Below are positions 1 to 50,419 of a DNA stretch of 50,419 nt, piece by piece. Position 1 is the stretch's first letter, and each line of letters begins with the position of its first letter. Origin of the DNA: Candidatus Accumulibacter contiguus (GTDB lineage: Bacteria > Pseudomonadota > Gammaproteobacteria > Burkholderiales > Rhodocyclaceae); assembly GCF_012940005.1 (NCBI RefSeq), contig NZ_SPMX01000050.1, forward strand, positions 1 to 50,419, written 5' to 3'. The position numbers were made by a program, and so were the translations under genes. The notes under the pieces are model-generated. The model saw only the letters and a list, made by a program, of their open reading frames with translations, was not told the DNA's origin and made no database searches.

Positions 1-102
1 TCTCCCCGACCCTCCCCCGCGAGGGGGGAGGGAGATTCGTGAGTCGCATACGCGACTTTCACATTAACGGTCATGACTTTTCCAGGCACCCCCGATCATG
101 AA
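1..102. repeat. Dispersed intergenic repeat, copy A (beta-alpha order)
   Basis: Two modules lie side by side. Module beta (about 1-67) holds a GC-rich hairpin (ccctccccc/ggggggaggg) and a second hairpin around agtcgcatacgcgact, ending cacattaa. Module alpha (about 68-102) begins cggtcatgacttttccagg. Both modules recur at 27464-27576 in the opposite order, and a diverged alpha copy lies at 37621-37664. The repeats are seen directly; their function (terminator, REP-like element) is inference. Confidence 0.8.
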
Positions 103-178
103 AGTACGCCGGCGGCGGCCAGCAGTTGCGCGCCGTGGCAGATCGCGGCGAGCGGCTTGCCGGCATGGGCGAAATCAG
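96..178 (-). pseudogene. DJ-1/PfpI-family C-terminal remnant
   Basis: On the minus strand the short open stretch reads AGKPLAAICHGAQLLAAAGVL and then stops at 96-98. The AICHGAQ segment is the nucleophile-elbow motif of DJ-1/PfpI/YhbO glutamine-amidotransferase-like proteins, with the cysteine present. Nothing upstream in frame continues the fold, because the neighbouring 138-residue gene ends at 184. The fragment stops where alpha repeat copy A begins, so the repeat or a deletion seems to have removed the rest. Only about 27 residues remain, so this is a relic. Confidence 0.5.
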
Positions 179-183
179 AATTT

Positions 184-600
184 TCAATTCGAGCTGTGCG
201 GGCGTGTCAGCCGGATCACATGCCAGCCGGCAAAGCTTTCCGTCAGTGCGCTTTCGGCGTTGGTCAGGAAATAGACCTCGGCATTCGCGGCCGGGGGCAG
301 CAGGCCGTTCAGTCGGGAAAAGTCCCGCGGTGCATAGGGCGTGATGCGGCCCGTCTGCAGCCGGTCGGACCATTCGTGGACGACGCTTTTCTCCGTGCTC
401 AGGAAAAACTGCGTATATCGCCGCCGGCCCAGATCGTCCAGCACGGAGGCAACCTGAGGCCAGACTTCGAGCATGGGATAGGAGCTATCCACGACCACCA
501 CGACTTGACGCGGGTGGGTCTGCAGGTAGCCATGGTAGCCTGCGCCGAGCCCAGCAAAAGTCGTGACGGCCAGTGCCAGCCAGGTGCGCAGAGCAGACAT
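184..600 (-). CDS. Membrane-anchored VWA-like small protein
   Basis: A 138-residue protein with an N-terminal hydrophobic anchor (about residues 5-25) followed by a beta strand and DSS loop (VVVVVDSSYPM) that resembles the start of a von Willebrand A fold. The chain is too short for a whole VWA domain and lacks a full DxSxS metal site. It starts 7 bp after the stop of the VWA lipoprotein gene, so it is the last gene of a four-gene minus-strand operon (TelA-like, membrane protein, VWA lipoprotein, this gene). I do not recognise a named family. The likely role is as an accessory of the VWA lipoprotein at the cell envelope, which is inference from position. Confidence 0.7.
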   Translation of the reverse strand: MSALRTWLALAVTTFAGLGAGYHGYLQTHPRQVVVVVDSSYPMLEVWPQVASVLDDLGRRRYTQFFLSTEKSVVHEWSDRLQTGRITPYAPRDFSRLNGLLPPAANAEVYFLTNAESALTESFAGWHVIRLTRPHSSN

Positions 601-607
601 GGCCGGC

Positions 608-2305
608 TTACATCTGCGCGTTCAACAGCGAACCGATCTTGTAGCCGATGTCGCCCTCGCCGGCATTCAGATTGGCCGCCTCGACGAGACCCGACAGGCG
701 TGCCAGTTCCTTGATGTCAGCCTCGTAGCCCACGGCATAGATCGGAATATTCAGTCCTTTGATGATCATTCGCATGTCGTCGAAACTCATGCCCTGGTTG
801 GTTTCGCCGTCGGTGAGCACGAACAGCATGGGCTGCACGTCCGGGTGTGTGGCCTTCTCCTTGACGAGCAGCGACAGGGCTACCGCGATGCCGTCGTACA
901 TCGCGGTGCCACCGGCGGCATCGATCTGTGCGATCGCCGTGCGCAGCGTGGCTTTCTGGCGTAGATCGAAAGGCTTGATCGGCACCACCTCGGTCACCTT
1001 GTCGTTGAACAGCACCATGCCTATCGAATTGCTCGCGGCAATCAGGTCGGAGCCCTGCAGCAGGGCCTGTTTGACGTTGCGCAGCCGGCTGCCCTGCATG
1101 GAACCGCTGATGTCACACAAGAATACCGCTGCGACCGGCCGGCTCTGGTTCTTGGCCTTTTTCCAGAGTTTTTGTACCTGCGCGATCATCTCTCCGGGCG
1201 GCGCTGCAAAGGGGGTTTTATGGTCCATGGGCGAATTAAAGCCATACTTGGCTGCGTTCGCCTGATATTTCTGCTGTGTCGCGAACGCCGCGAAGCGCTT
1301 CAGTACTTCGACGCGCTCGGCGGGAATCTTGCCCAGCGCGTAGAGTGGGTTGTCGTGGCGTTCGCCGAACGGCACGAATTCGTAGCCGCTGCTCAATTCC
1401 GGCATGTTTGCGAAGGTCTGGCGCTCCATCACGAAGGCGTCGAGCGAGCCGCCACTCTGTACCGAATCGCGCATTTGCAGGGTGGTGATGGCGACGAAGG
1501 GCACCTTGCTTTGAAAGCCCTCGAACGCGCTTTCCACGTCCGGCGCCAGCATGCGCGCGGTTTCGCCGCCGGCGAAGGTCTGCAGCACCGTGAGGAGGAA
1601 ATTCAGGCCGGTCGTGCTCGCATAGGGATCGGTGTAGCCCATCACGATGCGCTCCTGTACGGTCGCGTCGATGAGCATTTTGACGTCCAGTTGGCCGCCC
1701 GCGGTGCGTAGCTTGTCGGCTTTATCCTTTTTCAGCACGACGCCCGCAAGATTGCCGGCCAGACGCTCACTGATCGGCGTGACCGCCATGCCGCTCGCGG
1801 CCGTCATGCGTATCCACAGATGCGAGGATGGGGTATAGGCGTCGGGAACATATTTGCGCGAGGCGATGAACTGGTAGGCGGTGCCGGAGGCGATGTTGCG
1901 CACGCGGACCTGAGCACGCCGGCCGTCGGCAAGCTTCTCGTTCGCGGCATTGAAATCGCGCGCAACCTCGGTCAGCCAGCCATCGCTGCCATTGCCGGAT
2001 TTTTCGATCGAACTGAATATTTCGGCCACCACGTCACCGGCGCCAGCGGCCGGCTCCACGACGACCGGGAATTTTGCGATGTCGGGTAGTGTATCGGCCA
2101 GCGTGGCCGGCGCGCCGACAGGCAGATTGACCTGCGCACGCACCGGACGGGTGTCATAGGCCACGCGCTGCACGTGCTTTGCGAGTTCGGCGTGGGCCTG
2201 CTCGCTGGTCAATGGCTGGGAACGATCCGGCCCGCAAGCCGACAGCAGCAAGGTCAGGAGTGCGCCAAGAAGGATGCCGAACGCGCCTGGAGAGGAATTG
2301 TTCAT
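608..2305 (-). CDS. VWA-domain lipoprotein with solute-binding-like N-terminal half
   Basis: A 565-residue protein with a signal peptide and a lipobox (LLSAC, Cys24), so it is probably a lipid-anchored envelope protein. Residues of about 60-390 look like a periplasmic binding-protein fold (segments such as GYTDPYASTTGLNFLL are typical of extracellular solute-binding proteins). A C-terminal von Willebrand A domain follows, with an intact MIDAS: DISGS at 398-402, GGTAMYDG near 467, and TDGETN near 497. Such proteins bind a metal-dependent partner through the VWA face. The gene sits between a small TM protein and a VWA-like companion and downstream of a TelA homologue, a grouping related to 'toxic anion resistance' loci. 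The ligand is unknown. Confidence 0.85.
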   Translation of the reverse strand: MNNSSPGAFGILLGALLTLLLSACGPDRSQPLTSEQAHAELAKHVQRVAYDTRPVRAQVNLPVGAPATLADTLPDIAKFPVVVEPAAGAGDVVAEIFSSIEKSGNGSDGWLTEVARDFNAANEKLADGRRAQVRVRNIASGTAYQFIASRKYVPDAYTPSSHLWIRMTAASGMAVTPISERLAGNLAGVVLKKDKADKLRTAGGQLDVKMLIDATVQERIVMGYTDPYASTTGLNFLLTVLQTFAGGETARMLAPDVESAFEGFQSKVPFVAITTLQMRDSVQSGGSLDAFVMERQTFANMPELSSGYEFVPFGERHDNPLYALGKIPAERVEVLKRFAAFATQQKYQANAAKYGFNSPMDHKTPFAAPPGEMIAQVQKLWKKAKNQSRPVAAVFLCDISGSMQGSRLRNVKQALLQGSDLIAASNSIGMVLFNDKVTEVVPIKPFDLRQKATLRTAIAQIDAAGGTAMYDGIAVALSLLVKEKATHPDVQPMLFVLTDGETNQGMSFDDMRMIIKGLNIPIYAVGYEADIKELARLSGLVEAANLNAGEGDIGYKIGSLLNAQM

Positions 2306-2369
2306 GATCTACCTTTCGGTGAGTGGCCTGTGCCGAGCCAGTCGGCCCGCTTGAGCAGCGGCGAGCCGT

Positions 2370-3149
2370 TCATCTCTTGCCCGGCGGCCGTGCGCCGTCC
2401 GCCGCATAGCGGCCGGTCTGGCTTGCCAGTCGTTCGAGTTCCGCGATGGCCGTGCGGGTGTCGAGTTCGCTGCGATCCTTGCCGGTATGCGTATTGGCGA
2501 ATGCTGTCGCCACCCTGGTCAGCGCGGTAATCGCGGCTTCGTTCTGGGCCAGCAGGTCGGCCGCTTTCTCGAATTGGCCGGCGTGCAAGCGCTTGCGTTC
2601 GTGCCATGCACCGGCGCTGTCCGGGTGTGTGCCGGCAGCGTGCATTTCGCGCAGGCGCTGGTCGAGATAGTCGGCATCCCTGCTGCTTACGCTGCGCAAA
2701 CCCAAAGCCAGTTCGTGCAGGTTATCCAGCGCCGCGAGATAGACCTTGTCGGCCGTTGCGAGATAGCGGTCGAAGGTGAGTTCGCCGGCGTCCAGCCGCC
2801 GGCCCAGCACGATGGCCAGGGTACGGCGCTGGTCGCACAGGATGCTCAATTGTTCGACGCCGCGGCGGGCATCCGCGTGGCGCGCGCCAAGTTCGCGCAA
2901 TTCGGCCGCCAGCGGAGCAATGTCATCGGCGGGGGCGGTGCGCGCATTTTCCTGGGCAGCGCGTGCAGCCAGGACCGGCCAAAGCACCAGCAGTCCGGCG
3001 CCCAGCGCCAGCGCGACGATGTGGATCGCGGCGGACGGCGCGAACCACGCGGCAAACGCCCATTCCAGAAAGCCCGTCACGGCCAGCACGAACCCACTGC
3101 GCGGATCGCGCAGCAAGCTCCGGAGAGCACGCGGCGCCAGTGGATTCAT
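2370..3149 (-). CDS. Two-TM membrane protein of the TelA/VWA operon
   Basis: A 259-residue protein with two hydrophobic segments (about 18-36 and 41-62), then a long, charged, mainly helical cytoplasmic region rich in Ala, Leu, Arg and Glu. No enzyme motif is visible and no family name is claimed. Its ATG overlaps the TGA of the upstream TelA-like gene by 4 bp (ATGA), which implies translational coupling. The VWA lipoprotein gene follows after 64 bp. The arrangement suggests a membrane component joining a cytoplasmic TelA-like protein to an envelope VWA lipoprotein. That assembly is inference. Confidence 0.75.
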   Translation of the reverse strand: MNPLAPRALRSLLRDPRSGFVLAVTGFLEWAFAAWFAPSAAIHIVALALGAGLLVLWPVLAARAAQENARTAPADDIAPLAAELRELGARHADARRGVEQLSILCDQRRTLAIVLGRRLDAGELTFDRYLATADKVYLAALDNLHELALGLRSVSSRDADYLDQRLREMHAAGTHPDSAGAWHERKRLHAGQFEKAADLLAQNEAAITALTRVATAFANTHTGKDRSELDTRTAIAELERLASQTGRYAADGARPPGKR

Positions 3150-4315
3150 GCGCCGTTCTGGTCAGGTGTGTGCCAGTCATCCGCTGCAGCATTGCCCTGC
3201 TGCAGCGCGCGCACGCTACCTGCGGCCGCAACGGCGATGCGGTCCATTTCGAGAATCGACTTCGCCATTTCAGGCAGCGCCGCGCGGCGGAAACTGGCTA
3301 GCGCGTCCAGGGCTGCCCGCACGTCGGAGAAGGCCTTGCGCAGCACCTCCAGATCAAGCTGGGTAGCAGCAGCCTGACGATGGATGTCCACCCCCTGGCT
3401 TTTCAGGCGCGCGGCGGTGGCGCCAATCAACTTGTTGGTGGTGTCGGTGATGGTCTGCACCTTGTCCAGCACGATCTTCTGGTTCGCCAGTGCGAGCGCA
3501 AGCGCCACAGCAGTTTGCAGCGCATTCACCGTCACATTGACGGCGCGATCCACACCACGCATCAGTTCCCGGTTATTGCGCACGATGACTTCGGTGGTGA
3601 GGTAGCCTTGCTGGCCCACGAGCAACTGTTGCTGCATGTCCTGGATGCGCTGCCGCAGCGGGAACAGCAATTCCTCGGCGACGAATCTGGCCTGTGCCGT
3701 GTCGGGTTCGATCTGCGTGGCGAGCCGCTGTTCAAGTTCCGCATCCACCAGCCGCGATAGCCCTATCGAATGTTCCAGCCGCTCGGCGAGGGCATGCATC
3801 TCCTTCTGATCGCCCTGCAAGGTGAGGTTGTCGCGCCGCAACTGCTCCTTCCCGGCACGCAGTGACTGCAAAATGCGGTCGATGACCGTCGAAACGCTTT
3901 CATAACGAGAAAAATAGCGCTTGAGCGGCGTGCCTATCCCCGGAATGTAGCCGATCAGGCGTGTGGCGAATCCCGGCTCCAGATCGAAGCGGGCGGGATC
4001 GAGTTCCTCCACGCGGTCGCGCAGCGCGAGCAATGCCTGGGCCACGTCGCCGCCGTCTTCGGCGCGCCCGGCCAGCGCGCGCAGCGGCTCCTTGAGCATC
4101 GCGCTGCGACGGGCGAGTTCGGCCTGTTCGAGATGGCCGAGATGTTCCACCTCATCACGCCCGGCCGCCTGTTGTGCGGCTGCCCGCTCCAGCAGGTGGT
4201 CGACGAATTGTCGCGCCTGCACCACAAGCGGGTCCGCAGCGGGCGAAGCGGCGGCAAGATCCGGCACGGATTGCCGGGGACTGTGGCCGGCGGGTTTGGA
4301 AGGATCGGAACTCAT
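3146..4315 (-). CDS. TelA-family (toxic anion resistance) protein
   Basis: A 389-residue soluble helical protein that matches the TelA family by recognisable segments: the YIPGIGTPLKRYFSRYES region near 130-150, then long coiled-coil helices, and RNNRELMRGVDRAVNVTV followed by ALALANQKIVLDKVQ. TelA-like proteins are linked to tellurite or colicin tolerance and cell-envelope stress; their biochemistry is poorly known. It is the first gene of the minus-strand operon and overlaps the next gene by ATGA. It faces acnA across a 284-bp divergent intergenic region. The family is well supported, while the biological role here is not shown by the sequence. The usual gene name telA is withheld because resistance is unproven. 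Confidence 0.85.
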   Translation of the reverse strand: MSSDPSKPAGHSPRQSVPDLAAASPAADPLVVQARQFVDHLLERAAAQQAAGRDEVEHLGHLEQAELARRSAMLKEPLRALAGRAEDGGDVAQALLALRDRVEELDPARFDLEPGFATRLIGYIPGIGTPLKRYFSRYESVSTVIDRILQSLRAGKEQLRRDNLTLQGDQKEMHALAERLEHSIGLSRLVDAELEQRLATQIEPDTAQARFVAEELLFPLRQRIQDMQQQLLVGQQGYLTTEVIVRNNRELMRGVDRAVNVTVNALQTAVALALALANQKIVLDKVQTITDTTNKLIGATAARLKSQGVDIHRQAAATQLDLEVLRKAFSDVRAALDALASFRRAALPEMAKSILEMDRIAVAAAGSVRALQQGNAAADDWHTPDQNGA

Positions 4316-4599
4316 TGCCTGGCAGCCTTCATAAAATGCGCGCGGACGCTAAGCTCAAGCGGGAATCGCGGCAATGCAGGCCCATCCTGCTTGCACCCGT
4401 CCCCGACACTTGCGGGACTACGTCAGCATTCTATCCCAGCGACGAGAGTAGATGTTTCCCATCCAGTGGCGGTCCATCGTCGATTCTGCCCTCGCTGAGC
4501 CTCACGAAGTGAATCCGTGCCAGCAGCAGCGAACGTACTGCCACCACCCGCTGTCAATCCACCATCTGCGCCAGGCGCGCATCTGTCCGGAGGTTCGAC

Positions 4600-7344
<2,745 letters not shown>

Positions 7345-7354
7345 TTGCTGCAGA

Positions 7355-8114
7355 ATGGCTATGTTGAAATCTCATATAATTGCGCGCTATCCAACCCCTG
7401 CACACCTGCCTCCTTTGACCAGACAAGCGGACATATTCAGCTCTTCCATCGTCGCGGTAGGTGCCTTCAATCCGGCCATTTTCACGCCGGACTGGCTAGA
7501 GCGAAACAATCTGATCGGAACAGACGACCTGGACGGTGCGCGGAACGACGCGTCTTTGATAGTTTCGCACCAGGTTTGTGCGTTCGAAACCGACTGGTTT
7601 GCGCTTCAGGTGTTCGAAGAGCAGTTTTCGCTGACCAGCAAGGGACCTTTGACCCCGGCGTTTGCGGACTTGGCAATCGGGATCCTGTCCTTGGTGCCGC
7701 ACACACCAATCACTGCTGTCGGGCTAAATTTCCTCGGACATTACCGGCTAGCCAGCAAGGATGAGTACCACCGAGTCGGCGACGTATTGGCACCAAAAAC
7801 CATTTGGAACGGTCTTTACCCCGAAAAGCACGCTACCACCGGCCTGGTCGATCTGACAATGCTCATCCAGCGCACCGACAAGAGCCGGAACCCCGTATCC
7901 GGTGATGAGAAGCGGATTTCCGTCCAGCCTTCTACCAAGGTTCGTTGCGGGGTTTTTTTTCGCCTACAACGATCACCATGTCGTTGCCTCCAGCAATGAC
8001 GCCGTAACTGCCGCCGAGGTTGCATCCGATACCATCGCTTTGAACTGGGAGACATCTTGGCAAGACGCCGTTCGGGTATTTGATGGTATTCTTTCGCAGG
8101 CTCTGGCTGGATAA
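7355..8114 (+). CDS. Unknown protein 1 of MBL cassette, interrupted by a T8 frameshift
   Basis: The first frame runs from 7355 and gives a normal-looking protein ([14 protein letters not shown]..., [27 protein letters not shown]) until a run of eight T at 7953-7960. After it the first frame turns into low-quality sequence and stops at 7999. Removing one T joins it to the other frame, which reads [19 protein letters not shown] and ends at 8114. The intact product would be about 252 residues. The shift is either a sequencing or assembly error, a true mutation, or slippage at the T tract. The start is uncertain: ATG 7355 or 7361 lies upstream of a perfect TATAAT at 7375-7380, and an in-frame TTG at 7415 is another candidate. 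I do not recognise a named family. Gene 2 follows 9 bp downstream. Confidence 0.7.
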
Positions 8115-8123
8115 CCACCAAAC

Positions 8124-8687
8124 ATGCTAGTCCAGACCACTAGTCCAGCGCGCAGGGGCCGTAGCTCCCGCATCGCCGACCCGTTCGACTTCCAGAGCGA
8201 GCCTGTAGCTCCGAAACCCGTTGAAGTCGTGCGAAGTTCCACCGTGTTCTACGATCGGACGGACTTGGCGAGCAGTGTCTCGCAGCGCGCCGAAAAGGCG
8301 TTCTTGGCGCCATTGCCTGTCAAGTCGGTCGGAACCCAGGTTGACACTGATGCCTCAGTGATCCAGATCTGGGAAGGCCGCGTACTGAGCGTGGACTTGC
8401 AGAGTGAGGTGATGAGCGTCCTCTTGTCTGCAAGAATTGGGCAGGTTGCTGACCATACCGCTGAAATCGACCTGCAATGGGTGGCCGACCAAGACCGTGA
8501 TCTGGTCCAGCCCGGTGCCGTGTTTTACCTGACTCTCTTCAAACGACTGCGCCGGGGCAGCGTAGAGAACGCGCAGGAACTGCGGTTTCGGCGGCGGCCG
8601 GCCTGGTCCAGGCAGCAGATCCAGCGTATCCAGGCAGACGCGGCAATGATACGTTCGAAGATGAAGGCTCGGCCAATCGCTGAATGA
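8124..8687 (+). CDS. Unknown protein 2 of MBL cassette
   Basis: A 187-residue soluble protein of no recognised family. The first 60 residues are polar and Pro/Ser-rich and probably flexible. A beta-rich middle follows (VIQIWEGRVLSVDLQSEVMSVLLSA, then AEIDLQWVADQDRDLVQPGAVFYLTLF), like a small beta-barrel, and the end is a basic helix (RRRPAWSRQQIQRIQADAAMIRSKMKAR). It begins 9 bp after the first cassette gene, and its TGA overlaps the ATG of the MBL gene (ATGA), so the three genes are translated as a unit. Codon use and base composition look less GC-rich than acnA next door, consistent with transfer. Function is unknown; a nucleic-acid or partner-binding role is only a guess. Confidence 0.75.
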   Translation: MLVQTTSPARRGRSSRIADPFDFQSEPVAPKPVEVVRSSTVFYDRTDLASSVSQRAEKAFLAPLPVKSVGTQVDTDASVIQIWEGRVLSVDLQSEVMSVLLSARIGQVADHTAEIDLQWVADQDRDLVQPGAVFYLTLFKRLRRGSVENAQELRFRRRPAWSRQQIQRIQADAAMIRSKMKARPIAE

Positions 8688-9742
8688 GTGATTACGGCAG
8701 CGGTCCTGCTCACGACGAGCTGGAAATCACGCTCTTCGGGCCTGGCTTCGGTGAAGCGATCGCGGTCCATCTCGGCGAAAACAACTGGCTGCTGGTCGAT
8801 TCCTGCATCGATCCCGCAACCAAAGGCCCGGCAACCCACGCATACCTCCAGGCCATCGGTGTTCAGCCCAAGCATGTCAAGACTATCGTAGCATCGCACT
8901 GGCATGACGATCACGTGCGAGGCATGTCCCGGCTGGCTGCGCACTACCCGGATGCCGAGTTTATGTTGTCCGCTGTGTTCAACAGCGACGAGGCTTCTGC
9001 TTTCCTCGCAGCCTATGGGGGATCAGCGGCCCCCGGCTTGGCACGTGGCGCAAAGGAACTGTTTTCTGTGGTCGCCCAGCGAGCAGAGGTCAGTTTTCTA
9101 CAGCAACGCTTCTCTGTACTGGAGTTGTCCGCAAATGGTCGGAACGTTCGAGTATCGGCACTCTCGCCAGTCCCAGCTGCTTTCGCCCAATCCCTGGCCC
9201 ATTTCGCCCAGTATCTACCGCGAAATGTAGCGCAAATCAACCACGCACCGGACCTGCGCCCCAACCACGAAGCGGTGGTGCTACACATTGACTTTGACGG
9301 GGATGCGGCGTTGTTAGGCTCTGACTTGGAAAGCCATCCTACCTGCGGTTGGGGCGCGGTGGTGTCCAACGCCTGGTGCGCCGCTCGGCCTACGGGTTCA
9401 GCTTACAAAGTGGCGCACCATGGCTCCTATTCTGGTGACCACCCGAACATTTGGGCCACGCTGCTCGGGGAAAATCCGACCGCTTGCCTGACCCCGTTTA
9501 ACCGAGGTCATAGGTTACCGTCTGATGAAGACAAGGCCCGCATCAAAGCCAATACGGCAATTGCTTATTTGAGTTCCGGAGCAACGCGCCGGCCGGAAAT
9601 GGACGCGGCGGTGTTGAAGCGGCTGGAAGACATCTGCAAGAAGGTTTCACGGGTTAATTCAGGCTTTGGCGCGATCCGGCTGCGAAAGTTGCCAGCAGCG
9701 AACTGGGCCGTGGAACTCTTCGGGGCGGCCTGCGCTTTGTAG
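8684..9742 (+). CDS. Metallo-beta-lactamase-fold hydrolase of the cassette
   Basis: A 352-residue MBL-fold protein. The metal motif is intact: HWHDDH at 72-77 (His72, His74, Asp76, His77), a bridging Asp at about 214 in LLGSDLE, and a late His pair at 245-246 in VAHHGSYSG. The ordering and the AHHGS motif resemble the ComEC/Rec2 C-terminal MBL domain and related stand-alone hydrolases that act on nucleic acids or nucleotides; the substrate here is unknown. There is no signal peptide or membrane segment, so it is cytoplasmic. It overlaps unknown gene 2 by ATGA. It is probably the enzymatic effector of a three-gene system, which is inference from operon structure. Confidence 0.85.
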   Translation: MSDYGSGPAHDELEITLFGPGFGEAIAVHLGENNWLLVDSCIDPATKGPATHAYLQAIGVQPKHVKTIVASHWHDDHVRGMSRLAAHYPDAEFMLSAVFNSDEASAFLAAYGGSAAPGLARGAKELFSVVAQRAEVSFLQQRFSVLELSANGRNVRVSALSPVPAAFAQSLAHFAQYLPRNVAQINHAPDLRPNHEAVVLHIDFDGDAALLGSDLESHPTCGWGAVVSNAWCAARPTGSAYKVAHHGSYSGDHPNIWATLLGENPTACLTPFNRGHRLPSDEDKARIKANTAIAYLSSGATRRPEMDAAVLKRLEDICKKVSRVNSGFGAIRLRKLPAANWAVELFGAACAL

Positions 9743-9856
9743 GGCAGCAGAAAAAACTGTGCTGGAAGGCGTAAGAGTCTGCTTTGGAGGGCTATCTCCA
9801 CTGTTCTATAGTCGCAATGCGCCATCTGCACCCTTCACCAACCAGAAATTTCGCGT

Positions 9857-10040
9857 AAGGCCTGCGCGTGCAGCCGCACATCAAGACCTCGCTGGCTCCC
9901 GGCTCGCGGATGGTCACCGATTATCTGGAAAAGGCCGGCCTCCTGGAGCCGCTCGCCGAACTCGGCTTCGCGCTCGCCGGTTACGGCTGCACGACCTGTA
10001 TCGGCAATGCCGGCGACTTCGACCCGGCGTTCAACCAGGC
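9857..10040 (+). pseudogene. Internal fragment of acnA (184-bp duplication)
   Basis: The 184 bp match acnA positions 6008-6191 without gaps and with only four substitutions that I can count by eye (about 98% identity). It encodes the part of aconitase that carries the [12 protein letters not shown] cysteine motif. It begins and ends abruptly inside the coding sequence, so it cannot make a protein. Its high identity suggests a recent duplication. It lies 114 bp after the MBL cassette. Confidence 0.95.
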
Positions 10041-10304
10041 TCCTACCTGGCCGCGCCGCGAAACGCCAACAGCCTATACCCGGCGATGCCCGCCGCCGTG
10101 GCCGATCTGCTGGGCCGATGCCTGCAAGTCGACGTCGCCGCGCTCGAACGGCCCCATGCCCGCCCCTTCAGGCCGTGGCCGCGCTCGATGCCGACGGGCT
10201 CAACAACCTGGCGCTCTCGTTCCGCGATCTGGGCCGTGACGAACCAAAACCCATGCCGCCATGGCCGACATCCAGGGACGGCGCGGCAGCAATGCCCAAG
10301 CCCT

Positions 10305-10400
10305 GACTTCCCTGACACGGCGGTGCTGGATCTTTCCGCCGGCGACCGGCTGCTGTTATGCACCGACGGCCTGACCAACATGCTCGGCGACTGCGAAATT
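10305..10400 (+). pseudogene. PP2C-type protein phosphatase fragment
   Basis: One frame reads TAVLDLSAGDRLLLCTDGL followed by TNMLGD and EI. This is the GDxLLLCTDGLTxxL motif of PPM/PP2C serine/threonine phosphatases, containing a metal-binding Asp. The rest of the domain is absent on both sides. The fragment is embedded in non-coding scraps between the acnA fragment and the PEP-CTERM gene. The stretch 10041-10304 before it has several short open frames, none of which I can assign. Confidence 0.65.
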
Positions 10401-10401
10401 C

Positions 10402-10480
10402 GTCGGCACCGGCACCGACGATGCCGGCGACGCCCTCGACCGTCGCGTCGAATTCCGGGTGTCGACTGCTGAGGCCCCCC
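10402..10480 (+). pseudogene. Possible OmpA-like C-terminal remnant
   Basis: A frame directly after the PP2C fragment reads DDAGDALDRRVEFRV, which resembles the end of OmpA-family peptidoglycan-binding domains (N-x-L-x-RRVEF-x-V). Only about 25 residues are left. The assignment rests on a single short motif and is tentative. Confidence 0.35.
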
Positions 10481-10509
10481 GGCTGCGGCGCCCGACCGGC
10501 GCCGCAGCC
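10481..10509 (-). terminator. Strong hairpin after the PEP-CTERM gene
   Basis: A perfect 12-bp GC-rich stem (ggctgcggcgcc / ggcgccgcagcc) with a 5-nt loop lies 12 bp beyond the stop of the minus-strand CHRD/PEP-CTERM gene. No T-run follows on the minus strand, so it may be a processing or RNA-stabilising hairpin rather than a classic intrinsic terminator. Confidence 0.55.
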
Positions 10510-10521
10510 AAAGCCGTGCTC

Positions 10522-11112
10522 TCAGAGGCGTCGCCGTCCGCGCCGGGTCAGCACCAGCGCTCCGATGCCCATGGCGCCGAGGAGCAGCGAAGCGGGCTCG
10601 GGAACGCGCTCGGGGAAAGCGCGGATCTCGCCACCGGGGAACTTGCTGGTATGGATGTTGAAGTACGCCGTGCCGGCATCGAGGCCGGCAAACAGCGCAG
10701 TGCGCGCGCCGGCAACGGTCGCGCCACCGAAGTTGTTGATGAACGCGCTGGTGAAGCTGCTGGCCAGGTCGAGGTCGATGAGCGCCGAGTAGGAGCCCGC
10801 CGATACGCCCACAGGAAAGCCGGGCAGCGTGCCCGGGGTCACTGCCACGCCGATCGTTCCGGTACCGGCGGTTGCCGTACAACAGTGGATGTGCGCAATC
10901 GTCGTCGTTCCGGACAGGCCGGTGAAATCGGCGTGGATCGACAGATCGTTGGTCGCATCATCGAACTTGAGCTTGACGATACCGGACCCGGTGGCGCCCA
11001 GGGCTTCGGGGCCAAGATCAGCGGCGTAGGTGTAGACGGTGGCCGAGGCCAGGCTGGAAGTCAGGCTCAGGGTTGCCGCCAGAAAACAGGATTGCCATGA
11101 ACGTGTACGCAT
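10522..11112 (-). CDS. CHRD-domain exported protein with PEP-CTERM sorting signal
   Basis: A 196-residue secreted protein. The start at 11112 is chosen because AAAGGAG stands just upstream and the signal peptide (MRTRSWQSCFLAATLSL...SLASA) follows at once; the longer open frame upstream is not protein-like. The central part is a CHRD domain (IAHIHCCTATAGTGTIG, FINNFGG, GTAYFNIHTSKFPGGEIRAF). The C-terminus has the tripartite PEP-CTERM signal: VPEPASLLL, a hydrophobic helix, then RRGRRR. Such proteins are processed by exosortase in EPS/biofilm-forming Gram-negative bacteria. No exosortase gene is in this window. Sigma-54-type promoter elements lie upstream (11248-11264). Confidence 0.92.
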   Translation of the reverse strand: MRTRSWQSCFLAATLSLTSSLASATVYTYAADLGPEALGATGSGIVKLKFDDATNDLSIHADFTGLSGTTTIAHIHCCTATAGTGTIGVAVTPGTLPGFPVGVSAGSYSALIDLDLASSFTSAFINNFGGATVAGARTALFAGLDAGTAYFNIHTSKFPGGEIRAFPERVPEPASLLLGAMGIGALVLTRRGRRRL

Positions 11113-11247
11113 CGGGTAGTCTCCTTTGTCAGGCTGGTTGTCCGCATGGCGAGCCTCACGGCCGCCGCGTGCGGGGGTCGAGCGGACGCGCGATCGACCA
11201 ACCGGCACCTTCGCGCGATTCGGGCAGCCCGCCCCCGTGCAGACTGA

Positions 11248-11264
11248 AGCAAGATCCGCACCAT
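11248..11264 (-). promoter_or_regulatory. Sigma-54 (-24/-12) promoter
   Basis: On the minus strand the sequence TGGtgcggatctTGC has GG and GC separated by exactly 10 nt, matching the sigma-54 consensus TGGCACN5TTGC. It lies about 135 bp upstream of the ATG of the PEP-CTERM gene. Sigma-54 with the PrsK/PrsR two-component system is known to drive many PEP-CTERM genes. Confidence 0.6.
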
Positions 11265-11316
11265 TGTTGCAAGGCATTGTTTGCATGAGCTTCCAGCCTG
11301 CGGGCACGGCGCGACT

Positions 11317-11334
11317 GTAAAAAAAATCCGACAA
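11317..11334 (-). promoter_or_regulatory. Candidate enhancer (PrsR-type) site
   Basis: The minus strand reads TGTCGGATTTTTTTTACA, an imperfect TGTcg...tTTACA dyad, about 55 bp upstream of the putative -24 element. This is where a sigma-54 activator would bind. Assignment to PrsR is inference from the PEP-CTERM context. Confidence 0.45.
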
Positions 11335-11409
11335 AATCACTCGGAAAATATTCGCTACAGCCCGACGGGAGCGGTCGGCTGCCCGAGAGCGGTGGCGGGG
11401 TGCCGTCGC

Positions 11410-13605
11410 TCATGGCTGGTTGTTGAGCCACCGCCCGAGCATCTGCCGCAGCGCCGCCGCCTCGAACGGCTTCACCAGGTAGTCGTCCATTCCCGCCTGC
11501 AGGCACTCGTCACGGTAGCCTGCCATGGCGTGCGCCGTCAGCGCAACCACCGGCGTCCGCTGCGTACCGCGCAGCTTCTCCACCTCGCGAATCCGGCGTG
11601 TCGCCTCGAAGCCGTCCATTCGCGGCATCTGGCAGTCCATCAGCACCAGGTCGAAGGGTTGGCGCGCCTGCTCGGTCACAGCCTGCTCACCGTCGGGCAC
11701 CAGCACGACGTCGATTCCGTAGTGCAGCAGCGTTGCCCGCGTCACCTCGGCGTTGACCGGGTCATCCTCGGCGACCAGAACACGGCGACCGGCGAAAGAC
11801 CCGGCGACGGCACGGCGCCCCGCCGCCGCCGGCGCCGTTGCCTCGGGGAGGCGGACTCGAAACCAGAAGCATGAACCCTCGCCCGGTGAACTCTGCACCC
11901 CGATCTCGCCACTCATCAGGCGTACCAGTTCACGCGCGATCGACAGCCCGAGCCCGGTACCACCGAAGCGCCTGGTCGTCCCCTGCTCGGCCTGCGCGAA
12001 CGCTTCGAAGATCTGCGCCTGCTTGTCCGCCGCGATGCCGATGCCGGTGTCGTGGACGGCGAAACGCAGAGCGCCATCAGCCTCACGACAGGCGTCGACG
12101 TCGATCGTCCCGTGTGTCGTGAACTTCACCGCGTTCGACACCAGATTCAACAGCACCTGGCGCAGCCGGACGACGTCGCCTGTCACCCAACGCGGTAGAT
12201 CCGCCGCCGCCGTCACCCGCAGGGTCACGTTCTTGAGCCGCGCGGTCTCGCCGAAGAGATCCTGCAGCTCGCGCAGCATCGCCGGCAGATCGAAGCACGC
12301 TGATTCCAGATCCAGCCTCCCCGCCTCGATCTTCGAGAGGTCGAGAACATCGTCCAGCACGCCGAGCAGCGCCCGCCCCGAGCGCTGGATGGTCCGTGCG
12401 TAGTGCCGCGCCCGCTCCGCCAGGGGCTCATGCAGCAGCAGGTCGGCCATGCCGATGACGCCGTTCATAGGCGTCCGGATCTCGTGGCTCATGTTGGCCA
12501 GGAAAGCCGACTTGGCCCGGCTTGCCGACTCGGCAGCCTCTTTGGCGGCGATGAGTTGCTGCTCGATCCGCTTGCGCTCGCTATCGTCGATGGCGAAGAT
12601 GTAGGCACCCTGTACCGAGCCATCCTCTGCCCGGTCGGGCAACAGGTACGTGCGGTCATAGCGGGTGCTTCCGTCGGACATCGGCAGAGCCATGTCGTAT
12701 TCGGCTGCCTCTCCCCGCCGTACCTGCTGCAGATGGGGCTCGATCTGGCAATAGGCCTCGTCGCCAAGCAGCTCCGGCACGCCCATGCCGCCGACGGCCT
12801 CGGCCGTGCGCCCGAAGCACTCCGCGTAGCGCCGGTTCACGAAGGAATAGCGCGGCATACTCTCGGTGTAATCGGCGTGGGCAATCGCCGCCGGCATGCC
12901 ATTGACGATGCGCTGCAGGCGCTGCTCACCACGCCGTATGCTGGTGCTGTCGGCCGCCCGCGCACGCAGGACGATCCGCGCTGCCATGGCGACGACGACC
13001 AGCGACGAGAGCTGGCCGATGAACGCAAGCAGGGCGGCTTCCTCGGCGGGGACCAGGTTCGGCGGCAGCAGCCCGCACACCGTCGCCCAGTACAGCGCGA
13101 AGAGCAGCAGGATGTCGATGGCGAAGGCAGCCAGCAGCACGCGCGCGCGGCCGAAGGTGCCCAGCGTAGCCAGCAGCGCGATCAGCCAGGGCGCCGCCGC
13201 CGACAGAACGCCGCCGGTGGCAAAGGCCCAGACGACGACATACACGCTGCCGAGCAGGTTGGTGAGCAGGAGGACTTCGGTCGGCCGCGACACGAAGCGG
13301 ATGGCGGCCGCAGCGCCGACCGGCGTCAAGATCGCGACCGCAAAGAGCGTCAGTTCGAGCGTGCTCGGCCGGCTGCGCACGACGATGAAGGCGACGAGCA
13401 GCAGCGACACCACGGCTGAGATGGTCAACAGCGAGCGGGCGACAATCCGCGCCCGTGCCGCGACGCGGGCGTCGGCACGCGGCGGCACGAACCAGTCGAT
13501 GAAGCGCCGGCTGCTCACGCCGCGGCCACCACCAGCCGCTGGCCCTGCCGCCGTTGCGGGGCGACGAGCGGAGCGCCAGGAGGGTGCAGGGGGAGTGGCA
13601 TGCAA
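11410..13605 (-). CDS. Hybrid sensor histidine kinase with receiver domain
   Basis: A 731-residue membrane histidine kinase. The N-terminal 200 residues hold about six hydrophobic segments, forming an integral membrane sensor. A PAS domain follows (about 225-340, [16 protein letters not shown]...). The HisKA dimerisation domain has the phospho-acceptor His374 in [13 protein letters not shown]. The HATPase domain carries the G boxes ([18 protein letters not shown]). A C-terminal receiver domain (about 605-725) has the phospho-acceptor Asp657 in [11 protein letters not shown]. No DNA-binding output is present, so it must signal through another regulator. The first 30 residues are low-complexity, and a GTG at residue 30 is an alternative start. 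No cognate regulator gene is adjacent. Confidence 0.93.
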
Positions 13606-13921
13606 TCAAGTATAGGGGGGGCAATCAGCGCCGGTCAACCCGCGATCGAGCGGCGACGAACAGGCCCTGGGAGCCTGCGGCACGGCGCAGCAGCGGTCTG
13701 CGTGTCAGGGGCGTTCCGAAAGTCATGTGAATTTGGCGGTTTGATCGTCATGGATTTTCTTCGTCGATTTTCTTCGACGACTTTCCTCTGAAGGTCTTTT
13801 TGACTCTTCTTCCTCGTTCTTCGGTTTTCTTCCTTCTTCGCTTTTTCCCTTTCCTCATGCGTTCATAGTGTGCTGAGCAGCGCGCTGTTGCGCCGCATTT
13901 CGGGGAAAGCGAAGGGAATCC

Positions 13922-14527
13922 ATGGCGCGTACAGAAGATCTCAAGTGTCTGTTGTGCGGGGCATTTTTTGTGGCGGATGCGCGAAACACGCGGCACCAGA
14001 AATACTGTTCCGCGCCGGCTTGCCGCAAGGAGAGCAAGGCCGCCAGTCATCGCGCCTGGCTGGCCAAGAGCGACAACCAGAACTACTTTCGCGGTGCCGA
14101 GAATGTCGCGCGGGTGAAGTCATGGCGCGAGGCCCACCCGGGGTATTGGCGACGACCGAAAGGCCAGAGAGGAGAAGCGACGACAGGGCCGGCAGAGCCA
14201 GTTGCGTTACAAGATGTCTGCCCCACGCAACCCATTGAAATCACTACCGAGCCTCAAGACATCTTGCAACCTGCGTTACAAGATGTCTGGCTTGGCCAAC
14301 CCGCTGTTGTGATTGGTTTTATCGCTCATTTCATGGGCAGTACGTTACAAGATGACATCGCCAGGAGCACCCGGCTGCTAGTACAACTGGGGACTGACAT
14401 CATGGCGGGAAGAATTAAAAATGACGATCAAACGCGTTCTTTGTCCAGAGCGAGTCCGGCAGATCCCGATTCAATTCAGTTGGCTCGACCACCGCCTGGT
14501 GCGGGAACGGTACATCGAGCGCTGTGA
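13922..14527 (+). CDS. IS21 accessory protein with zinc-finger motif
   Basis: A 201-residue protein with an N-terminal zinc-ribbon-like motif (CLLC near residues 9-12, then HQKYCSAPACRK near 35-46) followed by a basic region. The middle carries repeated LQDV/LQDD units (ALQDVCPTQP, ALQDVWLGQP, TLQDDIARS), encoded by imperfect DNA repeats of gcgttacaagatgtctg. Its end overlaps the next gene by about 107 bp. I believe similar proteins accompany transposase genes in other bacteria, but I cannot name a family. Lying inside the IS ends and co-oriented with istA, it is probably a DNA-binding accessory or regulator of the element, which is inference. Confidence 0.7.
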   Translation: MARTEDLKCLLCGAFFVADARNTRHQKYCSAPACRKESKAASHRAWLAKSDNQNYFRGAENVARVKSWREAHPGYWRRPKGQRGEATTGPAEPVALQDVCPTQPIEITTEPQDILQPALQDVWLGQPAVVIGFIAHFMGSTLQDDIARSTRLLVQLGTDIMAGRIKNDDQTRSLSRASPADPDSIQLARPPPGAGTVHRAL

Positions 14528-14813
14528 TCCGCCGGCAGCGGCGCTGTACCTGTTTCTGGTGACGGTTGCCGATGTCCAGGGGTTGAGCTACTACTCGGAT
14601 GCTGCGCTCGGTCGCTGCCTGTCGCTGACGCCTGCGCGTCTGAGTCAGGCGCGCAGCGATCTGATACGCATCGGCCTCATTGCCTATCAACACCCGCTCT
14701 ACCAGGTCTTGTCCCTCGATTCTCCGCCCTGCAGCGAAGGGGGCGAACTCGGAGCTGACGAGATCAGTGTCCGGATCGGCCAGTTGCGCGCCGTCTTGGG
14801 ATGGACCTCATGA
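14421..14813 (+). CDS. IS21 accessory protein, HTH-like
   Basis: A 130-residue basic protein. Residues of about 25-90 look like a winged-helix or replication-initiator-type HTH (AAALYLFLVTVADVQGLSYY, then SLTPARLSQARSDLIRIGLI). It starts inside the 3' end of the zinc-finger gene, and its TGA overlaps the ATG of istA (ATGA at 14810-14813), so istA is translationally coupled to it. This arrangement suggests it regulates or assists transposition. No named family is claimed. Confidence 0.7.
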   Translation: MTIKRVLCPERVRQIPIQFSWLDHRLVRERYIERCDPPAAALYLFLVTVADVQGLSYYSDAALGRCLSLTPARLSQARSDLIRIGLIAYQHPLYQVLSLDSPPCSEGGELGADEISVRIGQLRAVLGWTS

Positions 14814-16282
14814 TCAAATACGAGCTGTACTGCAAGATCAAGGACTGCCATGAGCGGCAGGGACTGACCGTCGCGCAGACCGCGCGTGCCCTTGGCCTGC
14901 ATGAGCAAACGGTGGTGAAATGGTTGGCCTGCGAGCAGTTCCACCCCCGGCAATCGGCACCGCGAAGCAGTCAGCTCGATCCGTTCAAGGACCAAGTCAT
15001 TCGTCTGCTCGAAACGCACCCGTACAGCGCGCAGCAAATCTACCAGCGCCTGCGCGAGGGCGGTTTCGAGGGCGGCTTCACGATCGTCAAGGACTATGTG
15101 CGTCGGGTCCGTCCGGTGCGTCGAGAAGCTTTCCTCAAGCTCTCGTTTGCTCCGGGTGAAGCTGCCCAGGTGGACTGGGGCGAGTACGGTTCGATTGGCG
15201 TGGGCTCGACTCGCCGGCGGCTCTCGTTCTTCGTCAGGGTGCTGTGCTATAGCCGTCTGATGTACGTCGAATTCACCGTCGCGCAAACCATGGAGCACTT
15301 TCTCGCGGCTCACGAGCACGCCTTCGCGGCCTTTGGCGGTTGTCCGGGCCGCCTGATGATCGACAATTTGAAGTCGGCAGTGCTTCGCCGCGTGGTCGGC
15401 GAAGCGCCGGTCTTCAATCCGCGCTATCTTGATTTCGCCCGTCATTGGGGGTTTGACATCTCGCCCTGCAATGTCGCGAAAGGCAATGAGAAAGGGAGGG
15501 TCGAAAGCGGGGTGGGTTATGTCAAAAAGAACCTGCTCAACGGCGCTGACTTCCTCGACTTCAGTGCAGTGAACCCGGCCGCCGAGGTGTGGCTGGCGAG
15601 CATCGCCAATGTCCGTCTCCATGGTGAAACACACCAGCGACCCGTGGATCGGTTCAAGGACGAACAGGCGCTACTGCAGCCACTCAACCCGATGCCCTAC
15701 GACATCGGTCGCATCCAGAGTCAGCGCGCCTCGAAGCAGTTCCGGGTCGCGCTCGACACCAATCACTATTCGGTGCCGGCCGAGTTTGCCAGTCAACGCG
15801 TGACGCTCAAGGCTTACCCGGATCGGGTATGCATTTACCACCAGGACAAACTCATCGCGCGTCACCTGCGCAGCTATGACCGGCATCAGGATATCGAGGA
15901 CCCCGATCATCCGAAGGCGCTGCTCGCCCAGCGGCGCAACGCGCGCGAGCAGCGCTTGCTGGTGCAGTTCCTGAGCCTGTCCAGACACGCCCAGGTCTAT
16001 CTCGAAGGCATCGAACAACGTCGCGTTAACCCGCGTCATCACCTGCGCAAGATCGTCGCCTTGAGCGAAATCTACGGCATCGACGCGGTCGATCGGGCGA
16101 TCCAGGACGGCATTGCCTTTGCTGCCTATAGTTGCGAGTACATCGCCAACATCCTGGAAATGCGGGCTCGTGAAACCCCCGAGCCGGGGGCGCTGCATCT
16201 CACCCGCCGCCAGGATCTCCTGGACCTCGAGATCGCCGCACCCGATCTCTCTCCCTACGAAAGGCATAGCGATGGGCACTGA
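14810..16282 (+). CDS. istA: IS21-family transposase IstA
   Basis: A 490-residue transposase. The N-terminus has an HTH (LTVAQTARALGLHEQTVVKWL). The DDE catalytic residues are visible: Asp122 in QVDWGEYG, Asp185 in RLMIDNLKS and Glu232 in NEKGRVESG. The C-terminal region has the Mu-transposase beta-barrel-like stretch (FRVALDTNHYSVPAEFASQRVTLKAY). The start at 14810 is preferred because it overlaps the upstream TGA as ATGA; an ATG at 14801 is also in frame. The istB gene overlaps its end by 11 bp. All catalytic residues are intact, so the element may be active. Confidence 0.95.
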   Translation: MIKYELYCKIKDCHERQGLTVAQTARALGLHEQTVVKWLACEQFHPRQSAPRSSQLDPFKDQVIRLLETHPYSAQQIYQRLREGGFEGGFTIVKDYVRRVRPVRREAFLKLSFAPGEAAQVDWGEYGSIGVGSTRRRLSFFVRVLCYSRLMYVEFTVAQTMEHFLAAHEHAFAAFGGCPGRLMIDNLKSAVLRRVVGEAPVFNPRYLDFARHWGFDISPCNVAKGNEKGRVESGVGYVKKNLLNGADFLDFSAVNPAAEVWLASIANVRLHGETHQRPVDRFKDEQALLQPLNPMPYDIGRIQSQRASKQFRVALDTNHYSVPAEFASQRVTLKAYPDRVCIYHQDKLIARHLRSYDRHQDIEDPDHPKALLAQRRNAREQRLLVQFLSLSRHAQVYLEGIEQRRVNPRHHLRKIVALSEIYGIDAVDRAIQDGIAFAAYSCEYIANILEMRARETPEPGALHLTRRQDLLDLEIAAPDLSPYERHSDGH

Positions 16283-17042
16283 CCGACGGATCCTTTCCGA
16301 TGTCCCCACCGAGGCGCTACGCGCCCAGTTGGCGAGCCTCAAACTGTCCCATCTGCTCGAACGTTTTGAACCCATGGCCCAGGAAGCGGGTGCCGAGCAA
16401 TGGTCACACGTCGAGTATCTGGCGCGGCTGATCGAGGGCGAGGCGCATGCCCGCGAAGATCGCAGCATCCAGCGACGGGTGGGGCTCGCCCGCTTTCCGG
16501 TGCTCAAGACCCTTGATCAGTTCGACTGGAACTGGCCGAGCAAAATCAACCGGCCCCAGATTCAGAATCTCTTCCGACTGCGTTTCATCGAGGAGAAGGG
16601 CAACGTGATCTTCATTGCCAATGTTGGCCTGGGGAAAAGCCATCTCAGTATCGCGCTGGGGCATGCCGCTTGCCTGCGCGGCTACCCAGTGTTGTTTACC
16701 ACCGCGGTCGATATCATCAACTCGCTCTCTGCCGCCCAAGCGCAGGGAAATCTCAAGCGCGAACTGCGCAAGTACCTGCAGCCGCGTCTGCTGGTGGTCG
16801 ACGAGCTCGGCTACCTCCCGATAGACAAGCATGGCGCCGATCTGCTCTTCCAGATCATCAGCGAACGCTACGAACGCGGCGCCCTCATCATCACTACCAA
16901 TCGCGCCTACAAGCACTGGCCGGAAATCTTCAACCAGGACAGCACCCTCACCTCGGCACTCCTGGATCGACTGCTCCACCATTCCGAAACCGCCGTCATC
17001 GAGGGCAAGAGTTATCGCATGAAAGAGCAGATCGAGGCATGA
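16272..17042 (+). CDS. istB: IS21 helper ATPase IstB
   Basis: A 256-residue AAA+ ATPase that works with IstA in target selection and transposition. The start at 16272 overlaps istA by 11 bp, as usual in IS21. The P-loop reads ANVGLGKS (116-123): the GK-S core is present, but the first glycine of GxxxxGKS is replaced by Ala. Walker B is LLVVDELGYLP, and the sensor region includes LIITTNRAYKHW. The C-terminal part (LTSALLDRLLHHSETAVIEGKSYRMK) is typical of IstB. The length matches the family (about 250-260). Confidence 0.95.
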   Translation: MGTDRRILSDVPTEALRAQLASLKLSHLLERFEPMAQEAGAEQWSHVEYLARLIEGEAHAREDRSIQRRVGLARFPVLKTLDQFDWNWPSKINRPQIQNLFRLRFIEEKGNVIFIANVGLGKSHLSIALGHAACLRGYPVLFTTAVDIINSLSAAQAQGNLKRELRKYLQPRLLVVDELGYLPIDKHGADLLFQIISERYERGALIITTNRAYKHWPEIFNQDSTLTSALLDRLLHHSETAVIEGKSYRMKEQIEA

Positions 17043-17166
17043 CGTGGGCCGCCTGACACGCCCCGTGCGCAACCCCCCGAGTCCTGAGCCATCGGTAAGC
17101 CGGTACCCCGGTCGAGGGGTGCCCGATCGATGAACGTCGTGACTGTCACAAAACCTGGATGAACAA

Positions 17167-17436
17167 ATGACCGACCCCTTGGTGACCGTTACGAAACCCG
17201 GCCAGCCTCTCAAGGGCGACCGGCCAATGACTGACACAGAGCGCAAACGTGCCCAACGGGTGCGAGACAAAAGAAACGCCATCAACGCGATCGGCCATGA
17301 GCAGGACGCGCCACTTCGGGCGCTGCTGTACATCCTGGAACGGGTCGAGGTATCCGAACCGGCACGTCATTCGGCACGACGGGCATGGCTGGCTTTCGGG
17401 CAGCGATACGGATTTGTGACGGTCTCGGAAGAATGA
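17167..17436 (+). CDS. Small basic protein downstream of istB
   Basis: An 89-residue protein, rich in Arg and Lys near residues 24-35 (TERKRAQRVRDKRNAINAIG), with a helical C-terminal half and no recognised domain. An internal ATG at codon 21 (MTDTERKRAQ) is an alternative start. It lies between istB and the right inverted repeat, so it travels with the element. The second, broken IS21-like locus at the end of the window also has a small gene after istB, which suggests that such passengers are a recurrent feature. Function is unknown. Confidence 0.55.
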   Translation: MTDPLVTVTKPGQPLKGDRPMTDTERKRAQRVRDKRNAINAIGHEQDAPLRALLYILERVEVSEPARHSARRAWLAFGQRYGFVTVSEE

Positions 17437-17470
17437 TGGGGAGCATGGATTCCAAACCGCCAAATTTAAG

Positions 17471-17668
17471 TGGAATTCACGCCGCCGCTCACAGGACAGA
17501 CGGCCAACGATTACTGGCGCGCCGGACGCGCCGGTTTCCGCGGCGACTGGACGATGGGCGGCGGTCACCGGCTGACGCTCAGCGGTCAGGCCTATTACGG
17601 CACTACGGGCGACACCTGGCAGGTGCCGGACATCGGCTCGCCTGCAGGCGTGACGCTCACCGACATGC
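17471..17668 (+). pseudogene. TonB-dependent receptor fragment
   Basis: One frame reads EFTPPLTGQTANDYWRAGR followed by AGFRGDWTMGGGHRLTLSGQAYYG, the alternating pattern of beta strands in a TonB-dependent outer-membrane receptor barrel. It starts exactly at the right end of the IS21 element and ends at the hairpin cluster at 17669, so both ends are cut. I do not find the other half on the left side of the IS. Confidence 0.6.
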
Positions 17669-17738
17669 ACGCGTCGTTTAGGCGACGCGTATCCGGACTT
17701 TCAGTCCGCAACATAAACCCACCGGCTTTAGCCGGTGG
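17669..17738 (+). mobile_element. Orphan IS200/IS605-type right end (three hairpins)
   Basis: Three hairpins follow each other: acgcgtcg/cgacgcgt with a short central loop (17669-17690), cggact-ttc-agtccg (17694-17708) and ccaccggc-ttta-gccggtgg (17719-17738). This series resembles the right end of IS200/IS605-group elements, where the tnpB 3' region also forms the guide (omega/re) RNA scaffold. No tnpA or tnpB coding sequence is present, so this is a solo end or a palindrome-associated non-autonomous copy. Confidence 0.55.
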
Positions 17739-17746
17739 TTGTTTAG

Positions 17747-17818
17747 TTCCGCGAAGTCGTCCTGCCGAAAACGTGCGGTCGCACCGTCGTCTTCGTCGAC
17801 GAAATCGATTCGACACTA
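17747..17818 (+). pseudogene. Fragment of an AAA-like-domain protein
   Basis: The frame reads FREVVLPKTCGRTVVFVDEI and then DSTL. The VVFVDEIDSTL segment matches the Walker B region of AAA-like NTPase domains found in WD40/TIR-type signalling proteins. Nothing else of the domain remains, and a stop follows soon. Confidence 0.45.
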
Positions 17819-18240
17819 GCAGCCTGTCGGACTTGGGCTGAAACAGCCAAAATCTTGAGCGGAATGGCTCATTTTGGAGCGGGAAATCTCGTTTTTACGC
17901 TCAAGGCGCACCTTTCCTTGGTGTTTTGCTTACTGCAGACGCAATACGGCCATGCGCTTCAAATTCCAGGATTCAGAAAGGGTACCGCCGCCATGCTCGG
18001 TGCATCGCACACGTCCACCGCCAGCACGGCCAGAGTGGGGTAGTAAAGCGATACGCGCGGCGCGAGAACATGCCGTGCGCGCTCAAGGCCGTGCTTCCCG
18101 TGTACTGAAGAAGTCGCGATGCGCAGGCGGGCTTGGGCTTCGCCGGCGCGTCAGCCACGTTTCGAATGCGCGGTGCTTGACGATTACACGCGCCTGGCGC
18201 GCCCAGGCGCTCACCTGCAGGTGGTCCCATTCGTTCATCG
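17819..18240 (+). other. Unassigned stretch, possible IS remnant
   Basis: The segment from 17819 (cctgtcggacttgggctg) to about 18050 looks like an IS end followed by a broken short reading frame (MRFKFQDSERVPP... with a frame change to ASHTSTASTARVG). No complete gene is present up to 18240. The IS family cannot be named by eye. Confidence 0.3.
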
Positions 18241-18903
18241 ATGTCACGCAAGTCAACAAGGAGTCAATACAATGAGCCTCTTGCAAAACTCCCCGGTGGG
18301 CCGGGCGGATGTGGCATGGCTCGCTCTGGACGAGCGACCGGCGCCTCCACCCAGGTCGCACCGATCGAACCAATCCTGTACCCAGAACGAGCACATGACC
18401 CCACCGACCTGCCGGGTCGCACCGTATTGCTCGCAGGTCTGCTGGCGCTTGCCAGCGTGCCGGCGTTGGCCGAAGTCGACGTGCTGAGCATGCGCTCGGA
18501 CGCGCGCTTCACCAGTGTGCTGAAGGCGCCACCGCCCTGGTCCAGCGCTTACTCGGTTACCAGCGCGGCCGAGTGGATTGCCCTGGGTCGCCATGCGCAG
18601 ACCGCCACGCCGGCTGGCCAGCCCGTGGGATCACCCTTCAGCGTCGACAACGTGCAGGCCTGGGCCGACTTCCAGCAGGAAGACGAAGGCAGCAGCTTCC
18701 ACAGCTATGCCCGGCTCACCGGCAGCTACCTGGACGCCGGGCCGTGGAACTTCGCCCGCAACGGCTGGTGGGCAAAACCATCACGCTGCTGGCCGGATGG
18801 CGGGCAAACGCCCAGCAGAGTGCCCGATACGGATGCCGCGGCACGCCGCTCCCAGCCCATCGCCAAGGGCGGGTATTGCGGGATCTCTGGTCGTCTTGGC
18901 TAG
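18241..18903 (+). pseudogene. Broken gene with a signal-peptide-like segment
   Basis: An open frame of 220 codons contains a plausible signal peptide in its middle (RTVLLAGLLALASVPALAEV) followed by a polar region (VDVLSMRSDARFTSVLKAPP ... FHSYARLTGSYLDAG). About 55 residues before the signal peptide are not protein-like. Near 18770 the likely frame shifts (GKTITLLAGWRANAQQ lies in another frame). It appears to be the 5' part of an exported protein that has been truncated and joined to other material. No family is recognised, and the 18904-18973 stretch after it has no gene. Confidence 0.3.
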
Positions 18904-18973
18904 CAGGTGCGCGCCAGCGGAGGCCGCTTCCGCTCACGCGAACCCATTCACCTGTGCAGACATGAGTTGAACT

Positions 18974-19017
18974 TCGGCGAACTGCCTGGAGTACCTGCGG
19001 GAAGCACGACCCACTAG
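18974..19017 (+). pseudogene. Fragment of the acnA 3' end
   Basis: The 44 bp align with the last codons of acnA (7304-7344): FGELPGVPAGSTTH-stop against [14 protein letters not shown]-stop, with about six substitutions. Its TAG overlaps, on the opposite strand, the TAG of the GGDEF/EAL gene (19014-19016). It is more diverged than the internal copy at 9857, so it is an older relic or derives from a paralogue. Confidence 0.6.
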
Positions 19018-22000
19018 CCTGCCCTGCGGCTGTAGTGGAAACGGGTAAAGGATTCCGCCACTGCCGGGGGGCTGTAGTAGTAGCCCTGGATGGCATGGCA
19101 ACCGTGCGCTTCCAGATAATCGAGCTGGGCGATGGTCTCGACTCCTTCGGCGATGACTTCCATCTTCAGGCTGGTCGCCATGGCCACGATGGCATCGACG
19201 ATGGCGGCATCGTTACTGTCATTGGCAAGGTCGCGCACGAAGGAGCGGTCAATTTTCAGGCGCGTCACCGGAAATCGCTTCAGGTAGGCGAGACTCGAAT
19301 AGCCGGTGCCGAAATCGTCGATCGCCATTTTCACGCCTGCGGCGGCGAGTTGGTGCAAGACTGCCTTCGCCTGTTCGGGATCGATCATCAACATGCTCTC
19401 GGTCAATTCGAGTTCGAGGCTTGCCGGATCGATCCCGGAGGCGTGAATCATGGCCGAGATCCGCGCGCTCAAGTCCCGCTGCTGAAACTGCCGCGCCGAC
19501 AGATTGACGCTGATGCGCAGACCGGGATGTCCGCCAAGCTGCCAGCGCCTGGCCTGACGGCAGGCCTCGCCGAGCACCCATTCGCCGATCGGCACGATCA
19601 GCCCGGTCTCCTCGGCAATGGTGATGAAACGGTCGGGAGCGATCAGTCCCCGTTGCGGATGCTGCCAACGAATCAGCGCTTCCATGCCGATCACCTCGCC
19701 GCTGCGGCAATCGACCTGCGGCTGGTAATGAAGCAGGAACTCGCCGCGCTCGATCGCCAGACGCAGATCGTTCTCGATCGTGACCCGTTCCTGCACGCTC
19801 TGATTCATCGCCTGCGTGAAGAACTGGAAATTGTTGCGGCCTTGTTCCTTGGCGTGATACATCGCCGTGTCGGCATTGCGCAGCAGGGTTGCCGCGTCAT
19901 CGCCATCTTCCGGATAAACGCTGATGCCGATGCTCGGCGTCACATGCAGCGAGCTGCCTTCGAGCAAGTACGGCGCGGCAACGGCCTCCAGCACTTTCCT
20001 GGCGACCACGGCCACGCGCCTGACGGCCGCCAGCTCGGGGATGACGATGACGAACTCGTCGCCGCCCAGGCGCGCCACCGTCTCGGTCGAGCGCAATACT
20101 TCCGTCAGGCGCTGCGCGAGTTGCTCGAGCAGGCGGTCGCCGGTGTCGTGGCCGAGGGTGTCGTTGATCAGTTTGAAGTGGTCGAGATCGAGGAACAGCA
20201 CCGCCATGTGGTCGTCGTTGCGTTTCGACTTGGCGATGGCCTGACGAATCCGGTCGTCGAGCAGGGTGCGGTTCGGCAGCTTGGTCAGCGCATCGTGGTG
20301 GGCAAGGAAGTGAATATCCTGCTCCCACTGCTTGCGCTCGCTGATGTCGAAGAAAGTCCCGGTGTAATGCGTCACTTCGCCGCCCGCATTGCGAACGGCG
20401 GTGATGGTCAGCCACTCGGGGAAGATCTCGCCATTCTTGCGCCGGCTCCATACCTCACCGCGCCACACACCGACAGCAAGGATGTGTTCCCACATGGCTT
20501 GATAGAAGTCGGCATCGTGCCGCCCGGACGAGAAAATTCTCGGGGTTTGCCCGATCAGTTCATGCTCCGTATAACCCGAAAGGGCAAGCAGGGCCGGGTT
20601 GACCGAGAGAATCCGCTGCTCGGCGTCGGTGATGCAAATGCCTTCGGCGCTCGCCGAAAACACGGTCGCCGCCAGGCGTTGCGCTGCCTCGGCGCGGCGC
20701 TCCTCGCCAATGCGCCAGATTTCCTGGCTGATCAGTTGCAGGGTCTCGACCTCCAGCGGCGTGTAGGGTTCGGCCTTGTTGCCGATTCCGGCGATCAGCC
20801 GTACCTTGCCGTTGGCGATGACCGGCACGCTGACCAGGCGAAGCAGTGGCGAATGCCCTTGCGGCAGGCCGCGACGGCCCTCTGCTGACCCATAGTCGTT
20901 GCAGACCATCGGCTCGTGGTGGCGGACGACGTCGGCCCAAATACCGGCCTGGCTGATCGGATAGTGTTTCTCGAATGCCGCCGTACAGAATTCGTCGAGC
21001 GTGCGCCGCGACCACGCCGCAAACTCGATCATCTCCTGATCGTCGGCAACGAAATGGACGAAAGAGATTGCGCTGCCGGTCAGCCGCTCGGCAATTTCAA
21101 GACCGTACTGCATGAATTCGGCTTCTGTCATCCGCTCGGCGGCGCGCGGCATTTCGTGCAGCGCCGTGGCGCGCGCCGCCTGCAGGGCAAGCAACTCGTC
21201 CGCCCGTTGCTGTCTTTGTTCGGCACGCTGGCGCTCGGTAATGTCGGTCAGGATGCAGTGCGTCCGCGCCACACCCTGCCGATCGCAAGTAATTCGGCCG
21301 TTGATGAGCACGGTACGCGTTTCACCGTCCTTGCGCCGCAAGTCGAACAGCAGGCCTTCGATGTGGTCGGCAGCAACATTCGGAAAATTCCCGGCGAGCA
21401 CCGGCAGCGAGTGTTCCTCGATGAAATCGGTGATCGGACGCCCGAGCACCTCGTCACGCGTATAACCGCCAAGCAGGGCGAGCCATGCCTCATTGACATC
21501 AAGGATCGCCGCATGCATGTCCAGCGACTGGTAGGGCAGAGGCGCCATGCGGAACAGGCCTCGGTAACGCTCTTCCGACGCGGCGAGCTGCTCGGCGGCA
21601 GCGCGTTCGGCGGTGACATCGCGGGCAATGCCGGAAAAGCCGACGATGGCGGAGTTGCCATTGGTACCCGCACGCTCGGCGACAATGTTCCACTGCAGCA
21701 GGTGCACCGCACCATTGCGCGCAAACTGCCGAATCTCGAACTGCAAGGCCGGGTCATCGCCTTGCAGCCAGGTGGCGAAAGCCTGTCGAGTGCGCTCGCG
21801 ATCATCAGGGTGGACGAATTCAAAGGCAGACAGTCCGATACAGTCCGCGGCCGGCAGGCCGAAATAGGTCTCGGCCATGTAATTGACGAAGCTCAATCGC
21901 CCCTCATGATCGACACGGGTGATCAGGTCGCGGGTGGTCTCGACGACGCCGCGGTACTTGGCCTCGCTCTCGCGCAGCAGCGCTTCCCGTTCGAGCACGA

Positions 22001-23069
22001 CCTGGGCCATGCGGCGCATGCTTTGCGCCAGCTTTTCGATCTCGTCGGTGCCCGAGGGTGGAATCTGCGCGCGGTAATTGCCATCGGCCACCGCTTCCAG
22101 GTGCCTGGCGAACTGGCCAAGCCGCTGCGTCATCCGCCGGCTCGCCAGCACTGCCGCAATGACTGCCAGCAATAGCGCCAGCAGACTGCCGAAGGCCAGC
22201 GACCGCAGCGTCGAGTGGAACGTGGCAAAGGCCTGTTCGGTCGGCTGCGCGATCAGCGCCGTCCAGCCCGCCTCGTGGATCGGCGTACTGCTGCCGATGT
22301 AGTCGATGCCGTCCAGATGGAAACGCGCGGTTTGCAGCGAGGCCGCACCACTCCCACTCAGTGGCGGCAGGTGGCTGAGGTTTTCCTGACGCAGGGCACG
22401 CTCGGCGTCAGGATGTCCGACGACATTGCCGCGCCGGTCGACGATGACCGGCAGCACATCGGCAGCGCGGGCGAGCAATTCGGCAAAGCGCGAGACTTCC
22501 TGCAAATTGAGTTCGCCCACCAGGACGCCGTGCCTGGGTGCCGCAGTAGCCAATTCCGCTGTAATCGTCAATGGCAGGGCCAGCGCCACAACGATGTGTC
22601 CACCGGTCGACAAATAGGTATCGGACCACACTGGGCGCTGCTGCACACGTGCCGCGTGCACAAAGCGACGGCCAGAGAAATCGACGCCGAGCTGGTTGTC
22701 GCGCAAGGTACGGCGAGCCTTCGGCAAGCCGACTTCGAGAACCCGATCGGCACCATCGACGACGTAGATCGACTCGATGGCGCCATCTGCCTGGGCCAGG
22801 GTATCGAGCATGACGCGCAGTTGGGCTGTGTCCATCCTCGGCTGACTGCCGACATCGTCAGCCAGGAGGCCAAGATGAGAAGAAAATTCCGCGAGAAAAG
22901 CGTCGATCTGCGTCGCCGTCGTTGTGCCGAGCGCACGGATCTGGGCCTCCACACCAGCGTTGAGACGCGGCAGGAGAACGCCGAGCAGCACTGCGATGAG
23001 CGTCAGGATGGCCAGCGCGACCAGCGACGACAGTCCAAGCGACAACCAGAATCGTAGCGAACGTGACAT
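19014..23069 (-). CDS. Multi-sensor diguanylate cyclase/phosphodiesterase (Cache-HAMP-PAS-GAF-GGDEF-EAL)
   Basis: A 1351-residue membrane protein that should make and/or degrade cyclic di-GMP. Order: TM1 (about 8-33), a periplasmic double-Cache domain (about 40-280), TM2 (about 287-307), HAMP (about 308-360), two PAS domains (about 375-490 and 500-620), GAF (about 650-790), PAS (about 800-915), GGDEF (RLGGDEF at 1000-1006) and EAL (EAL at 1130-1132). The GGDEF signature, the EAL motif, DDFGTGYSSL and EGVET are all intact, so both activities are possible. It begins 33 bp after the stop of a ligand-binding lipoprotein gene on the same strand. That protein may deliver a ligand to the Cache domain, which is inference. 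Confidence 0.95.
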   Translation of the reverse strand: MSRSLRFWLSLGLSSLVALAILTLIAVLLGVLLPRLNAGVEAQIRALGTTTATQIDAFLAEFSSHLGLLADDVGSQPRMDTAQLRVMLDTLAQADGAIESIYVVDGADRVLEVGLPKARRTLRDNQLGVDFSGRRFVHAARVQQRPVWSDTYLSTGGHIVVALALPLTITAELATAAPRHGVLVGELNLQEVSRFAELLARAADVLPVIVDRRGNVVGHPDAERALRQENLSHLPPLSGSGAASLQTARFHLDGIDYIGSSTPIHEAGWTALIAQPTEQAFATFHSTLRSLAFGSLLALLLAVIAAVLASRRMTQRLGQFARHLEAVADGNYRAQIPPSGTDEIEKLAQSMRRMAQVVLEREALLRESEAKYRGVVETTRDLITRVDHEGRLSFVNYMAETYFGLPAADCIGLSAFEFVHPDDRERTRQAFATWLQGDDPALQFEIRQFARNGAVHLLQWNIVAERAGTNGNSAIVGFSGIARDVTAERAAAEQLAASEERYRGLFRMAPLPYQSLDMHAAILDVNEAWLALLGGYTRDEVLGRPITDFIEEHSLPVLAGNFPNVAADHIEGLLFDLRRKDGETRTVLINGRITCDRQGVARTHCILTDITERQRAEQRQQRADELLALQAARATALHEMPRAAERMTEAEFMQYGLEIAERLTGSAISFVHFVADDQEMIEFAAWSRRTLDEFCTAAFEKHYPISQAGIWADVVRHHEPMVCNDYGSAEGRRGLPQGHSPLLRLVSVPVIANGKVRLIAGIGNKAEPYTPLEVETLQLISQEIWRIGEERRAEAAQRLAATVFSASAEGICITDAEQRILSVNPALLALSGYTEHELIGQTPRIFSSGRHDADFYQAMWEHILAVGVWRGEVWSRRKNGEIFPEWLTITAVRNAGGEVTHYTGTFFDISERKQWEQDIHFLAHHDALTKLPNRTLLDDRIRQAIAKSKRNDDHMAVLFLDLDHFKLINDTLGHDTGDRLLEQLAQRLTEVLRSTETVARLGGDEFVIVIPELAAVRRVAVVARKVLEAVAAPYLLEGSSLHVTPSIGISVYPEDGDDAATLLRNADTAMYHAKEQGRNNFQFFTQAMNQSVQERVTIENDLRLAIERGEFLLHYQPQVDCRSGEVIGMEALIRWQHPQRGLIAPDRFITIAEETGLIVPIGEWVLGEACRQARRWQLGGHPGLRISVNLSARQFQQRDLSARISAMIHASGIDPASLELELTESMLMIDPEQAKAVLHQLAAAGVKMAIDDFGTGYSSLAYLKRFPVTRLKIDRSFVRDLANDSNDAAIVDAIVAMATSLKMEVIAEGVETIAQLDYLEAHGCHAIQGYYYSPPAVAESFTRFHYSRRAG

Positions 23070-23102
23070 TATTGCCGTGGTCTCGTCGTTCCTGGAGGTT
23101 GG

Positions 23103-24233
23103 TCAATGCAGGCGCACGAAGGTGCCATCACGGATGGTAGTCAGATAGGTCTCGCGTGCCGCGTCGCCGGTGGCGTCGAAACGTATCTCCGACTGCGCGC
23201 CGGAAAACACGCCGCGCGCAAGAATGACCTGCTTCAGGGTCTGGCCGGGCTGTTTGGCCGCAAGCGCGTCGAGCACCACATTCGCCGCGTCGAAGGCGGT
23301 GAGGCCGCCAAATCCCGGCTCCTGGCCGAAGCGCTCGACGTAGCGCCTGCGAAAGGCCACATAAGCGGGCTGTGTGCTGTCGCGATCGACAAATTGTGCG
23401 ATCACGACGCCTTCGACCGCCTTGCCACCCAGCTCGACCAGCCGTTCGGTGGCAGCCCACTCCGAGGTGCCGATGCGCACGACGGCATCGCGCTTGCGGA
23501 GCTGCTGCGCGAGCAGGGCGGCATCGACCGAATTGGCCAGGATCAGCACAGCGTCCGGTTTCGCCCTGAGAAGACCCTCCGCCAGGTCAGCAAACGAGGT
23601 TTCCTTGCCGGAACTGAAGGGAACGGTGATGCCGAGCGTGCCACCGGCCGATTCGAAGGCGTGGCGATAGTCGGCCAGCCAGCCCTCGGTATAGGCCCGA
23701 TTGTTCAGATCATAGGCGGCTGCGACACGGCGTAGCCCCAATCGATCGAAGTGATAAGCGGCGCTGACACGCGCGTATTCGGCGGTCGAAGCGATGACCC
23801 GCAGGAAATGATCGTCGATCCCGGTCAGCGTCGTTGTCGTCACTGTCGGGCTGAGCATCACCAGTTCGGCCTCGTTGACCAGCGGCACTGTAGCCACCGC
23901 CATGGCGCTGGTCATCGGCCCGATGATCGCCTCGACCTTGCGCTCCAATAGCCGGCCAACGGCTTTTCTGGCGAGATCCGGGTCCTGCTTGTCATCCTCG
24001 ACAATCAGTTCGACCGCCCGGCCGTTTACACCGCCGCTGCTGTTGCGCATTTCGACGGCCAGCGTCGCGCCATTGCGACCGGCAATTCCCAGGTCGGCCA
24101 CCCGGCCCGAAATACCGCCGAGGAAGCCCAGGCGCAGCGGCTCCGGCGGTGCACAGCCAAGCAACGCGCCACAAATCGCAAACCGGGCGACAAGCCATTG
24201 CCACTTGCGTGGAAGCGAACTCTCTCCAGCCAA
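23103..24233 (-). CDS. ABC-type branched-chain amino acid binding-protein family lipoprotein
   Basis: A type I periplasmic binding protein of the LivJ/LivK class (Peripla_BP_6): LRLGFLGGISGRVADLGIAGRNGATLAVE, then IIGPMTSAMAVATVPLVNEAELVMLSP, then LTAFDAANVVLDAL. The proposed start is a TTG at 24233 with GAGAGG upstream, giving 376 residues with a signal peptide ending at a lipobox (LLGC, Cys27). The open frame continues to another TTG at 24449, but that extension is not signal-like. No permease or ATPase genes lie nearby. It precedes the GGDEF/EAL sensor gene by 33 bp, so it more likely acts as a ligand sensor than in transport. The ligand is unknown. Confidence 0.85.
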   Translation of the reverse strand: MAGESSLPRKWQWLVARFAICGALLGCAPPEPLRLGFLGGISGRVADLGIAGRNGATLAVEMRNSSGGVNGRAVELIVEDDKQDPDLARKAVGRLLERKVEAIIGPMTSAMAVATVPLVNEAELVMLSPTVTTTTLTGIDDHFLRVIASTAEYARVSAAYHFDRLGLRRVAAAYDLNNRAYTEGWLADYRHAFESAGGTLGITVPFSSGKETSFADLAEGLLRAKPDAVLILANSVDAALLAQQLRKRDAVVRIGTSEWAATERLVELGGKAVEGVVIAQFVDRDSTQPAYVAFRRRYVERFGQEPGFGGLTAFDAANVVLDALAAKQPGQTLKQVILARGVFSGAQSEIRFDATGDAARETYLTTIRDGTFVRLH

Positions 24234-24502
24234 GGATCGATCCTCTCGACATCCGTCGAAAAAAGACACGTCAGCGCTAACGACGCGCTGCACGCCGCAA
24301 ACAGATAGTCTGATGTAATCCAGGGCATTATGCAGAATGTCGAGTTCACTGTCCAAAAAAAGGTGCGAATGAACACGAATTATCGATGGATGGTTGAAAA
24401 AGTCTCGCCCTGAGCCGAGAATCGATACTTTCACCTTTTCGCTGCCCAATCCCTCGCCGCAAGCATGACCAGCTCATCATTGATCCACATCGGGAGAATT
24501 TC

Positions 24503-25389
24503 ATGCCGCGCACCCTGCAGAGCAAACTTGTCGCTTTCGTCGTCGGGCTGATCGCCAGCGCTGTCCTCCTCCTCGGTGTCCTTTTCTACCAGCAGTTGCG
24601 AGGCCAGTTGCTGGAAGGAATAGAGAATGAAATCCGGAGCGCCGCTACCGCTTACTCGCTGGCCATTGGCGAATGGATGGCCGCCAAGGTTCAGTTGCTG
24701 AAGGCGATCAAGCCGGTGATCGGAACACCGGAGGCAAAAAGCGTTTTCGTGCTGGCCAAAGCGGCTGGCGGCTTTGACACTGTCTACGCTGGCTACCCCG
24801 ATAAGCGCGCACTCTTCTCCGAGTCACAAAACCTTCCCGCGGACTGGGATCCCACCAGCCGCCCCTGGTACAAGGAAGCCGAGCTGGCTGGCGAAGCACG
24901 CATCGTCATTACCAAACCCTACGCGGATGCCGGAACCAAGAAACTGGTGATCTCGATTTCGTCTCTGGTCAAGGATGGTGGCAACACCGTCGGCGTTGCC
25001 GCCGCCGACCTCTTCATCGATCGAATCGTCAGCGAAGTGCTGGCGCTCAAACTGGCCGGTAACGGTTTTGGTTTTCTGCTGCACAAGGACGGCACCGTAC
25101 TCGCGCACCCGCTCAAGGAAGCCGTGATGAAACCGGTGACCGAGCAGGTTCCGGAGCTGAGCAGCGACCGCATCGGGCACGCCGCGAGCGAGGGGAAAAT
25201 GTTTTCCGTCCAGCGTAACGACGGTGACCGGCTGCTCTTTCTTGCGCCAATCAAAGGTACCGATTGGCTGCTCGGCATCTCGCTGGAAAATCCGAAGACG
25301 CGGCGATCCAGGAAGCGCGCGTCACCATCTCGTCTTTGTCCAACAACGTGAAGAACACACAGCGGCTTCTCGAAGACTTTCGGGGGTGA
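24503..25389 (+). pseudogene. Methyl-accepting chemotaxis receptor lacking its signalling domain
   Basis: The N-terminus has TM1 (about 8-30) and a complete double-Cache sensor (DWDPTSRPWYKEA, TKPYADAGTKKLVISIS, VAAADLFIDRI). After DWLLGISLEN, where TM2, HAMP and the MCP signalling helices should follow, the frame runs into noise and stops at 25351. In the shifted frame the DNA directly continues with EDAAIQEARVTISSLSNNV, KNTQRLLEDFRG and a stop at 25389, which looks like the extreme C-terminal tail of a chemoreceptor. So about 300 codons seem to have been deleted together with a frame change. The product, if made, would have one membrane anchor and no CheA-binding region. It faces the ligand-binding lipoprotein gene divergently. 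Confidence 0.6.
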
Positions 25390-25415
25390 TGCCCACCGCC
25401 GTAGAAGGAATGATC

Positions 25416-25757
25416 ATGAGCAAATCTGTCCAGCCCTCGCTTCGCTTCTTCTATCCGGAAGCCCTGCACATACGCACCCTGCAATTCCTGGATACTCTCG
25501 AACAGGCCGAAGATCCGACCAGGCATGCAAATGCCCTGGGGGATCTGGTGGTCGAGTTGACCGATATCGGCATGGATTACTACTTCCTCAAGCCGCTCGA
25601 GCAAGCCGGGGTGGGCTTTGTCCTCCGACAGTCGGCAAATCTCGGGATGGCCGGCGCAGTCCGGGTCATCGGCCCGGTGATTCGCAAGATCATCGCGCGT
25701 CTGGATCACAGCCAGTTGCTGACCATCAGCGCGTATCTCCGGCAACTCATGCGTTGA
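25416..25757 (+). CDS. Conserved helical protein of unknown function
   Basis: A 113-residue soluble, mostly alpha-helical protein (YPEALHIRTLQFLDTLEQAED, LVVELTDIGMDYYFLKPLEQ, ITAYLRQL-like C-terminus). The start at 25416 (MSKSVQPS) is preferred because AAGGA lies 6 bp upstream; the frame is open further up, into the chemoreceptor tail. It follows that broken receptor by 26 bp, so it may have been co-transcribed with it. I do not recognise a domain. Confidence 0.7.
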   Translation: MSKSVQPSLRFFYPEALHIRTLQFLDTLEQAEDPTRHANALGDLVVELTDIGMDYYFLKPLEQAGVGFVLRQSANLGMAGAVRVIGPVIRKIIARLDHSQLLTISAYLRQLMR

Positions 25758-25819
25758 CTGTGCGTGATGATGAACCGATGTGACCTTCCCCGGCGGTACA
25801 ATGCCGGAGAGCAGACGAC

Positions 25820-27004
25820 ATGATCAGTTCTCCCCTTCTTCACGACTCCAGGGCGGCTTGGTTGTTGGCGGGCGTGGAGTTCTTCTTCTCCTTGAGTTGG
25901 GTGGTTTACGTCATCTTTCTTCCCGAGCTGCTGACGCGCGGCGGCATCGACCAACGCTATGTGCCGTGGTTCCTGGCCGCTGACCAACTGGTATTTGCGC
26001 TGTCCGACTGGTCGGTCGGCGTCGCGCTTGACCGCGCCCGCGCAGCGTTGCGCAGGATCGGGCCATTGCTGGTGCTGCTGTCGACGCTTTCGGCGCTGGC
26101 CATGTGGCTGCTGCCCTTACTGGCCGGGATGCCGATGCTCTTCCTGCTGATGACTACCTTGTGGGTGGCCACTTCGTCGGCCTTGCGTGCGCCGCCCTAC
26201 GTTCTTCTCTCCCGTTACGCCGGACGTTCTTCGATCCCGCGTCTGGCAGGTATCCAACTGCTTGGTCTGGCGATCGCTTCGTCGCTGGCGCCGTATCTGG
26301 CGATCGTGCTCAAGGGTGTCGATGCCGCGCTGCCGTTCCTGCTCAGCGCGCTGGCAGTGGGTTTTTCAGCGCTGGCGCTGGCATATGTCGAACGTTCCCT
26401 GCCTGCCGCCCAGTCAGTTGTCACTTCTGCCAAGGCGAATGCAGTGGGCCGCTCGGGCAACGCCTCCTGGGGCTACCTGCTGCTCGTCGCCTGGTTGCTC
26501 GCTGTCGGCCAGCAGTGGCATACGGCGGTCAACTCGGCGCCGCAGTTCAAGCGGCTCGCGGATCCGGCACTGCTTCCCTGGCTGATGCCCATCTTCTGGG
26601 TCGGTTTCAGCTTCGGTCTGTTGCTCGTCGAGCGCGTGCTCCGCGCGTGCGGCGTCTGGCTGCTCCTGCAACTGGCCTGTGCAGCAGGTGCGCTGGCGCT
26701 CACTGGAACGGTAATGGCCGGCTCATTGACCGTGCTGGCATCGAGCCAGTTCGCTGCCGGGGTGTTCTGGGGTTTCATCCTCTGTGCCTCGATCGGCCTG
26801 GCGACCGAATGCGGTCAGCCGCTGCAGACTGGCCGCAATACCGGCGCGCTGATGGCGACACTGGCCGTCGCGGCAATGTCGCGCCTTGGTCTGGCGGCCT
26901 CTGGCGGGTTGGGCTTCGCCACTGTCGACGCGTTCTTGCCGGTGGCCGCATGGTGTGTGGCGCTGCTGTTCCTGCTGCGCCTCAGGTCGCTGGAGTCGAC
27001 GTGA
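25820..27004 (+). CDS. Major facilitator superfamily-like transporter
   Basis: A 394-residue integral membrane protein with about twelve hydrophobic segments and short loops, the size and pattern of an MFS permease. The loop after TM2 (SDWSVGVALDRARAALRRIGP) resembles the MFS GxxxDrxGrR motif. The substrate cannot be told from the sequence. GGAGA lies upstream of the ATG. A short gene for a cytochrome c follows after 164 bp, and that gap holds no other gene. Confidence 0.8.
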   Translation: MISSPLLHDSRAAWLLAGVEFFFSLSWVVYVIFLPELLTRGGIDQRYVPWFLAADQLVFALSDWSVGVALDRARAALRRIGPLLVLLSTLSALAMWLLPLLAGMPMLFLLMTTLWVATSSALRAPPYVLLSRYAGRSSIPRLAGIQLLGLAIASSLAPYLAIVLKGVDAALPFLLSALAVGFSALALAYVERSLPAAQSVVTSAKANAVGRSGNASWGYLLLVAWLLAVGQQWHTAVNSAPQFKRLADPALLPWLMPIFWVGFSFGLLLVERVLRACGVWLLLQLACAAGALALTGTVMAGSLTVLASSQFAAGVFWGFILCASIGLATECGQPLQTGRNTGALMATLAVAAMSRLGLAASGGLGFATVDAFLPVAAWCVALLFLLRLRSLEST

Positions 27005-27168
27005 GATCGCAACCGCCGTCAGCGAAGTCTTCCCGGAAGATACAAACCGACGAGGATCGCGTGCAAGAAATCGTCGAAAGGCATGCGCAACCGAGCCGGT
27101 CTATGGCAAAAGCATATTCAGGGCGAGCGGCTACTCTTTTAGCATTGATTGGAACGACAGGAGGCATG

Positions 27169-27465
27169 ATGTTTCGGAAATGGATACCCACGGTGTGCTT
27201 CGCCTTGTTCGGGAGTATCGCCGACGTCGGCGCCCAGGCATTGCCAGCCCCGACACGCGGCGAGCTGTTGTACTCGACACATTGCATCGCCTGCCACGAC
27301 ACACAAATTCATTGGCGAGACAAGAAACTGGTGACCGACTGGAAGAGTCTGCAGAAAGAAGTACGCCGCTGGCAGGAGCTTGCGGGGCTTGGCTGGAGCA
27401 ATGAAGAAATTGCGCAGGTTGCGCAATATCTGAATCAACGTCTCTACCACCTGACGCCGGACTAA
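27169..27465 (+). CDS. Small periplasmic monohaem cytochrome c
   Basis: A 98-residue protein with a signal peptide (MFRKWIPTVCFALFGSIADVGAQA) and one haem-binding motif CIACH shortly after cleavage. The remaining 60 residues are short for class I cytochromes and hold no clear Met ligand in the usual place; WSNEEIAQVAQYLNQRLY is the typical C-terminal helix. ACAGGAGG precedes ATG 27169 at good spacing, and ATG 27166 is too close. It would carry electrons in the periplasm, partner unknown. Its TAA forms the first bases of alpha repeat copy B. Confidence 0.85.
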   Translation: MFRKWIPTVCFALFGSIADVGAQALPAPTRGELLYSTHCIACHDTQIHWRDKKLVTDWKSLQKEVRRWQELAGLGWSNEEIAQVAQYLNQRLYHLTPD

Positions 27466-27576
27466 CGGTCATGACTTTTCCAGGCACCCCCGATCATGAA
27501 GTCATGACCGTTTCCCTCTCCCCCTCCCGAGGGGGAGGGGAGATTCCTCAGTCGCGTTCGCGACTTTCACATTAAG
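27464..27576. repeat. Dispersed intergenic repeat, copy B (alpha-beta order)
   Basis: Module alpha (27464-27512) is a long imperfect palindrome: aacggtcatgact at its start pairs with agtcatgaccgtt at its end. Module beta (27513-27576) has a GC-rich hairpin (ccctccc/gggaggg-type) and agtcgcgttcgcgact, ending cacattaa. Copy A at 1-102 has the same modules in the other order. It could act as a bidirectional terminator between the cytochrome gene and the dynamin-like gene. Confidence 0.8.
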
Positions 27577-27654
27577 GGGGTTGGCAATCGCCGCGCCCAC
27601 AACCATCCGCCAGGGTGAGCGGCCATCGTTTTTCAGGCGGCCAAGGTCGCTGCT

Positions 27655-29610
27655 TCAGGCGGTGCTACGCATATCCTCAAGGTTCACCGTCTGCTGCAGA
27701 ACCTCGCGAAAGTTCTCGCCGATCTTGCCGAGTATATTCAACTGCAGGAGAAGTTTGGCCTCGACATGTTGCAGCTCTTCGATCCGCTCTTCGAGAGTAT
27801 CGGTGGCCTGGTGAATCCGCTTGATGCTTTCCAGCCGGCGCTTGAGCTGAATCTGGTGTTCGCGAATCTGAATCTCCAGCGGCGTCATGATCGCCTTCAG
27901 CCATGCCTGGACATCGCGGTTGGCATGCTCGAAAGTCTTGCGCACCTGCGCCGCCACCTCCTCGAAGAAGCGCTGTGTGAGCTGGCTCTTTTCGTGCGTC
28001 AGCAACTGGAACACGGAGTTGATGTGGGTGTTGCACCATTGATCGAGGCGGTCGATTTCCTTCTCGTACTTCCGCAGCGAAAAACCGATCGGCGTACCCA
28101 GTTTGAGGCCATGTTCAACGGCGAATTTCTTGTAGATGGCCTCCATCATGCTCGTGATTTCCGTGACCTCTGCCTTCGAGTTGGCGAGATTGCCGCGAGC
28201 GACCACAAAGAAGTGATCGATCGCTTCGGTAAGCGTTCTGGAAAAGGTAGCCTGCACCATCGTCTCCCGCGTCGCCGTGCTCAGCAGGCGCAGCGAATCG
28301 AGTCCGAGATGGGCAAAAAGTCTGTTGGTCAGTTGTGAGAAAACGCTGCGCACCGCGTAATAGCGCTGCAGACCGGATTCAAACTCCTCCTTCTCGCAAC
28401 GCACCTTGCCCATCATGTACTCGACGACACCCTTGTTCTTGCCTCGCAGTTCTGCCAGCTCGCCAAGCTGTTCGCGCAGACCGACAAGGCGCGACTCCAG
28501 CAGGCTGCGGGTGCGCTGATGGCAATCGGTAAACTCGACATGGATGCTGTCGCGAACGATCTCCTGCTTGGCCGGGATCAACTCCTCGGAAAGCGCATGC
28601 TCAAGCCTCGACAAACGGCTGCGCTGCAGCAACACGTGATCATCATTGATCTTGGCAACCAGCGCTTTCTGTGCCGAAACCGGAAAAATCTGATCCTCCG
28701 GCAAATCCAGCGCCCACGCGCAGGTGTCGACCTGTCTGGCGATTTCTGTGTCGATCTCTTCGGCCGACTTGAGTTCGTCCCACAAGCTGTCGATCTTGTT
28801 GAGTACGACGATGCGGCCCTTCTTGCGACCCACAGAGGTGCCGATGTGTTCGCGCCAGACGGTCAGATCGGATTGCGTCACGCCGGTGTCGGCAGCCAGA
28901 ATGAACAGTACGGCATGCGCATTGGGCAGCAGGGACAGGGTCAGTTCGGGTTCCGTACCAATCGCGTTGAGACCGGGGGTATCGAGGATGACCAATCCCT
29001 GCTGCAACAGCGGATGCGGAAAATTGATGATCGCGTGCCGCCAGCGCGGGATCTCGACGCCGCCCTGTTCGTCGACGCGCAAGGCCGCCACGTCGCCGTC
29101 GGTCATGGCAAAGCCGAGCCTTTCGGCAGTTGCCAGGTCGACATGGATGACGTCGCTGACATGGCGAAGCGCGTCCTGCATGGCCTCGGCCGAGCTGGTG
29201 TCGATCGGGAGCAGTTCCCATTCCTCGGGAGAGCGCTTGTATTCGCTGATGCTGCCGTTGGATTCACGGCTCTCGATGGGCAGCAACTCGATCGATGGCA
29301 ACCTCGTTTGGTCGTACATCAACTCGGTCGGGCACATCGTCGTGCGGCCGGCGGTCGAGGGCAGAATGCGGTTGCCGTAACCGGCGAAGAAGATGGCGTT
29401 GATCAACTCCGACTTGCCACGCGAAAACTCGGCGACGAATGCCACATGCAGGCGATCCTCGCGTAGATTGTCCAGCAGTTGGGCGATGCGGCGATCGATC
29501 TGGGCGTCGGTCAATTCGTTCTCGACGAGCCAGCCTGCGAACTTCTCCAGGATCCCGGAGATGCGGGCACGCCATTCGCTGTAGGCGGCAAAATGTTGGG
29601 CAAGCGTCAT
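27655..29610 (-). CDS. Bacterial dynamin-like GTPase
   Basis: A roughly 651-residue protein. The GTPase domain has G1 AEFSRGKSELINA, G3 ILDTPGLNA and G4 LNKIDSLWDE. The second half is long, charged and helical, as in bacterial dynamin-like proteins, which bind and remodel membranes. A GTG at 29625 would add five residues; ATG 29610 is chosen. No second dynamin gene lies beside it, although bacterial dynamins often occur in pairs. Its 3' side is the alpha/beta repeat. The membrane target and role are unknown. Confidence 0.88.
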   Translation of the reverse strand: MTLAQHFAAYSEWRARISGILEKFAGWLVENELTDAQIDRRIAQLLDNLREDRLHVAFVAEFSRGKSELINAIFFAGYGNRILPSTAGRTTMCPTELMYDQTRLPSIELLPIESRESNGSISEYKRSPEEWELLPIDTSSAEAMQDALRHVSDVIHVDLATAERLGFAMTDGDVAALRVDEQGGVEIPRWRHAIINFPHPLLQQGLVILDTPGLNAIGTEPELTLSLLPNAHAVLFILAADTGVTQSDLTVWREHIGTSVGRKKGRIVVLNKIDSLWDELKSAEEIDTEIARQVDTCAWALDLPEDQIFPVSAQKALVAKINDDHVLLQRSRLSRLEHALSEELIPAKQEIVRDSIHVEFTDCHQRTRSLLESRLVGLREQLGELAELRGKNKGVVEYMMGKVRCEKEEFESGLQRYYAVRSVFSQLTNRLFAHLGLDSLRLLSTATRETMVQATFSRTLTEAIDHFFVVARGNLANSKAEVTEITSMMEAIYKKFAVEHGLKLGTPIGFSLRKYEKEIDRLDQWCNTHINSVFQLLTHEKSQLTQRFFEEVAAQVRKTFEHANRDVQAWLKAIMTPLEIQIREHQIQLKRRLESIKRIHQATDTLEERIEELQHVEAKLLLQLNILGKIGENFREVLQQTVNLEDMRSTA

Positions 29611-29685
29611 GGCAGGTTCCAGCACAAGGCACAGGTTTTCACTCTACCACAAGGTCGTGCTCAATCAGCGACATAGACCGACAAC

Positions 29686-30513
29686 TCAATGCTGGCAACG
29701 CGGACAGTAGAATGTCGAGCGGCCCGCCTGGCGAATGACCCGTACCGGTCCGGCGCAGGTCGGACAGGGCTCGCCCGCACGACCATAGACCCTGCAGGAA
29801 AGCTGGAAGCAACCGGCACCACCGTCGCTATGCACGTAGTCACGCACACTGCTGCCACCGGCAGCAATTGCCGCAAGCAGCGTTGCACGGATGGCATCCG
29901 CCAGTACGCGATAGCGCTGACGGCTGATCCGATCACCGGTGCGCAGCGGTGACACACCGGCATGATGGAGGCTTTCGGCGGCGTAGATATTGCCGATGCC
30001 GACGATCAGACGACTGTCCATCAGCAGCGGTTTGATCGGCACCCGGCGGCAACGCGTCGCCGCATACAGCCAATCGCCGTTGAAATCATCAGAGAGCGGT
30101 TCGATACCCAGATGGGCGAGTGCCGGATGACTTTCGACGCCGCCGCCCTCGTGCCAGAGCAGCGCTCCGAAGCGGCGCGGATCGCGAAAACGCAGAACGA
30201 TGTCGGCGAAGACCAGATCAAAGTGGTCGTGGAGCCGTGCTGGCGTAGCCGGCGGCACCAGGCGCAGACTGCCCGACATGCCGAAGTGAATGAGCAGCCA
30301 GCCGCCACCGCTGGTACTCTGACAGTCCAGCAAGAGATACTTGCCGCGCCGCAAAATGGCGTCCACACGCAGACCGGCCAGGCGCGCAGCCAGCCCGGCG
30401 GGAATCTCGTGCCGCAACCGCGGCGTGCGCACCACCGCGCCGATGATCGGTTGTCGGGACAAGCAGGAGAGCAATCCTTGTCGGCTGACTTCAACTTCCG
30501 GGAGTTCTGGCAT
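29686..30513 (-). CDS. mutM: Formamidopyrimidine-DNA glycosylase
   Basis: A 275-residue Fpg/MutM, which removes 8-oxoguanine and formamidopyrimidines and cuts the abasic site. The start at 30513 gives the invariant N-terminus MPELPEVE, with catalytic Pro2 and Glu3. Other marks: LLIHFGMSGSL, GIGNIYAAESL, SSVRDYV, and a C-terminal zinc finger of form CPTC...CPRC. The longer open frame upstream is an artefact, because Pro must be the first residue after Met. It is divergent from the TPR gene with a 91-bp spacer, as in many betaproteobacteria. Confidence 0.97.
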   Translation of the reverse strand: MPELPEVEVSRQGLLSCLSRQPIIGAVVRTPRLRHEIPAGLAARLAGLRVDAILRRGKYLLLDCQSTSGGGWLLIHFGMSGSLRLVPPATPARLHDHFDLVFADIVLRFRDPRRFGALLWHEGGGVESHPALAHLGIEPLSDDFNGDWLYAATRCRRVPIKPLLMDSRLIVGIGNIYAAESLHHAGVSPLRTGDRISRQRYRVLADAIRATLLAAIAAGGSSVRDYVHSDGGAGCFQLSCRVYGRAGEPCPTCAGPVRVIRQAGRSTFYCPRCQH

Positions 30514-30604
30514 TGCTGCTACCGCGAAAAGTCCATAACATGCGCAAATTATGACGCAAAGTCGCCGTCGGTTCCTGCAATGGTTCGCGGCAGGCAAGGA
30601 AACC

Positions 30605-32359
30605 ATGAAATCGATCAAGAACACTCTCCTCTGCACGACGCTGGCGCTGGCCTTCGGCGTGCCCGCTCTGGCTGCCGGCGACGCCCCCTCCGGGAAACGC
30701 AAATCGACTTCGCATGAGTTCAAGCGCAATGCGCCGGAGGCCTTCGCGCCACGCCTCGACGACAAGGACTACAAGGAACTCAGCGGACAGGTGGTCTATC
30801 AGCTGCTGCTCGCCGAAGTGGCGCTGCAGCGAGGCAAAGCCGAGTTCGCCAGCCAGGCCTATGCCGACCTGGCCGTGCGCACCCGCGACCCGGGAATCCT
30901 GGCGCGAGCGATCGAGGTGGCTGGCTACGCGCGTCGTTACGATCTGGTTCTCGACCTCGCACGCCTGTGGTTGCAGGTCGAACCGGATTCCAAGCGTGCC
31001 CAACAGGTGCTGGTCGGCGTGATGATCCTGTCCAACCAGTTCGATGGCCTGGCACCGCAACTGATTCGCATGCTGGAAGCCGACAAGGAAGCGCTGCCGG
31101 GCAACCTGCTGGCACTGAACCGGATGTTTGCCCGCAGCCAGGATCGCCAGGCGGTCCTGCAATTGATCATCAAGATCTGCGCGACATTCCTGGACCTGCC
31201 CGAAGCGCATTACGCGATCGCCATGGCTGCCAGCGCAGCCGGCGACAACCCCCGCGCACTTGCGGAAACGCGGCGCGCACTCGATTTGCGCCCGGACTGG
31301 GAGGCTGCTGCACTGCTGGAAGCGCAGCTACTCGCCCAGAAGTCACCCGCCGAAGCCATCGCTGCCCTGCAACGTTTTGTCGATCGTCATCCGAAGGCGC
31401 GCGAAGTACAACTGCATCTGGCGCGCGCACTGGTCGGCGAGAAGCGTTATGGCGAAGCCAAATTGCAGTTCGAGCAGTTGCTGCTCACCTACCCGAACAA
31501 CCCGGATGTGGTTTTCCCGGTGGCCATCCTGGCTCTGCAGGAAAACGACCGGAAACTTGCCGAAACGCAGTTCAAACACCTGGTGACGCTCGACATCCCG
31601 GACAAGAGCGCTGCCTACTATTACCTCGGTCAGCTTGCCGAAGAAGGCAAGCGTGCTGACGAAGCGCTGGCCGATTACCGGCAGGTTGGCCCAGGCGAGC
31701 ACTATCTCCCGGCGCAGCTTCGCAGCGCCAGCATCCTCGGCAATCAAGGCAAGGTCGAAGAGGCGAGACGCCAGCTTCGCGAAGCGGCAACAAAGAACCC
31801 GCAGTTGCGCGTCCAGCTATCGATCACAGAAGCCACCCTGCTGCGCGATGCGAAGCAGACCGAGGCGGCTCTTGCCCTGCTCGACCAGGAACTGAGCACG
31901 CAGCCGGAGCAGCCAGAGCTGCTCTATGAGTCGGCGCTGCTGGCGGAAAAGCTCGGACGCGTGGAAATCATGGAAAGCCGTCTCAGGAAGCTGATCGAAC
32001 TGCAGCCGGAGAATGCGCAGGCCTACAACGCACTCGGTTACTCCTACGCCGATCGCAACCTGCGGCTGCCCGAAGCCCGGCAGCTCGTCGAAAAGGCGCT
32101 GCAACTGTCGCCCAACGACCCCTTCATTCTCGACAGCATGGCCTGGGTCCTGTATCGGCAGGGGGATCACGAAGGCGCGCTGGCTCTCTTGCAACGCGCC
32201 CTTGCACTGCGCCCCGACCCCGAGATCGCAGCACATACCGGAGAAGTACTGTGGATGCTCGGCCGCAAGGAAGAGGCGCAACGGACCCTGCGCGAAGCGC
32301 ACAAAAGGGATCCGGCAAACGAGGTACTGAACGAAGCGATCAGGAAGTTCTCGCCCTGA
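30605..32359 (+). CDS. Exported TPR-repeat protein
   Basis: A 584-residue protein with a signal peptide (MKSIKNTLLCTTLALAFGVPALA) followed by many tetratricopeptide repeats (for example AKLQFEQLLLTYPNNPDVVF, AQAYNALGYSYADRNLRLPEA, AWVLYRQGDHEGALALLQRALALRP). AAGGA precedes ATG 30605; an in-frame ATG at 30551 would spoil the signal peptide. Homologues commonly stand upstream of lolB and ispE in proteobacteria and are predicted periplasmic scaffold proteins. The lolB gene follows after 46 bp, so the two are probably co-transcribed. Confidence 0.9.
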   Translation: MKSIKNTLLCTTLALAFGVPALAAGDAPSGKRKSTSHEFKRNAPEAFAPRLDDKDYKELSGQVVYQLLLAEVALQRGKAEFASQAYADLAVRTRDPGILARAIEVAGYARRYDLVLDLARLWLQVEPDSKRAQQVLVGVMILSNQFDGLAPQLIRMLEADKEALPGNLLALNRMFARSQDRQAVLQLIIKICATFLDLPEAHYAIAMAASAAGDNPRALAETRRALDLRPDWEAAALLEAQLLAQKSPAEAIAALQRFVDRHPKAREVQLHLARALVGEKRYGEAKLQFEQLLLTYPNNPDVVFPVAILALQENDRKLAETQFKHLVTLDIPDKSAAYYYLGQLAEEGKRADEALADYRQVGPGEHYLPAQLRSASILGNQGKVEEARRQLREAATKNPQLRVQLSITEATLLRDAKQTEAALALLDQELSTQPEQPELLYESALLAEKLGRVEIMESRLRKLIELQPENAQAYNALGYSYADRNLRLPEARQLVEKALQLSPNDPFILDSMAWVLYRQGDHEGALALLQRALALRPDPEIAAHTGEVLWMLGRKEEAQRTLREAHKRDPANEVLNEAIRKFSP

Positions 32360-32405
32360 CCGGCAAATACCCGCGCCGTTCCATGACCGTCGCGCCAGCG
32401 CTCCG

Positions 32406-33035
32406 ATGCAGCCGCGAGTCCTGATCGCACTCCTGATCGTCCTTGGCTTGCCAGGGCTGAGCTCCTGTACCACCCTGCCGGCAGCGGCCAGCGCGCATGC
32501 GCCGCTCGCCGTCGCGCGAGACGACCTGCAGGCCTTTGCACTGGCCGGCCGCTTTTCGGTTCGCCAGGAAGGCAAGAACTACCCTGGTCGCCTGCACTGG
32601 CGTCACGACGGCGACCGCGACGAGTTGCTGCTGTCCTCGCCGTTCGGGCAAGGCCTGGCCGAGATCGTCAGCGACGCCGGTGGTGCGCGCCTGGCCACCA
32701 GCGACGGCAGTTCATATACGGCAGCGACTGCCGATGAACTGTTGCAGTCGATCCTGGCGTATCCCTTGCCCTTGAGCAAACTGCTCGACTGGCTGCGTGG
32801 CCACCATCCCGACGGCGGCGACCTGGCACGGGACAGCCTCGGCCGCCCGCTATCCCTGCGCCACGAGGACTGGCGGATCGACTACGAGTACGACAGCGAC
32901 GACCCGCAAGCCCTGCCCGGCCGCCTCTTCGTCGAGCATGAAAGCGGTTTTGCACTGCGCCTGCGCATCGAAGAGTGGCAGATGTGGCCCACTGCGCTGC
33001 CGAATCGGCTGCCTGCCGTAGACTGCATCCCATGA
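32406..33035 (+). CDS. lolB: Outer-membrane lipoprotein receptor LolB
   Basis: A 209-residue lipoprotein with a lipobox ending at Cys21 (LSSC). The mature part matches LolB: FALAGRFSVRQEGKNYPGRLHWRHDGDRDELLLSSPFGQG, the ADELLQSILAYPLPLSKLLDWLRG segment and a final DW-rich beta stretch. LolB accepts lipoproteins from LolA and inserts them in the outer membrane. Its TGA overlaps the ATG of ispE (ATGA at 33032-33035), the typical lolB-ispE coupling in proteobacteria. Confidence 0.95.
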   Translation: MQPRVLIALLIVLGLPGLSSCTTLPAAASAHAPLAVARDDLQAFALAGRFSVRQEGKNYPGRLHWRHDGDRDELLLSSPFGQGLAEIVSDAGGARLATSDGSSYTAATADELLQSILAYPLPLSKLLDWLRGHHPDGGDLARDSLGRPLSLRHEDWRIDYEYDSDDPQALPGRLFVEHESGFALRLRIEEWQMWPTALPNRLPAVDCIP

Positions 33036-33892
33036 CTTCCAGCCGCCAATTCTGGGACTGGCAAAGCGTCTATCCGGCGCCCGCCAAACTCAACCTCTTC
33101 CTGCATGTCGTCGGCCGCCGTGCCGATGGCTACCACCTGTTGCAGACGGTGTTTCGCTTTCTCGGACAGGGTGACCGGCTGCGCTTTTCGCCACGTGCCG
33201 ACGGCCTGGTGCGTCTGGCGACGCCGCTGGCAGGTGTCGCGCCCGATCAGGATCTGAGCGTTCGCGCCGCCCGCCTGTTGCAGGCCGAAACCCATTGCCT
33301 GGCCGGCGTCAATATCAGCATCGAAAAACGGCTGCCGCTCGGCGGCGGTCTCGGTGGCGGCAGTTCGGATGCGGCGACGGTCCTGCTGGCACTCAACCAC
33401 CTCTGGAAACTGCATGTGCCGCGTCGGCGCCTGCAGGAAATCGGCCTCGCTCTTGGCGCCGACGTGCCGGTCTTCGTTTTCGGACGCAACGCTTTTGCCG
33501 ATGGCGTCGGTGAAAACCTGCTGGCAGTCGAATTGCCAGCGTGCTGGTATGTGGTCCTCGAACCACCGCTGCAGGTGCCGACCGCAGTCATTTTTGGCGC
33601 GCCGGAACTCAAACGCGATTCGCTCGCGATCGCCCCGGCGTCGTGGCGCCCCGGCTTCGGTGGCAACGACCTCGAAGCCGTGGCCTGTGCCCGCTTTCCG
33701 GCGATTGCCGAGCATCTCGCAGCGCTGTCCGCCTTCGCCCCGGCGCGCATGAGCGGCTCCGGTGCCTGTGTTTTCGCCGAGTTCGCAAACCGCGAAGACG
33801 CCGAGAACGCGCTGCGACAATTGCCCGCCGCGATGCGCGGCTGGGTGGCAAGGAGCCTGGACCGGCATCCCCTGTGCGAACTGGCGAGTTGA
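33032..33892 (+). CDS. ispE: 4-diphosphocytidyl-2-C-methyl-D-erythritol kinase
   Basis: A 286-residue GHMP kinase of the MEP isoprenoid pathway. The N-terminus PAPAKLNLFLHVVGRRADGYH is diagnostic. The ATP-binding loop is PLGGGLGGGSSDAA, and the C-terminal GHMP motif is RMSGSGACVFAEF. The start is set by the 4-bp overlap with lolB. In most betaproteobacteria a tRNA-Gln and prs follow, but neither is seen here; the next genes are a tiny orf and rpmB, so synteny is broken at 33893. Confidence 0.97.
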   Translation: MTSSRQFWDWQSVYPAPAKLNLFLHVVGRRADGYHLLQTVFRFLGQGDRLRFSPRADGLVRLATPLAGVAPDQDLSVRAARLLQAETHCLAGVNISIEKRLPLGGGLGGGSSDAATVLLALNHLWKLHVPRRRLQEIGLALGADVPVFVFGRNAFADGVGENLLAVELPACWYVVLEPPLQVPTAVIFGAPELKRDSLAIAPASWRPGFGGNDLEAVACARFPAIAEHLAALSAFAPARMSGSGACVFAEFANREDAENALRQLPAAMRGWVARSLDRHPLCELAS

Positions 33893-33977
33893 AGCCGCCG
33901 CCGGGCGCTGTTGGCAACACAACCCCTGAAGGCATTTTCGCTCCTCGCAAACCCTTGCCATTCCTGGGTGAAACAAG

Positions 33978-34100
33978 ATGAAGCTGCGCGTAGGGCTGGC
34001 CTTCGCGGTCATGCTCGCGATGGCGCTCGGGCACATCCAGCAGGGGTGTACTCACCAAATGCGCTCACTGGTCCAGACTCCACGACCGGCCAGCGGTTAG
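33978..34100 (+). CDS. Short hydrophobic orf, possible transposase tail
   Basis: A 40-residue frame (MKLRVGLAFAVMLAMALGHI..., then MRSLVQTP) preceded by AACAAG rather than a clear ribosome site. The LAFAVMLAMALGHI...MRSLV pattern resembles the last helix of some IS transposases, so this may be a remnant rather than a gene. The rest of 33893-34332 has no recognisable gene. It lies exactly where the conserved ispE-tRNA-prs order is lost. Confidence 0.3.
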   Translation: MKLRVGLAFAVMLAMALGHIQQGCTHQMRSLVQTPRPASG

Positions 34101-34332
34101 CGCCTCCAGGCGACTCCCTCGTATCCGGCATACCAGACGGCGATTCTTCGGCGGGGACGGGTGGCGCCCAAGGATCGTCCAAACTGGAAAAAACCGGGCG
34201 CCGACGACAAAAATCCAGCGCAGCCTCGCCTCCGACGGCTGCCAGTACGTCGACGCCAGCGCCAAAAATGCGTAGGGTATATTTTGCCGCCGGAAAATCG
34301 ACGCATCGAAAATGTCTCTGGCAGGAAATTGC

Positions 34333-34362
34333 TTGAAATCGACCGCCTGCATGGGCTAGAAT
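34333..34362 (+). promoter_or_regulatory. Sigma-70 promoter of rpmBG
   Basis: TTGAAA (34333-34338) and TAGAAT (34357-34362) are separated by 18 bp. The start of transcription would lie near 34370, about 30 bp before the rpmB ATG. Confidence 0.6.
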
Positions 34363-34401
34363 CGCGGGCTTTCTTCCCCAAATACAATTGGAGTATTGAT
34401 C

Positions 34402-34635
34402 ATGGCGCGTGTTTGCCAGGTTACGGGCAAGGGCCCGATGGCAGGGAACAATGTTTCCCATGCCAACAATAGAACGAAGCGCCGCTTCCTTCCGAACTTA
34501 CAGTATCGCCGTTTCTGGATCGAGAGCGAAAACCGCTGGCTCCGCTTGCGCGTATCGAACGCCGGTTTACGAACGATTGACAAGAATGGCATCGACGCCG
34601 TGCTCGCCGACTTGCGCGCCCGCGGCGAGATCTGA
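34402..34635 (+). CDS. rpmB: 50S ribosomal protein L28
   Basis: A 77-residue basic protein, standard length for bL28. It begins [20 protein letters not shown] and contains [13 protein letters not shown] and [17 protein letters not shown], all family signatures. It follows a sigma-70 promoter and precedes rpmG by 14 bp, the usual rpmB-rpmG operon. Confidence 0.98.
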
Positions 34636-34649
34636 CAAGGAGAACAGCC

Positions 34650-34805
34650 ATGCGTGACAAGATCAAGCTTGAGTCGACCGCCGGTACCGGCCACTTTTAC
34701 ACCACGACCAAGAACAAGCGCACGATGCCCGGCAAGATGGAAATCAAAAAGTACGATCCCAAAGCACGCAAGCACGTAATTTACAAGGAAATCAAGCTGC
34801 GTTAA
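34650..34805 (+). CDS. rpmG: 50S ribosomal protein L33
   Basis: A 51-residue protein ([40 protein letters not shown], then IYKEIKLR), typical of bL33. AAGGAG lies 7 bp before the ATG. It lacks the zinc-binding CxxC pairs, so it is the C-minus (zinc-free) form. It is co-transcribed with rpmB. The following 110 bp up to aroG (convergent) show no clear terminator. Confidence 0.98.
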
Positions 34806-34915
34806 GCAGTTCTGGCAGGTTCCCGTGCGTGGCTGCATGACCAGTATTTGGCGACAGCCACAGTAACCCGGCTGTTGCGTTCGCGTTCCCGAAGCCGCTC
34901 GATCAGCCCGGCGAA

Positions 34916-35995
34916 TTACTGCGCCGCTTTGACCAGCCGGCGTGCGCGAACCCCTTTGGCGAGGCTCTCCAGGACTACCAGCGAGTCCTCCCATCCCAGA
35001 CAGGCATCGGTAATGCTCTTGCCGTACTCCAGATCCTGACCGGGAACGAGATCCTGACGTCCTTCAACGAGGTGCGATTCAACCATCACGCCGACGATGC
35101 GTTCGTCGCCGGCCGCGATCTGGCTGGCGGTGTCCCTGGCGACCTCGATCTGCATCTTGAAAAGCTTGTTGCTGTTGGCATGCGAGGCATCGATCATCAG
35201 GCGTGCGGCGAGGCCGGCGGCGGCGATTTCCTTGCAGGCGGCGTCGACATGCGTGGCGTCGTAGTTCGGCTCCTTGCCGCCGCGCAGGATCACGTGGCAG
35301 TCCTCGTTGCCGGCCGTAGACACGATTGCCGAATGGCCCGCCTTGGTCACCGAAAGAAAATGGTGCGGTGATTGCGCCGCACGGATGGCGTCGATGGCGA
35401 TGCGGATGTTGCCATCGGTGCCGTTCTTGAAGCCGACCGGGCAAGACAAGCCGGAAGCCAGTTCACGATGCACCTGTGATTCCGTGGTACGCGCGCCGAT
35501 CGCCCCCCAGGCAATCAGGTCAGCCGTATATTGCGGGGTGATCGTATCGAGGAACTCGGTCGCACAGGGCAGGCCCAGGTCGTTGATTTCGAGAAGCAGG
35601 CCACGCGCCAGGCGCAGTCCCTCATTGATCCGGAAGCTGTTGTCGAGACGAGGATCGTTGATCAGGCCCTTCCATCCGACCGTCGTGCGCGGTTTTTCAA
35701 AGTACACGCGCATGACGATCAGCAGATCGTTGACGAAACGGGGAACTTCCTTCTGCAGTCTCTTAGCGTATTCAACGGCCGAATCGACGTCGTGAATCGA
35801 GCAGGGTCCAAGCACCACCAGCAAGCGGTTGTCGGCGCCATGCAGGATGCGGTGGATACCCTGGCGCGCTTCATAGGTCGTCGTTGCCGCACGCACACCA
35901 ACCGGAAATTCACGGAAGACGTGCGCTGGCGGCACCAGTTCCTTGATTTCTCGAATGCGAACGTCGTCGGTATTGGGCTTGCTCTGCAAGGTCAT
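34916..35995 (-). CDS. aroG: 3-deoxy-7-phosphoheptulonate (DAHP) synthase, AroG type
   Basis: A 359-residue class I DAHP synthase, which condenses phosphoenolpyruvate and erythrose-4-phosphate at the entry of the shikimate pathway. Motifs: LLVVLGPCSIHD, MRVYFEKPRTTVGWKGLINDP, GARTTESQVHRELASGLSCPVGFKNGTDG and MIDASHANSNK. Overall it resembles E. coli AroG closely (VESHLVEGRQ, YGKSITDACLGWED). The start at 35995 has AGGAG upstream and overlaps the TGA of the HD-GYP gene (ATGA), so the two are translationally coupled. Which aromatic amino acid inhibits it cannot be told. Confidence 0.96.
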   Translation of the reverse strand: MTLQSKPNTDDVRIREIKELVPPAHVFREFPVGVRAATTTYEARQGIHRILHGADNRLLVVLGPCSIHDVDSAVEYAKRLQKEVPRFVNDLLIVMRVYFEKPRTTVGWKGLINDPRLDNSFRINEGLRLARGLLLEINDLGLPCATEFLDTITPQYTADLIAWGAIGARTTESQVHRELASGLSCPVGFKNGTDGNIRIAIDAIRAAQSPHHFLSVTKAGHSAIVSTAGNEDCHVILRGGKEPNYDATHVDAACKEIAAAGLAARLMIDASHANSNKLFKMQIEVARDTASQIAAGDERIVGVMVESHLVEGRQDLVPGQDLEYGKSITDACLGWEDSLVVLESLAKGVRARRLVKAAQ

Positions 35996-37161
35996 GCAAT
36001 ATTCTCCTGGCTCCTGGCCTGGTTCGACCAAGGGCTCGATTCTACTCCGGGTATCGCGATGGCGGTTTGGCTCAGCACGTCCGTCTCGCCATCGGCATGC
36101 CTTGCGGCAATGTGGATGAATTCCTCCTGACGGGCGAAAAAGGCATTCACCACATCCGGGTCGAAATGAGTCGCCCGCCCTTCGTGGATGATCAGCAGCG
36201 CTTTTTCGAGGGAAAAAGCTCTCTTGTAGACCCGTTGCGTGATCAATGCATCGAAGACGTCAGCCAGCGCCATGATGCGTGCAGAAACCGGAATCGCGTC
36301 CCCTGTCAATCCTTCCGGGTAGCCGGATCCATCCCACTTCTCGTGGTGATAATGCGCGATCTCCTTGGCCATGCTCAAGAATTCGATCGGGTACTCGGCA
36401 CCCTGCTCGGCCTGTTCGAGTGCTTGATAGCCAAGTTGGCTGTGCGTCTTCATGATGGCCCACTCATCCGGCGTCAGCTTGCCGCGTTTGCGCAGAATGT
36501 GGTCCTTGATGCCGACTTTCCCGATGTCGTGCAGAGGTGCCGACTTGATGAGCACCTCGATGCGGCGTGGTGTCAGGAAATCGGCGAAACGCGGGTGCGA
36601 GCACAGTTCCATCGCCAGCGTGCGCACATAGCCCTGTGTGCGGCGCAGGTGGTTGCCGGTCTCCGGGTCGCGGATCTCGGCCAGGCGGGCGAGTGCGCGG
36701 ATGCTGGTATCCTGGATCAGGAGGTTGTCCGCCATGCGCCGGGTGATTTCCCCTTCCAGACAGCGGTTGCGATCCTGCAACAGGTCGCGGGCAGCTTTCA
36801 GGTCGAGATGGGCCTTGACGCGCGCAATGACGATTGCCGGCCTGATCGGTTTGGTGATGTAGTCCACCGCGCCGAGGGCCAGACCGTGCTCCTCCTCGTC
36901 GGCTTGTTCGAGAGCGCTGACGAAGATGACCGGGATGTCTACCGTGGCGGGGTTGGACAGCAGGCGCCGAATCACCTCGTAGCCGTCCATTTCCGGCATC
37001 ATCACGTCGAGCAGGATCAGATCGGGTTGCGGCTGTTCGGCTGCCGCCTGCAAGGCGCGCCGCCCGGAAGTGACTGCGCGCACCTGATGGATGGGGCTCA
37101 ACAGGCCGCACAGGAGCGCCAGGGTTTCGGGGACATCGTCAACGATCAGAATGCTTGCCAT
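35992..37161 (-). CDS. Response regulator with HD-GYP phosphodiesterase domain
   Basis: A 389-residue RpfG-like protein. The N-terminal receiver domain has Asp8, Asp9, the phospho-acceptor Asp52 (LILLDVMMPEMDG) and a late Lys (ITKP). The HD-GYP domain begins near residue 155, with HD at 211-212 (PLHDIGKVGIKDHIL), HYHHEKWDGSGYPEGL at about 270-285 (GYP at 280-282) and DVFDALITQRVYK. All catalytic residues are there, so cyclic di-GMP hydrolysis is expected. The start at 37161 is the natural receiver start. No partner kinase is adjacent. Its stop overlaps the aroG start. Confidence 0.94.
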   Translation of the reverse strand: MASILIVDDVPETLALLCGLLSPIHQVRAVTSGRRALQAAAEQPQPDLILLDVMMPEMDGYEVIRRLLSNPATVDIPVIFVSALEQADEEEHGLALGAVDYITKPIRPAIVIARVKAHLDLKAARDLLQDRNRCLEGEITRRMADNLLIQDTSIRALARLAEIRDPETGNHLRRTQGYVRTLAMELCSHPRFADFLTPRRIEVLIKSAPLHDIGKVGIKDHILRKRGKLTPDEWAIMKTHSQLGYQALEQAEQGAEYPIEFLSMAKEIAHYHHEKWDGSGYPEGLTGDAIPVSARIMALADVFDALITQRVYKRAFSLEKALLIIHEGRATHFDPDVVNAFFARQEEFIHIAARHADGETDVLSQTAIAIPGVESSPWSNQARSQENIA

Positions 37162-37407
37162 GAGGTTCCTAGCGGGGAAACAGAGAGAAACAGCAATCGG
37201 CCCGCGCGCATTATCCGGGAAAGCGTCAATGGCTGCTCGTTTCCCTTTTGACAGATTTTGCCTCGCCGCATGCGCAGCCGCGTTTGTGCAGAGCAGCGGC
37301 GAGGAAATCGCTATGCTGTCCACCGTTTCGAAGAGACACTCGCCGATTTTGATCAGGGGAATCTAGTAGGCGATCTGGCGCGAGCCGCTGTCGATCACCC
37401 GCCGACC

Positions 37408-37600
37408 TGGTCTTTCAGGGCTTCGCAGCCGATCGAGACACGCTCAAGTACCGTTGCCCGGCGGCCTACGTGGGGAGTGTGTACCCAGGCGCCGGCCTGC
37501 CACGCCGCAGGCAAAGTCCATCCCGGCGCCTATGGCCGGATTGTTCGTCTCAAGATGACCGAACAGGTCAAGCGGCAGAGCCACGGGGTACATTTGCTCT
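37408..37600 (+). pseudogene. Transposase remnant with a frameshift
   Basis: One frame reads FQGFAADRDTLKYRCPAAYVGSV and a neighbouring frame continues with HAAGKVHPGAYGRIVRLKMTEQ. Together they look like the zinc-ribbon part of a DDE transposase (ADRDTLKYRCP...YGRIVRIK), broken by a frameshift and lacking both ends. The remainder of 37162-37659 has no other gene. Confidence 0.5.
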
Positions 37601-37620
37601 GCCGGTAACCCATTGTTTTG

Positions 37621-37664
37621 CAGTCATTTCATCTGGGGTGCCTGAATAAGTCATGGCCGTTAGC
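37621..37664 (-). repeat. Diverged copy of the alpha repeat
   Basis: Read on the minus strand, ctaacggccatgactt...caggcacccc...atga aligns with the alpha module at 27464 and 68. Here too the TAA stop of the adjacent gene (ilvN) is part of the repeat. It is shorter, with two gaps. Confidence 0.65.
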
Positions 37665-37968
37665 GAAAAAACTCCTCCAGCCGTACAAACACCTCGTGCT
37701 CGGCGCCGTGCCGATGCACCGCGAGCACATCTTCGAGCTTTTCGATCTGCTTCACCATCTGATCGAGGCGTTCGTCTTCATTGACCAGCAGCCAGATGCG
37801 GCTGGTGTCGCCATTGCCCACCGGCATCACCAGGATGCCTTCGACGTTGTACGAACGGCGGGAGAACAGGCCGACGACGTGCGACATGACGCCGGGGTGG
37901 TTGTTGACGTCCAGTTCAAGCACCGTACGCGCCAGTGCCTGGTTTTCACTTCGTGAAATCGAGTTCAT
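37660..37968 (-). CDS. ilvN: Acetolactate synthase small (regulatory) subunit, IlvN type
   Basis: A 102-residue protein consisting of one ACT domain (LELDVNNHPGVMSHVVGLFSRRSYNVEGILVMPV), followed by SRIWLLVNEDERLDQMVKQIEKLEDV. Its length and the RIWLLVN-type segment fit IlvN of isozyme I, not the longer (about 160-residue) IlvH. It binds the large subunit and gives valine feedback inhibition. It starts 2 bp after the ilvB stop on the same strand. The end runs into an alpha repeat. Confidence 0.95.
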   Translation of the reverse strand: MNSISRSENQALARTVLELDVNNHPGVMSHVVGLFSRRSYNVEGILVMPVGNGDTSRIWLLVNEDERLDQMVKQIEKLEDVLAVHRHGAEHEVFVRLEEFFR

Positions 37969-37970
37969 CT

Positions 37971-39653
37971 TCAGCCTCCGATCATTTCCTTGTTGGCCGC
38001 ACCCGGCGGCACCATCGGCAATACCTGTTCGTGCATCGCGATGCTGGCGTGGATCAGCATCGGCCCGGATGTCGACAGCGCCCTGGCCAGAGCCGCCAGC
38101 GGATCGCTCTCCTGGTCGAGGTCGATGGCAGGCACCCCGAATCCCTCGGCGACCCGGATGAAGTCGGGCATGCCCTTGAATTTCGAAGCGTAGATGCGTT
38201 CGCCGTAAAACAGCGTCTGTTGCTGGAAAACCAGGCCCAGCGACGAGTTGTTCATGAGCACGATCTTGACATTGACGTTTTCCTCGGCGGCAGTCACCAA
38301 CTCCTGGACATTCATCAAGATGCTGCCGTCGCCAGTGAAGCAGACTACCGTGCGCTCGGGTTCGGCCAGGGCGGCACCGATCGCTGCCGGCATGCCGAAT
38401 CCCATCGTGCCGAGACCGCCGGAGGTCAGCCACTGCCGGGGGCGGCGTAGCGGATACGCCTGCGCAACCCACATCTGGTGCTGACCGACATCGGTGGTGA
38501 TTGTCGCGGCATCGTCGAGGCAATTGGCAACCGCACGGATCAGGCCATAGGGGGTGCGCGGATCGTCGATGCCGGGCATGCGCAGCGGATGCTCCGCCTT
38601 CAGGCTGGCCACACGCGCCAGCCAGTCGTCGTGCACCGGCGCTGCGATCGCCGGCAGCAAGCTCTGCAGGACCGTACCGACGTCGCCGGCGATACCGATG
38701 TGCGCGGTCTTGATCTTGTCGAGTTCGGAAGGATCGATGTCGATGTGGATGATTTTTGCCTGCGGGCAGAAACCGGCGACCTTGCCGGTCGCCCGGTCGT
38801 CGAAGCGAGCGCCAACGGCAATCAGCAGGTCACACTCGTCGAGCGCAAGGTTGGTGCAGCGCGCCCCGTGCATGCCGAGCATGCCCAGCGACAAGGGGTG
38901 ATCGACCGGCATCGCGCCGAGCGCCATCAAGGTCATGACCGTCGGCAGGCGGGCCTTTTCGGCAAGAGACACCGCCGTTCCGGAAGCGCCCGAATGCACG
39001 ACGCCCCCCCCGAGGTAGAGAATCGGCCTGGTGGCCGCGTTGATCATCGCAGCAGCACGGTCGATCAGTTCGGCTGCCGGCGCCGGGACGGGATCGGCGC
39101 AGCCCGGATCGGGCCAGTTGCTGACCTCGACGAGCTGGTTCTGCACATCCTTGGGAATATCGACCAGCACCGGCCCGGGACGCCCCGAAGCGGCGATGCG
39201 GAAAGCCTGCGGAATGACGCTCAACAGGTCGTCTGCCGAACTGACCAGGAAGTTGTGCTTGGTGATCGGGATGCTCAAACCATAGGTATCGACTTCCTGA
39301 AAGGCATCGGTACCGATCATCGCCCTGGGCACCTGCCCGGTGATCGCCACCAGCGGAATCGAATCCAGCTTGGCGTCGGCAATCGCCGTCAGCAGATTGG
39401 TCGCGCCGGGGCCGGAAGACGCCATGCAGACTGCCGGCATGCCGGTGGCGCGCGCCATCCCCTGGGCCAAGAAGCCGCCGCCCTGCTCGTGCCTGGCAAG
39501 GACATGATGGATCAGCACTGACTTCGACAAGGCATCGTAAATCGGCAGGATGGCGCCACCAGGAATGCCGGCCAGCGTACGGACGCCCTGTCGTTCGAGC
39601 AGACGGACAACGATCTGTGCTCCGGTGAGGGTTTCTGGGGTTGGTTGGGACAA
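37971..39653 (-). CDS. ilvB: Acetolactate synthase large (catalytic) subunit, IlvB type
   Basis: A 560-residue thiamine-diphosphate enzyme that makes acetolactate/acetohydroxybutyrate in valine, leucine and isoleucine synthesis. The N-terminal domain has GIPGGAILPIYDAL and the catalytic Glu in RHEQGGGF. The FAD-binding middle domain includes MLGMHGARCTNLALDECDLL. The C-terminal ThDP motif is GDGSILMNVQELVTAAEENV. It is closest to isozyme I (IlvB; IGTDAFQEVDTYGLSIPITKHN). The leader upstream has a Val/Leu-rich peptide and an attenuator hairpin, so expression is likely controlled by charged tRNA-Val/Leu. Confidence 0.96.
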   Translation of the reverse strand: MSQPTPETLTGAQIVVRLLERQGVRTLAGIPGGAILPIYDALSKSVLIHHVLARHEQGGGFLAQGMARATGMPAVCMASSGPGATNLLTAIADAKLDSIPLVAITGQVPRAMIGTDAFQEVDTYGLSIPITKHNFLVSSADDLLSVIPQAFRIAASGRPGPVLVDIPKDVQNQLVEVSNWPDPGCADPVPAPAAELIDRAAAMINAATRPILYLGGGVVHSGASGTAVSLAEKARLPTVMTLMALGAMPVDHPLSLGMLGMHGARCTNLALDECDLLIAVGARFDDRATGKVAGFCPQAKIIHIDIDPSELDKIKTAHIGIAGDVGTVLQSLLPAIAAPVHDDWLARVASLKAEHPLRMPGIDDPRTPYGLIRAVANCLDDAATITTDVGQHQMWVAQAYPLRRPRQWLTSGGLGTMGFGMPAAIGAALAEPERTVVCFTGDGSILMNVQELVTAAEENVNVKIVLMNNSSLGLVFQQQTLFYGERIYASKFKGMPDFIRVAEGFGVPAIDLDQESDPLAALARALSTSGPMLIHASIAMHEQVLPMVPPGAANKEMIGG

Positions 39654-39688
39654 GGGAATCTCCTCAAAAGCGTTGGTCCGGAAATACG

Positions 39689-39721
39689 AAACCCCCGCTC
39701 GGTTTGCACCGGCGGGGGTTT
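39689..39721 (-). terminator. Attenuator hairpin in the ilvB leader
   Basis: A perfect 10-bp stem (aaacccccgc / gcgggggttt) with a 13-nt loop, followed on the minus strand by cgtattt. It lies between the stop of the leader peptide (39744) and the ilvB ATG (39653), the place of the attenuator terminator. The T-rich tail is interrupted (tttcgtattt). Confidence 0.8.
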
Positions 39722-39743
39722 GTGGAATTTGCTGTGCTTCGAC

Positions 39744-39881
39744 TTATCTTGTTTCGACCCTCGACGGTGTATCAGGCCCTGCGCGTACCACCAGTACAGC
39801 TACCGAAGCATGGCCCACGGCAAAACCAGCAACCGGAAGCACAACCAGTCGATGGGGATTGTCGGAACGGTACATGATCAT
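39744..39881 (-). CDS. ilvB operon leader peptide (IvbL-like)
   Basis: A 45-residue frame (or 43 from ATG 39875) with a run of branched-chain codons: LVVLPVAGFAV then SVAVLVV, i.e. eight Val and three Leu within 23 residues, ending RVETR-stop. TGGAG precedes it. It lies about 90 bp upstream of ilvB on the same strand and just before a terminator hairpin. E. coli IvbL has the same nature (Val-rich leader controlling ilvBN). Ribosome stalling at Val/Leu codons would prevent the terminator. The alternative antiterminator pairing was not computed. Confidence 0.8.
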   Translation of the reverse strand: MIMYRSDNPHRLVVLPVAGFAVGHASVAVLVVRAGPDTPSRVETR

Positions 39882-39988
39882 CAGTCTCCAGTCCAAGATG
39901 CCCCATTAGAACCGAGTGCAAAGAGAAAAGCAAGCCTTCAGGCAGCCCTGGGTGTGATTCAAAGTGATGCGCCAGCGAAATGCTCTGG

Positions 39989-40110
39989 TTATGCGGCTTG
40001 CTTTTCGAGACCCTTCCAATAATCAGCCCATTCCCGGTTGGCGCGGTTGATCCGTAGGGCCAGCATGCTTCGACATTTCTGGGTGCCCACCAGGCGCCGG
40101 GAAGCTTAAG
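39989..40110 (-). pseudogene. Transposase C-terminal remnant (ISKra4-like)
   Basis: On the minus strand one frame reads LPGAWWAPRNVEA and, after a frame change, MLALRINRANREWADYWKG, LEKQAA and a stop. The pattern GAWW...MLALRxxRANxxWxxYW is that of the C-terminus of ISKra4-type transposases. Only about 40 residues remain. The stretch 39882-39988 upstream of it shows nothing recognisable. Confidence 0.5.
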
Positions 40111-40223
40111 GTGATTTCCGCAAATGGCCGTACCAAGAGTCATGGTGTTAGGCCGGGCCCATGGCCAGAAAAACAAGCTGCTGCGGTAGTTGTTCGGGAT
40201 CTTGATTCCCGGAAATCACCTAA
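40106..40223. repeat. 118-bp element bounded by inverted repeats
   Basis: Left end ttaaggtgatttccg (40106-40120) is mirrored by cggaaatcacctaa (40210-40223), 14 of 15 bases matching. The interior has no open frame. The left end directly adjoins the transposase remnant, so it may be an IS end plus a second inverted end, or a MITE-like element. Confidence 0.6.
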
Positions 40224-40337
40224 GGCGGGAGATCTTGTGAGTCTGATCGGGTCGGGGGCACAGGCTTCCGCGAGGGCGAATGGCTTAGCCGCCAGCTTTA
40301 CGGCGACGGAGGCCGTTCAGCCCGGTATCCACTCGCC

Positions 40338-40450
40338 CTAGATCGCCGACGCAACTCCAGCGATGGCGTCCGGATCGTGGCCGAAGTGGTCGTCGGCCAG
40401 TTGCCACAACCGTGACAAACTGTCGTCGATACCACCCGCTCGAGCCAGAT
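40338..40450 (-). pseudogene. Short unassigned protein remnant
   Basis: The minus strand reads ARAGGIDDSLSRLWQLADDH then FGHDPDAIAGVASAI-stop. The LSRLWQLADDHF segment looks protein-like, but no start codon and only about 38 codons are present. Family unknown. The remaining sequence between 40224 and 40521 has no gene. Confidence 0.3.
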
Positions 40451-40521
40451 ATGTTATGCGTCATTCTGTTAGACTGATGACAATTTAAGACGACTGTGAG
40501 GGACGCCGAAGTATCAATGCC

Positions 40522-40740
40522 ATGAATCCAGAACCGTGGGTTACTGCAAGTGATGTCGCCCAGCACCTGGGCGTCGTGAAGGACACCGTCTACCGCTGGC
40601 GGGAGCGCAAAGGCCTGCCCGCTCACAAGATCGGTCGACTGTGGAAGTTCCAGTTGTCCGAGGTCGATGAATGGGTGCGCGCGGGCGGGGCCGACGAGGG
40701 TGCTGCGGCCGGTGCCGAACAGAACAACGGGAACGATTGA
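40522..40740 (+). CDS. Small HTH (excisionase/MerR-type) DNA-binding protein
   Basis: A 72-residue protein with a helix-turn-helix of the AlpA/excisionase (HTH_17) type: VTASDVAQHLGVVKDTVYRWRERKGLPAHKIGRLWKFQLSEVDEWVRAG. The TGA stop is directly followed by the ATG of hsdM (tgaatga), so it is the first gene of the restriction-modification operon. It probably regulates the operon, as a control protein, though such small HTH proteins can also be relics of integrative elements. Confidence 0.85.
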   Translation: MNPEPWVTASDVAQHLGVVKDTVYRWRERKGLPAHKIGRLWKFQLSEVDEWVRAGGADEGAAAGAEQNNGND

Positions 40741-42918
40741 ATGAACGTCCAGCAACTCGAAAACGAACTCTGGGAGGCCGCCGACCAGCTGCGCGCCAAC
40801 TCCAAGCTCACCGCCGCCGAATACGCGATGCCGGTGCTCGGCCTGATCTTCCTGCGCCACGCCGACAACCGCTTCAAGGCCTACCTGCCCGAGATCGAGG
40901 CCGACATCCCGCCGCAGGTGCCGGCCGCTCAGCGTGAGACGCTGATCAAGCTCGGCTTCCAGGGCAAGGCCGCCATCTACCTGCCCGAAGCAGCGCGCTT
41001 CGACCGCATCGCCAGCCTGCCGCAAGGGGCGAACGTGGGCGAGGTGATCGACCGCGCCATGGACGTGATCGAGGCCGAATACGAAGTGCTCAAAGGGGCG
41101 CTGCCGCGCGGCTACCCCGCCTTCGAGACCGACTTGCTGGCCGAGTTGGTGAAGATCTTCGACCGCCCCGCCATCAAGGCCGCCACCGGTGACGTGTTCG
41201 GCCGCATCTACGAATACTTCCTCAACAAGTTCGCCATGAGCGGCGCACAGGAAGGCGGCGAGTTCTTCACGCCGCCGTCGCTGGTGCGCATGATCGTCAA
41301 CATCATCGAGCCAGACCACGGCCTGGTGCTGGACCCGGCCTGCGGCTCGGCGGGCATGTTCGTGCAGACCGGCCACTTCATCGAAGACGTGCGCCACCAG
41401 CAGGCCAACGACACCGTCACCTTCCATGGTCAGGAAAAGAGCGACACCAACACCAAGCTCGCGCGCATGAACCTCGTGGTGCACGGGCTGGACGCCTCCA
41501 ACATCCGTCAGGGCAACACCTTCTACGACCAGGTGGACCACCTCGTCGGCCAGTGCGACTTCGTCATGGCCAACCCGCCGTTCAACGTCGACGGCGTGGA
41601 CACCAAGAAGGTGGAAGGCCAGGCCAGCGACGGCGGACGCTTGCCCTTCGGACTGCCCGGCACCAATGCCAAGACCGGTGCCATCAGCAACGCCAACAGC
41701 CTGTGGATTCAGTACTTCTATGCCTACCTGAACGACAGCGGCCGCGCCGGTTTCGTCATGGCGTCCAGCGCCTCGGATGCCGGCAACAAGGACCGCGACA
41801 TCCGCGAGAAGCTGGTCAAGACCGGCCACGTCGACGTGATGATGGCCATCGGCAACAAGTTCTTCTATACCCGCAGCCTGCCCTGCACGCTGTGGTTCTT
41901 CGACAAGGGCAAGCCGCAGGACCTGCAAGACCAGGTGCTGATGATCGACGCGCGCAACGTGTACCACGTCGTCTCGGCGCGCTCGCACATCTTCACCGAC
42001 GAGCAGCACGCCAACCTCAACGCCATCGTCTGGTTGTACCGGGGCGAGACCGAGAAGTTCTTGGCGCTCGTCGCCCGCTACCAACGGCAGGTGGATGAAC
42101 GGCTGGCAGCCGTTCCGGACCGCATGGCCGCCGATACCGCTGCCGTGGAAGGGCTGGCCACGCAGTTGCAGTCGTTCGCGCAGGGTGCCACGCTGGCTGA
42201 ACTGAACGCCGACCAGCCTGACGACGCGCACCTCACCCAGGCCCAACTCGATGCCTTCAAGGCGGAACTGGCCGCCGTGCAGGCCGACGCCCACGCGGCA
42301 CATGCCATCGCTGCACTGCTCACCGCCTGCACCCACGCCCGCGCCGCTGTCGCCCAAGCCGACCTCGCCAGCCACGCCGGGCAGGTGGCGCTGCAGGCCA
42401 CGCTCGATGCCCTGGCACCACAGCTCAAGGCCATGGGCAAGACCCTGGAAGCTCGCCACAAGCAGTGGCTCAAGCTGCTGGACACCGCAGAAAAGCAGCT
42501 ACGCGCCCGGCAGAGCAAGGCCTTCGACGGCAAAGCCACCCGCAAAGCCAAGCGCGCCTTGCTGGCCGCCGACGAGAAGAAGAACGAAGCCCCCACGGTG
42601 CGCGACGCGGTGCTCGACGCGCTGAAACAGGCTGCCTACTTCATTCACCAGGTTCACTGGCTGCATAGCCGCTTCCCGCATGGCGTGTTCGAGGACGTTC
42701 CGGGCCTGTGCAAGGCCGTCACGCTGGATGAGATCGCCGCCAACGACTATTCGCTGACGCCGGGGCGCTACGTGGGCGTGGCGGCGGCAGCGACCGAAGA
42801 CGAGGACGACTTCGTCGAAAAGCTGCGCGAGATCCACGACGAACTGGCCGAACTGAACGAAAAGGCGGTGGAACTGGCGGGGCGGATTGCCAGCAACTTT
42901 GGGGAGTTGCTGGGATGA
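40741..42918 (+). CDS. hsdM: Type I restriction-modification methyltransferase subunit
   Basis: A 725-residue N6-adenine methyltransferase. An N-terminal HsdM helical domain (ENELWEAADQLRANSKLTAAEYAMPVLGLIFLRHAD) precedes the SAM-binding motif I DPACGSAGMF (198-207) and the catalytic motif IV NPPF (278-281). The C-terminal 250 residues are a long Ala/Gln-rich helical region, making it larger than classical HsdM (about 500). With HsdS it methylates the recognition site, and it is needed for restriction with HsdR. Its TGA overlaps the hsdS ATG (ATGA). A long open frame on the opposite strand is only its shadow. Confidence 0.96.
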   Translation: MNVQQLENELWEAADQLRANSKLTAAEYAMPVLGLIFLRHADNRFKAYLPEIEADIPPQVPAAQRETLIKLGFQGKAAIYLPEAARFDRIASLPQGANVGEVIDRAMDVIEAEYEVLKGALPRGYPAFETDLLAELVKIFDRPAIKAATGDVFGRIYEYFLNKFAMSGAQEGGEFFTPPSLVRMIVNIIEPDHGLVLDPACGSAGMFVQTGHFIEDVRHQQANDTVTFHGQEKSDTNTKLARMNLVVHGLDASNIRQGNTFYDQVDHLVGQCDFVMANPPFNVDGVDTKKVEGQASDGGRLPFGLPGTNAKTGAISNANSLWIQYFYAYLNDSGRAGFVMASSASDAGNKDRDIREKLVKTGHVDVMMAIGNKFFYTRSLPCTLWFFDKGKPQDLQDQVLMIDARNVYHVVSARSHIFTDEQHANLNAIVWLYRGETEKFLALVARYQRQVDERLAAVPDRMAADTAAVEGLATQLQSFAQGATLAELNADQPDDAHLTQAQLDAFKAELAAVQADAHAAHAIAALLTACTHARAAVAQADLASHAGQVALQATLDALAPQLKAMGKTLEARHKQWLKLLDTAEKQLRARQSKAFDGKATRKAKRALLAADEKKNEAPTVRDAVLDALKQAAYFIHQVHWLHSRFPHGVFEDVPGLCKAVTLDEIAANDYSLTPGRYVGVAAAATEDEDDFVEKLREIHDELAELNEKAVELAGRIASNFGELLG

Positions 42919-44159
42919 GTTGGCCAGTAGTAACGCTGGATAGCATCAAGGCCAACGTTCCTTACGCGTGTGTCGGCGGGCCGTTCGGTTCAAACCTGAC
43001 ATCGCAACACTATGTGGATGAGGGCGTACCGGTAATTCGCGGCCAGAACCTCGGCGGTCCTGGGTGCTTTGACGAAAGTGGTTTCGTCTTTGTTACCCCG
43101 GAGAAGGCTGATCAGCTTCGGCCCAATTTGGCCTTTCGCGGCGACGTCCTGTTTACGCAACGTGGCACGCTTGGGCAGGTCGGCTTCATCCCCAGCGACT
43201 CGAAGTACGATAGGTACGTGGTGTCTCAAAGTCAGATGAAGCTCACTGTCGATCCGAGCAGAGTGGATGCAAGGTACGTCTACCAGTACTTTCGCCTTGA
43301 ATCCACGATTCAGGAAATCCTGAATCGAACCATTACGGCGGGCGTTCCGCACATCAATCTCGGCATTCTAAAAAATTTTTTGATTCCACTTCCGCCTCTT
43401 CCCGACCAACAGGCGATTGCGGAAATTGCGCAAGCCTACGACGACCTGATCGCCACCAACCAGCGTCGCATCGCCTTGCTCGAAGACGCCGCCCGCCGCC
43501 TCTACCGAGAGTGGTTCGTGCACTTGCGCTTTCCCGGCTGTGAAACGGTGCCGGTGAAGGACGGGGTGCCGCAGGGGTGGACCAAATTGCCACTTGGCGA
43601 TGTCGCGGAAATCACGATGGGCCAGAGCCCGGAATCCAAGTACTACAACACCGATGGCGATGGGCTGCCTTTTCACCAAGGCGTGTCCGATTTTGGGCAT
43701 CGATTTGTCACGCACGAAATGTTCACAAAGCAGACCACACGGGTTGCAGAGGCGGGAGACATCCTGTGTAGCGTTCGTGCTCCTGTAGGCAGACTTAACG
43801 TGACTCGGGACAGGATAGCGATTGGGCGTGGTCTGTCGGCCATGCGAAGCCGCGCGGGCCGCCAATCGCTTCTCTTCTATCAATTGGGGGCACTCTTCGT
43901 AGAAGAGGACATGATCGGCGGCGGTGCGATCTTTGCGTCAGTGGGGAAGAAGGAACTGTTCGGTCAGTTGATCCTGCAACCCAACGCAGATATTGCTACG
44001 GCGTTTGACCGATTGATCGGCGACATTGACCGCCAGATCGATACCCTCGATTTGCAGAATCGTCGTTTAGCGGATGCCCGCGACCTGCTGCTCCCCAATC
44101 TGATGTCTGGCCAACTCGACGTCTCCGGCATCCGTCTGCCCGAGGAGGTCGCGGCATGA
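42915..44159 (+). CDS. hsdS: Type I restriction-modification specificity subunit
   Basis: A 414-residue HsdS. Two target-recognition domains (about 1-150 and 215-350) each recognise half of a bipartite DNA site. Each is followed by a conserved helical spacer: LPPLPDQQAIAEIAQAYDDLIATNQRRIALLEDAARRLYREW, then TAFDRLIGDIDRQIDTLDLQNRRLADARDLLLPNL. The two recognition domains have lower GC and different codon use from the flanking genes, as often seen for these exchangeable modules. The recognition sequence cannot be derived. The stop overlaps the DUF3800 start (ATGA). Confidence 0.95.
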   Translation: MSWPVVTLDSIKANVPYACVGGPFGSNLTSQHYVDEGVPVIRGQNLGGPGCFDESGFVFVTPEKADQLRPNLAFRGDVLFTQRGTLGQVGFIPSDSKYDRYVVSQSQMKLTVDPSRVDARYVYQYFRLESTIQEILNRTITAGVPHINLGILKNFLIPLPPLPDQQAIAEIAQAYDDLIATNQRRIALLEDAARRLYREWFVHLRFPGCETVPVKDGVPQGWTKLPLGDVAEITMGQSPESKYYNTDGDGLPFHQGVSDFGHRFVTHEMFTKQTTRVAEAGDILCSVRAPVGRLNVTRDRIAIGRGLSAMRSRAGRQSLLFYQLGALFVEEDMIGGGAIFASVGKKELFGQLILQPNADIATAFDRLIGDIDRQIDTLDLQNRRLADARDLLLPNLMSGQLDVSGIRLPEEVAA

Positions 44160-44932
44160 CCGGACCGGTGGCGAGCTATGTCATCCCTCGGGCCGGCGGC
44201 GGCCACAGCGACTACATCGTCTACGTCGACGAAAGCGGCGATCACAGCCTCACGTCCATCGACCCGGACTATCCGGTGTTCGTGCTGTCGTTCTGCATCT
44301 TCCGCAAGGATGGGTACGCGAGAGGCGTGACGCCGGTCATCCGGCAGCTGAAGTTCGCCACCTTCGGCCACGACATGGTGGTGCTGCACGAGGCGGACAT
44401 CCGGCGCAAGAAGGGGGCATTTTCGCGGCTGTCGAAAGAACCGCGCGAGGCTTTCCTGAACGCACTGACCGACATCATCGGCGAGGCCGATTTCCAGTTG
44501 ATCGCCGTGGTGATCGACAAGCGCAAGCTCAAGGACCGCTACAACATCCCGGCGCACCCGTACCACCTGGCGCTGGAGTTCGGGCTCGAGCGTATCTATC
44601 GGCTGCTGAAGGGCGCGGGCCAGGACGACGCGCTGACCTACAGCGTGTGCGAGGCACGCGGAGCCAAGGAAGACGCCGATCTGGAGCTGGAATTTCGCCG
44701 CATCCGTGACGGCGCGAACTACTTCCACCGCCCCTTGCCGTTCGACCTGATTATTGCCGACAAGAAGACCAACTCGGAAGGCCTGCAACTGGCCGACCTG
44801 ACGGCACGGCCGATCGGCTTGACGGTGCTACGGCCGGGACAGGCCAACCGGGCGGCAGAGGTGCTGGAGGGGAAGTTCTACCGGGACAAGGCCGGCAATA
44901 AGCTGGGCATGGGGCTGAAGGTGTTTCCGTGA
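44156..44932 (+). CDS. DUF3800 domain protein within the hsd operon
   Basis: A 258-residue protein with DUF3800 marks: IVYVDESGDHSL near residues 21-32, AVVIDKRKL in the middle, and IIADKKTNSEGLQLADLTA near the end. These acidic residues resemble an RNase H-like fold with a metal site; activity is unproven. It overlaps hsdS by ATGA and precedes hsdR by 185 bp, so it is an integral member of this locus. DUF3800 proteins are common in defence islands. Its role may be as an extra nuclease or effector, which is inference. Confidence 0.85.
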   Translation: MTGPVASYVIPRAGGGHSDYIVYVDESGDHSLTSIDPDYPVFVLSFCIFRKDGYARGVTPVIRQLKFATFGHDMVVLHEADIRRKKGAFSRLSKEPREAFLNALTDIIGEADFQLIAVVIDKRKLKDRYNIPAHPYHLALEFGLERIYRLLKGAGQDDALTYSVCEARGAKEDADLELEFRRIRDGANYFHRPLPFDLIIADKKTNSEGLQLADLTARPIGLTVLRPGQANRAAEVLEGKFYRDKAGNKLGMGLKVFP

Positions 44933-45050
44933 CAACCGAAAACCGCCCCCCAGAAAGCAGAAGGGCCCCTGTAGTACCAGGAGCCCGACGCCGGCCGCGT
45001 AGTCGCAACCCATTTGCCCACAATGGTAGCGGATCGACCATGACTTGACA

Positions 45051-45078
45051 AGACGGCCGGGCCCAGACGGCCGGGCCC
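45051..45078 (+). repeat. Perfect 14-bp tandem duplication before hsdR
   Basis: agacggccgggccc occurs twice in succession, followed by a related gcgggcccgggg. The copies lie 40 bp upstream of the hsdR ATG, in the 185-bp gap after DUF3800. The gap also holds an imperfect hairpin at 44967-44990. No gene is present in it. Confidence 0.85.
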
Positions 45079-45117
45079 TGCTCGTGGCGGGCCCGGGGAC
45101 TGGAGGGAAACAAGACG

Positions 45118-48100
45118 ATGGCCAAGAAGGACTATTCCGAAGACCTGTTGATCCAGGCGCCGACCGCCGAACTGCTGGAAAAGCAGCTCGGCTGGCAAAC
45201 CGTGTTCGCCCAGGACGACGAGGACTTCGGGCCAGACAGCCTTCTGGGCCGCAGCAACGACACCGAGGTGGTGCTCAGCCGCGAGGTGCTGGCCGCGCTG
45301 AAGCGCCTGAACCCGGGCTTGGCCGCAGAGGCCTACAGCCAGGCCCTGGCGCAGGTGCTGCAGGACGACATCACCAAGACGCTGATTGCCCTGAACGAAG
45401 AGAAGTACAAGCTGCTGCGCGATGGCGTGCCGGTGAAGTACCGGGACGCGGCTGGCCGCTTGGTGGACAAGCGCCTGCGTCTGATCGACTTCGACCACCC
45501 GGAGAAGAACCGCTACCAGGCGGTGCGCGAGCTGTGGGTGCGCGGGCGCCTGTGGCTGCGCCGCCCGGACTTGATCGGCTACGTCAATGGCCTGCCGCTG
45601 GTGTTCATCGAACTCAAGCGCTTCGAGGTGCACATCGACAGCGCCTACAAGAAGAACTACAGCGACTACCTTGACACCATTCCGCACCTGTTCCATTGGA
45701 ACGCGCTGGTGGTGATCTCAAACGGCCACGATGCGCAGTATGGGTCGCTGACCAGCACCCGCGAGCACTTCTACCGATGGAAGCGGCAGGACGAGGACGA
45801 CCCGGAGCCGGGCAAAGACCAACCCCTGCTGCCCATCCTGCTCAAGGGCATGCTGAACAAGGCCCGTCTGCTCGACATCGTCGAAAACTTCGTGCTATTC
45901 GATGCCAGCGAAGGGGGCACGCACAAGATCGTGGCGCGCAACCACCAGTATCTGGGCGTCAACCGGGTGATCGAGCGCCTCACGTCTGACGACCCGCAGG
46001 TCAAGGCCGAAGTGAAGGCCGGGCAACTGGGCGTGTTCTGGCACACGCAGGGCTCGGGCAAGTCGTATTCGATGCTTTTTCTGACCGAGAAGATCCACCG
46101 CCGGATCTCGGGCAGCTACACATTCGTGGTCATCACCGACCGCACCGAGCTGGACGACCAGATTGCGTCCACCTACACCAATGCCGGCCGCGCCAACAGC
46201 AAAACGGACCAGGCCTCCAGCGGCGACGCCTTGCGCAAGATGCTGCGGGACCAGAACCGCCGCTACGTGTTCGGCCTGATCCAGAAATACCGCGAACTGG
46301 TGAAAGAGGCCTATTCGGAGCGCGACGACATCATCGTCATCAGTGACGAGGCGCACCGCACCCAGTACGGCCGCCTGGCGCTGAACATGCGCAAGGGCCT
46401 GCCGCGCGCCAAGTTCCTGGGCTTCACTGGCACGCCCTTGATCGACGCCGGCGAGAAGCAGCTGACGCGCGAGGTATTCGGCGACTACGTGTCGATCTAC
46501 GACTTCCAGCGCGCTGTGGCAGACGGCGCAACCTTGCCTTTGTTCTATGAGAACCGTGGCGAGAAGCTGAAGATCGTCGACCCAAAGGTGAGCGAACGCA
46601 TTGCCGAGCACATCGAAGCGGCCAGGCAGGGCGCGACGCTGAACGACCCCTGGACCGACGAGAAGGAGGAAAAGCTCTACCGGGAGCTGGCGCGCGACTA
46701 CCCCATCCTGACCTCACCCACGCGCCTGGAGAAGGTGGCACAGGATTTCGTCGATCACTTCCACCAGCGCTGGAAGGTGGTGGACACCGGCGGCGGCAAG
46801 GCCATGATGGTCTGCTTGGACAAGATCACCTGCGTGAAGATGCACGACTTGGTCAAAGCCAAGTGGCAGGAGAAGACCGCCCAGCTGGAAGCGAGCGTGG
46901 CCGCTGAGGAGGCGTTGTTCGCCGCCAAGGGCAAGGCACTGCCGAAGCTGCTGCATCAGCGCCGCAAACAGGTCGAGTGGATGAAGACCACCGAATGCTG
47001 CGTGGTGGTTTCGCAGGAGCAGGGCGAGGTGGCCGAGTTCGCGAAATGGCGCAACTTCCGCGACGAGCCGCTGGACATCTCTTCGCACCGCGAGAAGATT
47101 GTCAAGCGCAACCTGGAGAAGGAGTTCAAGCAGGCCGATAACCCTTTCCGCATTGCCATCGTCTGCGCCATGTGGCTCACCGGCTTCGACGTGAAGTGCC
47201 TGGCCACGCTGTACCTCGACAAGCCGATGCAGGGCCATACGCTGATGCAGGCCATCGCCCGCGTCAACCGCGTGGGCGGCGGCAAGAAGCATGGCCTGAT
47301 CATTGACTACAACGGCATGCTCAAGAGTCTGCGCAAGGCCCTGGCCACATTTGCCCAGGGCGACCGCGCCGGCACAGGAAAGGGCGAAGGCGAGCAGAAC
47401 ACAGTGCGCGACGACTCGGAAGCGCTGGCCGAGTATGCTCAGAGCCTGAAGGCGGCCAGGGACTTTCTGGGGGACCTCGGTTTCGATCTGGACAGGCTCA
47501 TTGCCGCCAAGGGCTTCGACAAGCAGCAGCAGATCCTTGTCGCGGTGAATCTGCTGTGCGAGAGCGACCAGCGCCGCAAGACCTATCAGGTGATCGTGGA
47601 GGACGTGCGGGCCCGCCACCGGGGCCTGTTCCCGCACCCGGGCCTGTTTGACTTCGATGCCGAAGAGAGCGCCGTCACTGCGATCTACAACAAATTGCAG
47701 GACGCCCGCGAGTCGCCCGACGTCAGCGCGCTGCTGCAAGACTTGTACGAGGTCGTCGACACGGCACTGACGACGGATGGCAAACCAGCACCCGCCGTGG
47801 CCAACCAGGGCCATGCACGCTACGACCTCTCAAACATCGACTTCTCACGCCTGCGGACCGAGTTTGAGAAGTCGCCGTTCAAGAACGTGGTCACGCTGAA
47901 CCTGAAGGAAAAGATCGAAGAGCGTCTGGCCATGATGGTGGCGCTCAACCCGACCCGAGTCGACCTGTACGAGCGCTACCAGGAAATCATCCAGGAGTAC
48001 AACAAGGACAAGGACGCCGCCGAGATCCAGAAGGTGATGGATGACCTGTTCACCTTCAACGACAACCTCAACGAAGAAGAGAAACGCTACCTGCGTGAAG

Positions 48101-48414
48101 GGCTGGAGAGCGAAGACCAACTGGCCGTTTTCGACCTGCTGCAGAAGGACAGCCTGACCAAGGGTGACCGTGATGCCATCAAGAAGATAGCAAAGGAGTT
48201 GCTGTACAAGCTGAGCAGCGGCAAGCTGCAGATTGACCACTGGCGCGAAAAGGCCACCGCGCAGGCCCAGGTCAAGGCCGAGATCATCAAGCACTTGTTC
48301 GCGTACATGCCGTCTGGCGTCTACGACGCGGACGAGATCAACCTCAAGGCCAACGCCGTGTTTGCGCACATCTACACGACGGGGTTCGGTGAGGCTGCAA
48401 GGGCGTACCACTGA
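45118..48414 (+). CDS. hsdR: Type I restriction endonuclease subunit (translocase/nuclease)
   Basis: A 1098-residue HsdR, the standard length. The N-terminal PD-(D/E)xK nuclease domain has the ELK motif at 165-167 (VFIELKR). The SF2 translocase follows: Walker A GSGKS (312-316) in HTQGSGKSYSM, DEAH at 410-413, GFTGTPL and the late helicase motif QAIARVNR. The C-terminal 300 residues form the helical interaction region. With HsdM and HsdS it translocates DNA and cuts unmodified DNA. GGAGG lies upstream of the ATG. All key motifs are intact, so the system appears functional. A remnant of an HD-type gene begins at its stop codon. Confidence 0.97.
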   Translation: MAKKDYSEDLLIQAPTAELLEKQLGWQTVFAQDDEDFGPDSLLGRSNDTEVVLSREVLAALKRLNPGLAAEAYSQALAQVLQDDITKTLIALNEEKYKLLRDGVPVKYRDAAGRLVDKRLRLIDFDHPEKNRYQAVRELWVRGRLWLRRPDLIGYVNGLPLVFIELKRFEVHIDSAYKKNYSDYLDTIPHLFHWNALVVISNGHDAQYGSLTSTREHFYRWKRQDEDDPEPGKDQPLLPILLKGMLNKARLLDIVENFVLFDASEGGTHKIVARNHQYLGVNRVIERLTSDDPQVKAEVKAGQLGVFWHTQGSGKSYSMLFLTEKIHRRISGSYTFVVITDRTELDDQIASTYTNAGRANSKTDQASSGDALRKMLRDQNRRYVFGLIQKYRELVKEAYSERDDIIVISDEAHRTQYGRLALNMRKGLPRAKFLGFTGTPLIDAGEKQLTREVFGDYVSIYDFQRAVADGATLPLFYENRGEKLKIVDPKVSERIAEHIEAARQGATLNDPWTDEKEEKLYRELARDYPILTSPTRLEKVAQDFVDHFHQRWKVVDTGGGKAMMVCLDKITCVKMHDLVKAKWQEKTAQLEASVAAEEALFAAKGKALPKLLHQRRKQVEWMKTTECCVVVSQEQGEVAEFAKWRNFRDEPLDISSHREKIVKRNLEKEFKQADNPFRIAIVCAMWLTGFDVKCLATLYLDKPMQGHTLMQAIARVNRVGGGKKHGLIIDYNGMLKSLRKALATFAQGDRAGTGKGEGEQNTVRDDSEALAEYAQSLKAARDFLGDLGFDLDRLIAAKGFDKQQQILVAVNLLCESDQRRKTYQVIVEDVRARHRGLFPHPGLFDFDAEESAVTAIYNKLQDARESPDVSALLQDLYEVVDTALTTDGKPAPAVANQGHARYDLSNIDFSRLRTEFEKSPFKNVVTLNLKEKIEERLAMMVALNPTRVDLYERYQEIIQEYNKDKDAAEIQKVMDDLFTFNDNLNEEEKRYLREGLESEDQLAVFDLLQKDSLTKGDRDAIKKIAKELLYKLSSGKLQIDHWREKATAQAQVKAEIIKHLFAYMPSGVYDADEINLKANAVFAHIYTTGFGEAARAYH

Positions 48415-48640
48415 TGACCGACGACAAATCGTTGGAGAAGCATGTCCGCAACGGCAAGTCGAACACGCGCCACACCTCTCGACTGAGGCCAAACTGGTGA
48501 AACTGGCCGACAAGATCTGCAACGTGCGAGACATGCTGGCATCACCTCCTGCAGGCTGGCCAGTGGAGCGGAAGCAGGCATATTTCGACTGGACTGCCAA
48601 GGTTGTCGCTGGTGACCTCGGTATGCGTGCCCCGTCCGTA
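48414..48640 (+). pseudogene. Frameshifted HD-phosphohydrolase C-terminal remnant
   Basis: From ATG 48414 one frame reads MTDDKSLEKHVR and then becomes noise. In a shifted frame the DNA continues QVEHAPHLSTEAKLVKLADK, ICNVRDMLASPPAGWPVERK and FDWTAKVVAGDL. This is the later part of SpoT/MESH1-like HD phosphohydrolases (HAPHLSxxAKLVKLADKICNLRD). The N-terminal part with the HD motif is missing. Its ATG overlaps the hsdR stop. Either a real frameshift or a base-call error lies near 48447. Confidence 0.6.
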
Positions 48641-48836
48641 TGCCCATTTCCGCTTTCTTACCTCGGGCGGCTTCAGCAATGACATCAGCTTGCGCGGCAT
48701 CTGCACTCCCTTGGGGGCGGGTGGGAGGCTGTCGCTCTTTGGAATGCTTACCTTGACCATTCCAGCAGAACACGCCAGCGAGTTGCAGCGCTTGATGAAC
48801 AAAGAGGGGCTTGCACCTGAGGTGCTGCCCCTTTAG
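48603..48836 (+). CDS. Uncertain small orf
   Basis: A 77-codon frame overlapping the end of the HD remnant. A 261-bp frame lies on the opposite strand (48542-48802). Neither has a clear ribosome-binding site or known motif, so the stretch 48641-48876 may simply be non-coding. It is reported so that the interval is not left blank. Confidence 0.15.
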   Translation: MSLVTSVCVPRPYAHFRFLTSGGFSNDISLRGICTPLGAGGRLSLFGMLTLTIPAEHASELQRLMNKEGLAPEVLPL

Positions 48837-48876
48837 AAGTAACAGGTCTTGACGGCCTTTACGTATTGGAGTTCGA

Positions 48877-49428
48877 ATGGCAAAATCGGTCGAAATCGGG
48901 TCCGGGAGTTTCCGGACCCAGAAAAGTGCCCTTGATCACTACAAGGCAGTCCTGCACCGGTACCAGGACGGGCAGCGTGTCTCCAAGCAGGACGACCATG
49001 CCGACCTCGTGGCGCTCATCGAGCGTTACGACCCGGTGCTCGACGCGGTTGGCGAACCCACCAAGGGTGATGGCCAGATCGCGCACTTCGAGCGGCGCCT
49101 AAACACCGGGACCGGCTGGAGCAGTTCCGGCTTCTGGGTTGTTCGTCAAGACGGGACTGACACCGACTTCTCGTATATCGACGCGGTCAAGGGCCAACCC
49201 AAGGGGCGGTCCCAGGACTTCTATGGTGCCTGCCGGCAGGCCGTCGCGCTCGACCTCATCCAGGCCAAGAAGCAGGCATTCGCCCAGTACGTGTGTATTC
49301 CACGCAAACTGGACACTCATTCCACGCCAAACTGGACACTGATTCCACGGCAAACTGGACAGTCGGAGCGTAGCGACGCGGGGTTGATGGGTGGTACTTC
49401 AAGACGCTTACTCGGGTCAAGTTTTTAG
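48877..49428 (+). CDS. DUF3223-family protein, C-terminus replaced by an IS end
   Basis: The first 137 residues match the DUF3223 / DCL family: FRTQKSALDHYKAVLHRYQDGQRVSKQDDHADLVALIERYD, then WSSSGFWVVRQDGTDTDFSYIDAV and RSQDFYGACRQAVALDLIQAKK. From about residue 139 (YVCIPRKLDTHST...) the frame reads through IS21-type terminal repeats (49292-49364), so the natural C-terminus has been lost and about 45 foreign residues added. DUF3223 proteins occur near restriction-modification and other defence genes; their activity is unknown. The product may still fold because most of the domain is present. Confidence 0.7.
   Translation: MAKSVEIGSGSFRTQKSALDHYKAVLHRYQDGQRVSKQDDHADLVALIERYDPVLDAVGEPTKGDGQIAHFERRLNTGTGWSSSGFWVVRQDGTDTDFSYIDAVKGQPKGRSQDFYGACRQAVALDLIQAKKQAFAQYVCIPRKLDTHSTPNWTLIPRQTGQSERSDAGLMGGTSRRLLGSSF
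49292..49364. repeat. Three tandem repeats of an IS21-type end
   Basis: attccacgcaaactggacac (with one or two base changes) occurs three times in a row, at 49297, 49319 and 49342. The sequence starts TGTG at 49292, as IS21 tips do. Multiple short repeats at the ends are typical of IS21 elements, where IstA binds. An istB remnant on the minus strand at 49979-50113 points towards this end, so it is probably the right end of that element. Confidence 0.65.
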
Positions 49429-49484
49429 CTCACCCGAATAAATGTCTTTGGTCTTTTTAGTGCGTGTCAGTCGGGGCGAATTTC

Positions 49485-49497
49485 GTTACGGCGTAAC
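49485..49497. promoter_or_regulatory. GTTAC-N3-GTAAC palindrome 1
   Basis: gttac-ggc-gtaac lies across the last codons and stop of the ribbon-helix-helix gene. It is one of three identical half-site pairs around this gene. A binding site is inferred. Confidence 0.5.
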
Positions 49498-49767
49498 GAT
49501 TTCCGGACCCAATCGACGCTGTTTCTCGTAGTAGTCGGCGCTGCCATCGGGAAGCCTCGACGCCTGCGTTGCGGCGTCGCTATCGGCCTGACGAAGAAGC
49601 CTCTCCAGGAACTCCTGTTGTGTTACGCCGTAACAGAATGCCAGACGTTCGAGTGCGCGTTTGGTGTGGAAATGAAGAACGATATTCAGCCGATCGCCGT
49701 GTCCGTTTTCATCTTTCAGATGACGTTCCCGGTATTCCAACTGTCGTTGCGCGTTGGTCTTGGCCAT
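49486..49767 (-). CDS. Small ribbon-helix-helix-like protein, IS21 passenger
   Basis: A 93-residue protein. The start at 49767 is set by a strong AGGAGGT ribosome site 5-6 bp upstream. After a basic N-terminus (AQRQLEYRERHLKDENGHGD) comes one beta strand plus two helices (RLNIVLHFHTKRALERLAFC, YGVTQQEFLERLLRQA), the outline of a ribbon-helix-helix DNA-binding fold. I believe similar proteins occur near transposases, but I do not name a family. Three GTTAC-N3-GTAAC palindromes lie upstream, inside and across its 3' end, which suggests it binds them and regulates itself. It lies between an istB remnant and an IS21-type end. Confidence 0.65.
   Translation of the reverse strand: MAKTNAQRQLEYRERHLKDENGHGDRLNIVLHFHTKRALERLAFCYGVTQQEFLERLLRQADSDAATQASRLPDGSADYYEKQRRLGPEIVTP
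49622..49634. promoter_or_regulatory. GTTAC-N3-GTAAC palindrome 2
   Basis: gttac-gcc-gtaac lies inside the coding region of the ribbon-helix-helix gene, 137 bp from palindrome 1. Confidence 0.45.
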
Positions 49768-49785
49768 TCTTACCTCCTGATGAGC

Positions 49786-49798
49786 GTTACGCAGTAAC
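49786..49798. promoter_or_regulatory. GTTAC-N3-GTAAC palindrome 3 (operator candidate)
   Basis: gttac-gca-gtaac lies 18 bp upstream of the ATG, just before the ribosome-binding site. Binding here could repress the gene. Confidence 0.55.
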
Positions 49799-49978
49799 GC
49801 ACGGTTTGCGCGCTGGCACGCAGGAAATCCCTGAAACCGAGGCGCGGGCGGTGGAATGCCTGGCGCCCGGGAGGGGCAAAGCGCAGAGTGATCCACGGGC
49901 GCCCGCCAGACGGCGCTCCTTCTATAGCTGGACGGCTGGCGGGCGGCGGTGGATCACTCGTCAGTCTGGCGCGGCGGT

Positions 49979-50113
49979 TCATTCGGGTTTGCCGTTCTTG
50001 CGCAGCGATTCGCCATCGAGATCCAGGACAGGCGCCTGATGCACCAGGCGGTCGAGGATCGCATCGGCGAGCGTCGGGTCACCGATTGCGGCATGCCAGT
50101 GTTGGCTACCCAC
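49979..50113 (-). pseudogene. istB C-terminal remnant
   Basis: The minus strand reads [20 protein letters not shown] then [20 protein letters not shown] and a stop at 49979. This is the characteristic last 44 residues of IstB (W-H[18 protein letters not shown]). A stop codon stands just before it, so the rest of istB is lost. It belongs to a different IS21 subgroup from the intact element at 13726. Confidence 0.8.
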
Positions 50114-50164
50114 TTAAGCCGGGACAGTGATGTTGCCGTATTCAGAGGAAGGAGGCGGTAGAAA

Positions 50165-50419
50165 CTGGTTGCTGTATCCCTGTATCCTTCCGACCATGAC
50201 AAAAAAAACGCCACCACTCAAGCCATACGGGCGGCCAGCCGCGCGATTGTTGCTGGGATCGCTGCCAAGCAAAGCCTGCGCGCATTGGGGAAGGTGGTTG
50301 GCCACACGAAAAGCAGCGTCCACCGACACCTGAAGGCACAGTTTCGCAGGAACCGGCCCCCTGAATCGGGATTGTGGGAAACCGAGGCTGGAGTTGCCTG
50401 GCAGAGATTGCTGGTGTTT
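50165..50419 (+). CDS. Transposase-like HTH protein, cut by the window edge
   Basis: An open frame runs from just after a TAG at 50159 to the end of the window: LYPSDHDKKNATTQAIRAAS, then QSLRALGKVVGHTKSSVHRH and PESGLWETEAGVAWQRLLVF. The ALGKVVGHTKSSVHRHLK stretch is a helix-turn-helix. I recall long transposase-like proteins beginning this way, but cannot name the IS family. No ATG lies at the expected start; a CTG at 50165, 9 bp after AAGGAGG, is the only well-placed candidate, so the true start is uncertain or lost. Confidence 0.5.
   Translation, partial: MVAVSLYPSDHDKKNATTQAIRAASRAIVAGIAAKQSLRALGKVVGHTKSSVHRHLKAQFRRNRPPESGLWETEAGVAWQRLLVF

Follow-up and report, generated by a model that had tools for sequence, protein, structure and literature searches.

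A three-gene operon lying directly behind the aconitase gene acnA in Candidatus Accumulibacter contiguus represents a conserved, tightly coupled and co-diverging unit, in which two proteins, g1 and g2, are followed by a metallo-beta-lactamase (MBL)-fold hydrolase that retains its metal-site motifs. A role in defence is likely for this trio, and the reading we favour, with reasonable confidence, is that of a mobile anti-phage operon in which the MBL would be a DNase effector and g1 and g2 its sensor and gate.

Architecture and recurrence of the operon

The operon was analysed within a 50,419-nucleotide stretch of contig NZ_SPMX01000050.1 (hereafter the window), part of a 5.0 Mb draft genome in 167 contigs. 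The preliminary description of this DNA had placed the trio directly behind acnA with an ATGA overlap between the last two genes, and both points hold, with g1 starting 10 bp after the acnA stop (Table 1). The operon has a G+C content of 57.9%, compared with 66.0% for acnA and 67.4% for positions 9743-13600. No sigma-70-like promoter was found in 7200-9950, and an Rfam search of 7200-10400 returned little or nothing.

Table 1. Features of the three-gene locus and its immediate surroundings in the window.
Feature	Position	Strand	Basis
acnA (aconitate hydratase, 914 aa), left neighbour, outside the system	4600..7344	+	ORF list
Opening frame of gene 1 (g1), 214 aa, with homology ending near the T run	7355..7999	+	g1 profile 5.9e-72, profile positions 3-178
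Run of eight T at which the g1 reading changes frame	7953..7960	+	sequence
g1 C-terminal part, second frame	7902..8114	+	g1 profile 9.1e-09, profile positions 171-223
Gene 2 (g2), 187 aa, predicted disordered N-terminal tail and OB-like beta barrel	8124..8687	+	g2 profile and model (barrel, residues 77-157)
Gene 3, MBL-fold hydrolase of ComEC-like type, 352 aa, overlapping g2 by ATGA	8684..9742	+	profile and motif comparison
96% copy of internal acnA segment 6008-6198, boundary scar, outside the system	9857..10047	+	self-comparison

Gene 1 had been taken for one intact open reading frame, but its opening frame stops before the homologous C-terminal part is complete, the remainder lying in a second frame. 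The break coincides with a run of eight T, and the two parts match the g1 profile separately. The 9-bp gap originally given between g1 and g2 (8115-8123) is correct when measured from the end of the second frame and not from the opening frame. No further break was seen in the window g1 beyond the T run, internal stops occur in none of 22 g1 relatives (alignment A4), and among 113 loci the 16-base string around the run was present only in the four taken from the source genome. The break may be genuine, an assembly error or bypassed by slippage; because g1 is frameshifted, the window copy may be non-functional.

To establish how widely the arrangement recurs, profiles of g1, g2 and the MBL were run on all collected loci, with a strong MBL match defined as one below 1e-30. 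Searches with the MBL recovered two GTDB species contigs, two plasmids and viral contigs. Besides the window, 33 contigs carried an MBL below this threshold, two of which (L053, L054) are cut at the MBL; in all 31 with upstream room, g1 and g2 lie directly upstream in the same order and on the same strand. These 31 contigs, in which re-fetched copies are uncounted, reduce to 28 once near-identical pairs are removed. Loci L034-L049, L051 and L052 stood outside the building of the g1 and g2 profiles, with the weakest g2 matches there near 1e-8. Neither g1 nor g2 accompanied any of 19 weaker MBL matches (L010-L024, L055-L058), L010-L024 extending only ~1.5 kb past the match. A reverse search by g1 identified four other genomes among 398 of the phylum and two others among 101 of the family, and all six, one of which (G107) was also recovered via the MBL, carry g2 and the MBL behind it. 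The check proposed in the preliminary description, co-occurrence of the three genes in other genomes, is thus answered positively from both directions, and chance falls far short of explaining so constant an order. Among the 26 operons for which gaps are listed, neighbouring genes either overlap or are separated by no more than 38 bp (starts chosen by us). When each protein is compared pairwise over 29 operons, the divergences of the three correlate (r of 0.70, 0.75 and 0.75, reached in 0 of 2000 permutations), a pattern also expected from plain linkage.

The acnA setting is a local matter. The trio is followed by a copy of an internal acnA segment, as previously described, although the copy measures 191 nt rather than 184 bp, and the flank beyond the operon is rearranged, with this partial copy and fragmentary ORFs. 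Aconitase matches were found in all 21 genomes searched, the source included, and full-length acnA with 84-96% identity in ten genomes of the same genus. One of the genus (G756, acnA 96% identical) has a different acnA segment copied ~2 kb behind acnA (contig C1 2285495-2285899, L100), such that partial copies of different segments are present behind acnA in two genomes; no g1 was matched in G756 in the search of family genomes. The distance from acnA to the next shared stretch (window ~18111) is 10.7 kb in the window versus 5.5 kb in G756. The site is prone to rearrangement, and we regard the acnA copy as a scar and not as a component of the system. The idea that everything between 7355 and the acnA copy moves as a single unit was rejected, given that the trio occurs without acnA at other loci and that G756, with its own partial acnA copy, gave no g1 match; likewise, what is transferred is not the acnA-bounded island of the preliminary description, since the trio is found at different sites elsewhere. 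Within the variable stretch behind acnA there is also a 493-aa ORF (14801-16279) that by eye resembles, in translation, an IS21-type IstA transposase. In addition, a 31-nt unit is present three times at 14203-14371, inside ORF 13922-14527, with 69 bp spacing and copies 100, 81 and 68% alike.

Two unplaced, mostly acidic proteins and a ComEC-like MBL

The intact HxHxDH site reported for the window MBL is present as SHWHDDH, and across the family (L002 numbering) DSC, H72, D76, H77, D216 and both histidines of HHGS are found in 29 of 29 members, with H74 kept in 28. Both ComEC blocks are conserved, one reading N..[S/A]V..G.DLE and the other K[VI].HHGS. The protein has the aspartate and the HxHxDH-type, N..(S/A)V..G.DLE and HHGS blocks of a ComEC-like MBL nuclease domain; the HxHxDH-type block reads HPDADH in ComEC itself. 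The closest solved sequences are likewise ComEC nuclease domains. The stretch between the two ComEC-like blocks spans ~99 profile positions in the MBL as opposed to ~55 residues in ComEC, and the additional length may therefore accommodate extra gating segments. The MBL is neutral to basic, with a pI above 7 in 17 of 29 members. In PADLOC, the models closest to the protein represent MBLs from defence systems, namely RTasMBL (1e-12) and LmuA (9.6e-9) for the L059 MBL, with LmuA (4.8e-6) also nearest to the window protein. Ranked by E-value, a lactonase model comes first among the NCBIfam matches of the window MBL, at 24.8 bits against a cut-off of 360.

The possibility that the MBL is a known housekeeping enzyme, which would have spoken against the original proposal, is contradicted by scores far below the NCBIfam cut-offs. 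For the window protein these were 21 bits for GloB (cut-off 200.8), 18 bits for RNase Z (292.95) and 23.9 bits for B3 beta-lactamase (240). A ComEC/Rec2 transporter was rejected for a stand-alone protein of 352 aa lacking a channel, which scored 12.5 and 17 bits against cut-offs of 190.05 and 969; two E. coli MBLs reached 22.7-29.9 bits against the same equivalogs. The 6A-MBL anti-phage system (NCBIfam NF058524) also includes an MBL-fold protein, but the two E. coli MBLs scored only 28.3 and 31.8 bits against its cut-off of 220, and 6A-MBL is absent among 25 of the 27 NCBIfam families matched by the window MBL. Similarly, AVAST type 1 (Avs1a, cut-off 420) was rejected at 15.5 and 20.7 bits for the E. 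coli proteins and 13.1 for that of the window.

The two partners were described at the outset as unplaceable, and this stands for all g1 and g2 members tested, with no convincing match in Pfam, NCBIfam or PADLOC. No model in these three libraries was matched by the window g1 pieces at E-values up to 1, and the same searches with the window g2 gave little or nothing. Searched against Pfam at 0.1, 22 g1 relatives matched four families and 23 g2 relatives nine, each with a single member (best 0.01 and 0.0013, respectively) and judged to be chance; PADLOC at 0.01 gave none for the 22 g1 relatives, and NCBIfam and PADLOC none for either partner in two E. coli copies. By sequence, g1 had no match in the PDB and g2 one, at 0.3; searching plasmids with g2 yielded little or nothing.

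The predicted model of g1, as we read it, consists of two beta-alpha-beta3-alpha repeats, and the protein is acidic throughout the family, with a pI of 4.7-6.0, below 7 in 29 of 29. The fold may be TBP-like or AdoMetDC-like, the match to the TBP type being weak, and in a viral structure library the best match was an unnamed 202-residue protein (E 9.2e-10, TM 0.56 and 0.63), the remaining matches being mostly unnamed or uncharacterised proteins. A TBP-like DNA binder was set aside on the basis of the weak fold match and the acidic pI. We also rejected a caspase-like protease for g1, as it lacks a conserved His or Cys: neither residue occurs among the g1 or g2 columns conserved in 90% of 29. For g2, a disordered N-terminal tail precedes a barrel that appears OB-like in the predicted structure; this protein is mostly acidic (pI below 7 in 25 of 29).

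Mobile settings and patchy distribution

The trio is rare and patchy. With the source genome included, it is present in 5 of 369 genomes of the class, as judged by strong MBL matches in four others (14 more gave weak matches only), 5 of 398 of the phylum by g1, 3 of 101 of the family and 2 of 300 of the order, where up to six candidates were scored per genome. Named hosts are Pseudomonadota together with one Bacteroidota plasmid, and viral contigs are also represented. Sequence divergence is considerable, with 29.7% identity between the window MBL and the member on a Pantoea plasmid, which in turn shares 44% identity with the L040/L059 type. At the DNA level, the trio was detected in 17 of 5426 E. 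coli genomes, two at 100%, 14 with a second match pattern and one with a third. Little or nothing was returned when two enterobacterial MBLs and one g1 were compared with INPHARED phages, or when the L043 operon was searched against E. coli by megablast.

In E. coli the trio is prophage cargo. In all eight regions viewed of the 17, which represent three variants of the trio, it sits between the Q antiterminator and the holin or lysis genes and runs in the opposite direction to the late genes, and this interval is a typical slot for prophage cargo. Other copies occupy different settings: between integrases on the Pantoea plasmid, on a Sulfuritalea contig that also has an integrase and genes for type I restriction, on one viral contig near an Abi_2 gene and type I restriction genes, and, in G675, following a gene for a Zot domain (L079 6891-8114), a domain of filamentous-phage assembly. 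On the Adhaeribacter plasmid NZ_CP055155.1, a helicase gene adjoins the MBL and is followed, across the record start, by a TerB-domain gene (928-3051, 114204-116309). PADLOC, applied to 106 neighbours, tallied one SngC (5.6e-211) and one SngB (9.3e-104) without member names; because only this locus fits those tallies, we read the two genes as a Shango system.

Known defence systems were recognised at 3 of 13 neighbourhoods, type I restriction twice and Shango once, and none could be named at the other ten, the scan covering 117 of 139 ORFs at the 13 loci. The type I restriction families had two members each (among 25 of 140 families), and with L003 and L029 left aside, the neighbours matched 30 families by single members only (among 25 of the 30). 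Apart from Sng, single-member PADLOC models comprised Brx, Dpd, Dru, Cas3, Ham, mad and PsyrT, most of helicase type and read as cross-matches. The trio is better described as mobile cargo than as a gene set confined to defence islands. Some chromosomal copies, a counterpoint to the defence reading, adjoin housekeeping genes as judged from translations by eye, with priA and alr beside one (L077) and rlmD-like and dapA-like genes around another (L112). Two neighbouring features are recorded separately. Directly behind one trio lies a gene for a 483-aa protein (L076 7928-9376, minus strand) with DSDH and PHHGA, MBL-like by eye and without a Pfam match at 1e-4. Genes for a HipA-family kinase and DUF3037 (L063 18964-20537), domains named as defence domains in the DefensePredictor paper, are found in the same E. 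coli prophage as a trio.

Proposed function, related systems and alternatives

In the model we propose, gene 3 would encode a cytosolic ComEC-type MBL DNase acting as effector, while the acidic g1 and mostly acidic g2 would form a sensor and gate that keep the nuclease inactive or aim it. A phage-derived signal would release the nuclease, DNA would be degraded and infection would stop. The production of two acidic partners ahead of the nuclease suits a gate or sensor, and we infer the DNase activity, the gating by g1 and g2, the trigger and an outcome that may be either clearance of DNA or death of the cell. The defence or conflict system originally suggested is supported by the prophage cargo position, the mobile contexts, the defence genes at three loci, the class of the MBL and a RefSeq label discussed below; the frameshifted g1 of the window speaks against it.

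Nucleases of the ComEC-type MBL class appear repeatedly as effectors of defence systems. PMC12799240 establishes MBL pro-nucleases as effectors in Hachiman and Canu, and those it works out are activated by partner proteases. As presented there, Canu (CanABC, Klebsiella aerogenes) resembles the trio as a three-gene locus with an MBL-type nuclease downstream of its partners, lies near transposases and in defence islands, and has CanA and CanB acting on the nuclease. In contrast to Canu, with its caspase-like CanA bearing catalytic residues, neither g1 nor g2 shows a signature of caspases or other peptidases, a column of conserved Cys or His, or a match to a peptidase family; as a point against the model, no MBL-activating protease was recognisable in the trio in Pfam, NCBIfam and PADLOC searches. 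The HamM and trypsin-MBL modules of Hachiman, AVAST, Lamassu and DRT, again as described in PMC12799240, share with the trio a ComEC-like MBL of similar size, and in the HamM-type modules, insertions block the nuclease active site. The trio differs in that its MBL is encoded last rather than upstream, and its conserved unit lacks a trypsin fusion, helicase, NTPase or reverse transcriptase.

The trio is not wholly new to databases. PHROGs 36401, 29493 and 28593 are matched by g1, g2 and MBL of E. coli ECOR29 at 3.8e-145, 9.1e-134 and 1.8e-260, respectively, and are separate families of unknown function with no mutual link listed. The E. coli prophage locus with g1 WP_000143147.1 has the same three genes in the same order as the window, but differs in its remote sequence, prophage setting and intact g1. 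RefSeq names WP_000143147.1 an 'anti-phage protein' in two records and a 'hypothetical protein' in two others, and on account of this label the E. coli version has probably already been tested against phage. Its discovery has possibly been made already, and the preliminary description's term 'undescribed' is doubtful in light of the same label. A possible source of the label, by our guess, is the study of defence in E. coli prophages by Brenes and Laub 2025 (Cell Host Microbe). No description of the trio was found in titles and abstract beginnings among the literature matches listed, and the word 'lactamase' is absent from the main text of PMC13092281.

Other functions must be weighed against the gated DNase. 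The Q-holin position does not require its cargo to be a nuclease, and MBL-fold enzymes have many substrates, which with the lactonase model as best NCBIfam match leaves room for superinfection exclusion or another benefit to the lysogen without DNA cleavage. The MBL, with g1 and g2 as partners, would then act on RNA or a small molecule, for instance by hydrolysing a nucleotide or a signal. Conservation of both ComEC blocks and the ComEC domains as best solved relatives argue against this alternative, which we regard as unlikely. An addiction module, with the MBL nuclease as toxin, g1 and/or g2 as acidic antitoxin and phage defence as a secondary effect, would account for the tight coupling with partners first, the opposing pI values of partners and MBL, the mobile contexts and the insertions beside housekeeping genes. 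It appears improbable for three large proteins (~230, 190 and 355 aa) with an 'anti-phage' RefSeq label; to our knowledge, proteins of this size and two retained partners are unusual for toxin-antitoxin modules.

A different question concerns the window copy itself, which could be a degenerate remnant of an earlier transfer, now decaying beside acnA and without function in the source genome, a state compatible with defence elsewhere. The g1 frameshift at the T run and the rearranged flank with its partial acnA copy and fragmentary ORFs point in this direction, but both g2 and the MBL remain uninterrupted and keep their motifs, g1 shows no second break and a homopolymer assembly error is possible. 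We regard decay as possible but somewhat less likely than not.

Returning to the gated DNase, we tentatively suggest a form of protease-free immunity, in which the double-repeat g1 and the tailed, OB-like g2 might sense phage DNA processing and free the ComEC-type nuclease through a change of conformation, the nuclease itself staying uncut. Such a system would have been carried over at least two phyla by temperate phages, by plasmids and through insertion into chromosomes. With no convincing Pfam, NCBIfam or PADLOC model for the members tested, g1 and g2 are candidate markers for defence-finding tools, and the E. coli prophage versions make the trio testable in K-12. The trio thereby asks how a ComEC-type nuclease is held safe and released without a partner protease.
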